Source of the DNA: Thaumarchaeota archaeon 13_1_20CM_2_39_20
GTDB lineage: Archaea > Thermoproteota > Nitrososphaeria > Nitrososphaerales > Nitrosopumilaceae
Direction of reading: 5' to 3'
NCBI GenBank assembly: GCA_001920395.1
Contig: MNJS01000032.1
Coordinates: 1 to 44,548, forward strand
Length of the DNA stretch: 44,548 bases
Below, in pieces: positions 1 to 44,548 of the stretch (the stretch's first letter is position 1; each line of letters opens with the position of its first letter). The notes under the pieces are model-generated. The model had not been told where the DNA came from. It saw nothing but the letters and a program-made list of their open reading frames with translations, and did no database searches. Position numbers and translations under genes: made by a program.

Positions 1-2
1 AA

Positions 3-356
3 ACTAAAAAGGGTTTCCAAGTAGGTGTCGTAGTAGCTGTGCCTCCCTTTCCATTCAATGATGACAGGACTTTTAGAAAATATTCTGAGGAGGCAACGAT
101 TCTTTTTAAAAAAGATAACCGAGAAGGAATACACTTGGGTGAGGTCAAGGCGTCAAACGGTGACTGGCATATTGCAGGCAAATCCGGGTACACTTTGGTC
201 GTAACTGGATCCGGTATGAACATGAAAGATGCAAGAGGACAAGCTTACAATAGGGTCGAGAATGTTATAATACCAAACATGTTCTTTAGGACGGATATTG
301 GGGAGAGATGGGTTATTGACAGTGACATGCTTTTATCATGGGGTTATCTCTACTAG
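3..356 (+). CDS. purD: Phosphoribosylamine-glycine ligase, C-terminal end (partial)
   Basis: The reading frame enters from the left edge of the window, so only about the last 117 residues are present. They resemble the C-terminal domain of GAR synthetase (PurD), which catalyses the ATP-dependent joining of 5-phosphoribosylamine and glycine in purine synthesis in the cytoplasm. Visible family features are a VGVVVAVPPFP strand, a HLGEV segment, a GYTLVVTGSG segment corresponding to the family's GRVL.VTA.G, an AY..V helix, and a terminal RTDIGERW that matches the family's R.DIG..A ending. The GTG at position 39 is internal and is not a start. The call is by eye on a fragment; another ATP-grasp enzyme with the same tail is the main alternative. 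Confidence 0.72.
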   Translation, partial: TKKGFQVGVVVAVPPFPFNDDRTFRKYSEEATILFKKDNREGIHLGEVKASNGDWHIAGKSGYTLVVTGSGMNMKDARGQAYNRVENVIIPNMFFRTDIGERWVIDSDMLLSWGYLY

Positions 357-423
357 AATTTCATTAACTGGTTATACTATGAAGGGCACAAGTGAAAACA
401 AGTACAGACAAAAAGTCTTTTGA

Positions 424-549
424 TTAAGAAAGAATACTGGCAGAAACGAACGCCAGTTTGAGCAAAACCTTTCCAGTACAGATATCCTGCCCAATTGTGA
501 TTCCATCAGCATTCTTGAGAATCCCTCGGACCAGCTTCTGTTTTGTCAT
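424..549 (-). CDS. Small hypothetical protein, 41 aa
   Basis: A short ATG-initiated frame diverges from the PPOX-type gene. The product begins MTKQKLVRGILKNADG, has an IGQDICTGK segment and ends in a hydrophobic stretch. No family is recognised. It is supported mainly by an AT-rich TATA-like stretch about 20 nt before its ATG, shared with the divergent gene, and by the protein-like composition. A longer reading in the same frame overlaps the neighbour antisense and is not favoured. It could be chance. Confidence 0.33.
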   Translation of the reverse strand: MTKQKLVRGILKNADGITIGQDICTGKVLLKLAFVSASILS

Positions 550-560
550 AAACCGCCTAA

Positions 561-571
561 CTTTAATAATT
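561..571. promoter_or_regulatory. Possible bidirectional TATA region
   Basis: The stretch TTTAATAATTT lies about 24 nt before the ATG at 590 on the plus strand and about 17 nt before the ATG at 549 on the minus strand. It is nearly symmetrical, so it could seat TBP in either direction. Leaderless transcription at 590 fits well; the minus-strand spacing is short. Confidence 0.35.
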
Positions 572-589
572 TGGTACCGTGAAGAAAAC

Positions 590-997
590 ATGCAGGTTAA
601 CCGAGAGATTGATGACTTTGTAATACAACTGCTGACAGGAAAGAACTTTGCATTCGTTGCCACTCTTATGAAAGATGGCTCGCCACATATTACCCCGACA
701 TGGATTGATTTTGACGGAAAATCAATTCTAATAAATACAGCAGAAGGTAGGATAAAACAAAAAAACGTATCAAGAGATCCACATGTGGCCATCTCAATTA
801 TTGATCAGAATAATCCATACAACATGGTGACCATAAGAGGGAAAGTGATTGAACAGACATCCAATGGTGCGGACGACCACATTGACAAGCTGGCAAAAAG
901 ATATCTTGGAGTTGACAAGTATCCATTTCGCTCGCAAAATGAGAAAAGAGTTATTCTCAAAGTTCAACCAGAAAAAGTGTTTTACGTGAAACCCTGA
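590..997 (+). CDS. Pyridoxamine 5'-phosphate oxidase-family (PPOX) flavin/F420-binding protein
   Basis: This 135-residue protein has the split-barrel layout of PPOX-class FMN or F420 binding proteins. There is an N-terminal helix (MQVNREIDDFVIQLL), then FAFVATLMKDGSPHITPTW, the usual first strand pair, then a VSRDPHVAISI segment and a VTIRGKV strand. The end, VILKVQPEKVFYVKP, is typical of the short F420-dependent subgroup. Such proteins reduce or oxidise small substrates using bound flavin or F420; the substrate cannot be told here. The ATG at 590 was preferred to an upstream ATG at 458 because the first 44 residues of the longer reading look random and a TATA-like box sits about 24 nt before 590. 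Confidence 0.8.
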   Translation: MQVNREIDDFVIQLLTGKNFAFVATLMKDGSPHITPTWIDFDGKSILINTAEGRIKQKNVSRDPHVAISIIDQNNPYNMVTIRGKVIEQTSNGADDHIDKLAKRYLGVDKYPFRSQNEKRVILKVQPEKVFYVKP

Positions 998-1047
998 ATT
1001 TGAGAAAAAGTAAAAATAGAACATTTTTTAATAATTGATGTCATTAA

Positions 1048-1206
1048 TTGCCTATACCAGAAAAGTGCCCTATCTGCAGAAAAAAATTCACCGAACATTC
1101 AGAACTGCAAAATAAAATTTGCAAAATCATTACAATAAAGGAATTTGCCGCCTACTGCCCTGGTTTTGACATTCAATTCAGGCCTTCATTTGAACTTGAT
1201 CATTAA
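1048..1206 (+). CDS. CPxC zinc-ribbon microprotein, copy 1 (52 aa)
   Basis: A TTG-initiated 52-residue frame. It contains CPICRKKFTEHSE near the N-terminus, a central CKIITIKEFAAYCPGF and a short tail ending FELDH. The four cysteines (about residues 7, 10, 25 and 37) suggest a small zinc-binding fold. A stop codon directly precedes the TTG, so no longer start exists. A near-identical paralogue lies at 35749-35904, and both share the promoter core TTTTAATAATTGATG at a similar distance. Conservation of the protein over about 50 residues between two loci strongly supports it as a real gene. The function is unknown; nucleic-acid or protein binding is a guess. Confidence 0.75.
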   Translation: MPIPEKCPICRKKFTEHSELQNKICKIITIKEFAAYCPGFDIQFRPSFELDH

Positions 1207-1307
1207 CTTGAATGATTCAATCACATACCCAAAAACAGCCCAAGACCATTGGAAGGATATCATATGTCTTATAAGACGTAATCGCACATTATACCACAGA
1301 GGAAAAG

Positions 1308-2861
1308 TTGCAGGAAGATAAAGGGATTAACATTGATAGAATTCTGCTTGAGCATTTTGAGCGAGAGATATGGAGTACGGTTCCTCACTTAGAAAAACCA
1401 GAAGCAAAGGTTGTTAATGCAACACCGCTAGTTGATATTACTGAAGATTTGAGGGAATGTGCAAGAAAAGAGTACGGCCTGAACCTTGCTGATTTAGATC
1501 TGCAAGTTTTCGGCAAGTTTGATTCTAACTTGCTAGCAGGCTCGATAAAAGTAAGGCCGGCAGTCCATATAGTCCACGATGCTATTACCACAGGGAAGCT
1601 TAGACGCGGGCAGACGATATTTGAAGCAACCTCGGGTAACTTTGGAATAGCTCTTGGGCAGGTGGCAAAGCTTGGATTAGATGTCATTACCCTTGTATCA
1701 AGAAAGCTTCAGGAAGGAGTCTTTGAGGAGTTGAGAAACGAGAAAGTACGTACCATGAATCTTGATATGGACATCTGCCCTGCTCCGGGAATGAAGGACA
1801 ACCCGAATCTCTTGGCTGCCAAAGCAACAGCTGCAAATATTCGTTCACAGCTCTCTGAATTTGGGTTTGACCCTGCTATTTTTGATAGATCAAGCTCTGA
1901 GGTCGAAGCACTTCTTGCGAGTCAGGACATAATAAACTTGGCAAAGTTTCTTGCCAAGATCTACGGCGGTTTCTGTCCAGAACAGTACGACAACGAGCTG
2001 AATATCGAGGTACATAGAACTGTGACTGCCGCGGAACTCGACCAGCAATTGCGGGAACAAGGCCAATCGCTTGCCGAATTTCAAATTGTCTGCACCTTTG
2101 GTACAGGTGGCACCTCGGGTGGCCTGAGCAGATACTTGATGGAAAAATATGGCAAAAAGTCGCTACATGTAGTCTTTCCACTTGAGAATCAAGATGTTGC
2201 AGGAATAAGGACAAAAGACAAGGCGGCGGGTTTAAAGTTCTACGAGCCCCAGCGGTATGCGGGACAACATGAAGTAGATTTTTCACAGGCAAAACGTCTG
2301 CTAAAGCTTTTCGTAGAAAAAGGCCACGACATTGGGGAAAGCAGTGCTCTTGCGCTTTATGCGGTGATGCAGATGGCAAACTTTGGTCATGGAGGAAAGT
2401 TTGTCGTAATAATTGCTGATGGAATCCAAAAGTACAGAAAGAACATGGCAACGACAGAGAAGCAGAACCGTCTGCAGGTTAGCCTACAGGAAGCTGTCTC
2501 AGACATAGGCAACTATGACAGAGTTCTCTGGATTCACACACAGTATACTCCACGCAAGGAAGGAATAGAGCTAATTGCAAATTCGCTGGGCGTTGATCAA
2601 AGCAAGATCTCTGTTCCAAAGGCAAGAGATGTGGCGCAACTTCTGGCAACCCAAGAGATTCCAAAAGAATTAGATAGCGCATTGGGAGGAGGGGATGGCA
2701 GGTCATTGCTTGTTTGCATGATGGGAAATACTTCGCTTATGGTTGCCAAAGTACTTGCGGGCAAAGGAATTGTGGCTGAAAGTTTGAATGGCGGAATAAA
2801 CGCACTTTCTCAAGGGAAAGGAAAGCAAATTTCTGAATTGATACGATTAGCTACCGAATAA
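1308..2861 (+). CDS. PLP-dependent cysteine synthase-like enzyme with C-terminal rhodanese-like domain
   Basis: The 517-residue protein starts with a fold-type II PLP domain of the cysteine synthase/threonine synthase kind. GSIKVRPA (about residues 78-85) carries the Schiff-base lysine. EATSGNFGIALG follows as the substrate loop and GTGGTSGG (about 265-272) as the phosphate-binding loop. After about residue 385 comes a separate domain whose LLVCMMGNTSLMVAK and LNGGINAL pattern resembles a rhodanese active-site loop with cysteine. The family typically makes cysteine from O-acetyl- or O-phosphoserine; here the sulfur may come via a persulfide on the added domain, which is inference. The start is TTG at 1308, preceded by GAGG; an in-frame stop at 1272 leaves no upstream ATG, GTG or TTG. 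It sits alone, with no operon partner. Confidence 0.75.
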   Translation: MQEDKGINIDRILLEHFEREIWSTVPHLEKPEAKVVNATPLVDITEDLRECARKEYGLNLADLDLQVFGKFDSNLLAGSIKVRPAVHIVHDAITTGKLRRGQTIFEATSGNFGIALGQVAKLGLDVITLVSRKLQEGVFEELRNEKVRTMNLDMDICPAPGMKDNPNLLAAKATAANIRSQLSEFGFDPAIFDRSSSEVEALLASQDIINLAKFLAKIYGGFCPEQYDNELNIEVHRTVTAAELDQQLREQGQSLAEFQIVCTFGTGGTSGGLSRYLMEKYGKKSLHVVFPLENQDVAGIRTKDKAAGLKFYEPQRYAGQHEVDFSQAKRLLKLFVEKGHDIGESSALALYAVMQMANFGHGGKFVVIIADGIQKYRKNMATTEKQNRLQVSLQEAVSDIGNYDRVLWIHTQYTPRKEGIELIANSLGVDQSKISVPKARDVAQLLATQEIPKELDSALGGGDGRSLLVCMMGNTSLMVAKVLAGKGIVAESLNGGINALSQGKGKQISELIRLATE

Positions 2862-2884
2862 TAGGTATCTAGTAAGACTCGGAC

Positions 2885-2908
2885 TGACTGTCAGTTCAAA
2901 AGCCATCG
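2885..2908 (+). repeat. 24-nt direct repeat B, copy 1
   Basis: TGACTGTCAGTTCAAAAGCC followed by ATCG recurs at 4312-4335 with one mismatch. The two copies bracket the AHSA1 and winged-helix genes. Just downstream, at about 2919, is a half-copy of the stem-loop repeat family seen elsewhere in the window. It has a T-arm-like GTTCAAA core, but no tRNA can be folded around it. Confidence 0.6.
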
Positions 2909-2976
2909 AGTACGGGTATTACAGGACTTGTGTGTCATAATGGTACTAAAATAGAACTCACCAGTCTATATAACAA

Positions 2977-3444
2977 ATGGAATTAAACATCACCAGAATT
3001 TTTGATGCTCAGCGTGATCGTGTGTGGAATGCTTGGACCGATCCAGCGATATTTATGAAATGGTGGGGTCCCAAATACTTTAGTTGCCCTTTAGCCAATC
3101 TTGATCTCAGAATAGGAGGCAAATATCTCGTAGCTATGCGTGGTCCAGACGGCAAGGATTTCTACAGTACCGGTACTTATCGTGAAATAGTTCCGCTGGA
3201 AAAAATTGCAGTAACTGATAGTTTTGCGGACGAAAAAGGAAATGCAGTTCCAGCTTCTTACTACGGAATGGGCGAAACCTTCCCGCGAGAAATGAAAGTT
3301 ACGATTACTTTTGAAGATCATGACGGCAAGACAAAAATGACTTTGAATTATCCTACTACAGAAGGAATAGACACAACAATGCTAGATAACATGAAGCAAG
3401 GATGGAACCAATCTTTTGACAAACTAGCAGAAAGTCTGAAATGA
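2977..3444 (+). CDS. AHSA1/SRPBCC-domain protein
   Basis: This 155-residue protein matches the activator of Hsp90 ATPase homologue 1-like branch of the SRPBCC fold. RIFDAQRDRVWNAWTDPA opens the domain, followed by the hallmark KWWGPK. A LRIGGKYLVAMRGPDGK segment, the tetrad-like FPREMKVTITFEDHDGKTKMTL and the C-terminal helix MKQGWNQSFDKLAESLK complete it. The fold encloses a hydrophobic cavity that binds small lipophilic ligands; the ligand is unknown. The full domain is present from residue 1. No SD is visible, and ACTAAAATA about 29 nt upstream may be its TATA element. It stands between two copies of the 24-nt repeat B. Confidence 0.85.
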   Translation: MELNITRIFDAQRDRVWNAWTDPAIFMKWWGPKYFSCPLANLDLRIGGKYLVAMRGPDGKDFYSTGTYREIVPLEKIAVTDSFADEKGNAVPASYYGMGETFPREMKVTITFEDHDGKTKMTLNYPTTEGIDTTMLDNMKQGWNQSFDKLAESLK

Positions 3445-3514
3445 TAGGTCTTTGAAAATAAAAAAATGAGGCTGAAGCGCTAAAACTTTCTGATGAGAAT
3501 CACCGGGTTCGAAT

Positions 3515-3551
3515 CTTACAGGACTCAAACCTTGGGCTTAAAGCTTGCAAG
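3515..3551 (+). repeat. Stem-loop repeat A, copy 1 (degenerate)
   Basis: CTTACAGGACTCAAACCTTG plus GGCTTAAAGCTTGCAAG, in the convergent gap between the AHSA1 gene and the winged-helix gene. It shares the order arm, ACTCAA, CC, TTGGGCT, arm with copies at 40837 and 18339. The outer arms here pair imperfectly. Confidence 0.55.
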
Positions 3552-3569
3552 AGGCTACATTTGCTCCTA

Positions 3570-4169
3570 TTAATCTCCATTAGTTAGTTTTACCTTGTTC
3601 GAACCACTTTTTTCAATATGTTTTACTAGGCGTCTTATCATCTCTCGTTCGTTTTGGGAATGCTTAATTTTCCTAATAATTTTTTCTTCTAGAGTAGAAC
3701 CTGGCCTGTCACCCACCATCTTGAAAAAAATATGAGGACTGTCCTTACTGATTTTTGCTCTGACTGATATATCATTTTTTACTATGTTAACCTCGAGTTT
3801 CTCAAACAGCGCAACATATTTTGTTACCAGTTTTCGATTTTTCATTAGGGTATGACCAACTGGAAACAAGAGATAATCTCGTAATAATGAATGTACTTTT
3901 CGATATGTCAAAGTTTTAGATAACTTGGATTCATCAACAATATCAGGGATAGTTTTTGGTCTTGCTGCCGCCTCAAGAATTTTATCCTTGTCCTCATCGT
4001 GATAGGAGCGCAAAATCATAATTAGCATTGATTTGTCCGTTATCGTAACCCATATAGGATCATCAATAGTCTTCCCCATAACATACGGATACGTGATTGG
4101 TATATCGGGGTTTTGATAAAATTCACTTCGTGCCGTGTTATCTACTGCTAAACACCACATCAAATTCAT
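3570..4169 (-). CDS. Winged-helix transcriptional regulator
   Basis: A 199-residue protein with an ArsR-like winged-helix domain at about residues 44-105. It has an SYHDEDKDKILEAAARP helix, a PKTIPDIVDESKLSKTLTYRKVHSLL helix-turn-helix and a DYLLFPVGHTLMKNRKLVTKY wing. The remainder (about 110-199) begins with further strands and ends in a basic coiled segment (EEKIIRKIKHSQNEREMIRR) of unknown role. A domain of this kind binds DNA near its own promoter in many archaea. The ATG at 4169 gives the longest reading; an ATG at 4079 (MGKTIDDPI) has a TATA-like GATATACC about 25 nt upstream and may be the real start, giving 169 residues. It diverges from the CDGSH gene. Confidence 0.7.
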   Translation of the reverse strand: MNLMWCLAVDNTARSEFYQNPDIPITYPYVMGKTIDDPIWVTITDKSMLIMILRSYHDEDKDKILEAAARPKTIPDIVDESKLSKTLTYRKVHSLLRDYLLFPVGHTLMKNRKLVTKYVALFEKLEVNIVKNDISVRAKISKDSPHIFFKMVGDRPGSTLEEKIIRKIKHSQNEREMIRRLVKHIEKSGSNKVKLTNGD

Positions 4170-4311
4170 CCTAAAGAAGGTTAGAAAAATTGAATAGAAT
4201 TTATTGGAAATACCTGAAAATAAAAAAGTTGGAAAGGAGTTTGTAGCTACTCCTATAGCTTACTGCACATTTTGTATCAAATTTTCTTCACAAAATCTCT
4301 TGGACTCGTAT

Positions 4312-4335
4312 TGACTGTCCGTTCAAAAGCCATCG
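4312..4335 (+). repeat. 24-nt direct repeat B, copy 2
   Basis: This is the second copy of the 2885-2908 repeat (23 of 24 identical). Here it also sits in a hairpin: GTCCG at 4317-4321 can pair with CGGAC at 4334-4338, and a flanking GACTCG at 4303-4308 with CGAGTC at 4339-4344. It lies in the divergent region between the winged-helix gene and the CDGSH gene. Confidence 0.6.
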
Positions 4336-4421
4336 GACTCGAGTCTAGGAAATCTAGTGTTGAAAATCTAAATCTGATACAGAGAATTATTATAGCTTGT
4401 TTTCCATAAAGATATGATTCC

Positions 4422-5114
4422 ATGAGCAATTCTAAAGAAAAAAAGATTGTAATAAGTAATAATGGTCCATGTGTAGTTTCAGGAGATATTCCTCTTACAG
4501 TTGAAGTAATTACAAGCAACAAAGATGGCTTTTCGTGGGATTGGAAACAAGGCAAAAAATTTGAAACAAAACCAGAGTATTATCTATGTCGTTGTGGCCG
4601 TTCAGAAAATAAGCCGTTTTGTGATGGTACCCATACAAAGACACGTTTCAAGGGGAAAGAAACCGCATCCAAAGAACCATATGCCAAACAAGCCCAAACC
4701 ATGGATGGGCCTACACTACAACTAAGTGATGCCGAGAATCTTTGTGCTTTTGCGCGCTTTTGTGACCCCGAAGGTAAGATTTGGAGTCTAATTGAAAAGA
4801 CAGCTGATCCCAAAATTCGTGATCTGGTTATACGCGAAGCTATGCATTGTCCATCTGGCAGACTAACCATACATGACAAGACTGGCAAAGAGATTGAACA
4901 CAAGTTGCCACCATCTGTTGCTATAATTGAAGATCCCCCAATGAAATGCAGCGGCCCGCTTTGGGTGCGCGGAGGGATAACAATCGAGTCTGGTGATGGT
5001 ACACGTTATGAAACACGTAATCGTGTAACACTTTGCCGCTGTGGTGCTTCACAGAACAAACCATTTTGCGATGGAAGTCATGCTAGTATCAAGTTCAATG
5101 ATGGGATGCTATAA
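4422..5114 (+). CDS. CDGSH iron-sulfur protein with two CDGSH domains and a central divergent Fe-S domain
   Basis: A 230-residue protein with two complete CDGSH motifs. The first has Cys56, Cys58, Cys67 and His71 (CRCGRSENKPFCDGTH), the second Cys205, Cys207, Cys216 and His220 (CRCGASQNKPFCDGSH). Each should hold a redox-active, pH-labile 2Fe-2S cluster with 3Cys-1His ligation. Between them, residues about 90-180 carry Cys108, Cys114 and Cys143 (in HCPSGRL) and a DPPMKCSGPLWVRGG segment, as in the Fer4_19-type domain often found beside CDGSH units. This suggests an electron-transfer or redox-sensing role in the cytoplasm. A TATA-like ATTATTATAG lies about 31 nt before the ATG, with no SD. It is a stand-alone gene. 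Confidence 0.88.
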   Translation: MSNSKEKKIVISNNGPCVVSGDIPLTVEVITSNKDGFSWDWKQGKKFETKPEYYLCRCGRSENKPFCDGTHTKTRFKGKETASKEPYAKQAQTMDGPTLQLSDAENLCAFARFCDPEGKIWSLIEKTADPKIRDLVIREAMHCPSGRLTIHDKTGKEIEHKLPPSVAIIEDPPMKCSGPLWVRGGITIESGDGTRYETRNRVTLCRCGASQNKPFCDGSHASIKFNDGML

Positions 5115-5138
5115 GATTCACCCTGACCAGCTCAAAAT

Positions 5139-5606
5139 CTATACTTTGTTTCCCTTGATTATTTCGTTATTGATAAAATCTTGAAACGCTGGATCAAACC
5201 ATTTCTCGGGTTTTATGGTCTTTCCCCAATATTCACTTATCGTCCCTTCAGAAAAAGCACTTTTCATCCATCGCAGCCATCCGGCCCATTCATTGTCGCT
5301 TAGCACCTTTCTCTGACGCATATGAAATGCATGGGCGCACGTGTACAGAACATAATATGCAAAATCCTGCTCTGGTGAGATGCTTGATTGATTCTTGTCA
5401 AGCACTTTGACTAGCTCTGGACGATGAACAAGCATTTCAGACATGGCATGTATCTTTTCATCCAAATCATTGAGGACGCTAGTTTCGATATCTACTGCAA
5501 TACTTTTCATTTCCTTCCTTGAGAAGTAGAAAATCACGAACAATGTTGCTATTATTCCAATTGCTCCTGCCAAGTTAATTAGCTCAGATATAGGCAGCTC
5601 AGCCAT
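5139..5606 (-). CDS. Membrane-anchored hypothetical protein
   Basis: The product has about 155 residues. A single hydrophobic segment (LINLAGAIGIIATLFVIFYF, about residues 9-28) is followed by KEMKS and a soluble helical domain rich in aromatic residues (FAYYVLYTCAHAFHMRQRK, EWAGWLRWMKSAFSEGTISEYW). The layout suggests an N-terminal anchor with the domain in the cytoplasm (positive charges follow the helix). A similar arrangement occurs in uncharacterised bacterial proteins, but I do not recognise the family. The ATG at 5606 was chosen over an in-frame TTG at 5612 because a TATA-like CTTATAATC lies 26-33 nt upstream, which places the TSS at the ATG. It converges on the CDGSH gene. Confidence 0.65.
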   Translation of the reverse strand: MAELPISELINLAGAIGIIATLFVIFYFSRKEMKSIAVDIETSVLNDLDEKIHAMSEMLVHRPELVKVLDKNQSSISPEQDFAYYVLYTCAHAFHMRQRKVLSDNEWAGWLRWMKSAFSEGTISEYWGKTIKPEKWFDPAFQDFINNEIIKGNKV

Positions 5607-5630
5607 GTTCAACTTGACAAGCTAGATATC

Positions 5631-5640
5631 GATTATAAGG
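5631..5640 (-). promoter_or_regulatory. TATA-like box for the gene at 5139-5606
   Basis: CCTTATAATC on the minus strand is centred about 29 nt before the ATG at 5606. With no SD sequence present, it fits leaderless transcription and decides the start. Confidence 0.5.
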
Positions 5641-5737
5641 TTTCTTGGTGAATACATCTTGTAGTTCCTGCTAATTGCCGTGTCCATGACTGTCAATAAT
5701 TAAATACGAAAGCCCAAGTATCTAGCTAAGAGAAAAA

Positions 5738-6802
5738 ATGGTGATTCAGGTTCATGGATATGCAGCACAGCAAGCCAAAGCAGGCCTTGCACCATATTCC
5801 TTTGAAAGACGTGAGCCTGGACCTTTTGACGTTGCAATAGATATTAGTTACTGCGGGATCTGCCACACCGACATACATCAAGTAGGTGATGAGTGGGGAG
5901 GATCAACATTTCCAATGGTCCCAGGACACGAGATCACAGGCATTGTCTCGCAGGTTGGACCAAAAGTAACTCGGTACAAGGTAGGTGACAGGGTGGGCGT
6001 TGGATGTTTTGTTAATTCTTGTCGCAAGTGCGAGCCTTGTCGTAAGAACCTCGAGCAGTATTGCGTGGAGGGGATGACCACAACCTACAATGGAATTGAA
6101 AGAGATGGAAAAACTAGAACCCAAGGTGGATATTCAAACAAGATCGTTGTGGACGAAAACTATGTACTTAAAATCCCTGGCAATCTTCCTCTAGACAAAA
6201 CAGCACCGCTTCTGTGTGCTGGTATCACACTTTATTCTCCTCTGGTGCATTGGAAGGCAGGTCCTGGAAAGAAAGTTGCAATCATTGGTCTTGGCGGTAT
6301 AGGCCACATGGGAGTAAAGATTGCACATGCGCTTGGCGCAGAAGTTACAGTGCTTAGCCATTCGCTTAAAAAACAAGAGGACGGAAAAAAGCTTGGTGCC
6401 AATTACTTTTATGCTACATCTGATCCCAAAACCTTTGAGAAACTCAAAGGGTATTTTGATCTGATAATCAACACGGTTTCAGCCGAGCTTGATTGGAACC
6501 AGTACTTGGAGCTGCTTGCCCTTGATGGTGTAATGGTAGTGGTCGGAATTCCAGAAAAGCAAACACCTGTTGGTTCCTTTTCTCTGGTCGCTGGTCGTCG
6601 TAGTCTAGCAGGCTCTCTTATAGGCGGCATTAAAGAGACACAAGAGATGCTTGATTTTTGTAGCAAGAACAATATAACAAGCGAAGTCGAACTTGTACCA
6701 ATTCAAAGGGTAAACGAAGCTTACAAGCGGGTCGTTAATAGCGATGTTCGATACAGGTTCGTTATCGATATTAAATCAATTGAACAAAAGGAGTCCCATT
6801 GA
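5738..6802 (+). CDS. Zinc-dependent alcohol dehydrogenase (cinnamyl alcohol dehydrogenase-like)
   Basis: A 354-residue medium-chain dehydrogenase. The N-terminal GroES-like domain has the catalytic-zinc ligands Cys39 (SYCGICHTD), His64 (GHEITG) and probably Cys160 (LLCAGITLY). The structural zinc is held by Cys95, Cys98, Cys101 and Cys109. The Rossmann domain has GLGGIGHMG at about 184-192. The SHSLKK segment after the second strand resembles the YahK/CAD subgroup that prefers NADP(H). It should interconvert aldehydes and primary alcohols in the cytoplasm; the physiological substrate is not visible. The full family length is present. A TATA-like AATTAAATA sits about 31-39 nt before the ATG. 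There are no operon partners. Confidence 0.9.
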
Positions 6803-7024
6803 TGCATATGCTAGCGGTACTGGAATTGTATCATAATGGTAACTCGATCTTAACAGATTCAAACCTTCAAAAAGTATAATCGTAGTTATTGCTTAACTTC
6901 AGTATATAGAATGGCTTCTAAAATATCATACCTGATAATGAATATTTTCTTATCTTAAGCAACTATGAACAGCATGCAGGCGGATAGGCAAAATATTAGA
7001 TGGCAAACAGGATGAGAAGGTAAC

Positions 7025-7828
7025 ATGAGTAAGACATTTCTTGGAACCTCTGGGTGGTCATACGACGAATGGGTAGGTCCAGTGTATGGGACCAGAAATA
7101 CACCAAAACTCAAGTACTATTCTTCAGTTTTTAGTTCAGTTGAGATAGACTCAACCTTTTACGCTATTCCAAAAAAGGAGATGGTATCAGGCTGGATCAG
7201 AAACACTCCCGTTGGTTTTAGATTTTCAGCCAAGCTCCCTCAAATCATAACGCATAAAAAAAAACTTGAGCATGTCGAGTTTGATCTGATACAATTTTTG
7301 CAATTGATAAAACCATTATCGGATGCAGGCAAGCTTGGTGCTGTTCTAATACAGCTTGCGCCATCATTTACGGACAAATCGGAAAAGTCTTTGGAAGAAT
7401 TTTTTCAAATCCTGCCTAGCGATATATCATTTGCAGTAGAATTTAGAAATAAGAGATGGGAGAAAAAAGAAACGTACAAGCTACTTGAAAAATATAAAAT
7501 CTCATCTGTGATAACAGATTCTCCGCTTGAGCTAAACTTTGATACCACAACAGACTGGACATATATTAGATATCACGGCAGGGGCAAGAAGATTTGGTAT
7601 GATTACAAGTATTCTATACCAGAGATCTCAGAGTTTGCAAAAAAATTAGAAAAGATACAAGACAAGACGAAAATAGTTTATGGATACTTTAACAACCATT
7701 ATGGTGGAAACGCAGTAGAAAATGCCCTGCAGCTAATACAGGTATCATCTAGTCTTTCCTCACAACAGCTAGAATTGTTGAACCGGTTCAGGTTGAAAAA
7801 TGCCGAGCTTGATCCTTTTATGAACTAG
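7025..7828 (+). CDS. DUF72 (YecE-like) protein
   Basis: A 267-residue protein of the DUF72 family, a TIM-barrel-like fold of unknown activity. Diagnostic stretches are GTSGWSYDEWVGPVYG at the N-terminus, YYSSVFSSVEIDSTFY, FRFSAKLPQIITH, VLIQLAPSF, FAVEFRNKRW, and the C-terminal YGYFNNHYGGNAVENA. Charged and aromatic residues in these segments line the putative active site in solved members. The ATG at 7025 is preceded by GAGAAGG at a normal SD distance, one of the few clear ribosome-binding sites in the window. The intergenic stretch before it (6803-7024) holds only a degenerate half-copy of repeat A near 6849. Confidence 0.88.
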   Translation: MSKTFLGTSGWSYDEWVGPVYGTRNTPKLKYYSSVFSSVEIDSTFYAIPKKEMVSGWIRNTPVGFRFSAKLPQIITHKKKLEHVEFDLIQFLQLIKPLSDAGKLGAVLIQLAPSFTDKSEKSLEEFFQILPSDISFAVEFRNKRWEKKETYKLLEKYKISSVITDSPLELNFDTTTDWTYIRYHGRGKKIWYDYKYSIPEISEFAKKLEKIQDKTKIVYGYFNNHYGGNAVENALQLIQVSSSLSSQQLELLNRFRLKNAELDPFMN

Positions 7829-7886
7829 AGCATTTTACACCAGGATACGGCACGCTCTCATTTAGCCTACGGGTCTAGGAAAATTT

Positions 7887-8792
7887 TTAGGATCTTGGCA
7901 AATTTCCATATTTGTCAAACTTGGCCTGGGTGACATTATCTGCATGACCATACCTGATATTGAGGTCCTTGTTGACTTGGACTATCTCAGCCCTAGTGCT
8001 GGAGGAGTTTTGGATGAATGCTTTTCTTGCCTGCTCAGAGCTGCCTCCGTTTTGAAGAACCTGAGTCTTGGCGGAAAGACCCTGATTTGTTTTTTGTTCT
8101 GTAAAGTTAAACTGGCCCCAGAAAATTGTCTGGACCGTTTGATTTACCTGGGAAACAAATGTAGCATACGCATTTCTTGGTGTAAACGGATTTAATTGCG
8201 CAAACCACCCTTGAAGGTCAATTTGGAGCTGCGAGTTTGCAAGCTGGCGCTGCCCCTCTTCAAATTTCTTTTCTTGTTCAATTTGTTTTAGCTTTGCCTC
8301 CTGTGCAGCTTGCTGTCTTTTTGCAATCTCTATATTTTGGAGAATTTTAGATGCAACAGGATCTAGATTTATCTTGTCGCCTGAAACCGTCTTGGAATTA
8401 TACTGCTGAGCTGATACCAAGTGTACACCTTTGACAAAAAATGTCGTACTGGAAAGACCAGTTCCATAACTGGCTTTTTGGGCGTGGACATTTACCAGGT
8501 ATTGTGCAGGCCCAAGAGGACTTGGATACTGGTATCTGAATTTGCCGTCGGTATCAGTAGAAAGGCTGGAAATTCCAAGTGACGTGCTGACATAGACTTG
8601 GGCATTTGCTACCGGTTTTCCTGCTTGGTCTGTAACATTTCCAACTAGAACAGGAATCTGGCCTGACTCAACAAAGCTTTTTTCTGGTTTTACGATAACC
8701 ACAAGGTTCCCCATTTGCACCTGTGCTGATACAGTATGGATTAGTAACGCCAATGATACCATTAGTACTGCCAGATAGAGGCTTGTTTTCAT
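7887..8792 (-). CDS. Secreted protein with carboxypeptidase regulatory-like (Ig-like) domain
   Basis: A 301-residue exported protein. Residues about 1-23 (MKTSLYLAVLMVSLALLIHT...SA) form a signal peptide. Residues about 30-125 form an Ig-like module with GNVTDQAGKPVANAQVYV, STDTDGKFRYQYPSP and a closing FFVKGV, as in carboxypeptidase regulatory-like domains. A helical, charged region rich in Lys and Gln (IEIAKRQQAAQEAKLKQIEQ) follows, then a globular C-terminus of unknown type. It probably sits at the cell surface. The ATG at 8792 was preferred to the longer ATG at 8846 because it begins the signal peptide directly and has TTATAATTT about 24 nt upstream. Confidence 0.75.
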   Translation of the reverse strand: MKTSLYLAVLMVSLALLIHTVSAQVQMGNLVVIVKPEKSFVESGQIPVLVGNVTDQAGKPVANAQVYVSTSLGISSLSTDTDGKFRYQYPSPLGPAQYLVNVHAQKASYGTGLSSTTFFVKGVHLVSAQQYNSKTVSGDKINLDPVASKILQNIEIAKRQQAAQEAKLKQIEQEKKFEEGQRQLANSQLQIDLQGWFAQLNPFTPRNAYATFVSQVNQTVQTIFWGQFNFTEQKTNQGLSAKTQVLQNGGSSEQARKAFIQNSSSTRAEIVQVNKDLNIRYGHADNVTQAKFDKYGNLPRS

Positions 8793-8810
8793 TTCGTTCC
8801 ATTTTGATTT

Positions 8811-8820
8811 GAAATTATAA
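8811..8820 (-). promoter_or_regulatory. TATA-like box for the secreted protein at 7887-8792
   Basis: TTATAATTTC on the minus strand, centred about 24 nt before the ATG at 8792. It supports a leaderless transcript and the shorter start. Confidence 0.5.
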
Positions 8821-8839
8821 TTGGCAGTATCAATTGTTT

Positions 8840-8900
8840 TGATCAATCAGTTTACATAATTTAGAGCTGGAATCATTCCTGATATCTCTCATATTTTCGT
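8840..8900 (+). repeat. Partial duplicate of the N-terminal coding region of the PEFG-CTERM gene
   Basis: The 17-mer AGCTGGAATCATTCCTG at 8865-8881 recurs exactly at 9016-9032 inside the downstream gene, 151 bp away. Flanks on both sides are recognisably similar (CAAT.....TACA.AAT.. before, CTATTTTT/CATATTTT after). It looks like a decayed tandem duplication of the signal-anchor coding segment, now in the divergent intergenic region. Confidence 0.5.
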
Positions 8901-8956
8901 GCGTAATGGGCACAAAAATTCATACCATGAGCGAATTTATCTAGGATGATGTCATA

Positions 8957-10186
8957 TTGACAATAGTGGCAAGCTGGTTTTTTCTTGTTGCAATTGGCTA
9001 CACAGCAATAATTCTAGCTGGAATCATTCCTGGCATCCTTCCTATTTTTGCAGAATCATGGTATCCTGGCCAAGGTCTAAAGCAAGGCGATTATTTCAGG
9101 TATAACGTCTGTTGGACTGACCATAATAATTGCGCTCCTTTTGAGATTGACTTTTGGGTTAAGAGTAAAACCCTTGATGGAAATGGTTGGAATCTGGAAT
9201 TCGCAGCAATAGATGGCTCGATTATTCAAAAGGGCTCAGTCGCAATAGGGATGGTAACTCCCGACCCAATGTATCCGGATCCAAACATTTCTGACTATGC
9301 AAATATATACAAAAATACCATAGCTTGGTTAGACTCGTGTGCTACAAGCGAGTCGCCTAAAGACTTTGGCTTGCCTGCTTGGTGTAGAAACGGAGGTGTA
9401 GGAGGTCAACCGGTAACTCCGGAGGGCCAAGCCGATGTAACAGTTCCTGCCGGAACATTCAACGCCTGGATGGTAGGGTGGCACAAGGGTGTAGACAGCA
9501 ATATTTGGGTAGTACCAAGTCTTCCTTTTCCAGTAAAAGCTCAAGTCTTTGCAGATGTGATACAGTCTCCAATTCCGGCACAATATACTTTTGAATTATT
9601 GGAAACAGGAAATAGTTTGACAGAACCGGCGTTCATAAAAATAGTTATTCCACCGCCACCGCCACCTCCACCTCCAACTAACTGTGCCACTCCAAACATG
9701 CAGATGGATTCAATTCATGATTCTCACAACACAGATACTGGTAATATGATAATTGAGTATCGATACAGTCCATCAATACCAAAACAAGGGTGCCCAGTCG
9801 AGCTCAGACTCTCATTTGAGAAGAATTTTGACCCAAACCAAAAGTATTCAAACGTATATTATGACATTCTCACAGTCGACGACGCAGGAAACAAATTATC
9901 TTCAGAAGCTCAAAGCTTGGGCAGGCAATACCTGTTTGCGCCGGTAGGAGACGATGATAGAACCCTAACCATAAAGCAACCTCCGCCCGTAACTCATTAT
10001 GTTATTTCTATTTCTGGTAGAGAGACTGGAAATTACTTTGATACATCGACATCAGGGCTAGTCAAGATCGATGTTCAGACCACGTCAATTCCAGAGTTTG
10101 GCACGGTAGTCACACTAGTGCTAGCAGCTGCTTTGATATCAATAATTATGATATCTGCAAGGACTAGTCATAGACTTAAAATTTAA
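8957..10186 (+). CDS. Surface protein with PEFG-CTERM sorting signal
   Basis: A 409-residue surface protein. The N-terminus (WFFLVAIGYTAIILAGIIPG) is a signal peptide or signal anchor. Residues about 35-215 form a beta-rich domain (GDYFRYNVCWTDHNNCAPFEIDFWV, VPAGTFNAWMVGWHKG) with several paired cysteines. A run of nine prolines (about 233-241) links to a second beta domain. The C-terminus has the tripartite PEFG-CTERM form: SIPEFGTVV, a hydrophobic helix and a basic end (ARTSHRLKI). Such tails are thought to be cut and anchored by thaumarchaeosortase. The start is TTG at 8957 with an AATTTATCT box about 20-28 nt upstream; no ATG is available before the signal peptide. The first domain's function is unknown. 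Confidence 0.82.
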   Translation: MTIVASWFFLVAIGYTAIILAGIIPGILPIFAESWYPGQGLKQGDYFRYNVCWTDHNNCAPFEIDFWVKSKTLDGNGWNLEFAAIDGSIIQKGSVAIGMVTPDPMYPDPNISDYANIYKNTIAWLDSCATSESPKDFGLPAWCRNGGVGGQPVTPEGQADVTVPAGTFNAWMVGWHKGVDSNIWVVPSLPFPVKAQVFADVIQSPIPAQYTFELLETGNSLTEPAFIKIVIPPPPPPPPPTNCATPNMQMDSIHDSHNTDTGNMIIEYRYSPSIPKQGCPVELRLSFEKNFDPNQKYSNVYYDILTVDDAGNKLSSEAQSLGRQYLFAPVGDDDRTLTIKQPPPVTHYVISISGRETGNYFDTSTSGLVKIDVQTTSIPEFGTVVTLVLAAALISIIMISARTSHRLKI

Positions 10187-10211
10187 AAGAAAAGGGAAAA
10201 CAGCAGCGACA

Positions 10212-10316
10212 ATGCAGAAAAGAAGCAAACTTCCGTCTTTTTACCCTGCTTCTTCAAAAAAGGTACCATTAACCCGGTGGAAGAAGTTTTTGGTTTCAAA
10301 GCAAGGAAGAGATTAG
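10212..10316 (+). CDS. Small basic protein, 34 aa
   Basis: An ATG-initiated frame beginning 25 nt after the PEFG-CTERM gene on the same strand. The product has about 34 residues and starts MQKRSKLPSFYPASSKK, with ten Lys/Arg. It could be translated from the same transcript as its upstream neighbour. I recognise no family, and length alone does not exclude chance. Confidence 0.3.
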   Translation: MQKRSKLPSFYPASSKKVPLTRWKKFLVSKQGRD

Positions 10317-10323
10317 AAATATT

Positions 10324-10530
10324 TTATTTGAACCAAGGGAAATCTTCTTTTTTTGCTTCTTTCGGGAAATCTTTGATTATAGCTTGTACTATCTCACTAT
10401 GATTATATGTTATGTGTCGCAAAAATTTCTTAGAACCCTCATCTGTTTGGATTTCGTCCGTGTTCTCTGACATTTCCCTAATGATTGCCTTGCATTCTCT
10501 GCATGGTTCAAATTCAATATAGAACTTCAA
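10324..10530 (-). CDS. Small CxxC hypothetical protein, 68 aa
   Basis: A 68-residue acidic and lysine-rich protein starting at TTG 10530. It has one CRECK pair (about residues 10-13) in FEPCRECKAIIREM, then a hydrophilic segment and a helical C-terminus (SEIVQAIIKDFPKEAKKEDF). A single CxxC could bind metal as a dimer or be redox-active, which is a guess. No ATG is available near the N-terminus. It converges with the small basic ORF before it and is separated by about 140 nt from the divergent HtrA gene. No family is recognised. Confidence 0.5.
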   Translation of the reverse strand: MKFYIEFEPCRECKAIIREMSENTDEIQTDEGSKKFLRHITYNHSEIVQAIIKDFPKEAKKEDFPWFK

Positions 10531-10668
10531 ATTTTCTTATCACGCCTTACCAATAATGTGAAATCCACACTATTAGTTGACTGTGATTCGTACAAGTCAG
10601 TCACGTCAATTTGATTATATAATTTTGCAAATTGTGTGACTCAGTTTTTAATTAGTTAGTCAAAATAT

Positions 10669-11694
10669 GTGAAACACACCTATAAACAACATGCAGTTAG
10701 GATACAAAATTCTACAATCTATTCAAGGGGAATCTCAAACAAAATGATACCTGTGACAGAAGAGGTTCTAGTTGAAGCTGTAGAAAAGATCAGCAAAAGC
10801 GTAGTAAACATTGCAAGTGTGAGAATGATTCAGGATCAGATATTTAGAGTATTTCCTGTGGAAGGTGTAGGCTCTGGAGTGATAATTGATAAGGATGGTT
10901 ACATCCTCACCAATTATCATGTAATAGATGATGCAGAGAGGCTGAAAGTAACCTTGTCTGACGGCCGAGTATTTAGTGGAAAAGTTGTTGGAGTGGATCC
11001 GCCAACCGATCTGGCAGTGATAAAAATAGAAACAAAAGAAGAGATTCCAGTTTCCAAGCTTGGTGATTCAAGCAACCTCAAGGTTGGTCAGATAGTACTT
11101 GCGGTAGGAAATCCATTTGGTTTGACTGGAGGCCCAACAGTAACATCGGGAATTGTAAGCTCGCTTAATAGAAGCATTCAAACGGAAAATGGAATGCTAG
11201 AATTGATCCAGACAGACGCTGCAATAAATCCTGGAAATTCTGGGGGACCACTAGTAAATACAACAGGCGAGGTAGTGGCAATCAATACTGCAAACATGCC
11301 TTACGCACAAGGAATAGGATTTGCCGTTCCAATTGATACCGCGAAAGCAATCTTAAAGGAACTGGTTGAGAAAGGGCATGTTAGGAGACCGTGGATTGGA
11401 ATAACATCCATGAAAATTACTCGTAACTTGGCAAGATACTATAGATTGCCTGTAAGCGAGGGTGCACTTGTAATACACATTGAGCCCTTTAGCCCTGCTG
11501 ACAATGCTGGTATGAGAAAGGGAGACATCATAGAAGAAATAGACAAAAACAAGGTTGAGGAACCTGCTCAAATCTCAGAGTATATTCATAAAAAACACGT
11601 AGGAAATAGTATTACAATGGTGATCAATAGAAACGGAAAATTAATTCAAATTTCTTTGCAGCTGGAAGAGAATAGCATTAGTTATAACCGCTAG
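10669..11694 (+). CDS. HtrA/Deg-type trypsin-like serine protease with PDZ domain
   Basis: The protein has a trypsin-like domain with the complete triad: His84 (TNYHVIDD), Asp114 (PTDLAVIKI) and Ser191 (INPGNSGGPL). A PDZ domain follows at about residues 240-330 (RPWIGITSMKI, GALVIHIEPFSPADNAGMRKGDIIEEID), giving the DegP/DegQ architecture with one PDZ. It should degrade or hold unfolded proteins. No signal peptide or anchor is visible from either start, so it appears cytoplasmic, or exported by an unrecognised route. The GTG at 10669 has a TTTTTAATTA box about 20 nt upstream; an ATG at 10744 (MIPVTEEVL) is an alternative that loses 25 residues of no clear fold. Confidence 0.9.
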   Translation: MKHTYKQHAVRIQNSTIYSRGISNKMIPVTEEVLVEAVEKISKSVVNIASVRMIQDQIFRVFPVEGVGSGVIIDKDGYILTNYHVIDDAERLKVTLSDGRVFSGKVVGVDPPTDLAVIKIETKEEIPVSKLGDSSNLKVGQIVLAVGNPFGLTGGPTVTSGIVSSLNRSIQTENGMLELIQTDAAINPGNSGGPLVNTTGEVVAINTANMPYAQGIGFAVPIDTAKAILKELVEKGHVRRPWIGITSMKITRNLARYYRLPVSEGALVIHIEPFSPADNAGMRKGDIIEEIDKNKVEEPAQISEYIHKKHVGNSITMVINRNGKLIQISLQLEENSISYNR

Positions 11695-11825
11695 AAAAAC
11701 ATGACATTCAAAGTTCTCATGATATGGAAGCTTACAAAAGTTTCAGATTTTCATTGTTAAAAAACGCATTAATGAATCGCCTACATCTAACAAAAATAAA
11801 GATAGGGTTGAGAGTTGAAGGACTC

Positions 11826-12929
11826 TCATTTAGTATGTAGTTGTATGTTGCCGCCGCCCAGATAGTTACCGGTTGCATAGTACGACGTCCCAGCTGGGGG
11901 GCCAGAACCATCAGTCGGGCAACCAGTTGATGAAGCCCATACCCACACGGCAAAGTAGTCGGTGTTCTTACCTGGCTCTCCGTTGTCTTGCACGTAGGCC
12001 TTGTAGCAGTATCCGGAGACATTGTTGACCCTGGCGTCACCGCCAAATATTCTAGACTTGTCAAAGTCACCGCATTTGTAGTATGCCACATCTAGTGCGT
12101 GCAGGTTCATTCCATTGTTATGGTCGTGATACTCAAAGTTTCCTCTTGGATTAGTTCCGCCATTCTTGTAGCCAGCCACAAAGCCAAAGGTTCCCTTGTT
12201 AGGTGGTGGCTGTACCCAGCCTCCTCCTGTAGTGAAGTCAATACAACTGGTTTCCCACCCATATGCGGTCTGAACTAGACCTAGGGTGAATAGAGCGCCA
12301 AGTGTGGTTGAGCAGGAAACTGAACTGGATGCGCTGGAAACTATCACGTCTGTTCCAAGAGCCGTGTGCAAGTGGAGCGCATTCACTTCGATGCTGTTAG
12401 GGGTAATGACCTGCTCGTTTATGGTGAGTGTCAACACTCCTGGCACGGACACAACCTGGTTTGGCTGTCCAGTGACCTGAATGTTTTGTCCTGCCATGGT
12501 AAGACTTGTGATGTCACTCGATCCGGAAACTCCAGAGCAAGTAGCATGTGATGTAGCCATTGCAAAGTACGCAGTTATCTGGTTTGCATCACCTGGTAGC
12601 AACACCAGTGAACCTAATCCAGCCTGGCTTTCAGCATCAGAAGAACCCATAGTAACTGATACCAGTCCATCTGCTGTGGCTAATGGATTCTGTATCGTTA
12701 TAGGAGTCGCATCGATCTCGCTTCCTGATGACAATAACGGACCAGTGTCCATGAAGTTAACTTGTCCCAGCGGTGAGCTTATTGATATGGCTTCAGCTTC
12801 GCCGCCAACGGTTGTGGTAGCATAAGCCTGGTTTATGGCTGGAACAATTACGCCAGTCACCAAGATCATTGCTGTCATGACCGCTGCAACCGAGAGCCTG
12901 AAGTGGGCATGTTTGATATTGATAGTCAT
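11826..12929 (-). CDS. Secreted choice-of-anchor P / post-COAP-1-like protein
   Basis: A 367-residue exported protein. The signal peptide spans about residues 1-38 (SVAAVMTAMILVTGVIVPAINQAYA). A low-charge beta-rich domain (about 45-225) follows, with an EVNALHLHTALG segment typical of choice-of-anchor P-like surface domains. The C-terminal part has DFTTGGGWVQPPPNKGTFGF, FEYHDHNNGMNLHALDV and a YCYKAYVQDNGEPGKNTDYF stretch, which resembles the post-COAP-1 module found after such domains in bacteria. It is probably a cell-surface or released protein; the ligand is unknown. No C-terminal sorting tail is visible. A strong GATATAAAG box precedes the ATG by about 28 nt. Confidence 0.75.
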   Translation of the reverse strand: MTINIKHAHFRLSVAAVMTAMILVTGVIVPAINQAYATTTVGGEAEAISISSPLGQVNFMDTGPLLSSGSEIDATPITIQNPLATADGLVSVTMGSSDAESQAGLGSLVLLPGDANQITAYFAMATSHATCSGVSGSSDITSLTMAGQNIQVTGQPNQVVSVPGVLTLTINEQVITPNSIEVNALHLHTALGTDVIVSSASSSVSCSTTLGALFTLGLVQTAYGWETSCIDFTTGGGWVQPPPNKGTFGFVAGYKNGGTNPRGNFEYHDHNNGMNLHALDVAYYKCGDFDKSRIFGGDARVNNVSGYCYKAYVQDNGEPGKNTDYFAVWVWASSTGCPTDGSGPPAGTSYYATGNYLGGGNIQLHTK

Positions 12930-12952
12930 TGCTTTCTTTGTATATCGATCCT

Positions 12953-12961
12953 TTATATCAC
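12953..12961 (-). promoter_or_regulatory. TATA-like box for the secreted protein at 11826-12929
   Basis: GATATAAAG on the minus strand, centred about 28 nt before the ATG at 12929. There is no SD in the short leader, so leaderless transcription is likely. Confidence 0.5.
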
Positions 12962-13037
12962 TAGTAAGAAAATTTACGTGAACATTTGCAAATTAGATCT
13001 GGTCAGTATCCAAAAAACTGGTTTATGACTACCTGAC

Positions 13038-13139
13038 ATGATACCGTATTTTGGAATAGATGTCAAAAGTACAGAACAAGATCTGCTGCATTTCCTCATG
13101 ATCGACAATTATGGCAATTTAGTTACAACGGATTCATAA
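13038..13139 (+). CDS. Possible small protein, 33 aa
   Basis: An ATG frame encoding MIPYFGIDVKSTEQDLLHFL and a short LMIDNYGNLVTT tail. Composition is protein-like, with no low-complexity runs, but no family is recognised, and it may be a remnant of a longer gene. It lies in the 355-nt stretch 12930-13284, in which I otherwise see only the promoter of the secreted protein. Confidence 0.28.
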   Translation: MIPYFGIDVKSTEQDLLHFLMIDNYGNLVTTDS

Positions 13140-13284
13140 CATGGCCTCACATTTACAAAATGAAAGTTCTGGACTTATCATCTGCACAAAATCTACGCCA
13201 TTTTTTTAGATGAAAACAAGTACTTTACATATCAAACGTAAAAAGTCTACCTTGTAGTAACTTTCGTTGGTATGGCAAACATGA

Positions 13285-13461
13285 TTAGAAAATAACAAAT
13301 TTCACGGTGGGTACAGAATAAGACCAGGTGGGATCCCCTTCTGGTATGGGATTGGCACATCGCCCACATCTTGGGAGGGTAACTTCAGCGTCATACTCTA
13401 TCTCCCCTATGAACCTGTTACATTTTGAGCAGATGATGTTTTTGGTGTCGTATAGGTTCAA
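13285..13461 (-). CDS. Zinc-ribbon protein, 58 aa, coupled to the upstream gene
   Basis: A TTG-initiated 58-residue protein with two knuckles, CSKC (residues 11-14) and CGRC (32-35), spaced as in rubredoxin-like zinc ribbons. IGEIEYDAEVTLPR lies between them. The TTG at 13459-13461 overlaps the TGA of the upstream gene (13458-13460) by two bases, which points to translational coupling and a shared mRNA. There is no other start in frame. It is probably the third gene of the MEDS operon; it may bind nucleic acid or protein, but this cannot be seen. Confidence 0.7.
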   Translation of the reverse strand: MNLYDTKNIICSKCNRFIGEIEYDAEVTLPRCGRCANPIPEGDPTWSYSVPTVKFVIF

Positions 13462-13841
13462 GGGAGGATCTTGTAATTTCTAATTGCAGTAGCTACCTTT
13501 CTGACAAGTGATATGGAACCGATGGCAGCCTTGCTTGTTACCAGAACAATATAGTCACCTATTGGAACCGAGAAAAGTGAGAGGTTCTTTCTTTCTACAT
13601 GGACAAATCCAATCTCACCCAAAGGCTCGTCAAAATCTCTTCCCATGGATATGGTTATCGCAGTCTGCATCAAAAGCATCTCATTTTCTTGCTCCTGCAT
13701 GGGCAGATCGGTTCCGGTACGAGCTATCTTGTGTACTGCTCTTCCTTGTTTGTTGATAACTGAGACTGCCTGAATGTTTTCGTTAACATCTAGTACAGTA
13801 TTACACAACGAATCCAGTTCCAGCTTATACTCTTGTGCCAT
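13458..13841 (-). CDS. DUF6659/roadblock-like small domain protein
   Basis: The product has about 127 residues. It starts MAQEYKLELDSLCNTVLDVN, then IQAVSVINKQGRAVHKIAR, a helix with EMLLMQTAITISMGRDFDE, and beta strands (IGFVHVERKNLSLFSVPIG, YIVLVTSKAAIGSISLVRKV). The strand-helix-strand order fits roadblock/profilin-like proteins and the thaumarchaeal DUF6659-type family; the latter name is from memory. Such domains often form dimers in signalling. The ATG at 13865 (MGLSLINQ) would overlap the MEDS gene by 10 nt and is an alternative start. The reading frame continues further upstream antisense-free, but that part lies inside the MEDS gene. It is the middle gene of a three-gene operon. Confidence 0.65.
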   Translation of the reverse strand: MAQEYKLELDSLCNTVLDVNENIQAVSVINKQGRAVHKIARTGTDLPMQEQENEMLLMQTAITISMGRDFDEPLGEIGFVHVERKNLSLFSVPIGDYIVLVTSKAAIGSISLVRKVATAIRNYKILP

Positions 13842-13855
13842 TTGATTAATCAAAC

Positions 13856-14395
13856 TTAGGCCCATACAAGACCGTGGTGCTCTTTTAGTACCGAAAACTG
13901 CTTGGGGGTAAGTGTGTCTATGTCTTGATATTCGTAGGCGCACACAGCAGTCAAGGGCAAATCAAATTTTTGCTCAAGCGTTGACTCATAATCAACCAAC
14001 TCCTTTGCAAATCCTCGCTTAAAAAAAGGCCTAGTGTCTTCAAAAACACGAACACCGCTTCTGCCCTCGTCTAGTAAACGACTTACCAACTTGAACCATT
14101 GTTCTTTTATTTTCTTGGAGTCTGGCTTGCCTTTTTCAAAGTACCACTCGGAAACATTTTTTAGAATAATATCATTTGTTGCAACAAGCCTTTGAGTGTC
14201 AAAATTCCATTGGTTTTTCATCTTCTTTACTATTTTTCCCTTGGATATTGAATCAGTTATCAGCATTACACTTTCGTTACGAAATAACCCGTCTTTTAGA
14301 AATTCAAGGGCGGCATCAAGCTTTGCTTCTTCGTTAGGATAAATTCCTATTATGTGACTTCCTTTTTGAATCAAATGCGAATACCATGTCATCAT
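13856..14395 (-). CDS. MEDS-domain sensory protein
   Basis: A 179-residue single-domain protein of the MEDS type (methanogen/methylotroph, DcmR sensory). It has the N-terminal HIIGIYPNEEAKLDAALEFL with the family's H...Y pattern, GLFRNESVMLITDSISKGKIVK, a central amphipathic stretch, GVRVFEDTRPFFKRG and a C-terminal CAYEYQDIDTLTP. In methylotrophs the domain is the sensor of transcription regulators, and it is proposed to bind ligands through conserved His/Cys. Here it stands alone and leads an operon with a roadblock-like and a zinc-ribbon protein, so output may pass through those partners. AAGGTGA lies 8 nt before the ATG, and TCTATTAAGA about 30 nt before. Confidence 0.82.
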   Translation of the reverse strand: MMTWYSHLIQKGSHIIGIYPNEEAKLDAALEFLKDGLFRNESVMLITDSISKGKIVKKMKNQWNFDTQRLVATNDIILKNVSEWYFEKGKPDSKKIKEQWFKLVSRLLDEGRSGVRVFEDTRPFFKRGFAKELVDYESTLEQKFDLPLTAVCAYEYQDIDTLTPKQFSVLKEHHGLVWA

Positions 14396-14608
14396 TTTCA
14401 GTTCACCTTTTCCTGTTGTATCTTAATAGATCAAGTGATTGAAGAATCTTTGTCTGTGTGTCCTGTTACGTCTTGTTACTTAAGATAGAATATTTTTCCT
14501 ACAGATTATCCTCTAATAATGTTATAGAATAATTTATTTTTGCCCCACTGAATTTCTTGACACTTGTAGCTCCTATGCAAAAGGTACAAGAGAAAATACG
14601 GTATTATT

Positions 14609-14680
14609 ATGATGGCAATATCTCAAGTCTTTGACAATAATTCCAAAATGCTGGATGAAACCAGGAATAGTGTTAAATGA
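14609..14680 (+). CDS. Possible 23-aa leader ORF coupled to the ferredoxin gene
   Basis: An ATG frame (MMAISQVFDNNSKMLDETRN...) ends in a TGA that overlaps the ferredoxin ATG in an ATGA arrangement. A TATA-like AATTTATTTT near 14531 would give a leader long enough to carry it. It could be a regulatory leader peptide or chance. Confidence 0.25.
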   Translation: MMAISQVFDNNSKMLDETRNSVK

Positions 14681-15150
14681 TACCAAAAAGAGTATGGAGC
14701 ATGCCTATTGATCCAGACTTTTACAAAACGCTGCCAAGAAAAACAGACCAACACAAGAACCAGGTATCAGCGGAGAGTCATGATATTTGGGGCGAAGGAG
14801 TTCAAAGAGAACTTGATTTTACTGGCATAAATTCACATGATCAAGAAATTATTGAAAAACGCGTGTCAGAAAAGGGCTATCTTGGAATCCATGGAACAAA
14901 TGTAGCCGTCGATTTTGATCTTTGTATCGCCGACGGAGCTTGCCTAAGTGCGTGCCCAGTTTTGGTTTTTGGTTGGAATCTCAAACCACAAGAAGGCCCA
15001 ACTTCAAACGGTCCAGGCAACAATCTAAACGAGTATGACAAGTCAGATCCTTTTGCGGAAAAAGCCTGCATATACTGTCTAGCATGTGAGACAGTTTGTC
15101 CAACTAGCGCCATAAAAATTCAAGAAGGTCTCAAAGATAAGATCCATTAA
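14677..15150 (+). CDS. Zinc-type ferredoxin (Sulfolobus-like), 3Fe-4S/4Fe-4S
   Basis: A 157-residue ferredoxin. The first cluster motif is Cys83-x5-Cys89-x3-Cys93-Pro, with Asp86 where a 4Fe-4S ferredoxin has Cys, which suggests a 3Fe-4S cluster as in Sulfolobus. The second is the standard Cys131-x2-Cys134-x2-Cys137-x3-Cys141-Pro. VDFDLCIADGACLSACPVLV is very close to the Sulfolobus zinc ferredoxin. The N-terminal extension (about 80 residues) carries several histidines that could supply the extra zinc site. It likely accepts electrons from 2-oxoacid oxidoreductases in the cytoplasm. The ATG at 14677 overlaps a short upstream frame; an ATG at 14701 is possible. Confidence 0.9.
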   Translation: MIPKRVWSMPIDPDFYKTLPRKTDQHKNQVSAESHDIWGEGVQRELDFTGINSHDQEIIEKRVSEKGYLGIHGTNVAVDFDLCIADGACLSACPVLVFGWNLKPQEGPTSNGPGNNLNEYDKSDPFAEKACIYCLACETVCPTSAIKIQEGLKDKIH

Positions 15151-15299
15151 ATCACAGTCATTTGTGATTGGAAAAATTTTTGAGTAGATAAAATTTGTTC
15201 GCCGCTTGGAATGCCAATTTCATTGTCTTTAAGATATAGAATTAAGCCATCGGCCTGAATCTGCAAAATTAATTCAAAGAGAATTTGAAATTTCGTGCT

Positions 15300-15623
15300 T
15301 TATTTTCGTACTGTTTCGATGAATTTTGCGATAGGCTTTTGATAGGAAAATTCTTCTAGCCCTTTGGTAATTGATTTTATCATGTGTCCGTAGGAATTAC
15401 CATACAAGTCTTTGAGTATGTCATTGAGGTACTCTGGATGTTCGTAGCAATCCGGAAGATAGCACTGGTATCTTTTCTTTAGTTCATCTATCACTTTGTA
15501 GTAAGTGCCAACGCCTATTTCCAAAAGAGCTCTTTCAAGAATCACCGATACCAGACCCTTTCTTACCTTATCATAACCATGACCCTCTAGTAATGGCATG
15601 ATTCCTTTTGGTTGGTCAAGCAT
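15300..15623 (-). CDS. NitrOD5-like small thaumarchaeal protein, copy 1
   Basis: A 107-residue helical protein whose core, YYKVIDELKKRYQCYLPDCY, is followed by EHPEYLNDILKDLYG and a closing IAKFIETV. This core is matched in order by the protein at 25275-25562, so the two are paralogues. The pattern resembles the NitrOD5 output domain that follows receiver domains in thaumarchaeal response regulators, but here it is free-standing. That name is from memory and tentative. A free output domain might compete for, or act downstream of, a two-component system. AGTAAATAAAG lies about 24 nt before the ATG, fitting a leaderless mRNA. Confidence 0.6.
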   Translation of the reverse strand: MLDQPKGIMPLLEGHGYDKVRKGLVSVILERALLEIGVGTYYKVIDELKKRYQCYLPDCYEHPEYLNDILKDLYGNSYGHMIKSITKGLEEFSYQKPIAKFIETVRK

Positions 15624-15713
15624 GGTCGTTATAGCGCGCTTTATTTACTTAAGTAACCATGCAAGATTGTTCTAGTACTTGGTACTTTATTTTTTTATAT
15701 ATCGTGGAAGATA

Positions 15714-15983
15714 TCAGCAAAACATCACGAAATCTTTGCCATAGATGCCAAGACTTTCAATAGAACGCACCTTGTCCACATCTAGTATCTTCTTGTTAGC
15801 TATCTCGCATTCCTCGCTTCCACTGGACACGTCTAGCTTGACTAACAAATCATGCTCTCCGATTATCCCTTGAATTTCCGTAACCTGCTCTATTTTCCGA
15901 AATTCTTTTATCACATATGCTTCATGTCAGGCTTTGCGTCTTATTAGAACAATGCCTCGTTCATCTTTGCGACTAGTCATCAT
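15714..15983 (-). pseudogene. Lrp/AsnC-type ligand-binding (RAM) domain protein with in-frame TGA
   Basis: Read from the ATG at 15983, the frame gives MMTSRKDERGIVLIRRKA, a TGA at 15927-15929, then HEAYVIKEFRKIEQVTEIQG, IIGEHDLLVKLDVSS and on to the stop. The two parts together make a stand-alone Lrp/AsnC effector-binding domain: VL...C.PG.E..V..E..KI..V.E..G..G..DLL.K. The TGA falls where such proteins usually have Gly, so a single GGA-to-TGA change would explain it. A TATA-like CTTTTATCAC lies about 23 nt before 15983. After the stop, a GTG at 15914 could still start a truncated 66-residue protein lacking strand 1. Either a pseudogene or, less likely, recoding. Confidence 0.6.
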
Positions 15984-16000
15984 TACGAATTAATAAAAAA

Positions 16001-16010
16001 TGTGATAAAA
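16001..16010 (-). promoter_or_regulatory. TATA-like box of the Lrp-like pseudogene
   Basis: CTTTTATCAC on the minus strand lies 18-27 nt upstream of the ATG at 15983. An intact box at the ancestral start supports 15983 as the original start rather than the GTG after the stop codon. Confidence 0.4.
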
Positions 16011-16114
16011 GTTGCTAATTGGTTCTACGCTTTTCCATTGAAATTCCAAAGTGGAACAGATTTTTTGGCAAAAATTCCATCCTAGATAATTGCTCCCTTT
16101 ACAAATAACTAGGT

Positions 16115-16318
16115 ATGATGAAAAGCGCGTTTGAAACAGAGGAAGGCGTTCAAGCCGCACAGCTCAATGACGTCCTAATCTACCAAAGCAAGAAAATGGC
16201 GGTTCGATTCAAATTCAAAGATTCGACAAAAGAGTACGATGTAATGCTGACCCGCAGGCAATATGAAAATCTAAAATCAATACCAACTCTTCAATACTGC
16301 AAGACAATAATAAATTAG
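16115..16318 (+). CDS. Hypothetical protein, 67 aa
   Basis: A 67-residue protein starting MMKSAFETEEGVQAAQLNDV. It then has LIYQSKKMAVRFKFKDSTKE, a YDVMLTRRQYENL helix and a short YCKTIIN tail. Alternating strand-like and helix-like segments suggest a small compact fold. No family is recognised. The ATG at 16115 is followed directly by a second ATG; either may be used. Upstream to the divergent Lrp-like locus is about 130 nt of AT-rich sequence holding the promoters. Confidence 0.55.
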   Translation: MMKSAFETEEGVQAAQLNDVLIYQSKKMAVRFKFKDSTKEYDVMLTRRQYENLKSIPTLQYCKTIIN

Positions 16319-16426
16319 AAAATAAGCAAAAATATCGCTTTATTCCTGGAGTAATTGCTCTAGATTAATTATTCGAAACTGTGGACTACAGAAGTTTAAT
16401 AATGCGTGAGAAGAATTTTTAAAACT

Positions 16427-17068
16427 ATGAAGCCCAAAAAATACGTTGCAGCATCTTTAGTTGCTGCGTTTGTGGCATCTGTATTAGCATTTCCACTTGC
16501 AGGCGCAGTGGGTGACTTTTTGGCAATCAAAATTGCCATAACTCAGTCAGAAACCAATGAACTTGAAGCAGAGCTCGTCACTCACGGTCTAATTCCAAAG
16601 GACGGCTCAGGCGGTGCCTTTGGATACGGCATACTCACAGGCGCAGGACTTGATGGGATCATTGTTGCTACTACTCATGGAGGAGTATTAGACAGCGCGA
16701 TACAGAAAAATGCCAACGACCCAGTGTGGCACAACCACTTTGTAAAGCTTGCATCTCAAGGTGCATGCGGTGGCGGGCCAGGAGTTGTTGACATTACATT
16801 TGAATCACCAGGTAAGGTAAATGTTAACGGAAACAGCATACAATTGAGAGATATACCATCAACCTTTACTGGAACCGACGCGCTGACTGGTTTGACTACA
16901 ACAATCTCACCTGGAACAAGTGTCCAGAATGTTGTTTCATTCCAACTCAGTCCAGTATTTGATTCAAACCACAATCTTCAAGCAGTCTGTGTTATTGACA
17001 TTGCGCCTGCTGAAAAGCTGAAAATTAATTCAGAAGACAACAATGCCAACGACAATAACGAAAATTGA
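16427..17068 (+). CDS. Secreted hypothetical protein
   Basis: A 213-residue exported protein. A signal peptide (KKYVAASLVAAFVASVLAFP, residues about 4-23) ends near AGA-VGD. The mature part is beta-rich, with a Gly-rich HGLIPKDGSGGAFGYGILTG segment, VWHNHFVKLASQGACGGGPG containing two histidines and a cysteine, and a second cysteine near the end (LQAVCVIDIAPA). It ends in an Asn/Asp-rich tail. The His and Cys residues could bind metal, which is speculation. The ATG at 16427 follows GTTTAATAA by about 25-33 nt; a GTG at 16406 in frame is less likely. A T-rich run at about 17088-17100 looks like its terminator. Confidence 0.65.
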   Translation: MKPKKYVAASLVAAFVASVLAFPLAGAVGDFLAIKIAITQSETNELEAELVTHGLIPKDGSGGAFGYGILTGAGLDGIIVATTHGGVLDSAIQKNANDPVWHNHFVKLASQGACGGGPGVVDITFESPGKVNVNGNSIQLRDIPSTFTGTDALTGLTTTISPGTSVQNVVSFQLSPVFDSNHNLQAVCVIDIAPAEKLKINSEDNNANDNNEN

Positions 17069-17456
17069 CCACATAGAACCCCTATTTCTTTTTTTATTTT
17101 ATGTAATTATAAATGAAAATGAGATAGTTCGCGAGGTTACCCTTGGCAAAGTTGACAAGTGTCACCAAAAGATAACACTCCTGCCAAAAGAAGCAATACA
17201 CATACTTTGGACAAAAGGTGTGATAACTGGAACAAAGGATATTGTGTTGACCCATCTTGGAAACACAACACTTCTTGAAGTCCAGATTAATTACAACATC
17301 TCTGGACCAGCAAACCTCTTTCCTGGAAGAATTTCCAAAGAACTGCAGGTCGAGGCTGAATTTGCAGTGGACTTGATAAGGGAAAAAGCTGAAGGAAAAC
17401 CGCACAAGATTCCGATGGTTGAGCGCAAGTCTTGGGCTGACCTAATACGTGGATAG
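17043..17456 (+). CDS. SRPBCC-family protein lacking the N-terminal part
   Basis: From about residue 25 on, the 137-residue frame resembles the second two-thirds of a polyketide cyclase-like SRPBCC protein. It has EIVREVTLGKVDKCHQKITL, then LLPKEAIHILWTKGVITGTK, LTHLGNTTLLEVQINYNISG and a long C-terminal helix (ISKELQVEAEFAVDLIREKA). The expected first strand and helix pair (about 45 residues, including the usual E-I-APIE-VF-FI segment) is missing. In its place the frame overlaps the end of the secreted gene and runs through a T-rich terminator-like stretch (LFLFLFY). No in-frame ATG, GTG or TTG follows before the conserved part. It is probably a truncated gene at a deletion or recombination junction. 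Confidence 0.5.
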   Translation: MPTTITKIDHIEPLFLFLFYVIINENEIVREVTLGKVDKCHQKITLLPKEAIHILWTKGVITGTKDIVLTHLGNTTLLEVQINYNISGPANLFPGRISKELQVEAEFAVDLIREKAEGKPHKIPMVERKSWADLIRG

Positions 17457-17525
17457 ATTCAACTAAATTGTAGTTGTTTATAATAAAAAGTTGGGAAGGC
17501 TTTAGACCTGCTGCGGGATCATTTT

Positions 17526-17957
17526 TTGAACTTTACGACCATTCTTATTGATCATACATGTATTCAGTGCATGCAAGCGTGGTGCAAGGTTAGATTCAGT
17601 TTTACTACAGTAGATTCGCGCTATTATGCAGGCGGACGAACCGACCCCTTGATTATTCTCTCGGATATAGAAAAAAAGCTGCCATCACACATAAAAAAAT
17701 TGCAGTATGGCAAAGACAAAAGATCGCCAAAGGTATCTGCAGAATATTCTATCAGTTATGATGATTCCGATCTTCCAAAGCAAAAAGAGGACTTTTTTGA
17801 AAGATTCATGGGCAAAGACCCATACGAAGAGTTGCTTGAAGTTGACATTGAACTAGTAAGAGACCTCATAAAAAAGACATACGGTGTATCAAAGGATGAG
17901 AATAATAAAATTGAATACAAAATAATTTTAGAAGATCCCAAATTAGTCACGGTTTAG
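17526..17957 (+). CDS. Hypothetical protein, 143 aa
   Basis: A frame of 143 residues starting at TTG 17526. It has an N-terminal stretch with CIQCMQAWCK, a DPLIILSDIEKKLPSHIKKL helix, a KVSAEYSISYDDSDLPKQKE segment and a C-terminal EVDIELVRDLIKKTYGVSKD helix. The CxxC and a nearby third cysteine might bind a metal. No family is recognised. The start is uncertain: TTTATAATAAAAA near 17475 would give a TSS about 20 nt before the TTG, and an ATG at 17571 would remove the CxxC. Codon usage and continuity suggest a real gene. Confidence 0.5.
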   Translation: MNFTTILIDHTCIQCMQAWCKVRFSFTTVDSRYYAGGRTDPLIILSDIEKKLPSHIKKLQYGKDKRSPKVSAEYSISYDDSDLPKQKEDFFERFMGKDPYEELLEVDIELVRDLIKKTYGVSKDENNKIEYKIILEDPKLVTV

Positions 17958-18015
17958 TCCGCCCAAGCTGTTACGTTACAAACGTTTAAGGTTCAAACAA
18001 AAACCCAGATAGGTG

Positions 18016-18261
18016 ATGAGAAGTAACTCACTCTTAAAAAAATACATGTTTGAGCTTAACCGTAAATCTGTAATATTATCAAGCAAGCACAGACTGGTAC
18101 TCTCTCTTCGAACGAAGCTTAGAGACAAGAAACGAAATTATACCGAATATTCCCAGATTCTGGGCTATTTGCAAGAACAAGAAAGAAAGGAGCATCAAAT
18201 CGAAAAACAGTGGTATGGCATTAAGAAGAAAATTACAGAGCTAGAAAAAAAGATAACATAG
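18016..18261 (+). CDS. Small coiled-coil protein
   Basis: An 81-residue, highly charged and basic helical protein. After MRSNSLLKKYMFELNRKS, the segment RLVLSLRTKLRDKKRNYTEY leads into a heptad-like LQEQERKEHQIEKQWYGIKK and KITELEKKI. It is predicted to form a coiled coil along most of its length, so it may work as a dimer or partner subunit. A GTG at 18013 directly precedes the ATG in frame. It converges with the response-regulator gene and is separated from it by a copy of stem-loop repeat A. Confidence 0.45.
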   Translation: MRSNSLLKKYMFELNRKSVILSSKHRLVLSLRTKLRDKKRNYTEYSQILGYLQEQERKEHQIEKQWYGIKKKITELEKKIT

Positions 18262-18338
18262 GGACAATTTCCTTGGATCTAACGTTTGCTCGCATTTACA
18301 ATTGGCTGCTATGAGTTTTGCTGTAAAAAATACGTGTC

Positions 18339-18375
18339 TTACAAGACTACAACCATCAGTGGCTCATACTTGTAA
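18339..18375 (+). repeat. Stem-loop repeat A, copy 2
   Basis: The perfect 7-bp outer arms TTACAAG (18339-18345) and CTTGTAA (18369-18375) enclose ACTACAACCATCAGTGGCTC and ATA, with a possible inner CCA/TGG stem. It lies between the convergent coiled-coil gene and the response-regulator gene. It has the same arms as the copy at 40837. Confidence 0.7.
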
Positions 18376-18430
18376 CAGTTTTTTTTACCGCAGATGGTCT
18401 TCAAGTTTGAATTTCTTATTTGTCAGATGA

Positions 18431-18808
18431 TCAGTTCATCATCATTGATCCAGTACAAGATTTAATGACATCAAGCAGACGGTTTAGATCAATTGGTTTC
18501 TTCAAGCATTTACTAACGCCTCTCATTAACAAATCAGCAAGTTCTTCGTCGGTAACAGCAGATGCTGTTAGAACAATTATTTTCTGTTTTGTTAGCTCGC
18601 CTCGTTTTTCAAGAAATTCTATGACATCAATTCCGCTAATTTCTGGCATAGCCATATCTAGTAGCACAAAATCATAGTTTTTATCCAAAATTTGCTGTAG
18701 TCCCTCTTCTGCATTATTTGAAACGGTACAATCATATCCATGCAGAGTCAGAAATTGGCCCATCATATCAGTGATTTCTGTATTGTCGTCAATCAGCAAA
18801 CCTCTCAT
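18431..18808 (-). CDS. Single-domain response regulator (CheY-like receiver)
   Basis: A 125-residue receiver domain without an output domain. The acidic pair is Asp7-Asp8 (LLIDDN), the phosphoacceptor is Asp51 (FVLLDMAMPEISG), the switch threonine is Thr81 (IIVLTASA) and the conserved lysine is Lys104 (CLKKPID). It is likely phosphorylated by the histidine kinase encoded just upstream on the same strand, and may act by protein contact as CheY or Spo0F do. The ATG at 18808 begins the first strand directly; a TTG 21 nt upstream is possible. It has its own TATA-like ACAATTAAAG about 33 nt upstream, so it may be transcribed separately from the kinase. Confidence 0.88.
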   Translation of the reverse strand: MRGLLIDDNTEITDMMGQFLTLHGYDCTVSNNAEEGLQQILDKNYDFVLLDMAMPEISGIDVIEFLEKRGELTKQKIIVLTASAVTDEELADLLMRGVSKCLKKPIDLNRLLDVIKSCTGSMMMN

Positions 18809-18982
18809 GCCAGCAGCTCCCCAGTCCAAACTCTTTCTTTAATTGTCACGTCTTACGTCTTGAATCAAATCAAAAAAGGATCCGTATGTAAAAAAATAAA
18901 CATACACCAGTTCATTGAAGAGGAATCGCAACTTGGATACACCAAAAGTTTACGAAAAAATCTCTTAAGTAAATTAGTCCAA

Positions 18983-20479
18983 TTATTTTTCTTTTGGAAT
19001 TGTAAAAAAGAAGCTAGTACCTGTTCCAGGTTGACTTTCAAACCATATTTTGCCTCCAAGACCTTCGATTATTCCCTTGCAGACTACCAGTCCAAGGCCC
19101 GTCCCCGCATGCTTTCTTGTAAGCGACGTATCAGCCTGGTAGAATTTTTTAAACATAATTGGTTGCATTTCCTTGGGAATACCTGCGCCATTATCTTTTA
19201 CGTAAAAGACAATCTTGCTATCCTCACTTCTTGCACCGATCTCGATCTTTCCTTGCTTTGCAGGGGTAAAATCTGCAGAGTTAAGAACCAAGTTATCGAT
19301 TACTTGTCTGATTCTGTTCTCATCACTTATTAGAATCAATTTTTCCTCCGTTGAATTTATGGAATCGATTTGTTTTTCTTTCATAAGTGGTAAATAGTCC
19401 CTATGTATCTCTGTCATAAACTCAGTCACATCGATTTTATTTTTATTAAACTTCACGCGACCCATTTCCAGTTTTTGGGCTTCTAACACATCTCGAATTA
19501 ACCGTTCCAATCTTCTAGCGTTTTTATGGATTTTATTGACTGAATCTAATTGAAGGGCGTTAAGATTGCCAAGCAAGCCAGGTGTTTTTAGCATGTCACA
19601 CCTACCCATTATTGGAGTAAGGGGGGATTTGAGCTCATGTGTTATCATCGAAGCAAATTCATCCTTTAATTTATCCAATTTTTTAAGCTCTGCAAATTGC
19701 AGTTCCATTAATGCTTCTTTTTCTATTCTTTTTTTTGCCTCATAAACTGCTGATATGTCTTTTATAATGGTGTTACTTCCTATCAGGCCACCATTTTCAT
19801 CATAAAGATTGTTTGCACTAATGAGGGTTGGGAAAACGGTTCCATCTTTAGTCTTGAGCCAAATTTCTCTATCCTTAACAGTTCCTGTACTTTTCCACGT
19901 TTCAAATGATTTTCTCATAGCTTCGATATTGTTGTCGGCGACATGGTTGAATATGGACACCCCAATAATTTCGTCCTTTGAGTATCCCAAACGCTCAGCA
20001 TACGATTTATTACAACTAATGATGATTCCGTCTGTATCAATTGTACGATACAGAGCTGGCGAGTTTTCATACAAATCTCTGTATTTTTTTTCAGAACGGG
20101 AATAAAGTTTTTGAGACTTTCTTAATGAAGTTACCGTGGATTTGAACGAAATAGCAAGATCATGAACTTCATCATCATTTCCTATGGAATCAATTTTGAA
20201 TTCCGCCTCTCCCCCAGCAATTTTGTTTGCATGGTTTTGGAGATTTCTCATTGGCTTTACTATGGAGCGTCCTATAAGAGCACCCAAACAAATTGCGATA
20301 ATTATAAAAATTGATACGCAAATGAAGATAATCTGTTTGCTAGACCCAAGTAATTTCTGATTATCTAGTGTTATTGGTTCAGTCGCTTTGTCCAATTCAA
20401 TCAAGGAAACATAGCCTAAAGCTCCGATCATTAGAGAAAATAAAGAGAACATAATGGCGATTTTCAGACCGATTTTCAT
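18983..20479 (-). CDS. Sensor histidine kinase (HAMP-PAS-HisKA-HATPase)
   Basis: A 498-residue kinase. Two membrane helices (about 7-27 and 49-71) leave an extracytoplasmic loop of only about 22 residues. HAMP follows (about 72-125), then a PAS domain (about 133-245: YRTIDTDGIIISCNKSYAER, IKDISAVYEA). HisKA has His281 in MITHELKSPLTPIMG. HATPase_c has an N box (IDNLVLNSADFTP), G1 (DNGAGIP) and G2 (GTGLGL). The minimal loop means the signal is probably sensed in the membrane, by the PAS domain, or through the small membrane protein encoded 1 nt upstream. The likely target is the receiver protein encoded downstream. Confidence 0.92.
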   Translation of the reverse strand: MKIGLKIAIMFSLFSLMIGALGYVSLIELDKATEPITLDNQKLLGSSKQIIFICVSIFIIIAICLGALIGRSIVKPMRNLQNHANKIAGGEAEFKIDSIGNDDEVHDLAISFKSTVTSLRKSQKLYSRSEKKYRDLYENSPALYRTIDTDGIIISCNKSYAERLGYSKDEIIGVSIFNHVADNNIEAMRKSFETWKSTGTVKDREIWLKTKDGTVFPTLISANNLYDENGGLIGSNTIIKDISAVYEAKKRIEKEALMELQFAELKKLDKLKDEFASMITHELKSPLTPIMGRCDMLKTPGLLGNLNALQLDSVNKIHKNARRLERLIRDVLEAQKLEMGRVKFNKNKIDVTEFMTEIHRDYLPLMKEKQIDSINSTEEKLILISDENRIRQVIDNLVLNSADFTPAKQGKIEIGARSEDSKIVFYVKDNGAGIPKEMQPIMFKKFYQADTSLTRKHAGTGLGLVVCKGIIEGLGGKIWFESQPGTGTSFFFTIPKEK

Positions 20480-20480
20480 T

Positions 20481-20684
20481 TCATCTCACCAAAGAAGTGA
20501 TCTCTCGAGTAGATGGCTCAGATTCACTTGACACATTTTTTGAAGATAATGTAACCAGAAAAGACAATGATATACTAGACAAAATTATGATAATTCCAGC
20601 CAAGATTTCAACTAGACCAATAATTGTAATACCTAACGGTCTGCTAGGTTTGGAAATAGATGTATGGCCAGATTCATTATTCAT
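20481..20684 (-). CDS. Small membrane protein coupled to the histidine kinase
   Basis: A 67-residue protein with one long hydrophobic segment (GITIIGLVEILAGIIIILSS onward, about residues 18-48), a Pro-rich basic N-terminus (KPSRPLG) and a Ser-rich C-terminus. The RPLGITIIGLVEI start matches a widespread thaumarchaeal membrane-protein module that is usually longer. Its stop is separated from the kinase ATG by one base (TGAAATG), so translation is probably coupled. It may be a sensing or stabilising partner of the kinase. CTATTAGTT lies about 26 nt before the ATG. Confidence 0.6.
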   Translation of the reverse strand: MNNESGHTSISKPSRPLGITIIGLVEILAGIIIILSSISLSFLVTLSSKNVSSESEPSTREITSLVR

Positions 20685-20955
20685 GCATCATAATTTTGTT
20701 CATCAAACTAATAGCGTGAGTATGTATTAGTAAAATACGGACCTGAATTATCTCATTTCCAACTAATCATAACATATGTTATAATCTAGTCACTAGCGAA
20801 ATCCAACGCAAATTTGCTCGTAAAAAGTGGATTCTATTTTTGCAGCTTTACCACGATAGAGATATTTGCTGCCGTGATTCTTGCCTTATCATTTTTCAGG
20901 CAAAAAGAAAAGAAGAGCTATGTTGGCCTAATATCGCGATAAAATCTTTCTAATT

Positions 20956-21729
20956 TCATGATATCTTGATTGAGCAGTATAGGTTCTGCAAGTCAGAGAT
21001 GGAACCCAATTGTGTATCACTTCCAGTTTCTTTCAAGTCCTGTCTTCGTAACAGCACACTTTCCCAGTCCTGTGTGTACCTTTGGGTAACATCCTCTACC
21101 TGGTCTGATGAAAATGAAAGGACATACAGATATTTTTTCCCCCAATTCTTTTCATAGTAGTGCGGGTGGTCTAGAGATGTCGGATAGTCCAGTGTCGAGT
21201 CCACATGAACCCATCTTCCATCTACTATGACCTCGTTCCAACAGTGATCAAGATAGTCTTGAACAATTCTTGATTGATATGATAGCGAGTTGAGGACGGC
21301 TCCAAAGAGTATTGACCACTCCCCGCACCTGCCGATTCTAGAATTGCCAATCTTCAATACCTCATTGTGTCTTGGAAAGTATTGCATGGCACCGCAAAGA
21401 TTGCACGTATAAACCTCTGTCTTTGGTATCTTCCAAGAGTCTCCGATCTCTAGTTTTCTTTGCATAAATCCAGTATCCTTCGCATTATTGGTACCAGAAT
21501 TACAATTTCCGCAAACTAGATTGGCTGGCATCCAGTGCATGAAGCCTTTGAACCACTTTAGTAGGGATTCTAAAGAATCTTCTTGCATGTAGTCGGGAAC
21601 AAGTTTTCTAACTGCATCTAAGGTCTTGGTATCATTGTACTGACTTGTCACATTCCTGTAGAGAAAAAACGAGCTTTTAACTGCATTACCGTTAAAATTA
21701 CAGCTTGCCAAACTATTTCCTATTGTCAC
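20956..21729 (-). CDS. Peptide:N-glycanase (PNGase/Png1)-like transglutaminase-fold protein
   Basis: A 257-residue protein closely patterned on the core of eukaryotic PNGase, which removes N-glycans from misfolded glycoproteins. Zinc ligands are Cys73/Cys76 (CGNC) and Cys109/Cys112 (CNLC). The triad is Cys135 (GRCGEWS), His162 (DHCWNEV) and Asp177 (WVHVDSTLD). Other hallmarks are LLKWFKGFMHW, a FPRHN segment after the second knuckle, YYEKNWGKKYLYVLSFSSDQ and VTQRYTQDW. From memory, yeast Png1 has Cys129/132/165/168 and Cys191/His218/Asp235, so the Cys-to-Cys and Cys-to-His spacings are identical. No signal peptide or PUB/PAW domain is seen, so it looks cytoplasmic. The start is GTG at 21729. 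Action on archaeal N-glycans is inference. Confidence 0.82.
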   Translation of the reverse strand: MTIGNSLASCNFNGNAVKSSFFLYRNVTSQYNDTKTLDAVRKLVPDYMQEDSLESLLKWFKGFMHWMPANLVCGNCNSGTNNAKDTGFMQRKLEIGDSWKIPKTEVYTCNLCGAMQYFPRHNEVLKIGNSRIGRCGEWSILFGAVLNSLSYQSRIVQDYLDHCWNEVIVDGRWVHVDSTLDYPTSLDHPHYYEKNWGKKYLYVLSFSSDQVEDVTQRYTQDWESVLLRRQDLKETGSDTQLGSISDLQNLYCSIKIS

Positions 21730-21870
21730 AAGCTGGAGATATGTTTTGCCAAAATATGGTTTTCAAGGTTGAATATTCTTATTTGTTTAGTGAGTTCATG
21801 ATATGACAAAAGTTCTAACTATATTTCACACAATTTTGATATCGGTATAATTTTGATCAGTTTTCTCAAC

Positions 21871-21878
21871 GCTTAATA
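21871..21878 (+). promoter_or_regulatory. TATA-like box for the 19-aa basic microprotein
   Basis: CTTAATAG, centred about 27 nt before the ATG at 21901. The spacing is right for a leaderless transcript beginning at that ATG. Confidence 0.4.
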
Positions 21879-21900
21879 GCAATGTAAATTCTCATATTAC

Positions 21901-21960
21901 ATGGCAAAAGCAAAATCGAAAGCAAAATCAAAATCAAAAACAAAGACTAGAAGAAGATAA
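21901..21960 (+). CDS. Lysine/arginine/serine-rich microprotein, 19 aa
   Basis: A 19-codon frame encoding MAKAKSKAKSKSKTKTRRR, with Lys or Arg at 11 of 19 positions, in alternating KA/KS/KT steps like a histone tail. It stands alone in the 500-nt gap 21730-22229. It has a TATA-like box 23-30 nt upstream, no SD, and a hairpin with a T-run just downstream, i.e. a complete minimal transcription unit. It may bind DNA or RNA. Alternatively the transcript itself (about 95 nt) could be a small RNA and the frame incidental. Confidence 0.5.
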   Translation: MAKAKSKAKSKSKTKTRRR

Positions 21961-21967
21961 GAAGAAA

Positions 21968-21993
21968 TTGACCTGAAAGGGTCTTCCTTTTTT
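21968..21993 (+). terminator. Hairpin plus T-run after the 19-aa microprotein
   Basis: GACC (21970-21973) can pair with GGTC (21980-21983), extended by GAAG/CTTC outside, and is followed by six T residues at 21988-21993. T-runs are the known archaeal termination signal; the hairpin may add to it. Confidence 0.45.
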
Positions 21994-22229
21994 CCCACAA
22001 GTTCAATGTTCATCAGTGCATAAAATAGCAATATGCTGCCACTTCATCTCAAACAATATACTATGCCTCAAAGTTAGAGAGTAGATATGGTAGTTTCGCA
22101 TTCGTCCTTCCCAATATACTGCATTTCCAATATTGCCTCTTTGCTACCATATTCCTTCCTATCTGGCAAGTATTAGTCGCATATTGAATGATACTTGTTA
22201 AATTCTCGGAAAACTACACGATATGGGAT

Positions 22230-22358
22230 ATGAGTCTTTACGACATTTGTAATGAAATGGACTGTAACCACCAGCGATATGATCATCACCCTCACGGGTA
22301 CTGCGTACATTCCAACTCCGATGGAAAAAAGTGTGTTTGTAAGCACTTTGTACCATAA
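22230..22358 (+). CDS. Cys/His-rich microprotein, 42 aa
   Basis: An ATG frame of 42 residues with cysteines and histidines in a zinc-site-like layout: DICNEMDCNHQRYDHHPHGY, then a CVHS step, DGKKCVCKHF and the end. Five Cys and six His in 42 residues is far above chance, and HHPHGYC followed by CxC resembles other short archaeal metal-binding proteins. GTTAAATTC lies about 28 nt before the ATG, fitting leaderless expression. A competing frame at 22252-22458 (68 aa) overlaps it in another phase; its first half looks random, although its second half (KCVRCGADLNPI) also has a CxxC. I favour the 42-aa frame. Confidence 0.5.
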   Translation: MSLYDICNEMDCNHQRYDHHPHGYCVHSNSDGKKCVCKHFVP

Positions 22359-22437
22359 AGATAAATGCGTTCGTTGTGGAGCAGACCTAAATCCAATTTT
22401 GTTTTATGATATCATCGTAACAAAAAATAATACAAAA

Positions 22438-22719
22438 CTAGAGCTCGATTGTTTTTAATTTTTCATTATAATAACCCGGATTGACTAATTCATTGATCTC
22501 TTCATTTACACGCAGGAACTCGCGTCCTTTTGGAGTTACCTTGTAAAGATGTGTTCCTTCTTTATATTTTAGGAGCTCATTTTCCACCAAAAATCTCAGG
22601 TATTCTTTTATCTGAGCATATGACAAATAAGCGTTGTACATTAGTCTGGTCTTTGTCGCTCCTGTGGCTGCAGATTGGAGTATCACTGCTGTAATCTCTG
22701 CACGACTACGGTATTTCAT
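22438..22719 (-). CDS. HTH_45-like winged-helix protein, copy 1
   Basis: A 93-residue winged helix: RSRAEITAVILQSAATGATK (helix 1), TRLMYNAYLSYAQIKEYLRF (helix-turn-helix), LVENELLKYKEGTHLYKVTP (wing) and GREFLRVNEEI (C-terminal helix). It belongs to the same subgroup as the proteins at 29811-30092 and 39052-39294, sharing the MY.AYLS..Q..EYL pattern. It probably acts as a small DNA-binding regulator. The ATG at 22719 has TATATTAATTTA 18-30 nt upstream. It is convergent with the Cys/His-rich microprotein region. Confidence 0.8.
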   Translation of the reverse strand: MKYRSRAEITAVILQSAATGATKTRLMYNAYLSYAQIKEYLRFLVENELLKYKEGTHLYKVTPKGREFLRVNEEINELVNPGYYNEKLKTIEL

Positions 22720-22906
22720 TGATTTTTCAGGGCATAAATTAATATAAAAACAATCTGGCGTTTTGTTACGGAATATCCCTCTTTATCATTATTATTTTCG
22801 TTATATCATTCATTACAGCTTAGTATATAGCCAAATCAACTGCAGTTATCTATAGCTGCTACTGTCATGGGGTTAGCCAAATTTGAACTACAATAACACT
22901 TTTGTT

Positions 22907-24073
22907 ATGAGTTTACTTGAGCTAGACTGTAAATTGGCAAGAAACCTCAATCCCTCTCTGATTCTCGTCATATCATTAGTGATTCTAGTTAGTCTTTCAG
23001 CTAGCGCAATGACTCAGACGCCATCTATTCCAGCCTGGATTAAAAACAACGCAAAGTGGTGGTCAGAAGGACAGATAAAAGATTCTGATTTTACCAAAGG
23101 GATACAGTATCTAATCAACCAAGGAATAATGAAGATATCTGAGGCAAAACCAAGCTCATCTCAATCTCAGGGCATACCATCGTGGATTAAAAACAACGCA
23201 AAATGGTGGTCAGAAGGTCAAATTGATGATTCCGAATTTGTAAAAGGGATACAGTATCTTGTCTCAAATGGTGTTATCGTCGTAGAAACAGTCCAGTGCG
23301 ACCAGATTCTATGGGAGCACGTATACCACCCACAACGCCTCAACATTATAGATCTGTGCACCCAGGTTACTGGAACCATAGAAAACATCAGGGCTGAAAA
23401 AGACGGAGACTATCATATCAGACTAGCGCTAGACCCCAAGTATCATGACATGATAAATCAAGCAAATGTAGATCAGCAACATGGTGATATAGTACTGGAA
23501 ACAATATGCCAAAATCCCATAGAGCAGGTAGATGCAGTGGCATCATGCCAAGACTTTATTGATAATATCGATATTCCACCAGTTGGCACACATGTCAAGG
23601 TGACAGGTTCCTATGTGTTTGATTTAGAACATTCTAGTTGGGCAGAGATTCATCCGGTATCATCAATTGAGGTGATTTTGCAAAATGGTACGACGATATC
23701 TGCAAGTAATACTGGTGCAACTGTACAAAATAATCCCGCAAGCAAACAAAATTCTACAATTGGAACACTGCACATTGATCTTGCAGAACAGGATTACATA
23801 GCGCGAGGAAGTATCCAGTCCATGACAGTTGAGGTAACAGATGGGACAAATCCAGTAAGTGATGCCCCTGTATCAGTGCATGTAATATATGCTTCAGGTA
23901 ATACCACAAAGGACTTTACTGGAACAACTGATTCTGACGGTGCTTTTGAATTATCTTGGAAAATAGGCGGTAACTCGAAACCTGGAACGTTTGAAGTTGA
24001 TATAGATGCAAGTAAAGAAGGCTTTAGTCCAGCACACCAAACTTTCTGGTTTGAAGTAGTCCCTGCAAGTTAA
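22907..24073 (+). CDS. Secreted protein with two IPxWIKNNAKWW repeats, OB-like and Ig-like domains
   Basis: The product has about 388 residues. A signal peptide (NLNPSLILVISLVILVSLSA) is followed by two 34-residue repeats, each with IP.WIKNNAKWWSEGQI.D and F.KGIQYL...GI, the hallmark of many thaumarchaeal surface proteins. Residues about 135-265 form an OB-like domain with CTQVTGTIENI, GDYHIRLALDPKY, IPPVGTHVKVTGSYV and the WAEIHPVSSIEV end. A C-terminal Ig-like domain (VTDGTNPVSDAPVSV, TDSDGAFELSWKIG) ends the protein. It is likely cell-surface; the OB-like part could bind a small polar ligand. The ATG at 22907 was chosen; a TTG at 22883 adds eight residues. Confidence 0.75.
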   Translation: MSLLELDCKLARNLNPSLILVISLVILVSLSASAMTQTPSIPAWIKNNAKWWSEGQIKDSDFTKGIQYLINQGIMKISEAKPSSSQSQGIPSWIKNNAKWWSEGQIDDSEFVKGIQYLVSNGVIVVETVQCDQILWEHVYHPQRLNIIDLCTQVTGTIENIRAEKDGDYHIRLALDPKYHDMINQANVDQQHGDIVLETICQNPIEQVDAVASCQDFIDNIDIPPVGTHVKVTGSYVFDLEHSSWAEIHPVSSIEVILQNGTTISASNTGATVQNNPASKQNSTIGTLHIDLAEQDYIARGSIQSMTVEVTDGTNPVSDAPVSVHVIYASGNTTKDFTGTTDSDGAFELSWKIGGNSKPGTFEVDIDASKEGFSPAHQTFWFEVVPAS

Positions 24074-24106
24074 CTTACACCACAGTAGTTTCCTTCTCCT
24101 TGAGAG

Positions 24107-24552
24107 TTATTCAATGTCCTTGGCAAAAGATAGACTTGTTTGCTCAAAACCTTCTTTCTTGTAGAACTGATGTGAATCCATTCTTTGATTTCCTGATTCT
24201 AGCCTGATTCTGTAACATTTGTTCTTTTGTGCCACCTAATGCACGAGTTCAAAAGCTCCCTTCCAACTCCCTTATTTTGATAGAGCTTTGCAACTACCAA
24301 CTCAGGAATGTACATCTCAAGTCTTTTCCTATTCAGTCTGGAAAGTAATATGATGCTTACCATGCCAACAACTTTGTTATTGTGCTCTGCGACCAAAATC
24401 ATCTTGTCAGAATCCGATAGATATTTCTTTACGAGATTCGAAAAATCGTTAACATCCTCGCCTTTATGCGGTTTTGGTCTTCCTAATTCATAGAGAAGCT
24501 CCAAAATTAATGAAATATCTTTAGTTGAAGCATTTCTAATTGTAAAATTCAT
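24107..24552 (-). pseudogene. GNAT-family N-acetyltransferase with a single-base frameshift
   Basis: From the ATG at 24552 (MNFTIRNASTKDISLILELL) the frame gives a GNAT domain with MILVAEHNNKVVGMVSIILL, the EMYIPELVVAKLYQNKGVGRELL acetyl-CoA loop, and then stops at 24199. In another phase just after that loop the expected continuation is present: KCYRIRLESGNQRMDSHQFY and KKEGFEQTSLSFAKDIE, ending at 24107. One missing base near 24219-24227 (in a CACAAAAGAACAAATG context on the minus strand) joins the two into one normal-length acetyltransferase. Substrate unknown. It is a true frameshift mutation or a sequencing error; the ATG further upstream at 24633 adds nothing recognisable. Confidence 0.75.
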
Positions 24553-24726
24553 GATTTGTTGGATAAGCTTTGAGATCAATACAAAAGTTCTGGTCTTGGA
24601 AGCACGGATCCAAAACCCACATTTTGATGACATGTTTGGCTATTTTCATAAATGAAAATACATCAAATCGAAGATTGTTAGCTAACAATTGTACTTATGT
24701 AAATAAATATTCAATTCTACATAGCA

Positions 24727-24948
24727 ATGATATACGACATGAGTTCATCCATTATCCATATTGATACCTCTCGGGCAAGAGATATAGCGATGAGGTTCTT
24801 GGAACAACATCATTCTATTGTTAATGTTAAAAATATAACTTTAAAAAAGCGCATCTGGACGGTTGAAGTGGCTGTTTCAGCATTTGGCTTTCGCAACATG
24901 AGAGTAATGCTAGATTCAAGAACTGGGAGAATTGTCGGATGGGAGTAA
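24727..24948 (+). CDS. PepSY-like small protein, copy 1
   Basis: A 73-residue protein with the order ARDIAMRFLEQHHSIVNVKN, then a KRIWTVEVAVSAFG strand pair and LDSRTGRIVGWE. The last piece is a typical end of PepSY-like domains, where a helix packs on strands. It is paralogous to 31095-31319 (RFL.QH..I..VK.I......W.V...VS.FG, TG.I.GW). Unlike secreted PepSY proteins it has no signal peptide. It runs into the next gene, whose SD and ATG lie 20 nt past its stop, so the two are probably co-transcribed. AAATAAATAT lies 17-26 nt before the ATG; an ATG at 24739 is possible. Confidence 0.6.
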   Translation: MIYDMSSSIIHIDTSRARDIAMRFLEQHHSIVNVKNITLKKRIWTVEVAVSAFGFRNMRVMLDSRTGRIVGWE

Positions 24949-24968
24949 GTCCATCCAAAGGAGTTGTT

Positions 24969-25220
24969 ATGCTAGATACTTCTAGGAAGGTCTTTTTGTC
25001 TCCAAGCTGCTTTAATGATAAGAAAACACTTGACTATATTCTAAAAGATCTTAAAGAACATCATCAAGTGCCAGAAAATAGAATTATCAAAGAAGTAAAC
25101 ATCAGTGTTCTAAATTCGGGGGATTATCTAATTCGTTGTTTCTCAGACGTGATACATCTATTTAAAGTAGAATTAAGCCCTCAAGCTGGCTTTACAACAC
25201 ATTTCATAGATAGTCCGTAA
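24969..25220 (+). CDS. GDYL[IV]RC-family small protein, copy 1
   Basis: The protein has about 83 residues, starting MLDTSRKVFLSPSCFNDKKT. A helix-rich middle (LDYILKDLKEHHQVPENRII) is followed by VNISVLNSGDYLIRC and a VELSPQAGFTTHF end. The same order of motifs occurs at 25764-26018 and, broken by a stop, at 43752-44012, so this is a three-member local family. A strong SD (AAGGAG) lies 6 nt before the ATG at 24969; a longer frame from 24939 overlaps the PepSY-like gene and is less likely. Function is unknown. The free cysteines at two fixed positions are the most conserved feature. Confidence 0.6.
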   Translation: MLDTSRKVFLSPSCFNDKKTLDYILKDLKEHHQVPENRIIKEVNISVLNSGDYLIRCFSDVIHLFKVELSPQAGFTTHFIDSP

Positions 25221-25274
25221 ACAAATTTAATGACACCCAGATTCCGAATAGAATCAAAGATATTGACATTTTCT

Positions 25275-25562
25275 TTAACTTTGCATAAGTCTTAAAAAAT
25301 TAGCTATTTCTCTAACATTGGCCAATTCATCTAAAAGTATTTTGATTTCGTTTATAATGGAATTGTAATCTTCTTTATACACGTCTTTGAGTACATTACG
25401 CAAAGCTTCCGGATTCTCATAACAATCCATGATAGTGCAGTTGTAATTAGCATTAAGTTTGGCTGTTATCAAGTGATAGTTAGTATTTCCTCTTCTCATC
25501 AAGACAGCCTCTACACAGAATACTAAGGCCATCTTGTTTTGCTCGGAAAAAGTATCAACCAT
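25275..25562 (-). CDS. NitrOD5-like small thaumarchaeal protein, copy 2
   Basis: A 95-residue helical protein paralogous to 15300-15623. It shares the core YHLITAKLNANYNCTIMDCY, then ENPEALRNVLKDVYKEDYNS, a leucine-rich helix and the end IANFLRLMQ. The N-terminal helix (MALVFCVEAVLMRRG) matches the other copy's VILERALLEIG. A TATA-like CTTAAAGT is centred about 23 nt before the ATG at 25562. It is the convergent neighbour of the GDYL[IV]RC gene. NitrOD5 is a from-memory family name; what is seen is the paralogy. Confidence 0.6.
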   Translation of the reverse strand: MVDTFSEQNKMALVFCVEAVLMRRGNTNYHLITAKLNANYNCTIMDCYENPEALRNVLKDVYKEDYNSIINEIKILLDELANVREIANFLRLMQS

Positions 25563-25763
25563 TGCTTACCAGTGTTGACTTTAAGAGTTATCCACATAAG
25601 GAATAGTTAGCTGAAAATGCAAATTCTTAGCTATAATAGTTAGATCCCTAATTTAACACTCAAACCCCTCATTGAACGCCAGAAAGAAATCAGTCAAATG
25701 ATGGCAATAACAGAATAAACCCTTAATTACTCCAAATGTTGGAAGAAAAATTCTACAGAGAGG

Positions 25764-26018
25764 ATTATTATCTTAGATTCATCACACAAGATCTTCATAG
25801 CTGAAAGCTGCCTCAAAGACGAGACTATTAGGAACCACTTGAGGCGAGTTATTGAAAAATATCAATTTCCAAAACAGAATGTAATAGAGGGAGTTAACCT
25901 TGATAATGCCAATACTGGAGATTATCTAGTTCGATGCATTGGCGGTTCTATTCAGGTCTTTCAGATGGAGTATATGCTAAACTTTGGTTTTAGAACAAAA
26001 AAGATAGGAGAGCTATAA
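25764..26018 (+). CDS. GDYL[IV]RC-family small protein, copy 2, without a canonical start codon
   Basis: An uninterrupted frame encodes a paralogue of 24969-25220. It has ILDSSHKIFIAESCLKDETI, HLRRVIEKYQFPKQNVIEGV, NANTGDYLVRCIGGS and a VFQMEYMLNFGFRTKK end. The frame opens after a stop at 25716-25718, yet contains no ATG, GTG or TTG before the conserved region. Where copy 1 has ATG-CTA-GAT, this copy has ATC-TTA-GAT. A GAGAGG SD-like run is kept just upstream, followed by ATT-ATT-ATC. So either an ATT/ATC codon starts translation or the start was lost by one mutation. An ATG at 25736 lies one phase off. The extent is given from the first ATT. Confidence 0.5.
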   Translation: MIILDSSHKIFIAESCLKDETIRNHLRRVIEKYQFPKQNVIEGVNLDNANTGDYLVRCIGGSIQVFQMEYMLNFGFRTKKIGEL

Positions 26019-26125
26019 ACTCCCAGAGCTTTCAAATTTTACTCTCTGTTATTCTCTGATTCTCTGAAAATAAATGCAATTAAACAGTTAACTAAAGCAT
26101 TCAGTAGTCAATATTCATGGAATCG

Positions 26126-27631
26126 TTATCTATCTTCATTCTCTTTTAAGGATGCAGTATCAGGAATAGCTGAGGGAATAATTTTTCTTCTGTATAACAC
26201 TAACGCAAGAACAACCGATACAATCGATATCAATCCTGCTGTAAGAAATATCAGACTGTACGCTTCGGCAGAGGGGAATCGTCCGGCTATTGTTGTCCCT
26301 TGATACATCTGCTGATACATCGCTGTAACTGTTGGTCCAATAGACTGGCCAACCATGAGAAGCAGTACTGTCATTCCAAGAACTATTCCACTGGCTTCTA
26401 TTGGAGCTGATAATAATACGACATTAAACCCACCCGTAATAGAAAGCGATAGTCCTATAGAAATTACTGCCAATGAGGCAGCGACCATAAATTCTGTTGC
26501 ATGAAACATCAAGAGACTAAAGAATCCTATGGTGCCAATTACGGTTCCTATCGCTGCAAGTCTTGTATTGCCTATTTTATTTACGCTGAAACCCGATGTA
26601 GCAGTGCCAATTAATAAGACAATCATAAATGGAAGCTGCACATTTGCAGTAGCTAACGCATCTCCTCCAAACCCAAGTGGTTGAGGGCTTCGCACCATGA
26701 CAGGTATCGTTTGATACACCATGAATGTGGAAAGACCAGCTATCATCAAAATGAGAATTGCCGGAAGAAGGGTTCTGTGAGTAATTAGTTTGAGGTCTAC
26801 TAATGGCGACTCTGTTCTCTTTTCAACAGCTATAAACAACACAAGCGAAACCGTTGCAGCTGCAAAGAGTCCTGTGATTTCAAATCCTGTGGATTCTAGA
26901 CTGTTTTGTAAATATGTGAGGCCAGAAAGAAATAAAACTATTGTGGCAGCAAGTGCAAGTATCCCTTTAAGGTCTATTTGCATTAAAGATGGGTCCGCTC
27001 TGACTGTATTCTTGTCTGATATCGTTTCCAGTGAGTTTGATGTTGGCACTATTGTGGCTCTTCTAATGTAAATGAATCGCGATATCACAAGTATCAGGCC
27101 CACTGAAACAGGCAATATTGAGAAGAACGTGGCATGCCATCCATAGTTTTGAATTATTCCGGCACCCACCAGTAACCCTATCACGGCTCCTCCAGAAAAT
27201 GTTGAGCTAAATACAGATTGGGCCACAGCAAGCTTCTTCATAGGAAATATGTCCCTTATGATTCCAAAAGCTATTGGAAATATGGAGACCACTATGCCTT
27301 GGGCTATTCTTGCTGCAAGCATGAACGCTATACTGTTAGCAAACGCTGCGGCCAAAATGCCAAAACAATAAACTGCTAGAATAGTAAGCAATATCTTTTT
27401 TTTTCCGTAGACATCTGAGAGCTTACCTGCAATCGGAGTCATGACAGCTCCTGCAATTAGGTAAGAAGAAAGTATCCAAGATGACGTGCTATATGAAATG
27501 TTAAAATCCCTTATGAAATCTGGAATTGCGGGCAATACCATTGTCTCTCCATACATTGCTATCAAACCCAAACAGCTTAAGATGGCAAGTGTTCTCCAAG
27601 ATGAACGACTGATTTTCTCATTTTCTGTCAT
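26126..27631 (-). CDS. MFS multidrug/efflux-type transporter (DHA2-like, 14 TM)
   Basis: A 501-residue major facilitator with about 14 hydrophobic segments, the size and layout of the DHA2 drug:proton antiporters. Motif A is seen between helices 2 and 3 (GKLSDVYGKKKILL), followed by helix 4 with RIAQGIVVSIFP and helix 5 with GGAVIGLLVGAGIIQNYGWH, which matches the antiporter motif C position. A longer cytoplasmic loop with charged residues (about 200-220) separates the halves. It likely exports small molecules at the expense of the proton gradient. CGAGGTTG lies 7-8 nt before the ATG as a possible SD. There is no dedicated regulator adjacent. Confidence 0.88.
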   Translation of the reverse strand: MTENEKISRSSWRTLAILSCLGLIAMYGETMVLPAIPDFIRDFNISYSTSSWILSSYLIAGAVMTPIAGKLSDVYGKKKILLTILAVYCFGILAAAFANSIAFMLAARIAQGIVVSIFPIAFGIIRDIFPMKKLAVAQSVFSSTFSGGAVIGLLVGAGIIQNYGWHATFFSILPVSVGLILVISRFIYIRRATIVPTSNSLETISDKNTVRADPSLMQIDLKGILALAATIVLFLSGLTYLQNSLESTGFEITGLFAAATVSLVLFIAVEKRTESPLVDLKLITHRTLLPAILILMIAGLSTFMVYQTIPVMVRSPQPLGFGGDALATANVQLPFMIVLLIGTATSGFSVNKIGNTRLAAIGTVIGTIGFFSLLMFHATEFMVAASLAVISIGLSLSITGGFNVVLLSAPIEASGIVLGMTVLLLMVGQSIGPTVTAMYQQMYQGTTIAGRFPSAEAYSLIFLTAGLISIVSVVLALVLYRRKIIPSAIPDTASLKENEDR

Positions 27632-27782
27632 TTACTCAACCTCGTATAGCTCCTACCAAGTTAGAAATTTGAAGTTTATCTAACAATCTCTGGAAGCTTG
27701 TCAAACATCTGCCTACAGATGCAAGATTTTGCCTCCTTGAATGCGTCTTTAATACAAGTATAAAATCTGATTTTTCTGCAAA

Positions 27783-28091
27783 ATGGGTCCAGCATCCTAC
27801 GCAAGCACTATTGGCTTGACAAATTTAATAAAAAGAGTGCCATCGTTATTATTCTTTGATGCGGAAATAGTAAATGGAGGATATCTTGATCGACCTCTTG
27901 CATTTTCTATTTTCTTTCTAGAAGAATCCTTTTCATTATATCGAGGCTCTAATCTAATTCTTGTCAAGCTGGTTTACATAATTTGTTTATACGTGTATTT
28001 ATCAGTATGGTCAAATTGTTCTACTGCTAGCTTCCATAATGATGTACCTATTTTTGAAAACACAAAGAAATTCTATTATATGAATTCATAG
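27783..28091 (+). CDS. Doubtful ORF, 102 aa
   Basis: A 102-codon frame with a TATA-like TATAAAATC about 20 nt before its ATG. Its first part (MGPASYASTIGLTNLIKRVP) and aromatic-rich remainder (KLVYIICLYVYLSVW) match nothing that I know, and AT-rich sequence can yield such frames by chance. It is reported because the interval 27684-28144 otherwise holds no gene. The promoter may serve a short RNA instead. Confidence 0.25.
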   Translation: MGPASYASTIGLTNLIKRVPSLLFFDAEIVNGGYLDRPLAFSIFFLEESFSLYRGSNLILVKLVYIICLYVYLSVWSNCSTASFHNDVPIFENTKKFYYMNS

Positions 28092-28144
28092 AAAAGTAAC
28101 TTAATATTTAATAATCATTGATCTTGAGTGCTGACGTTTACTAA

Positions 28145-28456
28145 ATGAAAGACAAGAAATGGAAAACACCGCATATGGCAGGTGCGGAACAACTGGTACC
28201 AAATAAAAGACAACCGAAGCGAATAGATCTGCATGTAGTTAAACGACTCATTAAATTGCTGTATTATAATGCTAGAATAAAAAAGACAAAGATCGCCACA
28301 AAATGTAATCTAGGCTATGACAAATGCGTTCTGTATCTGAATTGGCTTGAGATGATGGATTTAATTGATAGGGAAACCGATGCAGATGGTTTTGAAACCA
28401 TTGTTTTAAGTGAAAGGGGTAATGATTTCTACAAAAGAAACCTTAATGATAATTAA
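28145..28456 (+). CDS. Winged-helix protein (HTH_45-like), divergent copy
   Basis: A 103-residue protein. A basic N-terminal extension leads to RIDLHVVKRLIKLLYYNARI, then KKTKIATKCNLGYDKCVLYL (helix-turn-helix), NWLEMMDLIDRETDADGFET (wing) and LSERGNDFYKRNL. The order matches the HTH_45-like winged-helix proteins elsewhere in the window, but the recognition helix differs (CNLGYDKC...), and it has a longer N-terminus. It is probably DNA-binding. The upstream AATATTTA near 28100 lies about 40 nt before the ATG, so a short leader may exist. Confidence 0.7.
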   Translation: MKDKKWKTPHMAGAEQLVPNKRQPKRIDLHVVKRLIKLLYYNARIKKTKIATKCNLGYDKCVLYLNWLEMMDLIDRETDADGFETIVLSERGNDFYKRNLNDN

Positions 28457-28561
28457 GCTAGATTTCAAAAATTAAAGAACAAGAGATACGAAGAATTTTA
28501 GCAACAAATGTCAATTAGCAGATCAGTGAGCACGATTTATTAACAATTTTCATTACTGTAC

Positions 28562-28756
28562 ATGGTAATGACTTCAAAGACGCGTCAAGATATATGGCAC
28601 ACCAAAATGGAAATCACGATAAAAAAGAAGCTTTTGCCATTATCGCTTATAGCTCCGGTAACAATATCCTTGATTGTGGCATATCAAACATCTCTTCTTC
28701 CTGGTCCTGCAAGAACGCTTACAGCACAGGTTGACAACACAAACTTTCATACGTAG
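28562..28756 (+). CDS. Small secreted or membrane protein, 64 aa
   Basis: A 64-residue protein with a basic stretch (EITIKKK) followed by a hydrophobic segment (LLPLSLIAPVTISLIVAYQT) and a short Pro-containing tail. It looks like a signal anchor or signal peptide with little mature protein. GATTTATTA lies 20-28 nt before the ATG at 28562, fitting leaderless expression. An ATG at 28607 would start directly at the signal. No family is recognised. Confidence 0.42.
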   Translation: MVMTSKTRQDIWHTKMEITIKKKLLPLSLIAPVTISLIVAYQTSLLPGPARTLTAQVDNTNFHT

Positions 28757-28834
28757 GCGGAAGATCATAGATGAGAACGGTTGTTGCATAGGAAGATTTC
28801 ATAAAAATTCTGAGTAATTATTAAATATACAAAA

Positions 28835-29314
28835 ATGAACCCAATTGACACGCAAAATAAACAAATAGTTATCATACTTGTCGTTGCATTAGCTATAATA
28901 GCAGCTGTAAAAATCCAAGAATCCTATGCCTCTGCTCTGTCATCTTCAAGCGCATCTCCGGCATCGTTTGGCGATATTACACTTACGCAGCCAAAAATGG
29001 TCAGTGACGATGGCCATGAGCTTAATACCGTCAAAATATATCAATCCGTAGGGATCTCGTCCGTACTGACAAATCATGCTCCCTCTGAAAAAAAGTTCAC
29101 TTACATAGTACAGGTGCTAAACAAAAAAATGCAAGCTGAACATTTAGAAGGACTTTCCGCCTCGATGTTATCAGGACAGTCGTTTTCTTGTTCACAGTCC
29201 TGGATCCCAAAAGAACCAGGGCAATATACAATACAGATCTTTGTTTGGCAAAGCTTGGGTTCTCCAATAGTTGTAACAAATGTAATCAAGACTACAATTA
29301 CGGTATCAGTTTAG
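28835..29314 (+). CDS. Secreted beta-sandwich-like protein, 159 aa
   Basis: A 159-residue exported protein. The signal peptide (VIILVVALAIIAAVKIQESY) ends near ASA. A Ser/Ala-rich linker leads to a beta-rich domain with GISSVLTNHAPSEKKFTYIV, the Cys-containing SGQSFSCSQSWIPKEPGQYT and VFVWQ-like strand IQIFVWQSLGSP. The pattern VLTN...FTYIVQV..... G.Y.I.IFVW is common in thaumarchaeal surface proteins with a CARDB/Ig-like fold. The ligand is unknown. The ATG at 28835 directly precedes the signal peptide; AATTATTAAATATA lies just upstream. Confidence 0.6.
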   Translation: MNPIDTQNKQIVIILVVALAIIAAVKIQESYASALSSSSASPASFGDITLTQPKMVSDDGHELNTVKIYQSVGISSVLTNHAPSEKKFTYIVQVLNKKMQAEHLEGLSASMLSGQSFSCSQSWIPKEPGQYTIQIFVWQSLGSPIVVTNVIKTTITVSV

Positions 29315-29394
29315 TATTGGAATTAACACTGATCTTCCTTTTGTCTTTGTATCGCAAGTAAAAATTTAAAAGAAAAGTCCATTGCGTTACCTAA

Positions 29395-29814
29395 ATGGAC
29401 GACCCAGATTCCTGGTACAATGAAGGCAATGCCAAAATGAAGGAGGGAAAGAACGAAGATGCAATAACAGCTTATACCAAGGCCACCGAAGTAAATCCTG
29501 CATACACCAGTGCTTGGAACAATAAAGGAATTGCAATGCACAGATTGAAAAGATACGAAGAGGCCATTATTTGCTACGATAAAGTAATCGAGATAGATCC
29601 TAATCACGCCAATGCCTGGTATAATAAAGCGAATGCTCTTAGAGATCTAGGAAATTCATACTTGAACAATGCAAATTATGACCGTACAAGCGCTGCGAAA
29701 TTGATTAACAAGGCACTTGCATTCTTTGACTCTGCTAACGCTTGTTATGAGAATGGAGAATCGCTCGCAGGTAAAAGCACTAAAAACAAAAATGAAAAGA
29801 TAAACGATTTTTAA
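29395..29814 (+). CDS. TPR-repeat protein
   Basis: A 139-residue protein with two clear and one partial tetratricopeptide repeat. The first is SWYNEGNAKMKEGKNEDAIT plus AYTKATEVNP, the second SAWNNKGIAMHRLKRYEEAI plus ICYDKVIEIDP, the third NAWYNKANALRDLGNSY and onward, without a normal second helix. Such repeats mediate protein contacts in the cytoplasm. ATTTAAAAG is centred about 27 nt before the ATG. Its 3' end overlaps the convergent winged-helix gene by four bases. Related TPR proteins occur at 30388 and 36885 in this window. Confidence 0.85.
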   Translation: MDDPDSWYNEGNAKMKEGKNEDAITAYTKATEVNPAYTSAWNNKGIAMHRLKRYEEAIICYDKVIEIDPNHANAWYNKANALRDLGNSYLNNANYDRTSAAKLINKALAFFDSANACYENGESLAGKSTKNKNEKINDF

Positions 29815-30092
29815 ACTTGTACTTTGAGAAATCCATCTTCTTGCCCTGAAGATACCGTCTCGACAATCTCTTCGTACAAATGCATAAGTTTACTTCCCTT
29901 ATCTGTAATTCTGTACACTTGAGTTCCAGCTTCGTATTGGACTAACGCACTTTGTTCCATATGCGATATATACTCTTTTACCTGCATATGTGACAAATAC
30001 GCCTTGTACATTATCCCTGTCCTTGTCGCGTCACCTGATCTTACCGCATCCAAGATCATAAAGACAATCTCAAACCTACTGCGGTTTTTCAT
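29811..30092 (-). CDS. HTH_45-like winged-helix protein, copy 2
   Basis: A 93-residue winged helix: NRSRFEIVFMILDAVRSGDA, TRTGIMYKAYLSHMQVKEYI, then EQSALVQYEAGTQVYRITDK and a long C-terminal helix (LYEEIVETV). It is in the same subgroup as 22438-22719 and 39052-39294. The ATG at 30092 was preferred to the TTG one codon upstream because CTTTATAGC lies 22-30 nt before it. Probably an autonomous DNA-binding regulator; target unknown. Confidence 0.8.
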   Translation of the reverse strand: MKNRSRFEIVFMILDAVRSGDATRTGIMYKAYLSHMQVKEYISHMEQSALVQYEAGTQVYRITDKGSKLMHLYEEIVETVSSGQEDGFLKVQV

Positions 30093-30110
30093 CAAATTTC
30101 TAGGGTGTGA

Positions 30111-30329
30111 TATGCTATAAAGGTAGTTTGGTGCAATGTTCCAGTAGATTACTACTGTATTGAGGAAATTTACGATACCGTTGGTTATCTTACCTTTTTT
30201 CTCTTTAAAGGCACAAGATTAAGGGATTCAAAGGATTTGCTTGGAGGAACTGGTAAAGGAATGCATCGTGTGAAAATAAAATCACAAGAAGATATTGATG
30301 CGTTGCAAATAAGATTATGGATAAGGTAA
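30111..30329 (+). pseudogene. DUF1801-domain remnant
   Basis: An open frame without any usable start encodes the C-terminal half of a DUF1801 (YdhG-like) domain: VGYLTFFLFKGTRLRDSKDL, then LGGTGKGMHRVKIKSQEDID and ALQIRLWIR. The family pattern is F..G..L.DP..LL.GTGK.MRHVKI.S..DI. The N-terminal half is absent, and Arg of MRH is displaced here. It is likely a decayed gene fragment in the gap between two minus-strand genes. The winged-helix promoter overlaps its left end. Confidence 0.6.
30114..30122 (-). promoter_or_regulatory. TATA-like box for the winged-helix gene at 29811-30092
   Basis: CTTTATAGC on the minus strand, centred 26 nt before the ATG at 30092. It supports the ATG over the TTG immediately upstream. 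Confidence 0.45.
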
Positions 30330-30387
30330 GCAATGAAGCCCAATGAATAATACCATGTAATCCAATGTGATGTACTAGTGATTTTCT

Positions 30388-30636
30388 TCAGTTTAGCAAG
30401 GCTTTCTCATAGCATTGGGCTGCCTCATTACCTCGCTTTAACCTCTGAAGAGCTAGGCCTTTAAAAGCAAAGGCGATCTTAGAAGAGGGTCTTGTCTCTA
30501 TAATTTTGTCAAAATACGCAATAGCCTCTTCATATTTACCTGAACAGAAAAGGGAAATGCCTCTCTCATAAATTAGATTGATTTCCTCAATAGGAAATTT
30601 CTCTGTATTTCTTTCTGTCTCTATTGCGGGTTGCAA
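30388..30636 (-). CDS. Short TPR-repeat protein
   Basis: The product has about 82 residues from a TTG at 30636. It contains IEEINLIYERGISLFCSGKY with EEAIAYFDKIIETRP as repeat one and IAFAFKGLALQRLKRGNEAA with QCYEKALL as repeat two. Two TPRs can form a small docking surface. A longer frame from 30759 adds 41 residues that look random (Cys- and Phe-rich), so I prefer the TTG, which has AAATTTATCC 15-24 nt upstream. The true start is uncertain. It is in the same family as the TPR proteins at 29395 and 36885. Confidence 0.55.
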   Translation of the reverse strand: MQPAIETERNTEKFPIEEINLIYERGISLFCSGKYEEAIAYFDKIIETRPSSKIAFAFKGLALQRLKRGNEAAQCYEKALLN

Positions 30637-30885
30637 AGTAACTACATTAAGGATAAATTTACTTTTAAGGTGACACCAACTTTCTTGTAGAAAAAATTTA
30701 TAGTCAATGCTTATGATGCAACAGGAGAATGTAGATACTGATTCTGATAAAAATTGCAATCAGATATGATATTTCAAAACTTATACAATCCTCTATAACA
30801 TTTTTACCACAAATAGATAAGGTAAGACTACAAGAAAACTATTAACTGAGAATTATTGGCAAGTGAGAGCTTAAAAACGGAGGAT

Positions 30886-30990
30886 ATGTGGATATGTTAT
30901 CGCTGTAACCTGGCATTTTGGGCTCAATCATGTGTTGTGATTCACAAGGACATTTCTAATCACGAAGCAAGAAAACTTGATGACAACTAG
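30886..30990 (+). CDS. Possible small zinc-finger protein, 34 aa
   Basis: A 34-codon ATG frame with MWICYRCNLAFWAQSC, then VVIHKDISNHEARKL. One CxxC, a third cysteine and two histidines (HxxxxxH) could form a zinc site, and the C..C...F......H.....H order resembles a short zinc finger. GGAGG lies only 2 nt before the ATG, too close for a normal SD. It lies in the 458-nt gap 30637-31094, in which no other gene is seen. Confidence is low to moderate. Confidence 0.35.
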   Translation: MWICYRCNLAFWAQSCVVIHKDISNHEARKLDDN

Positions 30991-31094
30991 ATAGACTGGA
31001 AGGCTGAGGTCAGGGATTTGAAATAGATCACAAAGATAAGGAAGAATCGTAGCTAACTGAGTGTCACAATGGTTATATGATTTTATATTATTAT

Positions 31095-31319
31095 ATGGGC
31101 ATGGGTTTGGTGCATACGGCATCGTACAAGATTGATCGTAAAAAAGCAGAAGACATAACAATTAGATTTTTGCAGCAACATTATAACATTCTTGGTGTCA
31201 AAAAGATTTCATTTGAAAACAACGTTTGGGTGGTAAGGGCAGATGTCTCTTCATTTGGTGAAGCCACTAAGGAGGTATCAATCAATGCAAAGACGGGCAA
31301 GATTCTTGGTTGGCACTAA
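31095..31319 (+). CDS. PepSY-like small protein, copy 2
   Basis: The product has about 74 residues. It has DRKKAEDITIRFLQQHYNIL, then GVKKISFENNVWVVRADVSS with FG and SINAKTGKILGWH. It is paralogous to 24727-24948 in every segment. The ATG at 31095 was preferred to 31077 because GTTATATGA lies about 17-27 nt upstream, and the first six residues of the longer reading are only Ile/Leu/Tyr. No signal peptide is present. Unlike copy 1 it is not followed by a GDYL[IV]RC gene. Role unknown. Confidence 0.6.
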   Translation: MGMGLVHTASYKIDRKKAEDITIRFLQQHYNILGVKKISFENNVWVVRADVSSFGEATKEVSINAKTGKILGWH

Positions 31320-31399
31320 TAAAACAAGGTTCAAAAAACAAAAATTCTAAAACCTGCAATTAAAGCTACAAACTGAGTGTCATACTTGGAATCTAATGT

Positions 31400-31424
31400 A
31401 CGTGAATTAGCCGGTAATTCGCGT
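31400..31424. repeat. Hairpin with 10-bp arms
   Basis: ACGTGAATTA (31400-31409) and TAATTCGCGT (31415-31424) pair at nine of ten positions (plus one G-T in RNA) around a GCCGG loop. It is followed immediately by TAGTCGGTAG (31424-31433), a 10-mer that recurs in a second hairpin at 33619-33628. It lies 120 nt before a winged-helix gene and could be an operator or an RNA structure. Confidence 0.5.
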
Positions 31425-31543
31425 AGTCGGTAGAATCGTTCTCAAAATGACCTTAAAATGGAATCCAAGTTCTATAACAATCTTAGATTGGAAATATACC
31501 ACAATAATAAATCATATCAGGAATATGTACCAGTTAGTGGAAA

Positions 31544-31846
31544 TTGCACATCATCGATAATATCTCAAAACAGAGTGTAACGGGCTGGGGAAACCGTGAC
31601 TGGATTGATATACTGGAGAATATTTTAGAGACGTGTGAAAATGGGTCCTTGAAGACTCATATAAAGTACAGATGTAATCTTGGCTCGGATAAGACGGGAC
31701 AATACGTACGATTTCTTCAAGATCGCGATTTGGTTGAAAACGTAAAAAGTTCTTCTTCAAGATTGCAAATGTTCAAGACCACCAAGATGGGAAAGAGGTA
31801 CGTCGAGGCATACAAAGAGATAGAACGTATCTTCAAAGAACGATAA
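31544..31846 (+). CDS. Winged-helix protein (HTH_45-like)
   Basis: A 100-residue protein. The WGNRDWIDILENILETCENG helix is followed by SLKTHIKYRCNLGSDKTGQY (helix-turn-helix), VRFLQDRDLVENVKSSSSRL (wing) and TTKMGKRYVEAYKEIERIF. It is closest in the recognition helix to 28145-28456 (CNLG.DK). The start is TTG at 31544, directly after an in-frame stop; no ATG or GTG is available. A TATA-like AATAATAAATC near 31503-31513 would place the TSS about 15-20 nt before the TTG, at an 11-codon ATG frame (31524). Confidence 0.68.
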   Translation: MHIIDNISKQSVTGWGNRDWIDILENILETCENGSLKTHIKYRCNLGSDKTGQYVRFLQDRDLVENVKSSSSRLQMFKTTKMGKRYVEAYKEIERIFKER

Positions 31847-31946
31847 ACAAAAATAATCTTCAACGAATCATAACATACAACATAATCTGGATGCAGGAAT
31901 TTTTGAGCGCAAGCATGTCCTCGTAAAAGACTTGGATTAGATGTTA

Positions 31947-32342
31947 TTATGATTGAATTCTTGGAGAATATGCCAACACATTGTCAGATAAAGAAGGTGT
32001 AAAATTGTCGCTTGGTAAACGACTTTGCACGGTCTTTGCACTTTTGGGCTCTATCATTTCAATTAGTTCTTCGTATTGTTTCAAAAAGTCTCGACCTCTT
32101 GCTGTTATGACATAGAAAGAAGGATCCTTCTTAGAAATCAGATTAAGTTCCACTAAAGAGTTAATGTACTTGGATGCCAAACGGGAATCAAGATTTGCTT
32201 TATGCGTGATATGCGTTTTTTTCAGTTCCGCTTCAGTTAGACATGAAAGTATACTAACAAATATTTCTAAAGAGCTTCTCTTACCAGCTTGCATACAAAT
32301 CATCATTTGAGCAGATTCTGTTTTGTTGTTTTTACAAGTCAT
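31947..32342 (-). CDS. Winged-helix protein (HTH_45-like) with C-terminal tail
   Basis: A 131-residue protein. The winged helix covers about residues 20-95 with GKRSSLEIFVSILSCLTEAE, KKTHITHKANLDSRLASKYI, NSLVELNLISKKDPSFYVIT and RGRDFLKQYEELIEMI. A 35-residue polar tail (SRLPSDNFTPSLSDN) follows, unlike the other copies. It is a probable DNA-binding regulator. ATTAAATAG is centred about 27 nt before the ATG at 32342. Internal ATGs at residues 13-16 are possible starts. The next 244 nt (32343-32586) hold only this promoter and nothing else that I can support. Confidence 0.72.
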   Translation of the reverse strand: MTCKNNKTESAQMMICMQAGKRSSLEIFVSILSCLTEAELKKTHITHKANLDSRLASKYINSLVELNLISKKDPSFYVITARGRDFLKQYEELIEMIEPKSAKTVQSRLPSDNFTPSLSDNVLAYSPRIQS

Positions 32343-32586
32343 TTCATCTACTATAGCAGGGGTTCTATTTAATACGTCTGCAGGAATATTACTGTAGATA
32401 GTTCCAGATCTTATGTGCCATTTACATGTAAATTTTAGCTAACTTTTCTTCAATTCTTTAGAGTTGTTTTTGTATTTCATGTCTTATGGCGTGCTAATAG
32501 ATATTGAATCTTCTCCAATACATCATAACTTGATTATAATGCTTGCCAGTGAGATTTTTGTGCCTGAGCAGGGTTTGCAGTTCTAA

Positions 32587-33045
32587 TTATGTAATTTTAT
32601 TTCGGATAAATCCGGCTGTATTTCTTACAGTACGAATTGTATCTTGTGCTGCCTTGATAGTTCGCAATATTTCCATGACAGCAGCGCTTGTTTTGAGAAG
32701 ATCCTGGCCATTGTTTCCAAACAAGTCGATTGCGCTTTTGGTGGATTTTATCAATCCCGCGGCTTCGTTTATGACGCCTGTCCCTTCTAGCTGTTTTAGG
32801 GTATCTTGCATCTTAGCTGAGATCTCGTTGATGTTGTTTGAAATCAGGCGAAAATTCTCTATGTTTTTTACCATCTCGGGAGATTTGAGAGCTTCAATGA
32901 TTTCTCTTGCAACCATGGCAATATCCATCATTTTGCCAAAGGATTCTTGTACGTCGGGCTTTCCTGCCTGCCGGATTATTTCTACTGCGCCAAAGACGGT
33001 TTCTTTGATCTCTTTTAGCTTGCTGGTCTTTCCTCCCTCTATCAT
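32587..33045 (-). CDS. Helical protein resembling DUF1641
   Basis: A 152-residue all-helical protein. It has KLKEIKETVFGAVEIIRQAG, then MDIAMVAREIIEALKSPEMV, KNIENFRLISNNINEISAKM, LKQLEGTGVINEAAGLIKST and a C-terminal helix pair ending RNTAGFIRNK. The SPEM.....F.......I......L..LE..G.. order resembles the DUF1641 repeat seen near formate dehydrogenase and thaumarchaeal genes; this is tentative. It has no membrane segment. It may form coiled coils. A plus-strand frame over the same DNA (32543-33061) is a shadow with no recognisable content. It is probably transcribed separately from the zinc protein upstream. Confidence 0.65.
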   Translation of the reverse strand: MIEGGKTSKLKEIKETVFGAVEIIRQAGKPDVQESFGKMMDIAMVAREIIEALKSPEMVKNIENFRLISNNINEISAKMQDTLKQLEGTGVINEAAGLIKSTKSAIDLFGNNGQDLLKTSAAVMEILRTIKAAQDTIRTVRNTAGFIRNKIT

Positions 33046-33159
33046 CTTAGGTAACCCCTAGAAGTAATGAGCATAAGATGACTTTGCCCAGAGCAAAAAA
33101 ATTCTCTTTACCATCTACAAATTGCATTATTTGAATGGCGTGCTCTAACAATTTGGAAA

Positions 33160-33528
33160 CTAAGAAAGAGTCATCCATACAAGATTGTCTCCTAGGATTT
33201 CTTTGCGATTACTTGATGATGCCACGTCAGGAGCTCGTCTTGCCTCTGGTTTGTCATTGTTACCAGACATTTCCCTTGCTACTATCTTTCTCCCGATAGA
33301 ATAATCACTACCACATTTTGGGCAGTTAAAACTATTCCATCCAATTTGATCAAGAGCCACTTCTTCATCTGAATGGTTTGCGCAAGTAAATCTTTGCTCC
33401 GTCAAAAAGATCCCCGGGTGTTTTTCACAGAAGGAGTGGTTACATATAGTGCATACTTCACCGCAACGCTCAGAATAGGTATCATATCGTGACTTGGTTT
33501 TGCTCTCTATTCTTGGTATTCCTATCAT
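33160..33528 (-). CDS. Zinc-finger protein with two metal-site clusters
   Basis: A 122-residue protein. The first cluster has Cys22, Cys26, Cys29, Cys34, His37, Cys49 and His52 (RCGEVCTICNHSFCEKHPGI), close to a cross-braced B-box or treble-clef layout. The second has Cys69 and Cys72 (FNCPKCGSDYSIGRKI). The C-terminal 40 residues are polar. Such proteins bind nucleic acids or other proteins. ATATATAA is centred about 24 nt before the ATG at 33528, fitting leaderless transcription. It diverges from the signal peptidase gene. No specific family is recognised. Confidence 0.65.
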   Translation of the reverse strand: MIGIPRIESKTKSRYDTYSERCGEVCTICNHSFCEKHPGIFLTEQRFTCANHSDEEVALDQIGWNSFNCPKCGSDYSIGRKIVAREMSGNNDKPEARRAPDVASSSNRKEILGDNLVWMTLS

Positions 33529-33612
33529 GCCAGCACTTGGTAGAAAAATTATATATCAATTTAAGATGTTTTTGCGACAAAAATGTTGAAATAGGCAAGT
33601 GCAAATCTTACT

Positions 33613-33634
33613 CGTAGCTAGTCGGTAGCTAACG
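33613..33634. repeat. Hairpin sharing TAGTCGGTAG with 31424
   Basis: CGTAGCTA (33613-33620) and TAGCTAACG (33626-33634) pair around a GTCGG loop, with one bulged base. The 10-mer TAGTCGGTAG (33619-33628) is identical to that at 31424-31433. It lies about 95 nt before the signal peptidase start, between divergent genes. Confidence 0.45.
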
Positions 33635-33723
33635 TACAAAAAATACGTATTAGTATTCTGGAACTATCAGTCATATGATTTTTATATGAATTTTATGTAG
33701 AACAAAGACACTCGGGACTAAAT

Positions 33724-34227
33724 TTGAATAAAATTAACGCACCAAAGGGTCACCATATAAAAGGCATCTTGATTGTAGCTCTAGGGGTTGCGGTAATATT
33801 CGTTGGATTCAAGGTAGCTTTTGGGGCAGGAAGCCCATTTTATATAGTCTCAAGCGGTTCAATGACTCCAGCCCTTGGGGTAAATGACGTAATTTTGGTG
33901 CAGCAAAATGTTCCATTTGATAATATAAAAATCGGCGACGTAATTGCCTTTATCAATCCAAGTGACCGAGGTGAGCTCATAGTTCACAGGGTTGTCCAGA
34001 TAATAAGCCAGGATCCATTGGAGATAAGAACAAAGGGTGATGCTAATGCAGATTCCATTGCTGGAATAGACCTGCCAATTACAAAGGATAATTATATCGG
34101 CAAAGTTGCCTATGTAATTCCGCAAATGGGGTACCTTGCAAAAATATTCCATCCCCCATTAAACTATGTCGTCATTGCTGCAATTGGGGGAATAGTCGCA
34201 GTAATACCATTCTCGCGACAGAACTGA
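33724..34227 (+). CDS. Signal peptidase I (Sec11-like)
   Basis: A 167-residue membrane protease that would cleave signal peptides from exported proteins, several of which are encoded in this window. An N-terminal helix (about 13-32) precedes VSSGSMTPAL with the catalytic Ser46. IGDVIAFINP follows, then LIVHRVV with His89 and RTKGDANADS with Asp106 and Asp110. The Ser-His-Asp arrangement is that of archaeal and ER-type enzymes rather than the bacterial Ser-Lys dyad. A second hydrophobic stretch (VVIAAIGGIVAVIPF) lies at the C-terminus. The start is TTG at 33724; AATTTTATG about 30 nt upstream may be its TATA box. Confidence 0.88.
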   Translation: MNKINAPKGHHIKGILIVALGVAVIFVGFKVAFGAGSPFYIVSSGSMTPALGVNDVILVQQNVPFDNIKIGDVIAFINPSDRGELIVHRVVQIISQDPLEIRTKGDANADSIAGIDLPITKDNYIGKVAYVIPQMGYLAKIFHPPLNYVVIAAIGGIVAVIPFSRQN

Positions 34228-34337
34228 ACAGAAGGATTTTTTGTTAACCAAAATCCAATACAAGATATCTTAATACCAACTGAATTCTTTTGATACCCTA
34301 CTTTTGTGCCAGATTGATAGTATTTTTAGCGGAATTC

Positions 34338-34742
34338 TTAGCTTCGCGGTTCCAAATATATCGAGATCACTTTGGTTAGTCCCCAGTTGGTAATAGTGAT
34401 GTACCAGTTTCCTGTCTCATACGAAGGTGAAGTAGGAAAAGAAATGACATACGAACCATCAAAGTTTGTGCTGTAAAGGAATACGGGCCAGGACTAGTAG
34501 ATGACATGTAGATAGAAAATCCTCTACTTGCTCCCTCGTTGGTTAAGATTCCAATATCCTGCTTGATACGACTGGGAAGTAAAATAATATAGTTGGTAAG
34601 AACCATCAGAACTAGTCATAGTAGCAGCGGTGAATGTTTTACCCGACGGGCTAGTCAAAGCTGCGCTAACAGTAGTATAAGGTTGGGCTATTCCAAAGAC
34701 GCGAATATGGCCCGCTAGCTTATCTAGTATTTGCAGTGGCAG
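34338..34742 (-). pseudogene. Surface-protein Ig-like repeats, broken by frameshifts
   Basis: Three different minus-strand phases, read in order, give one continuous secreted-type repeat domain. The first has HIRVFGIAQPYTTVSAALTS, then PSGKTFTAATMTSSDGSYQL. The second continues with NEGASRGFSIYMSSTSPGPY. The third has STNFDGSYVISFPTSPSYET, then GNWYITITNWG and a stop. The pattern (TSPSG.TFT...T..DGSY...F....Y..G.W.I) is typical of tandem Ig-like surface modules. At least two frameshifts separate the phases, and no signal peptide or start is found upstream. It fills the long gap after the signal peptidase gene. Confidence 0.6.
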
Positions 34743-34905
34743 TTATATCGATAATATTTCTTACTTCAGGCTATATTCAAAAGTATAAGATCATATGAGA
34801 ATATTTGTACGTAACCTGGAATTGACGAAGCAAACTATTTTGTGTCTTTATGCAACCTTACATAGTTTTATCTTTGGGATGCGTTATAATATTACAGGTG
34901 AAAAA

Positions 34906-35046
34906 ATGAGTAGTGTAGAAAACGTACTTAGGCATTGCGACTGTGGCATTTGTGGCCACTTTATGGAAAAAGAATGCCTAGAAAAAGAATGTAGATGCTG
35001 CCTGAATTTCCATGTCAGGTCAGGACCAAAACTAGGCAAACAGTAG
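34906..35046 (+). CDS. Cysteine-rich microprotein, 46 aa
   Basis: A 46-residue protein starting MSSVENVLRHCDCGICGHFM, with a second cluster ECRCC and a basic tail (HVRSGPKLGK). Seven cysteines in the first 32 residues suggest one or two zinc or iron-sulfur sites. The ATG at 34906 was preferred to 34795 because the first 37 residues of the long frame look random and GTTATAATA lies 15-23 nt upstream of 34906; AGGTG just before it may be a weak SD. No family is recognised. Confidence 0.5.
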   Translation: MSSVENVLRHCDCGICGHFMEKECLEKECRCCLNFHVRSGPKLGKQ

Positions 35047-35132
35047 AAGTCTCAAAGTCATAAAGTCATAAAGCAGCCATGTTACATGATTTTTTATTTT
35101 AGGGCATTTCATTGAAGACTATAATAAGTTAA

Positions 35133-35465
35133 ATGTTGGGCATTGATATTGTACCGCAGTTGAAATTCGACGAGTTTTGGAGTCTACTGGCAACCGAGTT
35201 GGCATCATCGAAGAAATTTTCCCTTCTATCACAATCAAAGGAATTTGAGGCAAAATATTCTGGAGGAAGAATACTTGTAACCACATCAAGCAATAGCTTG
35301 TGGGCAATTGAAAGGTCGACTATGCACGAAATATGGGACAAGGCAAGTGCCATTGAAGAAACTAGGAGGTATGTCGGTACAAATTACAACCAGAGTACAA
35401 CTAGGACTTTGTCGTATATCCTGACGCTAATCAAGCATTTTGTAGCCAACAGAAAGATGGAATGA
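35133..35465 (+). CDS. Hypothetical protein, 110 aa
   Basis: A 110-residue protein: KFDEFWSLLATELASSKKFS, then LLSQSKEFEAKYSGGRILVT, a strand-like TTSSNSLWAIERSTMHEIWD and a C-terminal helix (TRTLSYILTLIKHFVA). The helix-strand-helix order with GGRI.VT....... I.R..M.EIWDKA is seen in short proteins of unknown role beside restriction or toxin genes, but I cannot assign it. TTTTTATTTTAG lies about 35-45 nt before the ATG, and TATAATAA lies nearer. It has no operon partner. Confidence 0.5.
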   Translation: MLGIDIVPQLKFDEFWSLLATELASSKKFSLLSQSKEFEAKYSGGRILVTTSSNSLWAIERSTMHEIWDKASAIEETRRYVGTNYNQSTTRTLSYILTLIKHFVANRKME

Positions 35466-35508
35466 CATTCTGATAAATATAATAGAGAAGGACTTGCCGG
35501 GTTATACC

Positions 35509-35652
35509 ATGGAAGAAAAAAAGAAGATGAAGTCAAATACTGAAGATGAATATGAGAAGTCACTAGCTTCCGAAGACCCGACAAAAGTAACAAAAGAAGA
35601 CCTGGAAAAGTTTGCAAAAGAAGCTGCCAAAAAGTTTAAGTCGCTGTCATAA
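35509..35652 (+). CDS. Charged microprotein, 47 aa
   Basis: A 47-residue protein, more than half Glu, Lys, Asp and Ser. It starts MEEKKKMKSNTEDEYEKSLA and ends with a helix (TKEDLEKFAKEAAKKFKSLS). AATATAATAG is centred about 28 nt before the ATG, as expected for leaderless transcription. Its helical, soluble, mixed-charge character resembles small intrinsically flexible proteins. It lies 44 nt downstream of the preceding hypothetical gene on the same strand. Confidence 0.5.
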   Translation: MEEKKKMKSNTEDEYEKSLASEDPTKVTKEDLEKFAKEAAKKFKSLS

Positions 35653-35748
35653 AAATAAATAGAAAAAATGGTATACAAAAATTTTTTGAAATCAGCAATA
35701 CTCTAGCAATATACATCTTTTAATAATTGATGGCCATTATTTCATTTA

Positions 35749-35904
35749 TTGACTCTTCCAGACCGGTGTCCTATCTGCAGAAGAAAATTCACAGAACATT
35801 CAGAATTCCAAGATAAAATATGCAAAATCATTACAATAAAGGAATTTGCGGCCTACTGCCCTGGCTTTGATGTGCAATACAGACCTTCATTTGAACTAGA
35901 TTGA
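35749..35904 (+). CDS. CPxC zinc-ribbon microprotein, copy 2 (51 aa)
   Basis: A paralogue of 1048-1206. It starts LTLPDRCPICRRKFTEHSEF, continues with DKICKIITIKEFAAYCPGFD and ends FELD. All four cysteines are kept, and most changes are conservative (R/K, D/N, Y/F), which shows selection at the protein level. The start is TTG at 35749 in a CTTTTAATAATTGATGG promoter context shared with copy 1. Function is unknown; a small zinc-binding regulator is plausible but not shown. The pair lies about 34.7 kb apart in the same orientation. Confidence 0.75.
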   Translation: MTLPDRCPICRRKFTEHSEFQDKICKIITIKEFAAYCPGFDVQYRPSFELD

Positions 35905-35915
35905 AAGATTTCCAG

Positions 35916-36173
35916 TCAGAGCAGTCTTATCGCTTCATCTCTGGGCAACGAGACCAAAGTTTCCGTTCTTACAACCTCTCCGCCTGGCAGCCAGAGTTTT
36001 ATTGCATCCTTTGGATCTTTCCCCTCAAAAATCCAGACGGAATCGTATCTTCCCAGAGTCCAGTATGTACCGATTACTTTGACGTCAGGAGGTAGGTTTT
36101 GCATTATTTTTTTTCCCACTTCTATTACGTCACTTGCTTTCTTTCTGAATTTGATCAACGTTATGAAAATCAT
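35916..36173 (-). CDS. GYD-domain protein
   Basis: An 85-residue protein matching the GYD family, a dimeric ferredoxin-like (alpha/beta) domain. FITLIKFRKKASDVIEVGKK forms the first strand and helix. DVKVIGTYWTLGRYDSVWIF carries the GRYD version of the family's name motif, and a C-terminal strand and helix follow (EVVRTETLVSLPRDEA). Ligand and activity are unknown. TCTTAAGTA is centred about 28 nt before the ATG at 36173. It is convergent with CPxC copy 2, with 11 nt between them. Confidence 0.78.
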   Translation of the reverse strand: MIFITLIKFRKKASDVIEVGKKIMQNLPPDVKVIGTYWTLGRYDSVWIFEGKDPKDAIKLWLPGGEVVRTETLVSLPRDEAIRLL

Positions 36174-36209
36174 TGCTATCTCAATGTTGCTACAATTACT
36201 TAAGATTAT

Positions 36210-36284
36210 TCAACGAGAGGTTTTCCTGCTCAATTTCTCTCTATATCGTCTTCTGTAAGGTTTTTTGTACTTTTTCTTCTCCAT
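36210..36284 (-). CDS. Possible basic microprotein, 24 aa
   Basis: An ATG frame gives MEKKKYKKPYRRRYREKLSR and four more residues, very rich in Lys, Arg and Tyr. A second frame from the ATG at 36289 gives a different 19-residue product (MPWRRKSTKNLTEDDIERN), so the two compete. No clear promoter is seen. It is noted because of its likeness in character to the 19-aa basic protein at 21901. Confidence 0.25.
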   Translation of the reverse strand: MEKKKYKKPYRRRYREKLSRKTSR

Positions 36285-36392
36285 GGCATGGTGTCTTATT
36301 TTTCTGGCAATGGTTCATTGTGGTTACACCACAATATTTCATTATCTAAGAATTTAAAAAAAGTTCTATCTGAATAGGACGATTGTGATTAT

Positions 36393-36515
36393 TCATGCTC
36401 CAATCATTGCACTGATTGTCATAAATAATACGTTAAAGGCAATGACTTTCTTAAACGAAACACGCACCTTCGCTCTCCAGACAGAGTGTCTTTTTATTTC
36501 AAGTACGACGACCAT
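36393..36515 (-). CDS. Possible small membrane protein, 40 aa
   Basis: A 40-residue frame from ATG 36515. It has a basic half (LEIKRHSVWRAKVRVSFKKV) followed by a hydrophobic segment (IAFNVLFMTISAMIGA), a positive-inside arrangement typical of one-helix membrane proteins. It lies in the 374-nt stretch 36285-36658, where no other gene is supported. The promoter is unclear. It may be chance. Confidence 0.33.
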   Translation of the reverse strand: MVVVLEIKRHSVWRAKVRVSFKKVIAFNVLFMTISAMIGA

Positions 36516-36658
36516 GAAAAGATAATTCGTAACACTATCTCATACGCCTTAATCAGCTTAATTGTAGATATAAGCTGAATCGTGGTTTTCTGCTAAAAAG
36601 ACAGGTGCTTAGATGCATAGCTAACTCTATCATATATCATGTTGTTCAAATTGATTGT

Positions 36659-36814
36659 ATGGCGTTTGCCTGGTGGTCTAATTCGGCAGTGACGTTTCGA
36701 GATATGGAAACTACAGAAATTCCATGTCCACGATATGCCAGGCAATGCAAAAACATACCTTCAGAATGTATGAGAAAAAAGACAAGCTTATTCTGTTTTA
36801 ACAACGTCAACTGA
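36659..36814 (+). CDS. Possible Cys-containing microprotein, 51 aa
   Basis: A 51-residue frame starting MAFAWWSNSAVTFRDMETTE, then IPCPRYARQCKNIPSECMRK and an LFCFNN end. Four cysteines are spread through the second half. The ATG at 36659 has CATATATCA about 20-28 nt upstream, which fits leaderless transcription; a longer frame starts at GTG 36605. No family is recognised. Confidence 0.38.
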   Translation: MAFAWWSNSAVTFRDMETTEIPCPRYARQCKNIPSECMRKKTSLFCFNNVN

Positions 36815-36884
36815 ACTACAAGTAACTGTGGTTTGCCACTGATGCCTCTTTGAAAGACAACTTGAAGAGAACCTAGAAGAAAAA

Positions 36885-37222
36885 TTGCTAGTAAAGTTAG
36901 CAAAAGAAGACCTCATAAGATCTGCTTCAGCTTGTTCGAACGGGGAAAATACAAAGACGCAATAAAAAAATATGACAAGATTTTGAAAAATGACTCATCA
37001 TACATACAGGCGATCTACGGCAAGGCAAGTTGCCTGATTACATTAGGTAAATTCAATGAGGCAAGACCATATGTTGACGAATTGATCCGTCGATGCCCAG
37101 ATGATCATGAAGTCATTGAAATGAAATCAGCCTTGGAAAGGAATCTGCATCTAATGAGCCATACTACTGATCAATTCTCTTATTTGACTCGAAACAAAAA
37201 AAAGGAAAAAGTTGGGGTTTAG
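36885..37222 (+). pseudogene. TPR protein with a single-base frameshift
   Basis: One frame gives KLLVKLAKEDLIRSASA up to 36931; after one missing base the next phase continues LFERGKYKDAIKKYDKILKN and GKASCLITLGKFNEARPYVD, i.e. two TPR units ending RRCPDD. Joined, the text DLIRSASALFERGKYKDAI reads as a normal TPR first helix, so a one-base deletion near 36931 is likely. The intact part (from TTG 36932) could still make a 96-residue two-TPR protein. The true N-terminus is unclear: a TTG at 36885 is the first start after a stop at 36835-37. It is convergent with the phasin-like gene. Confidence 0.55.
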
Positions 37223-37635
37223 TTTTTTCTATTCCACGTAGATATCCAAGAGTTGACGATGTTATGGTTTAGCTCTGCAAGTGAACTAAAAGTAGCATTT
37301 GCTGCTTTTACGTTCTGTCGTGTAGCATCCAGGCTAGTCGTTATTACTTTGTTTTGTACGTCAACTGCCTTTACAACCTCATCAGTAGTGTCCTGAATGA
37401 CTTTGATTGTTGCCTCTGGTGCTCTTGTGTCTATGCCAATCTTATGGACAAATTCTTGCTGGCTAGAAATAGCGGTGCTAACAAAGTTTGTCCAAGCTGC
37501 AAGATATTCTTGCTGGAGATTGGTAAATGACTGCAGATACTGTGGAATTACCTTCTCAACATTGCTATTGATTTTCTCAAAGCTATGTCTTGCTTCCGCA
37601 AAGATATCCCTTGTGGGCTCTTTTGTATTGCTCAT
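37219..37635 (-). CDS. Phasin-like helical protein
   Basis: A 138-residue, all-helical, Gln/Asn/Ala-rich protein without Cys. It has ARHSFEKINSNVEKVIPQYL, then TNLQQEYLAAWTNFVSTAIS, QQEFVHKIG, a helix with DEVVKAVDVQNKVITTSLDA and a closing FSSLAELNHNIVNSWISTW. The heptad-free amphipathic layout, with an F..Q.E...A......, SQQEF and N....A.....S pattern, resembles phasins that coat polyhydroxyalkanoate granules; some ammonia-oxidising archaea encode PHA synthase. No PHA gene is in the window, so this is tentative. A strong TTATAGATA is centred about 24 nt before the ATG, and AGAGG is near it. Confidence 0.55.
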   Translation of the reverse strand: MSNTKEPTRDIFAEARHSFEKINSNVEKVIPQYLQSFTNLQQEYLAAWTNFVSTAISSQQEFVHKIGIDTRAPEATIKVIQDTTDEVVKAVDVQNKVITTSLDATRQNVKAANATFSSLAELNHNIVNSWISTWNRKN

Positions 37636-37786
37636 GGAACCTCTATTTGGTATCTATAATATAAATCATTGGTAATGATAGGTAACCAGAGGTAATGGAG
37701 ACCAGAACCCTAATTTTGGGCCAGGATAATTTTGCAAAATATTATCACCTTGATTTACGCAATTTTTTATAGGATCTTGATTTTAC

Positions 37787-37918
37787 TTGGCTGTGGAAGG
37801 GATTCTAACTGGACTGTTGAGGGTTCTGCGGAACAAAAGAATGGAGGTTTCTGACACGAACAGAGAGCTAGCCCAGGTTGTGCGTATAGATTGCTCCATA
37901 GTTTTGGATTTAAAGTAG
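37787..37918 (+). CDS. Doubtful ORF, 43 aa
   Basis: A TTG frame giving LAVEGILTGLLRVLRNKRME and VSDTNRELAQVVRIDCSIVL, a plausible short helical protein, ending 14 nt before the next frame. A TTTTTTATAG stretch lies 15-24 nt upstream. No family is recognised. It is given to document the 297-nt gap between the phasin-like promoter and the next gene. Confidence 0.25.
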   Translation: MAVEGILTGLLRVLRNKRMEVSDTNRELAQVVRIDCSIVLDLK

Positions 37919-37932
37919 ACCAATGACACAAA

Positions 37933-38202
37933 ATGAAAACTCTACAACTTCCATTAATTGTAATCCTTACAACTGTATTCAGCATCGGCATTAGCGCGGC
38001 ATGCCCTCAATAGGCCTCGGTTTTCTTTTCAAATGCAATGATCGAGTTTATTTTAGACCGTATTCTCATAGGATTTGTAAAATTGGACTTGTCAAACATT
38101 GTTTTGAGTTTTGTCTCCGTGGCTGTGTTGTTATGCTTAGTTTTGAACTCAGGTCTTGCGTTTTGGCAGCATGACAAGAGACGAAAGCCAGGTTCTGGCT
38201 AG
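37933..38202 (+). pseudogene. Small exported membrane protein interrupted by an in-frame TAG
   Basis: From the ATG at 37933 the frame encodes a signal-peptide-like MKTLQLPLIVILTTVFSIGI-SAACPQ, then TAG (38011-38013). The same phase then runs on for 62 codons with ASVFFSNAMIEFILDRILIG, a hydrophobic LSFVSVAVLLCLVLNSGLAF and a basic end (WQHDKRRKPGSG). One C-to-T change (CAG to TAG) would explain the stop. GATTTAAAG lies 18-26 nt before the first ATG. After the stop, an ATG at 38038 could restart a 54-residue one-helix protein. Nonsense mutation is most likely; readthrough is possible but unproven. Confidence 0.45.
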
Positions 38203-38292
38203 TTCAATTCCTAAGGCTTCACAGAGCATCAAGTAATACTTATCACATATAGTTCAAGCTAGATTGACTGGAGCTTCTATCAGCCTCTCAGT

Positions 38293-38526
38293 TTACGTTG
38301 CCCTGAAGACCAGAGCGATGTATCCTACGAGTACCCCGCCCCAAATAAGACCTGCCGCTTCCCACATGGATAGAGGGTTATTACCTCCGCCATATCCGCC
38401 CGCTTGGGGATTTACTACGAATATGGTCACTAGGCTGCAGATCAACATCAGAGCCACCGCTATTGGAAGATATCCATAGTGATGTTTTCGTTCAAACTCT
38501 TCAGTTCTGCCTCCATACGTGGACAT
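38293..38526 (-). CDS. Small two-helix membrane protein, 77 aa
   Basis: A 77-residue protein. A charged N-terminus (GGRTEEFERKHHYG) leads to helix 1 (YLPIAVALMLICSLVTIFVV), a Gly/Asn/Pro loop (NPQAGGYGGGNNPLSMWE) and helix 2 (AGLIWGGVLVGYIALVF). Both ends are short, so it is nearly all membrane. No family is recognised. The ATG at 38526 is preceded by ACATATAATTAC a few bases upstream and CGTATATCG about 28-36 nt upstream. It diverges from the next gene. Confidence 0.55.
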   Translation of the reverse strand: MSTYGGRTEEFERKHHYGYLPIAVALMLICSLVTIFVVNPQAGGYGGGNNPLSMWEAAGLIWGGVLVGYIALVFRAT

Positions 38527-38711
38527 GGAGTAATTATATGTGATTCACCGATATACGGCTATCTATGATTCTCATCGTAGTAGGAAATACTGGATAATTA
38601 TCTGATAACCGTTTCACCGATACCGCTGGATGCGATTGTTTCTTGCCCTCTAAACTATTATATGTCTCAGACAATGCTTGTACTTCAATAAGGAGACAGG
38701 CTGTAACGTAG

Positions 38712-39005
38712 ATGTGGGAAAAAGACAAAAGATCGATAAGACTCAAGCCAATACTTTTAATTGCCTTGTCCGCTGTTTTCATTCCAGTTTCTTACGCCTG
38801 GTATGATACACTTAACAATTTCAATTGTAAAGAATCAACATCGACTACGAACTATGCCAATACAAATCCAACATTAGACAAGAGAAATAATTGCCCTCAG
38901 GAGACTAATTTTCACTGGATTGCATTTTATGGCATTAATGGGATAATCTATGGTATGCCATTAATCGTACTGGTTCGAAGAACCAAAAGAAAACGAAATC
39001 TGTAG
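38712..39005 (+). CDS. Small two-helix membrane protein, 97 aa
   Basis: A 97-residue protein. A basic start (MWEKDKRSIRLK) is followed by helix 1 (PILLIALSAVFIPVSYAWYD), a polar loop of about 35 residues with two cysteines (NNFNCKE and RNNCPQE) and helix 2 (WIAFYGINGIIYGMPLIVLV), ending RRTKRKRNL. The positive ends suggest both termini inside, with the Cys-containing loop outside, possibly as a disulfide. No family is recognised. The complementary frame (38534-38782) is a shadow. Confidence 0.55.
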   Translation: MWEKDKRSIRLKPILLIALSAVFIPVSYAWYDTLNNFNCKESTSTTNYANTNPTLDKRNNCPQETNFHWIAFYGINGIIYGMPLIVLVRRTKRKRNL

Positions 39006-39051
39006 TGAAGAAATAGAACATTGATACAGAATATTCTGTCAAATTATTTTT

Positions 39052-39294
39052 ATGATAAGTGATGGTATACAAGCTGTGCAGAACCGTAGCAGATCAGAAA
39101 TCATTACGTCGATACTGGAAACTGCAAGAGAGGGGACTACAAAGACAAAGATGATGTACAAGGCATATTTATCACAGGTACAACTAGTTGAATATCTGAC
39201 TTTTTTACAAGAACATGGCCTTGTGAGATGTGAAAAAGGAACTCAACTCTATAAATTAACAGAAAACGGACGCAGTTTCTTGAACGCATGGTAA
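39052..39294 (+). CDS. HTH_45-like winged-helix protein, copy 3
   Basis: An 80-residue winged helix: NRSRSEIITSILETAREGTT, KTKMMYKAYLSQVQLVEYLT, FLQEHGLVRCEKGTQLYKLT and GRSFLNAW. It is the third member of the subgroup with 22438-22719 and 29811-30092, and the shortest, since the C-terminal helix is cut off by the stop. GAATATTCT lies 15-23 nt before the ATG at 39052. It probably binds DNA; target unknown. Confidence 0.78.
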   Translation: MISDGIQAVQNRSRSEIITSILETAREGTTKTKMMYKAYLSQVQLVEYLTFLQEHGLVRCEKGTQLYKLTENGRSFLNAW

Positions 39295-39560
39295 AGACAG
39301 CCCGGAGCTGATTTGACTATGATAGTAATGGTTTCAATTATAGTGAAAGTTTAAGCTAATTTTGTAGAGACAGGATAAACTGCAAACGTCAAAGTGGTTC
39401 CAGATAGATTAGAATTGGTCTAATTACCATCAATTTGTCTCAATACAATCAAGAACTCGATTTTTAGGTGGTCAATCCTAAATTGTTACAGCCGAGACAT
39501 TAAGTATCTTATTTTTAGGATCATGATATAAAATGATGACAAGCAGTAAAAGGATGAAGT

Positions 39561-40769
39561 TTGGCTAGATGCAAGATTTGTCATAAAGAGAATGTAGACA
39601 CCATTGATGACTTCTGCATGCAATGCATCACCGAAAATAGAAAGCAACCTCGGAAAAAAAGAGGTGTTGTAAAGATACTAGCTATTGTAATAATTTGTGC
39701 AATTTGTCTATATGGGCTGCAGTATATCATAACGCCGCTTATTACGCCAAATATCCCCAGTGTAAAGGGTTCAGCTCCACAAACAATTGGTCAGATACAA
39801 AGTAAGATATCGGAGCTTGGTGCCTCACTACAAAGTCAGGCAAGCTCTGCCGCAGATTCGCTCAAACCAAAGCCAACTGCCACGCGCGAAGAATTGTATC
39901 AATATGCACTGAGGGTAGTTAACGATGATAGAGCTGCTAAAGGGATTCCTCCTGTAACACTTAGCAATACGCGTTCTGCCCAAGAGCATGCCGATAATAT
40001 GCTAAAGGTACAATATTTTTCACATTGGAATTCAGATGGTCTCAAACCATACGTGACATATACAATGCTTGGAGGTAGGGGTGATGTAAGAGAAAACATC
40101 AGCTACGTGGTGGCTCACTGCTTTTCAGGAAATTGTTACGCTAATGCATTTGATCCGTTAAAGGAAATAAAAGACAGTGAATACAATATGGTGTACCATG
40201 ACGCGTCATCAGACTGGGGCCACAGAGACAATATCTTGGATCCAAGTCATACTGCTGTTAACTTTGGAATAGCGTTTGACAACAATCGTTTCTACTTTGT
40301 TGAACATTTTGAAAACAATATAATCAGTTGGCATGCTGTACAACTAGTCGGAAGCGAACTACATCTCTCTGGGTCATTACCAGCATTATATTCATTATCG
40401 CAAATACTTGTTTACACTGATCCTTCCCCTACCACACTTTCAGCCAATGATCTTGATGGCCGTGCGCCATACAACTTGGGACACTATGATTCAGGAACGC
40501 TTGCAGGCATCATGGCTCCCAAACTTTCACCTGGATATTATTACACAGAGTGTTCACCTGGCAAAATAGAGATCCAGTCTACCAGTGAGAAGAATTGTGT
40601 TGACTATATTACTTTCGAAAATACGAGCAACGCTGCAGACGAAATGGATATGACCGTAAATGTCTCAAAATGGATGGGCTCCGGCATACATACGATTTAC
40701 GTCCAGTTGAAAAAAGCAAACGGAGATGAAACAAGTTCTTCATCTCTTACCATGGAATATTTGAAGTAG
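39561..40769 (+). CDS. Membrane-anchored CAP/SCP-domain protein with N-terminal zinc ribbon
   Basis: A 402-residue protein. A zinc ribbon (Cys4, Cys7, Cys19, Cys22: RCKICHKE, DFCMQC) lies before a membrane helix (about 38-58), so the ribbon is cytoplasmic. After a Ser/Gln-rich stalk comes a CAP/SCP domain (about 110-265) with LYQYALRVVNDDRAAKGIPP, QEHADNMLKVQYFSHW, the typical first histidine, and YHDASSDWGHRDNILDPSHT with HRDN. A beta-rich C-terminal domain has LSPGYYYTECSPGKIEI and an Ig-like end. It is probably displayed outside the cell. The start is TTG at 39561, preceded by GGATGAAG; GATATAAAATG is further upstream. CAP proteins can be proteases or lipid binders; which is not shown. Confidence 0.82.
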   Translation: MARCKICHKENVDTIDDFCMQCITENRKQPRKKRGVVKILAIVIICAICLYGLQYIITPLITPNIPSVKGSAPQTIGQIQSKISELGASLQSQASSAADSLKPKPTATREELYQYALRVVNDDRAAKGIPPVTLSNTRSAQEHADNMLKVQYFSHWNSDGLKPYVTYTMLGGRGDVRENISYVVAHCFSGNCYANAFDPLKEIKDSEYNMVYHDASSDWGHRDNILDPSHTAVNFGIAFDNNRFYFVEHFENNIISWHAVQLVGSELHLSGSLPALYSLSQILVYTDPSPTTLSANDLDGRAPYNLGHYDSGTLAGIMAPKLSPGYYYTECSPGKIEIQSTSEKNCVDYITFENTSNAADEMDMTVNVSKWMGSGIHTIYVQLKKANGDETSSSSLTMEYLK

Positions 40770-40836
40770 TTCCTACTAATTAAAATGCGTTAGCAATAAT
40801 TATCAGAAGATACTATATTAACGGTAGATCCAAGCC

Positions 40837-40870
40837 TTACAAGACTCAAGCCTTTGGGCTCAGCTTGTAA
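40837..40870 (+). repeat. Stem-loop repeat A, copy 3 (best conserved)
   Basis: TTACAAG (40837-40843) and CTTGTAA (40864-40870) are perfect inverted arms. Inside, AGCC (40849-40852) pairs with GGCT (40857-40860) around TTTG. It lies 68 nt after the CAP-protein stop and over 200 nt before the next gene. The 313-nt gap 40770-41083 holds only this and the next promoter. Confidence 0.72.
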
Positions 40871-41055
40871 AGTCTGACAATTTTTTCTGAAACTCTAATT
40901 TTATTGTAACTGTACAAAAATATTAAATTGATAGAAACAATTTCTGTAACACACGATTTAATCGTCATTTCCAAAAATGGAAAATTGTAATTTTTAAAAT
41001 ATTGCTGGTCTTTAATACTTAGTTAACTTGGTTAAGTTACAAAGCTACGCAATCC

Positions 41056-41064
41056 CTTTTATAT
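41056..41064 (+). promoter_or_regulatory. TATA-like box for the secreted helical protein
   Basis: TTTTATATC, centred about 24 nt before the ATG at 41084, with no SD between. This is one of the strongest leaderless-type promoters in the window. Confidence 0.5.
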
Positions 41065-41083
41065 CAAAACTTATACCCAGTCC

Positions 41084-42094
41084 ATGCAACAAACAAAAAT
41101 GCAATATGCTGCATTGATGGCATGTGCTTTGCTGATTGTTCCAGCTGCTGCGTTTGCTGACAGCGGTTACAATCAACAAAATCAAATGCCAGTAGAACAA
41201 TCATATATGAATGCTGTACTTGCACGAACTACATGTCAGGCAAACCTTGAAACTGGCTCTACCAGTGCTGCAATATCTGATATGCAAAGCATAGATCAGA
41301 CTACAATAAGCTCTGATTCAAATAAGATAAACACAGATTTGCAAGCACTAAACACAGATGCTAGCAACAAAGACAAGACCCAGTTTAAGATCGACTTGAA
41401 ATCATTTAGGACAGATTCAAAAACTGCCACATTTGATCTACGTTCTGCAATCAAGAATGCAAAACCAACAAGTGATGAGAGAACAAAGTTAAAAAATGAT
41501 CTAAGTAATCTGAGGTCTACTTACAAAAGCTGTATGTTTACTGCAGGTCAACAGTTTGCAAATGCTAGAGTTCTGGCATACGGTATAGGAATACAAAGGG
41601 TGCAGAACAGGACTAATACTCTCCAATCAAAGGGAGTAGACACAACCCAGCTCAACCAGCTAATCAGTCAGGCACAAACAAACCTTGGCAACTTGGCTGC
41701 GGCCCTCTCTTCTGCTACCAATTCATTACAGCTAAAGGCTGCGCTGCAAAGCTATTGCCAGTACAATGGCTGCAAGAGTGGCATAAACTTCCACTTTGCC
41801 GCTCAATCTACACTGACAGCAGAACAAGCTGCACTTGATAAAATAAAATCAAATCCAAATTCCGGACAGTACAGCAGCCTGATAGGACAAGCACAGACAG
41901 ATCTTACCAATGCCCAAAACACCCTACATGCCGTTGGCACAAGCAAATATCAGGGCACACAACAGACAGATGTCTGGAATGCCTTGCATGATGCCCACGG
42001 TATCATAAAACAACTATGGAGCGAACTTAACGGACACGGCCATAAGAGCGCAAGTTCATCTTCTCCAAGATCATCTGGTTCATCCGGGCAGTAA
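41084..42094 (+). CDS. Secreted helical protein
   Basis: A 336-residue exported protein. The signal peptide (MQYAALMACALLIVPAAAFA) ends at ADS. The mature protein is helical and rich in Gln, Asn, Ser and Thr, with repeated heptad-like segments: NKINTDLQALNTDASNKDKT, RTDSKTATFDLRSAIKNAKP, NRTNTLQSKGVDTTQLNQLI, SQAQTNLGNLAAALSSATNS. Five cysteines occur, two close together (SYCQYNGCKS). The C-terminus is a Ser/Pro-rich tail. It may form surface coiled coils, but no family is recognised. The TATA box upstream is strong. A T-rich stretch with a possible terminator follows the stop. Confidence 0.68.
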   Translation: MQQTKMQYAALMACALLIVPAAAFADSGYNQQNQMPVEQSYMNAVLARTTCQANLETGSTSAAISDMQSIDQTTISSDSNKINTDLQALNTDASNKDKTQFKIDLKSFRTDSKTATFDLRSAIKNAKPTSDERTKLKNDLSNLRSTYKSCMFTAGQQFANARVLAYGIGIQRVQNRTNTLQSKGVDTTQLNQLISQAQTNLGNLAAALSSATNSLQLKAALQSYCQYNGCKSGINFHFAAQSTLTAEQAALDKIKSNPNSGQYSSLIGQAQTDLTNAQNTLHAVGTSKYQGTQQTDVWNALHDAHGIIKQLWSELNGHGHKSASSSSPRSSGSSGQ

Positions 42095-42103
42095 TACCAT
42101 AGG

Positions 42104-42121
42104 TTCTCCTTTTTTATTTTT
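42104..42121 (+). terminator. T-rich terminator after the secreted helical protein
   Basis: CTCCTTTTTTATTTTTA just past the stop is a two-part T-run, the usual archaeal termination signal. Confidence 0.4.
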
Positions 42122-42168
42122 AAACAAATCATAACTCAGATGAAAACTAGTATAGTTTGTAACCGAAC

Positions 42169-42207
42169 CTTAACAGGATTCCAACTTTTGGGTTCAGACT
42201 TGTGAGG
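42169..42207 (+). repeat. Stem-loop repeat A, copy 4 (degenerate)
   Basis: CTTAACAGGATTCCAACTTT then TGGGTTCAGACTTGTGAGG keeps the order of the other copies (arm, A[CT]TC, CAAC.TTTGGGTTCA, arm) but the outer arms pair imperfectly. It lies about 75 nt after the secreted helical gene. The 403-nt gap 42095-42497 also holds the SHOCT-gene promoter (TTATATATT near 42342) and a short frame. Confidence 0.55.
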
Positions 42208-42377
42208 ATTGGGATTGGAAGGATTGAGAATATGGATTACAAAGTAATTAACAAATCAACAGCCATGTCTTTGAATTATTTTCAGATATATGAGATTTGA
42301 AATAAAAAAATTTAATATTTTCAAAAGTGAGAAGATCTACTTATATATTTCTTCAAATCAATGACCACACGGATAGT

Positions 42378-42494
42378 ATGAGAAATATGAGGAAAATTCC
42401 TATTGTTACAATTTTGTCATCTTCATTTCTATGTCATCTCAATCTGAGGGGACGCGTGCAAGGGATGAACAAAGAACGATGGAAAGGAATCTGA
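42378..42494 (+). CDS. Possible 38-aa ORF before the SHOCT-like gene
   Basis: An ATG frame (MRNMRKIPIVTILSSSFLCH, then LNLRGRVQGMNKERWKGI) ends 3 nt before the next gene, giving a possible coupled leader peptide. Its first half resembles a weak signal peptide. TTATATATT lies 28-36 nt upstream. It may instead be an untranslated leader that happens to be open. Confidence 0.28.
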   Translation: MRNMRKIPIVTILSSSFLCHLNLRGRVQGMNKERWKGI

Positions 42495-42497
42495 TTT

Positions 42498-43058
42498 ATG
42501 ATGGATGACAAAGTCCAATGGACTCTTGGCCTTATAGAAAAATTGCTAGAAACGGGAATAGGTGAGCCATCAAGGCTTGGCGCAATCAAGTCTTCCCTAG
42601 AAAATGGCAGGTCAGTTTATCAAAGCGACAAGCAGTATCTGAAAGGAAAATTCAAAGAATTACAAGGAAGGCAAATATCAGAAGTCTCAATTAGTAAATC
42701 GGCAGACTCCAGAATTAGTGATAATGCAAGTCAGGGCAATAGACCCAAGATGCCATTAGAAAATGATTATCCTCTGATGATTCTCAAGAGTCGGCTTGCC
42801 AAGGGAGAGATTTCTGCTAAGGATTTTGATTTTCTCAAGAGAAAGATTACTGAGAGCGATTCAGATAAAGTACAAAATGATATTGATACAAGATTGAATT
42901 ATCTGATAAATAGAATAGAGAAATTAGAGAAAAGAGTAGGCTTGGGGCGAACAGAAAGCGATTTGGAAGGATCTCAGCGAGATACGGAATTTCAAATCAT
43001 AGAGCTGGACGATGAAGCAAAGTCTACGATCCTACATCATCTCAAAAGTATACGATGA
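42498..43058 (+). CDS. SHOCT-like protein with coiled coil
   Basis: A 186-residue cytoplasmic protein. The N-terminal segment (MDDKVQWTLGLIEKLLETGI) and a LKGKFKELQGRQI helix are followed by a polar linker. A short motif, LMILKSRLAKGEISAKDFDF plus LKRKI (about 92-116), matches the SHOCT motif (L..LK.L...G.IT..EF...K). A predicted coiled coil follows (LNYLINRIEKLEKRVGLGR), then an acidic tail. SHOCT motifs are oligomerisation modules in bacterial and archaeal proteins. AAGGAAT lies 8 nt before the ATG as an SD. Partner and role unknown. Confidence 0.65.
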   Translation: MMDDKVQWTLGLIEKLLETGIGEPSRLGAIKSSLENGRSVYQSDKQYLKGKFKELQGRQISEVSISKSADSRISDNASQGNRPKMPLENDYPLMILKSRLAKGEISAKDFDFLKRKITESDSDKVQNDIDTRLNYLINRIEKLEKRVGLGRTESDLEGSQRDTEFQIIELDDEAKSTILHHLKSIR

Positions 43059-43376
43059 GATTATCAGTCTCTATCACCATTTGGACCGTTCATTTTGCTA
43101 GCGATGAAATTTGAACAAATGAAATCGTTAGTGGAAGTTGGTTGAATGCGATCAATTCATAATAATGTGTCAGGCAAACAGGTTCACATGATATCGAGGT
43201 TGGGATTCTGATAAGAGATCATCCTGCTTGCCTCAATGAATATTTGGTTTTAATTGTTAAAAAGGAACGCGCATAATTCATCAGTAAGAGCGCAAAGTCC
43301 GTGCTTTGGTTATGGTCATGGTCTTGAGCAGTTTCCAACAACACACAATACTCTACAAGAAACAAGATTGATAATT
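43059..43376. other. Intergenic stretch without a supported gene
   Basis: About 318 nt between the SHOCT-like gene and a surface-protein remnant. I find no frame longer than about 25 codons with protein-like composition, no repeat A or B copy and no clear hairpin. It may hold a terminator or an RNA that I cannot recognise. Confidence 0.4.
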
Positions 43377-43810
43377 CTATAACTTGATTATTCTCTGATG
43401 GACAAGGAACTTTATCGCTGTAACAAAGTCGTCGTCAGATATCTTGCCTTCAGCCCACCAACCTGCAATTCCTCTTACCCATGCCGGAATTCCATTCGAT
43501 GATGCCATTACTCCTGAATATTAGTCAGACTAGGGCTTGAAGATGTACCAGATGCCGGGCTATTTTGAGAGTTATCGCCAAGACCAGGATCTTCGTTCAC
43601 ACCAGGATCATTTACGTTTCCGCCTACGTCAAGATTGTCGGAGGAACTTGAGTTATCGTCTTGATTGTTACTATTTTGGGGGGGAGGTAATCTGTTCTCA
43701 TTCGGATTTACAGTTCCAGATGGCTGCACTTGCTGTGAACCGCAACTCTTGAGGAACGCAGCAAACTTGTCCGGGGGTTGCTTTAGTGATGAAAAAGTTG
43801 GCAGACATAT
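43377..43810 (-). pseudogene. Remnant of a surface protein with an IPxWVRxxAxWW repeat
   Basis: Two minus-strand frames abut. The first (43508 to 43810, no usable start except GTG/TTG inside) reads TFSSLKQPPDKFAAFLKSCG, then a long Gln/Asn/Ser/Asp/Gly-rich linker ending TNIQE. The second starts with an ATG overlapping that stop (TAATG) and reads NGIPAWVRGIAGWWAEGKIS, then DDDFVTAIKFLVHQRIIKL. That is one thaumarchaeal IP.W....A.WW.EGKI.D..F...I.FL repeat. The two are probably one gene split by a frameshift, with its N-terminus lost. The first frame begins after a stop, and the region overlaps the GDYL[IV]RC pseudogene on the other strand. The 43-residue second frame might be translated on its own. 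Confidence 0.5.
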
Positions 43811-44012
43811 TTAGAGTATTCTTAAGAGACATAAGGTTCCAAGCAAAAATATCTTCGAAGGCTTGGACCTAGGATTTGCCTTGACAGGAGACTATCTAAT
43901 TCGTTGTAATGGAGGTTCAGTAACAGTATTTGAAATTGAGATTAAATCTGATAAAGTTTTTTCAACAAAACAATACGGGAATTATGAAAATCCAAGTCCA
44001 AGACACCAATAG
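43752..44012 (+). pseudogene. GDYL[IV]RC-family small protein, copy 3, interrupted by TAG
   Basis: A single frame reads NLSGGCFSDEKVGRHI, then TAG (43812-43814), then SILKRHKVPSKNIFEGLDLG, FALTGDYLIRCNGGSVTVFE and a TKQYGNYENPSPRHQ end. It aligns along its whole length with 24969-25220 (LS..CF.D.K......IL...K.VP.N.I, GDYLIRC). Only the stop codon breaks it; no start codon is evident upstream. It overlaps a decayed surface-protein gene on the opposite strand. It is probably a nonsense pseudogene. Confidence 0.55.
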
Positions 44013-44102
44013 CTAATTTCGAAAATGTGTCTTGTTGATAGTAATATAGTCGTCTTTAATAGGCGTCACCTCACACAAACCCCTCGTCTGAAGTGATCCC
44101 TG

Positions 44103-44300
44103 CTAATTAATACTGGCTTTTAGCAAGTGATTACAGTGGGACACGGATACTAATTCTCGCATAACTCTTCCTCCTGTCACTTCATCCCAAAGTATTCTTC
44201 GAACGACTTCAAGATATTCCATACACGCCTTACATGCGTGCGAGAGGAGATGTTTGCTGGAGATTAGTTGTCTTGTGTTAAAGTCCGGCATGTTTGTCAT
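44103..44300 (-). CDS. Small Cys/His protein, 65 aa
   Basis: A 65-residue protein: MTNMPDFNTRQLISSKHLLS, then HACKACMEYLEVVRRILWDE, VTGGRVMRELVSVSHCNHLL. One HxCxxC (H.CKAC) and a later HCNH could form a zinc site, somewhat like the zinc-binding anti-sigma type, but without a membrane helix. CTTAAATG is centred about 28 nt before the ATG at 44300, so leaderless transcription is likely. No family is recognised for certain. Confidence 0.5.
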   Translation of the reverse strand: MTNMPDFNTRQLISSKHLLSHACKACMEYLEVVRRILWDEVTGGRVMRELVSVSHCNHLLKASIN

Positions 44301-44483
44301 TTAATCACAATTATTTTGCAAATCATTTAAGACTTGCTCAAGATTATTCTACAAGAATGATTCGTATCTTTTGTAAGCAAGTTTTATTTGATATCACGCC
44401 TTTTTCATGATTGAAGCTGTAGGCAAAGTCATTTAACCCGAGCACCACATCATTTTTCCCTACAGTTTCACTTGTCAAAAAGA

Positions 44484-44548
44484 ATGGGGATAACAACAAA
44501 GCTGGCAATATTATTAGTTAGCTCTGGTTACGTCGAATCTTTATTTCG
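44484..44548 (+). CDS. Start of a gene cut by the window edge
   Basis: An ATG frame runs to the right edge: MGITTKLAILLVSSGYVESLF. A basic residue before a hydrophobic segment is typical of the first membrane helix of a sensor kinase or similar membrane protein (compare MKIGLKIAIMFSLFSL of the kinase in this window). Too little is present to say more. Confidence 0.3.
   Translation, partial: MGITTKLAILLVSSGYVESLF

Follow-up and report, generated by a model that had tools for sequence, protein, structure and literature searches.

The window, that is the whole stretch of 44,548 nucleotides of thaumarchaeal DNA that was analysed, encodes a 257-residue protein (P0001) that is a real catalytic core of the peptide:N-glycanase (PNGase) family, as revealed by its sequence, its zinc and triad anatomy and its predicted fold, with which a split found in the phylogenetic tree agrees. 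Cytosolic peptide:N-glycanase, known as Png1 in yeast and NGLY1 in mouse and human, is the enzyme EC 3.5.1.52. Judging from the sequence and a structural model, P0001 is probably a minimal amidase of the Png1/NGLY1 family, consisting of the catalytic core and most likely hydrolysing the sugar-asparagine amide of N-glycopeptides. Reviews treat cytosolic PNGase as eukaryotic and assign it to the quality control of glycoproteins, where it takes the sugar chains off misfolded proteins. A search of the accessible open full-text literature gave no paper on thaumarchaeal or Asgard homologues of PNGase, prior mention elsewhere being possible; PNGase also goes unmentioned in the papers on N-glycosylation in thaumarchaea and in those dealing with how the eukaryotic pathway arose. 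A small, intact relative of the enzyme is present in soil ammonia-oxidising archaea and lends itself to tests at the bench.

The gene occupies positions 20956..21729 on the minus strand (read 21729-20956), and these are exactly the ends of the open reading frame, which starts with a GTG codon. The extent and the length of 257 residues agree with the earlier note, where the strand was left unstated. The product is a transglutaminase-like core with a zinc-binding insert. The putative zinc-binding segment (residues 73-112; 21394..21513, minus strand) contains the pairs C73/C76 and C109/C112, and the predicted catalytic segment (residues 135-177; 21199..21327, minus strand) contains Cys135 in RCGEW, His162 in DHCWNE and Asp177 in RWVHVD. 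It is followed by a C-terminal segment of the PNGase/Rad4 type (residues 178-218; 21076..21198, minus strand) with a three-residue insert, an invariant W196 and the EDVTQRY motif. All the motifs that had been listed from the letters were found: two CxxC pairs, the RCGEW cysteine, a histidine 27 residues on, the VHVD aspartate and NWGKKYLYVLSFSSDQVEDVTQRY in the C-terminal part of the protein. The Pfam search gave matches to Transglut_core (E 4.7e-10) and, in the C-terminal part, to Rad4 (E 1.1e-6), and no PUB or PAW domain. Membership in the XPC/Rad4 family itself was rejected, the NCBIfam rad4 model scoring 25.7 bits against a cut-off of 400 bits and Pfam giving no beta-hairpin DNA-binding domains. 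No membrane segment or export signal was found in P0001. Comparison with a 90%-identical homologue gave a dN/dS of about 0.20, indicating purifying selection on the gene.

The phmmer search against all PDB sequences retrieved mouse PNGase (2f4m, 4.4e-33) and yeast PNGase (1x3w, 1.1e-27) and no other credible match to P0001. In yeast Png1, the zinc cysteines are C129/C132/C165/C168 and the triad is C191/H218/D235 (PMC9102325, PMC2791212). The spacings between the zinc cysteines, the catalytic cysteine and the histidine are 3/33/3/23/27 in both proteins, which bears out the earlier suggestion that the distances from the knuckles to the catalytic cysteine equal those of yeast Png1; the histidine and aspartate are 15 residues apart in P0001 versus 17 in the yeast enzyme. 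The E-value of 4e-33 and the exact yeast spacings rule out a chance motif match. Among the sequences compared, the zinc insert occurs only in eukaryotic PNGases and in the thaumarchaeal clade.

The AlphaFold2 model of P0001, built from an alignment of 19 archaeal sequences with no eukaryotic rows, has a pLDDT of 88.4 and a pTM of 0.87. It shows the predicted PNGase fold with the Cys-His-Asp residues present. The Foldseek search of the PDB placed four PNGase entries at ranks 1-4 (E 5.7e-15 to 2.6e-13), followed by XPC/Rad4 at 3e-7 and weaker and by plain transglutaminase-like proteins above 1e-3. The TM-scores are 0.57-0.68, which indicates a somewhat different placement of domains, so that what is claimed is a common fold, short of a close superposition. 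The model of a zinc-less relative (L061), made without an alignment, was poor (pLDDT 51) and was set aside.

Homologous genes were found in 11 of the 37 genomes of the window's genus and in 35/70 genomes of another family in the same order (f3); a named match belongs to Ca. Nitrosopolaris wilkensis of the Nitrososphaeraceae. The f3 carriers include the single-contig genomes G383, G476 and G500, whose homologues rule out contamination with eukaryotic DNA. No variation is seen in 42 non-identical zinc-type sequences at the four zinc cysteines, the triad, R154, W164, E166, W173, Y192 and W196. The catalytic cysteine is followed by serine in 27 of them and by glycine in 13, and CSEW replaces CGEW in most f3 members, G500 being an example; the L014 homologue is 57% identical to P0001. 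Genome G589 has three copies (C4, C40, C330), and the matches in G544 (C75), G545 (C42) and G554 (C577) contain in-frame stops, some being probably broken copies; it seems that the gene has often been gained and lost. Among prokaryotes, the zinc-containing form was found in soil thaumarchaea only; the one genome-wide pattern scan was for CGEW[SAC][IN][LC]F, which is blind to CSEW forms. Other families of the phylum possess soluble zinc-less relatives of about 170 residues (L033-L039, group B), which are missing exactly the zinc segment, as well as membrane-anchored zinc-less relatives. No PNGase-like relatives were found in viral contigs and phages, and a viral or plasmid origin was rejected, as there is no viral or phage relative and two plasmid matches are weak and partial. 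The L024 contig (VBPW01000042.1), 4.9 kb long and attributed to a thaumarchaeal MAG, carries a zinc-less PNGase-like gene overlapping the end of a gene for a family-B DNA polymerase (361-3053); this contig may belong to another organism or a mobile element.

The PNGase-like genes of most relatives within the genus, and that of the f3 genome G394, have a convergent neighbour within about 60 bp, encoding a 420-residue MFS transporter, and the same transporter lies near the PNGase-like gene in G571. Transporters of this one subfamily beside PNGase-like genes, in thaumarchaea and in a distant lineage, are exemplified by L014 8748-10055 (minus), L056 7612-9000 (minus) and L063 8052-9299 (plus). Within the genus, the transporter is present in 9/11 genomes with the PNGase-like gene and in 0/26 genomes without it (hypergeometric value about 4e-7, calculated by hand with phylogeny not controlled). 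When the f3 transporter (L056) was compared with 398 genomes of the phylum, the best non-thaumarchaeal match (E 2.4e-59, the next being 2.6e-27) was G437:C1:1427111-1428268, located directly downstream of the zinc-less PNGase-like gene of G437. The orientation of the two genes is tandem in G437 and convergent in the thaumarchaea. Their repeated association suggests that they form a functional pair, maybe one older than the zinc segment. The transporter has decayed in the window's lineage: a 172-residue remnant remains in the nearest relative (L013/G160, L013 8159-8674), and the window lacks the transporter, a histidine kinase and a response regulator (18431-20479) being found there instead, within the region that takes the transporter's place (18013-20956).

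Several other genes of these loci can be mentioned. At most loci of the genus, the PNGase-like gene is accompanied, about 3 kb away, by the gene of a second transglutaminase-like protein, with Transglut_core2 and TPR_9 domains (L014 4572-5396, minus). The window also encodes a secreted-looking protein with repeated IPSWIKNNAKWWSEGQI units (22883-24073, plus), which faces away from the PNGase-like gene and is also present in L013, and a membrane-anchored zinc-ribbon protein with an apparent CAP/SCP-type domain, recognised by eye (39561-40769, plus).

In archaea, N-glycans are joined to proteins on the outer side of the membrane. Because of this extracytoplasmic location, and since P0001 has no membrane segment, a cytoplasmic P0001 would need imported glycopeptides. 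The oligosaccharyltransferase AglB is encoded in 31 of the 37 genomes of the genus, including that of the nearest relative G160; it was not found in the window's own genome, which is 61% complete and contains proteasome genes. In Nitrososphaera viennensis, a member of the same order, the N-glycan, linked to Asn-X-Ser/Thr, is built on a chitobiose-like core, and a storage role has already been proposed for its nitrogen-rich surface glycans (PMC12153357). P0001 would act as a thiol amidase stabilised by zinc and would use the triad Cys135-His162-Asp177 to cleave the sugar-asparagine amide bond of imported glycopeptides, yielding free glycan, aspartate and ammonia. The presumable substrate would be the chitobiose-like N-glycan of surface glycoproteins, either the archaeon's own or those of a neighbour. 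Short glycopeptides may enter the cytoplasm, perhaps via the MFS transporter or a replacement, and the purpose would be turnover and salvage, which suggests a possible route for ammonia oxidisers to recover nitrogen from nitrogen-rich surface glycans. Substrate access is the main weakness of the reading as a PNGase: the MFS transporter may provide import in the relatives, and it is missing in the window.

The sugar-side loop also bears on the predicted activity. In all thaumarchaeal members, three residues are added after the catalytic aspartate relative to the yeast and mouse enzymes, and the sequence there is DST(L/F) versus D(S/A)CE in eukaryotic PNGase. Yeast Glu238 and Trp251 are residues that we take to be chitobiose contacts. 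The equivalent of Trp251 is W196, invariant in the thaumarchaeal zinc-type set; leucine or phenylalanine occupies the position of Glu238, beside the insert. The loop, with three extra residues and no equivalent of Glu238, may fit modified core sugars of these archaea. Together with CSEW in most f3 members, the same differences speak against PNGase activity. It is possible, though doubtful, that P0001 is a thiol amidase, protease or deamidase of the PNGase fold acting on an amide other than that of N-glycans, such as a peptide, glutamine or an amine conjugate. Transglutaminase-like enzymes form a diverse superfamily, the zinc-less and membrane-anchored relatives resemble its general enzymes, and the nearest solved relatives of the neighbouring transporter, 3wdo and NorA, are generic or drug-type MFS transporters. 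However, PNGases are the closest proteins to P0001 by both sequence and fold, far ahead of proteases and transglutaminases, and the identity of the zinc and triad spacing, along with the restricted occurrence of the zinc insert among the sequences compared, speaks against this reading.

The phylogenetic trees were built on 119 core columns with the zinc segment excluded, eukaryotes being represented by two PDB-chain sequences, mouse and yeast. The thaumarchaeal zinc-type sequences form one clade without mouse and yeast (98/97; 98/98 and 99/96 in further trees). The branch uniting thaumarchaea and eukaryotes against groups B and C has a support of 100/99 without the very divergent group D and is weak (82/17, with two eukaryotes) when all rows, including group D, are kept. 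Forcing the eukaryotes together with the zinc-less group B was rejected (p 0.0004). When the two longest rows were dropped and group D was kept, the eukaryotes joined D at 47/0, which is probably a long-branch effect. The split from other archaeal transglutaminase-like proteins agrees with the PNGase-like identity that had been proposed, which the sequence, the zinc and triad anatomy and the predicted fold bear out. Neither finding named beforehand as counter-evidence was made: the predicted structure has the Cys-His-Asp residues, and the closest solved relatives are PNGases and not plain transglutaminase-like proteases.

The earlier note had also supposed that an ancestral form predates eukaryotes. 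The single archaeal clade and the transporter shared with a distant archaeal lineage make this plausible; it is unproven, because the tree had two eukaryotic sequences and Asgard archaea were not directly searched. The opposite direction of transfer, in which soil thaumarchaea obtained the gene from a eukaryote and repurposed it or kept a residual PNGase function, is compatible with PNGase activity and seems unlikely. It would agree with the zinc form being found among prokaryotes in soil thaumarchaea only and with its patchy presence inside genera, and a sample of mouse and yeast cannot test whether the thaumarchaeal sequences nest inside eukaryotes. On the other hand, the thaumarchaeal clade is deep and single, archaea of other families in the phylum have zinc-less relatives, and a eukaryotic gift alone is hard to square with the MFS relative beside the zinc-less PNGase-like gene of G437. 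This neighbour speaks more for an archaeal origin than for a transfer from eukaryotes, and a recent gift is unlikely. A wider scheme can be advanced tentatively: cytosolic PNGase would have begun in archaea, where the thaumarchaeal zinc-type protein, an authentic N-glycanase, would have arisen with its MFS partner from a zinc-less transglutaminase-like ancestor and served in glycopeptide uptake and deglycosylation, salvaging sugar and ammonia; the ERAD enzyme of eukaryotes would have come later from this archaeal line. The occurrence of an archaeal PNGase family in an order with chitobiose-core N-glycans provides a test of archaeal roots for the removal of N-glycans, besides their addition.

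It is very improbable that P0001 is an inactive or structural relative serving for binding and not for catalysis, like XPC/Rad4: the Rad4 models of Pfam and NCBIfam match its C-terminal part and some PNGases of filamentous fungi are inactive (PMC9102325), but all 42 divergent members retain the cysteine, histidine, aspartate and zinc cysteines, as would not be expected after a loss of catalysis, and the dN/dS is about 0.2.

Among known systems, P0001 is closest to the eukaryotic cytosolic PNGase, with which it has in common the Cys-His-Asp triad, two CxxC motifs, the predicted fold and the C-terminal segment W.KK...(A/S)F...DV(T/S).RY. Unlike animal NGLY1 with its PUB and PAW domains, it comprises the catalytic core only; these domains are not required across the family, since a separate C-terminal domain is absent from yeast Png1 (PMC2791212). 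The proteins of the P0001 type also differ from eukaryotic PNGase in belonging to an archaeal host without an ER and in being adjoined by an MFS gene in the relatives. XPC/Rad4 proteins, catalytically inactive relatives of PNGase (PMC10318531), are the second-best fold match and have the C-terminal segment in common with P0001, which differs from them in keeping the triad and in having no DNA-binding domains. Transglutaminase-like proteins of archaea and bacteria with Transglut_core, such as 3isr, a far weaker match (E 0.46 by profile and 2e-3 by Foldseek), belong to the same superfamily and have the same order of the triad, whereas those compared have no zinc insert. Finally, the bacterial PNGase F would cleave the same bond, if the prediction for P0001 is right, with an unrelated fold of two beta-sandwich subdomains and an acidic active site (PMC9102325).
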